From Halobacteriales archaeon (GTDB lineage: Archaea > Thermoplasmatota > E2 > JACPAO01 > JAHFTW01), in contig JAIVGU010000246.1 of assembly GCA_020201445.1 (NCBI GenBank), forward strand, positions 1-5,061: 5,061 nt of DNA, in the 5' to 3' direction. The notes beneath the pieces were generated by a model, which did no database searches, was not told the origin of the DNA, and saw only the letters and a program-made list of their open reading frames with translations. The translations under genes were made by a program, and so were the position numbers. Each line of letters begins with the position of its first letter. Positions within the stretch are counted from its first letter, which is position 1. Shown piece by piece: positions 1 to 5,061 of the stretch.

Positions 1-758
1 CCGCCGAGGAGCCCGCCGGAGGGGGCGCGCACCAGCAGGACGTGGCCCCTGCGGCGCACGACGGCGAACTGCACGCGCTCGGTCGTCACCTTCGCCGCGG
101 CGGCCTTGCGCGGGATGGACTCGGGGTCGCGGCCCTTGGACTTGCAGGACGCGGCGACGGGGCAGGCGGCGCAGCGCGGCTTGCGCGGCGTGCAGAGCGT
201 GGCGCCCAGCTCCATCATCGCCTGGTTCCAGTCGCCCGGCGCGGCGGGGTCGAGCCACTCCTGCGCCAGCGCCTCGACGCGGGAGCGCACCTTGCCAGTG
301 ATGGCCTGCCGGATGCCAGCCACCCGCGCCACGACGCGCACCACGTTGCCGTCGACGCAGGCGGCGGGAAGACCGAACGCGATGCTGCCGACCGCCGCCG
401 CCGTGTAGGGGCCGACGCCCGGCAGCGAGCGCAACCCGTCGACACTCGCCGGCAGCCGCCCTCCGTGCTTGCGGACGACCGCCTGGGCGCCGCGGTGCAG
501 GTTGCGGGCGCGGCTGTAGTAGCCGAGGCCGCTCCACGCCGCCAGGACCTCCTCCTCGCCGGCCTCCGCGAGCGCCTGCACGGTGGGCCAGCGCCGCAGC
601 CAGCGCCCGTAGTACGGCGTTGCGACCTCCACCCGCGTCTGCTGGAGCATCGCCTCGCTGACCCAGATGGCGTACGGGTCGGAGGTGCGGCGCCAGGGCA
701 GGTCGCGGCGCCCCGCCCGGTACCACGCCAGCAGCGCCCGGCGGTCCGCCTCGTCCAC
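1..758 (-). CDS. mutY: A/G-specific adenine glycosylase (MutY), C-terminus cut by window edge
   Basis: Base-excision repair glycosylase that removes adenine mispaired with 8-oxoguanine or guanine. About 252 residues are visible. Seen in order: the N-terminal 'RDLPWR' signature (residues 18-23), catalytic Glu35 in 'SEAMLQQT', 'GLGYYSRARNLH', the helix-hairpin-helix 'LPGVGPYTAAAVG' (112-124), catalytic Asp136 in 'VDGNV', and the [4Fe-4S] cluster cysteines 189, 196, 199 and 205 spaced CX6CX2CX5C. The NUDIX-like domain that checks for 8-oxoG starts with 'VLLVRAPSGGLLGG' and runs off the left edge; E. coli MutY is about 350 residues. The GTG at 758 is chosen because it places 'DEADRRALLAWYRAGRRDLPW' like other MutY N-termini. 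The frame stays open further upstream, with a TTG about ten codons earlier, and no clear Shine-Dalgarno site is seen. It is divergent from the thioesterase gene. Endonuclease III lacks this C-terminal extension, so MutY is the better name. Confidence 0.95.
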   Translation of the reverse strand, partial: MDEADRRALLAWYRAGRRDLPWRRTSDPYAIWVSEAMLQQTRVEVATPYYGRWLRRWPTVQALAEAGEEEVLAAWSGLGYYSRARNLHRGAQAVVRKHGGRLPASVDGLRSLPGVGPYTAAAVGSIAFGLPAACVDGNVVRVVARVAGIRQAITGKVRSRVEALAQEWLDPAAPGDWNQAMMELGATLCTPRKPRCAACPVAASCKSKGRDPESIPRKAAAAKVTTERVQFAVVRRRGHVLLVRAPSGGLLG

Positions 759-909
759 GGCGGGGCCACGTGCGCGTCGGCTCAAAGCGGTTTGCGGCCC
801 TGCCTGGCCGCGAAAGGCGCGAACATCAAGAGGAAGTTTCCCTGCTGTTTTCGTGGGCTTCGCGGTCGGATGGGGAGGACGGACGGCAACGGCCATAGCG
901 GCCCACCCG
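759..909. other. Divergent intergenic region between mutY and thioesterase
   Basis: About 150 bases that should hold both divergent promoters. I see no convincing TATA-like box or bacterial -35/-10 pair. A G-rich stretch 'ggggaggac' at about 871-879 resembles a Shine-Dalgarno sequence but lies too far (about 30 bases) from the GTG at 910, so the thioesterase could start slightly upstream at a codon I cannot identify. The thioesterase frame is open across this whole region, so start assignment on both sides is soft. Confidence 0.5.
794..811. repeat. Short perfect inverted repeat in the divergent promoter region
   Basis: GCGGCC at 794-799 is mirrored by GGCCGC at 806-811 around the 6-base loop CTGCCT. 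It sits between the divergent mutY and thioesterase starts, where an operator or a hairpin in a leader could lie. In DNA this rich in G and C, such a short palindrome can arise by chance, so its function is open. Confidence 0.3.
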
Positions 910-1410
910 GTGCGCGCAGGCGTGCAGGCCGACCAGGACCGCTACGCCCCCCACTCCATCTGCTTCGGCTGCGGCCCCGCCAACGCCAAGGGCCTCCAGA
1001 TCAAGAGCCACTGGGAGGGCGACCCCGCGCAGGTGGGCGAGGGCGGGGGCCGGTTCGTGATGGAGTACACGCCGCAGCCGCACCACCAGGCGTTCCCCGG
1101 CGTCGTCAACGGCGGCATCCTCGGCACGCTGCTGGATTGCCACAGCAACTGGTGCGCCGCGACCGGCCTGATGCAAAAGTGGGGCTGGGACGCGCCGCAG
1201 TGCACCGTCACCGCCGACTTCCATGTCCGGCTGAAGCGCCCCACGCCCGCGGGCAAGCCGCTGCGGCTGGAGGCGCGCATCGAGAGCATTTCCGAAGACC
1301 GCGCCACCGTCCACTGCGCCGTCCACTGCGACGGCAAGGTGACGGCGACCTGCGACGGGACCTTCGTGACGGTCAAGGAAGGGCACCCCGCCTGGCACCG
1401 GTGGGGTTAG
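910..1410 (+). CDS. Hotdog-fold acyl-CoA thioesterase, PaaI-like (4HBT family)
   Basis: Small cytoplasmic protein of 166 residues, the usual size of a single-hotdog thioesterase. Family knowledge says such enzymes hydrolyse acyl-CoA thioesters as dimers or tetramers. Seen: an N-terminal 'CFGCGPANAKGL' (18-29), common at the start of a PaaI-like subgroup; 'FPGVVNGGILGTLLDCHSNW' (62-81), which is the hotdog central helix with NGG in place of the usual HGG and Asp76 as the likely catalytic acid; then the alternating beta strands 'TVTADFHVRLKRPTP', 'LRLEARIESIS', 'RATVHCAVHCDGKVTAT'. The GTG at 910 is chosen because homology begins just after it; a second GTG at 922 is possible and the frame is open upstream. 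Its stop overlaps the CPBP start, so the two are probably co-transcribed. The acyl substrate cannot be told from the sequence. Confidence 0.85.
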   Translation: MRAGVQADQDRYAPHSICFGCGPANAKGLQIKSHWEGDPAQVGEGGGRFVMEYTPQPHHQAFPGVVNGGILGTLLDCHSNWCAATGLMQKWGWDAPQCTVTADFHVRLKRPTPAGKPLRLEARIESISEDRATVHCAVHCDGKVTATCDGTFVTVKEGHPAWHRWG

Positions 1411-2183
1411 TGGAGGGCGCCGCGGGCGTGCCCTTCGACCCCGCGACGGGCGACTGGGTGCAGGCGGCCGCTCCCGCCCCCGCAGCGGTGCCGCCCGACG
1501 CCCCCCGCCACGGCGTCGGCCCGACCCTGTGGACCGTCCTGCTCGGCATCGACCTCGCCCTGCTCGGCCTGCCGTTCGCCGTCTCCGTCTACTTCACCCT
1601 CACGGGGCAGGTTGCGAGCCTGTCCGGCCCTATCGACCGCACGGCGCTGTGGGGGCAGGTCGCCTTCAGCCTCGCGACCCTCGGCCTCATCCCGCTCGCC
1701 TGGGTGGTGGGGACCCGGGTGGACCCCTGGAGGGGCGCCGTCCGCTACCTCCACCTGGAGCGCCCCATCCCCGGCCTGCTTTGGGGGGTGGCGTGGGGGG
1801 TGGCGACACTCGCAGCGCTCATCTTCCTCGGCCTCCTGCTGCGCGCCCTCCACTACGAGCCCGCGAACAAGCAGGCGGACGCCATCCTGGACGCGATGAC
1901 CCCGACGCTGGCCGTCGCGCTCGCCTTCAGCGCCGCCGTGGGGGAGGAGATCTTCTTCCGCGGCCTCCTGCAGCGCAGGCTCGGGGTGTGGGGCCAGGCC
2001 GCGCTGTTCGGGCTGTTCCACCTCAGCTACGGCACGCCTCTCCAGGTCATCCTGCCTGCCCTTCTCGGCCTGCTGTACGGCTGGCTCATCAAGCGCGGCG
2101 CGCCGCTGTGGACGACGATGGCGGCGCACTTCGTGTTCGACTACACCCAGCTCAGCTCGCCGTTCTGGCTGCCGCCGACCTGA
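1410..2183 (+). CDS. CPBP-family intramembrane metalloprotease (Rce1/Abi type)
   Basis: Multi-pass membrane protein of 257 residues. All three CPBP signature motifs are present in order: EExxxR as 'EEIFFR' (E179, E180, R184), FxxxH as 'FGLFH' (F200-H204), and HxxxD/N as 'HFVFD' (H240, D244). In the family these build the active site inside the membrane; members cleave prenylated CaaX proteins (Rce1) or act in bacteriocin immunity and sorting. Hydrophobic segments lie at about 40-62, 80-101, 122-145, 165-178, 195-205, 209-226 and 232-247. An Ala/Pro-rich soluble stretch (19-36) precedes the first. The GTG at 1410 shares its G with the upstream TAG stop (TAGTG), typical of translational coupling; GTG at 1428 is an alternative. 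The same frame is open far upstream, but that part lies opposite mutY and across the thioesterase gene and is not part of this protein. The substrate is unknown. Confidence 0.9.
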   Translation: MEGAAGVPFDPATGDWVQAAAPAPAAVPPDAPRHGVGPTLWTVLLGIDLALLGLPFAVSVYFTLTGQVASLSGPIDRTALWGQVAFSLATLGLIPLAWVVGTRVDPWRGAVRYLHLERPIPGLLWGVAWGVATLAALIFLGLLLRALHYEPANKQADAILDAMTPTLAVALAFSAAVGEEIFFRGLLQRRLGVWGQAALFGLFHLSYGTPLQVILPALLGLLYGWLIKRGAPLWTTMAAHFVFDYTQLSSPFWLPPT

Positions 2184-2191
2184 CGCCCAAA

Positions 2192-2239
2192 CCACGGATT
2201 CCACGGGTTCCATGTCGCACGCGGTTTGGAACACGGTGG
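2192..2239. repeat. Degenerate 9-base-period repeat with an imperfect inverted partner
   Basis: Directly after the CPBP stop come three 9-base units, CCACGGATT, CCACGGGTT and a decayed CCATGTCGC (2192-2218). CCACGGGTTCCA (2201-2212) is answered by an imperfect inverted copy TGGAACACGGTGG (2227-2239). The unit resembles the CACGAATT unit of the perfect palindrome that follows, with one or two substitutions. It looks like an older, decayed relative of that repeat. Confidence 0.55.
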
Positions 2240-2271
2240 GGCCTTGCCCGGAAATTCAGTCTGGCCTTTGG

Positions 2272-2347
2272 GGGAACCACGAATTTCACGAATTGCACGA
2301 AAAACGACCCCTTTGGTTTCGTGCAATTCGTGAAATTCGTGGTTCCC
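2272..2347. repeat. Perfect 31-bp inverted repeat with 14-base loop (MITE/REP-like)
   Basis: The left arm 2272-2302 and right arm 2317-2347 are exact reverse complements, 31 of 31 bases, around the loop AACGACCCCTTTGG (2303-2316). Each arm is internally periodic: CCACGAATT, TCACGAATT, GCACGAAAA in the left arm, that is, CACGAA every 9 bases. The arms are 14/31 G+C, well below the surrounding genes. The stem is far longer than a transcription terminator needs, and no T-run follows it, although it would stop or stabilise the CPBP transcript. No target-site duplication is obvious. Translating it gives only repetitive strings such as 'HEFHELHE' or 'FVQFVKFV', so it is not coding. Confidence 0.9.
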
Positions 2348-2374
2348 TCGTAGGTAGTGAGGATAAATGGGCAA

Positions 2375-2389
2375 CGCCACACGGTGGCG
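2375..2389. repeat. Small hairpin upstream of the recombinase promoter
   Basis: CGCCAC (2375-2380) and GTGGCG (2384-2389) form a perfect 6-bp inverted repeat with a 3-base loop. It ends just before the TATA-like box of the recombinase gene, where a repressor or the recombinase itself could bind. Function is inferred from position only. Confidence 0.35.
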
Positions 2390-2392
2390 CGG

Positions 2393-2402
2393 CCTTAAGT
2401 AT
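2393..2402 (+). promoter_or_regulatory. Candidate archaeal TATA-like box for the recombinase gene
   Basis: CCTTAAGTAT is an A/T-rich island in G/C-rich sequence. Its centre lies about 29 bases before the ATG at 2427, the spacing expected for an archaeal TATA box with a transcript that starts at or next to the start codon. This supports 2427 over the in-frame ATG at 2367, which lies upstream of the box. A purine-rich BRE is not clear. Confidence 0.4.
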
Positions 2403-2426
2403 GCTGCCTGTCCAAGGAATATCAAG

Positions 2427-3329
2427 ATGCCGAAACGAGTCAAGGGCGAGATGAAGTGGCACCCGTTGTTGCTTTCCAACCCGCAGGTTGCCAGTTGGTA
2501 CGAGAACGTCGCGCGCCGCGACCGCAACGTGGCCGATGTCTGGCTCAGAAACATTGCGCGCAACCTGGACCTGGCCTTGGGCAAACGCCCCGCCGACTTG
2601 CTAGCGATGAGCCAACCCGAACTGGAAGAGGCCGTCTCCGCGTGCATCGACGACATGTTCGACCGCGAACTCCTCGGAAGCACAGTGCAGAGCTTCATGA
2701 CGGCCCTGTCGAGCTTCCTGGCTTGGCACGACCGGGAAATCAAGCGCAGCAACAGCATCCCCGGCGCCCGCGACAACCCCAACGCCGAAGACGAGACCAT
2801 GCACGAACCCGCAACCCTGCGCAAGGTCCTGGCAACCGCCGAGATTCGCACCCGCGCCATGCTGCTCGTCATGGCCCACGGGGGACAACGCCCCCAAGTG
2901 ATCGGGCGGGTGGATGGCAGCGACGGATTGCGCCTCAGGGACCTGGTCGAGATGACCATCGAGAAAGACGACGTCGCCTTCACGAAGGTTCCCACCCGCA
3001 TCGAGGTCAGCAAGACCTTGAGCAAGAACAAGAAAAGGTTCCTGTTTTTCCTCAGCCAGGAGGGCTGCGAGGCCATCCGCGCCTACTTGCGCACCCGCAT
3101 CCAAGCCGGCGAAGAGCTCACCCCCGACAGCCCGCTGTTTCGGCCCTACGGCGGCGCGCCGCGCTTCCTGATGCGCACCAACATTGGGGACGCCATCCGG
3201 CGCGCCATGCGCGACGCCGGCGTCCAAGGCCGCCCCTACTCCTGGCGCGCCTACTACGCCCACCACTGCCAATTCGCAGAAGCTCATGCACCACGCACCA
3301 CCTTGTTCAGGCCGCGCGGTGGAATGTAG
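2427..3329 (+). CDS. Archaeal-type tyrosine recombinase/integrase, C-terminally truncated
   Basis: Site-specific DNA recombinase of 300 residues. Residues about 1-110 form the helical core-binding (SAM-like) domain, including 'VADVWLRNIARNLDLALG'. The catalytic domain follows: the first catalytic Arg is R155 in 'MAHGGQRPQVIG', a Lys-rich hairpin spans K196-K203, and box II is 'YSWRAYYA' with R274. The YxxR form instead of HxxR is seen in archaeal integrases. Recognisable sequence fades after 'QFAEAHA' (about residue 284), and the frame ends at 3327-3329 with no GH box and no catalytic Tyr, so the product is probably inactive. The ATG at 2427 has AAGGA 8 bases upstream and a TATA-like box at the right distance; ATG 2367 is an alternative. 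Third positions are less G/C-rich than in the left-hand genes, suggesting transfer. It could be called a pseudogene. Confidence 0.8.
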   Translation: MPKRVKGEMKWHPLLLSNPQVASWYENVARRDRNVADVWLRNIARNLDLALGKRPADLLAMSQPELEEAVSACIDDMFDRELLGSTVQSFMTALSSFLAWHDREIKRSNSIPGARDNPNAEDETMHEPATLRKVLATAEIRTRAMLLVMAHGGQRPQVIGRVDGSDGLRLRDLVEMTIEKDDVAFTKVPTRIEVSKTLSKNKKRFLFFLSQEGCEAIRAYLRTRIQAGEELTPDSPLFRPYGGAPRFLMRTNIGDAIRRAMRDAGVQGRPYSWRAYYAHHCQFAEAHAPRTTLFRPRGGM

Positions 3330-3404
3330 GTGTTCCTCTTCCGCTGTTGCAGCAGCCACAGCCGGCTTGCCCGCGGCCGCAAGAAGGTCGAGTATCTGGT
3401 CTAG
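3330..3404 (+). pseudogene. Possible relic of the recombinase C-terminus, in frame after the TAG
   Basis: After the TAG at 3327-3329 the same frame stays open for 24 codons and ends 'ARGRKKVEYLV' with TAG at 3402-3404. Nearly all of these codons end in G or C, as in real genes here, while the 15-20 codons just before the first TAG do not. This suggests a surviving tail of the gene after a small rearrangement, deletion or assembly error at about 3285-3330. I cannot place the missing Tyr box in it, so the link is tentative. Confidence 0.3.
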
Positions 3405-3466
3405 AAACCTCGTCTTGCTCGCGGCCGACGCAGCCGCCCCCCGCCTACCGGAAGGGCCATGCAGGA
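3405..3466. other. Convergent gap between recombinase relic and small gene
   Basis: Short spacer where plus- and minus-strand genes converge. GCGGC (3421-3425) and GCCGC (3433-3437) could pair as a weak stem and are followed by a C-run, but no T-rich archaeal terminator is seen on either strand. Nothing else is recognised. Confidence 0.35.
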
Positions 3467-3888
3467 TCAGCGTACGTAGGCCTCGAACAATTCGGTGAGG
3501 CTGAGTTGGTCGCTGGCGGTTGCCTCGAAGTGGGCTTGGTAGGTGCCTGCGCCGAGGCCGGCGGCACCGTGCGGCGAGAGCCAGATGAGGTCGTCTGCGC
3601 CAGATTCGAGGGCGGTGCGGCGGCACCGGTTTGCCGCGCGGCAAGGCGTCATTGCGGGATTCGCCGTGGATGCGCAATGTGTAGGGCAGGTCGCCTGCTG
3701 CCGGCGTCATCGCAATGACCTGGATTGCGACGGTCCCCCGTTGGGAAGCACCCAGACATCCGGCTCCCCGCCAGATTCGCGCATGCGCAAAACGGTCTCA
3801 GTGGTTCTCAATCGAAGCCGGAGGCCGCCGTCGTGATCATGGTGGTGGTTGCGGTGCGGCATCTCCCCCATCCGTGATCCCACGACAT
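3467..3888 (-). pseudogene. Small hypothetical gene readable only across two or three frameshifts
   Basis: No single frame covers this gene, but coherent protein sequence passes between frames. From ATG 3871 one frame gives 'MGEMPHRNHHHDHDGG' through 'EPDVWVLPNGG'. A second frame continues 'TVAIQVIAMTPAAGDLPYTL' and 'RIHGESRNDALPRGKPV'. The first frame then resumes with 'LESGADDLIWLSPHG' and ends 'LSLTELFEAYVR' at TGA 3467-3469. The breaks fall at a G5 run (3735-3739) and near a GGG on the plus strand (3610-3612); one added G and one removed C restore a single frame. A third G5 run (3865-3869) would link it to ATG 3888 ('MSWDHGWG'), giving 140 residues in total. The His/Asp-rich start could bind metal. 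There is no membrane segment and no family I recognise. It lies about 40 bases behind the membrane regulator on the same strand. It is either a recent pseudogene or an intact gene with assembly errors. Confidence 0.5.
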
Positions 3889-3910
3889 GGGTTGCCGTCC
3901 GGCGCGTGCC

Positions 3911-3920
3911 CCCTTAAGCC
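3911..3920 (-). promoter_or_regulatory. Candidate TATA-like box for the small frame-broken gene
   Basis: Read on the minus strand this is GGCTTAAGGG, with the same CTTAAG core as the box before the recombinase gene. Its centre is about 28 bases before ATG 3888, which fits a leaderless archaeal transcript, and about 45 bases before the alternative ATG 3871. It lies in the short gap after the regulator's stop codon. Confidence 0.35.
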
Positions 3921-3928
3921 TCCAACTT

Positions 3929-5061
3929 CTACGTCGACTGGCCGCAAAGGCGTCGCAGGTGGTAGCGAACGGTGCTTTCGGCCAACCCCGTGCGGTGCGC
4001 CAGGTCAGCCACGCTCGCCGTGGGATTCTCCTCGCGCGCCGTGGCGACGGCTTGGTAGCCAGGCGACTGCATGGAGCGTGGAAGCGCGGTGCGCGGCTGG
4101 CCGGGCAGGTAGTGGCAGACGTAGCCGCCGCGGCGTTCGCTGCGCACCGCGCCGACGGCTCGGAGTTTTCCCAGGTGGTAGCGCAGCGTTCCCAGGCCCA
4201 TGCCGGACTGCAGGGCCAGCTCGCGCAAGTGGATGCCGGGGCTGTGAACAATGACTTCCAGGATGCGCTGGCGGCGCGGGTGGTTGGGAACCTGGGTCTC
4301 GTGGATGCGCGAGAACAAGCTCAGCGCACCGGTCTTCAGGCTGGGCCAGAACCAGTACACAAACGCTGCAACGAGACTTGCCAGGCCGGTTGCGGCCGCA
4401 GCCCCACCCAGGCGCCAGGCCCACACCGTTCCAGGCTGCGTCGGGCCGATGGAGAACGCCAGCGGGACCAACGTGTCGTTCTTGGGCTTCAAGTCAGGGC
4501 CATAGCGGTCCTGCACATCATCCGCCCTCCACCCAATTAGGGTTCCCACTGCGTTAACATAGAGTGACCGGCGCAGGTCGTTGCCTTCTTGGCCGCTGCC
4601 GAAGAAGATGTCGCTCTCGCGCCACTGCGAAGTGGAGTTCTCGTGGGTCTCACCGACCGTTAGATAGGGCCCGTCGTTGTGGTAGCAGCTGACTGCACAA
4701 TGCGGCGAGATGCCCCAAGCGTTGGCGACACGTCCGGTCAGGGCATGGTAGAGCACCTCGAGCGAGGCAACGCTGGGCACCGAGGGCAGTTGGTCCGGGC
4801 GCCGAAACATGGGAACAGCCCCCTCCCAGGGGTCGTCGTCCAGGTACTGGTAATGCGGCACGGGGTCGTCGGGAACCTGGATGCCGGTGCGGTAGTGAAT
4901 CATCTCGGCACTCGGGCCGCCAACGGGGCCAGTGCTGCGGTGCGTCATGAAGATCCGCGGCCGGCCGTCCCCATCGCTGAGAACCCAATCCCACATGGCC
5001 CCGCGCGCGCCACCATCGTCGTGGAAGGAACGGAAGCTGGCTTCCTGCACGACGGCGCCGG
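3929..5061 (-). CDS. Membrane-anchored regulator with two C-terminal winged-helix domains, N-terminus cut
   Basis: 376 residues are visible; the frame is open to the right edge, so the N-terminus, perhaps with a signal peptide, is missing. Numbered from the GTG codon at 5050: residues 1-212 form an unrecognised, probably extracytoplasmic domain with a CX3C pair ('HCAVSC', C118/C122) and two N-glycosylation sequons (NST at 138, NDT at 191). One membrane helix spans about 214-235 ('GLASLVAAFVYWFW'). On the cytoplasmic side is a first winged helix (about 256-316: 'RQRILEVIVHSPGIHLREL', 'GLGTLRYHLGKLRAVGAV') and a second (about 330-370: 'GLAESTVRYHLRRL'). This layout suggests a one-component sensor that detects something outside and acts on DNA inside; such proteins are frequent in Thermoplasmatota and other archaea. 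Neither ligand nor target is predictable. The GTG at 5050 could be an internal codon rather than the start. The small frame-broken gene follows on the same strand. Confidence 0.8.
   Translation of the reverse strand, partial: GAVVQEASFRSFHDDGGARGAMWDWVLSDGDGRPRIFMTHRSTGPVGGPSAEMIHYRTGIQVPDDPVPHYQYLDDDPWEGAVPMFRRPDQLPSVPSVASLEVLYHALTGRVANAWGISPHCAVSCYHNDGPYLTVGETHENSTSQWRESDIFFGSGQEGNDLRRSLYVNAVGTLIGWRADDVQDRYGPDLKPKNDTLVPLAFSIGPTQPGTVWAWRLGGAAAATGLASLVAAFVYWFWPSLKTGALSLFSRIHETQVPNHPRRQRILEVIVHSPGIHLRELALQSGMGLGTLRYHLGKLRAVGAVRSERRGGYVCHYLPGQPRTALPRSMQSPGYQAVATAREENPTASVADLAHRTGLAESTVRYHLRRLCGQST

Follow-up and report, generated by a model that had tools for sequence, protein, structure and literature searches.

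A perfect palindrome with nine-base arm units in a contig assigned to an archaeon and its probable kinship with palindromic elements around GxxExxY genes

The palindrome and its immediate setting

The window, which is the whole stretch of 5,061 nucleotides analysed here, contains an exact inverted repeat between a protease-like gene and a weakly recombinase-like reading frame. The two arms (2272-2302 and 2317-2347) are complementary in the window sequence at 31 of 31 positions and enclose a loop of 14 bases. The features are as follows:

1410-2183, plus strand: CPBP/Rce1-like intramembrane protease (PF02517, 7.3e-15), upstream neighbour outside the element
2193-2209, plus strand: second array, CACGGATTCCACGGGTT, of the same form as the palindrome units, found by scanning with a loosened unit pattern, about 70 bases upstream of the palindrome
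2272-2302, plus strand: left arm, GGGAAC followed by three units (direct reading and repeat search)
2277-2280, plus strand: outer CCAC, with its mirror image GTGG at 2339-2342
2278-2286, 2287-2295, and 2296-2302, plus strand: the left-arm units CACGAATTT, CACGAATTG, and CACGAAA
2303-2316, no strand: loop of 14 bases that matches no unit (direct reading)
2317-2347, minus strand: right arm, which repeats the left arm exactly in inverted orientation
2367-3329, plus strand: weakly tyrosine-recombinase-like ORF of 320 amino acids, downstream neighbour outside the element

The first-pass annotation had described the exact arms, the 14-base loop, and a CACGAA motif every nine bases, and had remarked that the arms stay open in several frames. 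Direct reading, the repeat search, and the comparison of the arms agree with this description: CACGAA starts at 2278, 2287, and 2296 and is mirrored in the right arm, with three units per arm in nine-base steps, and the arms fall within several overlapping short frames. The repeat search also reports a wider pair (2265-2302 versus 2317-2354, 92% over 38 nucleotides, spacer 14). The repeat unit is CACGAATT, and its general form is CRCRRAK with a period of 8-10 bases. A 24-base unit pattern has two matches in the window and none in 200 dinucleotide shuffles of it, even with three mismatches. As RNA, 2255-2365 folds with -67.6 kcal/mol (z -11.5), and 0 of 200 shuffles fold as well. The second array is possibly a decayed element, and its surroundings (2186-2245) fold no better than shuffles.

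The downstream ORF scores 18.6 bits against Phage_integrase, under the cut-off of 27.1, and 27.9 bits against XerA_Arch, for which the cut-off is 220. Because the loop has just 14 bases and a local profile search found no GxxExxY gene in the window, the palindrome is called the gene-less form here. Likewise, the window contains no Rfam match and neither a four-helix ORF nor a 23S rRNA gene location. With regard to the GTAG or CGTC tag of REP elements, GTAGGTAG at 2349-2356, a few bases beyond the stem, is taken as chance. Elsewhere in the window, 3929-5050 on the minus strand encodes an HTH protein with a single relative other than itself in a set of 5.8 billion proteins, of which 7996 candidates were scored.

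Relatives in other genomes and the genes between their arms

CACGAATT palindromes occur in many distant bacteria, often in many copies per genome. The pattern for palindromes, two units per arm with a gap of 3-33 bases, was matched in at least 119 stretches of GTDB genomes and in three viral contigs, and the 24-base unit pattern is present in 23 IMG/VR stretches. The titles of the matching records name Bacteroidota, Chloroflexota, Acidobacteria and Aminicenantes, Verrucomicrobia, Planctomycetes, Desulfobacteraceae, and Nitrospinia, so that by our own assignment from these titles the GTDB stretches span about seven phyla. A tandem pair of units was found in all 16 whole genomes searched, which already matched the palindrome pattern, with 1-163 matches each, where strands are summed and longer arrays count more than once; a reversed control pattern had no match in any of the 16. 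Among 148 evenly drawn Bacteroidota genomes, 11 have at least one tandem pair, including the genome at the centre of the search, G001. In the copies compared by eye, the loops look alike within a genome and different between genomes. One match is titled as a Bifidobacterium breve MAG (L074); it has a GC content of 0.39 and a Flavobacterium-like palindrome and, judged against the usual GC content of B. breve, is probably mis-binned. In four IMG/VR loci (L012, L022, L004, and L013) inverted arrays of CACGAATT or CACGGATT surround varied phage ORFs, and several other viral loci have a single array directly upstream of a start codon (both by eye).

The window palindrome has what was used to define the family, namely at least two inverted CRCRRAK units per arm at a spacing of 8-10 bases. 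In addition, both arms have a C ahead of their outermost CAC in 83 of the 120 gene-less palindromes, as they do in the window. The family seldom has perfect arms: the outer 30 bases are perfect in 4 of 106 palindromes by a measure that scores short-armed copies down. Within called ORFs lie 5 of 120 palindromes (L024-L142), and the other 115 are intergenic. The palindromes avoid divergent gaps. Gaps of 40-600 bases with a palindrome comprise 21 convergent, 49 co-directed, and 3 divergent ones, those without a palindrome 57, 161, and 52 (convergent versus divergent p 0.0013, convergent versus the rest p 0.21, with ORFs called by a simple script and copies within one genome not independent). The 135 ORFs beside arrays and palindromes have no gene family in common (25 commonest of 142 families), and thus most palindrome copies stand without a GxxExxY gene.

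As possible partners, three families were considered in the repeat-bearing genomes: Y1_Tnp (RAYT), PF13366 (GxxExxY, PDDEXK_3), and PF05635 (four-helix bundle, 23S rRNA IVP). By eye, many PF13366 and PF05635 genes lie between inverted short tandem repeats. For the statistics, flanks of 250 bases were scored, arms were counted if they lay beyond all 60 shuffles, and loci cut by contig ends were excluded. Inverted arms were found at 39 of 45 GxxExxY (of 54 loci), 54 of 61 four-helix (of 64), and 11 of 20 Y1 genes (of 30), and in 5 of 106 random windows (of 119 loci); inverted flanks are thus frequent at Y1 loci, and tandem units are absent there, since a tandem period with zp above 4 was present in 15/45, 54/61, 0/20, and 5/106, respectively. 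The best period of the 19 GxxExxY loci with zp above 3 is 9 bases in nine, 8 in five, 10 in three, and 12 in two, and that of the 57 four-helix loci is 7 in 38, 14 in eight, 8 in six, 9 in four, and 6 in one. At least two CRCRRAK motifs are in the arms of 26/45 GxxExxY, 1/61 four-helix, and 0/20 Y1 loci, and 1/106 random windows. Searching for CACGAATT-type arrays near the genes with up to three mismatches does not by itself separate the families (Y1 2/30, GxxExxY 4/30, four-helix 5/30 loci).

Because the motif had been derived from these same loci and the presence of the repeat had guided the choice of their genomes, the best-scoring loci of evenly drawn genomes were tested again. In Bacteroidota, 24 of 30 GxxExxY genes have arms and 21 of 30 the CRCRRAK motif, versus 0/60 and 0/60 in control windows of the same loci. 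The Chloroflexota genes have arms in 23 of 26 (of 29 loci), the motif in 16 of 26, and a period in 17, which is 9 bases in 11 (controls: arms 3/52, motif 1/52, period 3/52). Four-helix genes of Bacteroidota have arms in 17 of 26 (of 28 loci), the motif in 0 of 26, and a period in 20, which is 7 bases in 16 (controls 0/52, 0/52, and 3/52). Unit length and motif therefore follow the enclosed gene, and the unit in the window is of the GxxExxY kind. Around the four-helix genes outside rRNA (L214-L243, L268-L301, and L485-L512) the inverted arms consist of 7-base tandem units, and the sequence of these units varies by locus.

Arms of two to four tandem CRCRRAK units of 8-10 bases, in inverted orientation, bracket GxxExxY genes, and sometimes the units are the identical CACGAATT. 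This is the case in loci whose titles name Acidobacteria (L193), Verrucomicrobia (L258), and Chloroflexi and Anaerolineae (L249 and L068), and a Flavobacterium gene (L261) has near-identical CACGAATT units with letters changed. A complete gene-less palindrome directly adjoins the GxxExxY gene in L258, L068, and L079. Array-bearing Bacteroidota genomes encode GxxExxY more often than others (9/10 versus 65/137, p 0.017, with G001 excluded and kinship uncorrected). No GxxExxY match was found in three genomes, as MAGs perhaps incomplete, with 163 (G004), 62 (G015), and one (G026) unit-pair matches. One GxxExxY query has 2481 relatives. Double GxxExxY proteins (298 and 260 amino acids), in which a single open frame has two PDDEXK_3 matches, are encoded on contig 335 of G002 (L199 and L212) and contig 178 of G008 (L211).

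Variation at Flavobacterium sites

Flavobacterium species differ at the site of L261, where some have the GxxExxY element and others a shrunken form of it or none. For this comparison the gene together with its flanks served as the query against 150 genomes of the genus, and 50 loci were read (30 listed and 20 chosen for split matches). Among the 48 loci with both flanks, in which counts are not frequencies given this choice, 25 contain GxxExxY, whose arms look by eye like the CACGAATT, CACAGATT, or CACAAAGG type, nine have 40-48 bases between the chosen cut points, and six have 20 bases, reading TAATG as if stop and start overlapped (read from the sequence alone). L397 has kept the arms and a fragment of the GxxExxY gene, and L396 and L395 retain less. 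Two species (L333 and L394) have an unrelated palindrome of CTGCAAGGTTTTCAAAACCTTG type without a known partner, and L399, L400, and L413 have 1.9 kb instead, without a GxxExxY match. In L399, 527-2323 contains an AAA-ATPase-like ORF (weakly PtuA-like, far below the cut-off) and a second ORF. In the 24 full alleles own arm pairs outscore swapped ones, with a mean that none of 5000 permutations attains, and the own partner is the best one in just 5 of 24. This excess could come from joint rewriting of the arms, from shared ancestry, or from the element having been replaced.

A second site lies between convergent genes (both flanks in 27 of 30 loci) and has CACGAATT palindromes, CACAGATT palindromes, and nested ones. 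Hairpins of other, 7-base-like units were also seen by eye between the same genes. In L303, too, a CACAGATT-type palindrome lies in the loop of a CACGAATT palindrome. The nested composite, about 150 bases long, was retrieved from 12 genomes at one other place in each, and some of these places are the same site in related species; its ends read GCCACAG on the left in 11 of 12 and CTGTGGC on the right in 9 of 12. A target duplication was seen neither in the alleles of the L261 site nor at the 12 places of the composite. In L420 and L427-L429, arms of the 7-base type surround what appears by eye to be an ordinary terminator hairpin and no gene.

The first-pass annotation had the impression that similar strings occur in other environmental genomes, had supposed a mobile palindrome family, and had named the lack of any relative as an argument against it. 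Relatives exist, and both the strings and the palindromes recur in distant bacteria. It had suggested counting copies, comparing loops, and looking for empty sites, and the relatives often have many copies, loops that by eye differ between genomes, and empty sites. Mobility is supported for the relatives by dispersal in many copies, nesting, and empty sites, and no event of movement itself was seen. That arms of this kind bracket GxxExxY genes had gone unnoticed in the annotation.

Interpretation and comparison with known systems

The window palindrome probably belongs, as a gene-less and MITE-like form, to a family of small palindromic elements with arms of the GxxExxY type. Its placement in this family is suggested by the unit, the period, the terminal CCAC, and the palindromic form. 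The GxxExxY protein is presumed from its sequence to be a PD-(D/E)XK nuclease, and it may be the protein that moves the element. Two repeat-rich genomes without a GxxExxY match (G004 and G015) and the failure to see any target duplication speak against this. The nuclease would recognise the arm units and cut at the CCAC ends or at an extruded hairpin, and new copies of the element would be placed between genes, at a distance from promoters. Forms without the gene could derive from internal deletion and be mobilised in trans. Copying of one arm from the other through the hairpin would keep the arms identical. The perfect arms of the window copy fit either a recent arrival or a recent correction.

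Several other explanations have to be weighed against this. It is unlikely that the palindrome is a host hairpin kept for a role in RNA or transcription, such as termination or the protection of mRNA ends, as REP sequences are in such use; this also holds if it moved in the past and is under selection now. The very stable fold, the intergenic position of nearly all palindromes with few in divergent gaps, and the differently built hairpins at one convergent site across Flavobacterium species would suit such a role. However, a plain terminator, which the first-pass annotation had set against mobility, does not agree with the sequence: a scan of 2150-2450 that counts loops of 3-8 bases found no terminator-like site, the stem is followed by CTCGTAGG and not by a T-run, and an A-run follows the stem in most of the dispersed Flavobacterium copies seen. 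A terminator also needs neither units shared across phyla nor the bracketing of a nuclease gene. Quite improbable is the origin of the palindromes by mutation alone, with slippage generating the tandem units and template switching at the hairpin the perfect arms, and with no mobile element. The arms do match within alleles, one site shows turnover of loops and units, and some 7-base arms seem by eye to surround an ordinary terminator, but mutation alone leaves unexplained the same 8-base unit in distant phyla, the tie to one gene family, and the presence and absence of whole elements.

It is very improbable that the palindrome is of the REP/REPIN type and owes its movement to a RAYT (Y1) transposase. 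This explanation has in its favour the palindromic, intergenic, and multi-copy nature of the repeats and Y1 matches in 14 of the 16 repeat-bearing genomes, and is already weakened by the scarcity of arrays at Y1 loci (0/30 with up to two mismatches, 2/30 with three), by Y1 flanks without tandem units, and by the lack of GTAG enrichment (9/106 within 16 bases of the stem versus 14/106 at 100 bases). A role of the palindrome in binding or recombination by the downstream recombinase-like ORF, 20 bases away, is just as hard to credit: adjacency and the weak recombinase matches speak for it, but the 25 commonest of the 142 families beside arrays and palindromes elsewhere include no recombinase.

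Extending the proposed GxxExxY-type family to the four-helix genes, we tentatively consider an unnamed class of mobile DNA, in which inverted short tandem arrays surround one small gene. Units of 8-10 bases with the CRCRRAK form would pair with the GxxExxY PD-(D/E)XK nuclease, and 7-base units of varied sequence with the four-helix-bundle (S23-like) protein. The nuclease would read the units and move gene-bearing as well as gene-less forms, and hairpin-templated copying would rewrite both arms together. Such a class would occupy intergenic sites of many bacterial phyla and of phage contigs and, through the window, perhaps reach archaea. If this is true, GxxExxY proteins, presumed nucleases for which no published function was found, would gain a role, and there would be an explanation for a repeat that is strewn across many genomes and is a source of false small ORFs. 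The matching of unit length (7 or about 9 bases) to the enclosed gene is a sharp and testable rule.

Among the matches listed from the open PMC literature, no paper was found on the function or setting of GxxExxY, and none on an association of such arms with GxxExxY. In the excerpts of PMC8934634 GxxExxY is named once, as an annotation near a CRISPR reverse transcriptase. REP/REPIN sequences with RAYT are described in excerpts of PMC2817692, PMC3116915, and PMC3733652 as short intergenic palindromes in many copies, for which a gene-bearing partner has been proposed, and in these respects the family is alike. However, it has no GTAG tag, no adjoining Y1 gene, arms of 9-base tandem units, a partner nuclease of another fold, and one unit common to several phyla. 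The GTAG and CGTC repeats in the excerpts of PMC3733652 differ from the window unit. The intervening sequences of 23S rRNA with an S23 or four-helix ORF are inverted-repeat stems around one small ORF, whose origin is called unclear in the excerpts of PMC4990558, where proposals of a mobile origin are cited. The arms bear on the open question of what these sequences are, because their four-helix genes elsewhere, outside rRNA, sit in the same kind of inverted tandem-unit arms. Yet the four-helix arms have 7-base units, and the window has neither such an ORF nor an Rfam match. The GxxExxY loci (TIGR04256/PF13366) have arms of the window's unit kind and differ by the gene itself. Bacterial MITEs are gene-less inverted-repeat elements with ends like those of gene-bearing elements. 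Unlike these, the elements here have arms of tandem units, no known transposase, and no target duplication seen. Like a MITE, the window palindrome is gene-less, and it may share its ends with a gene-bearing element, in that the same unit flanks GxxExxY genes in other genomes. Many dispersed copies and empty sites were seen in relatives elsewhere.
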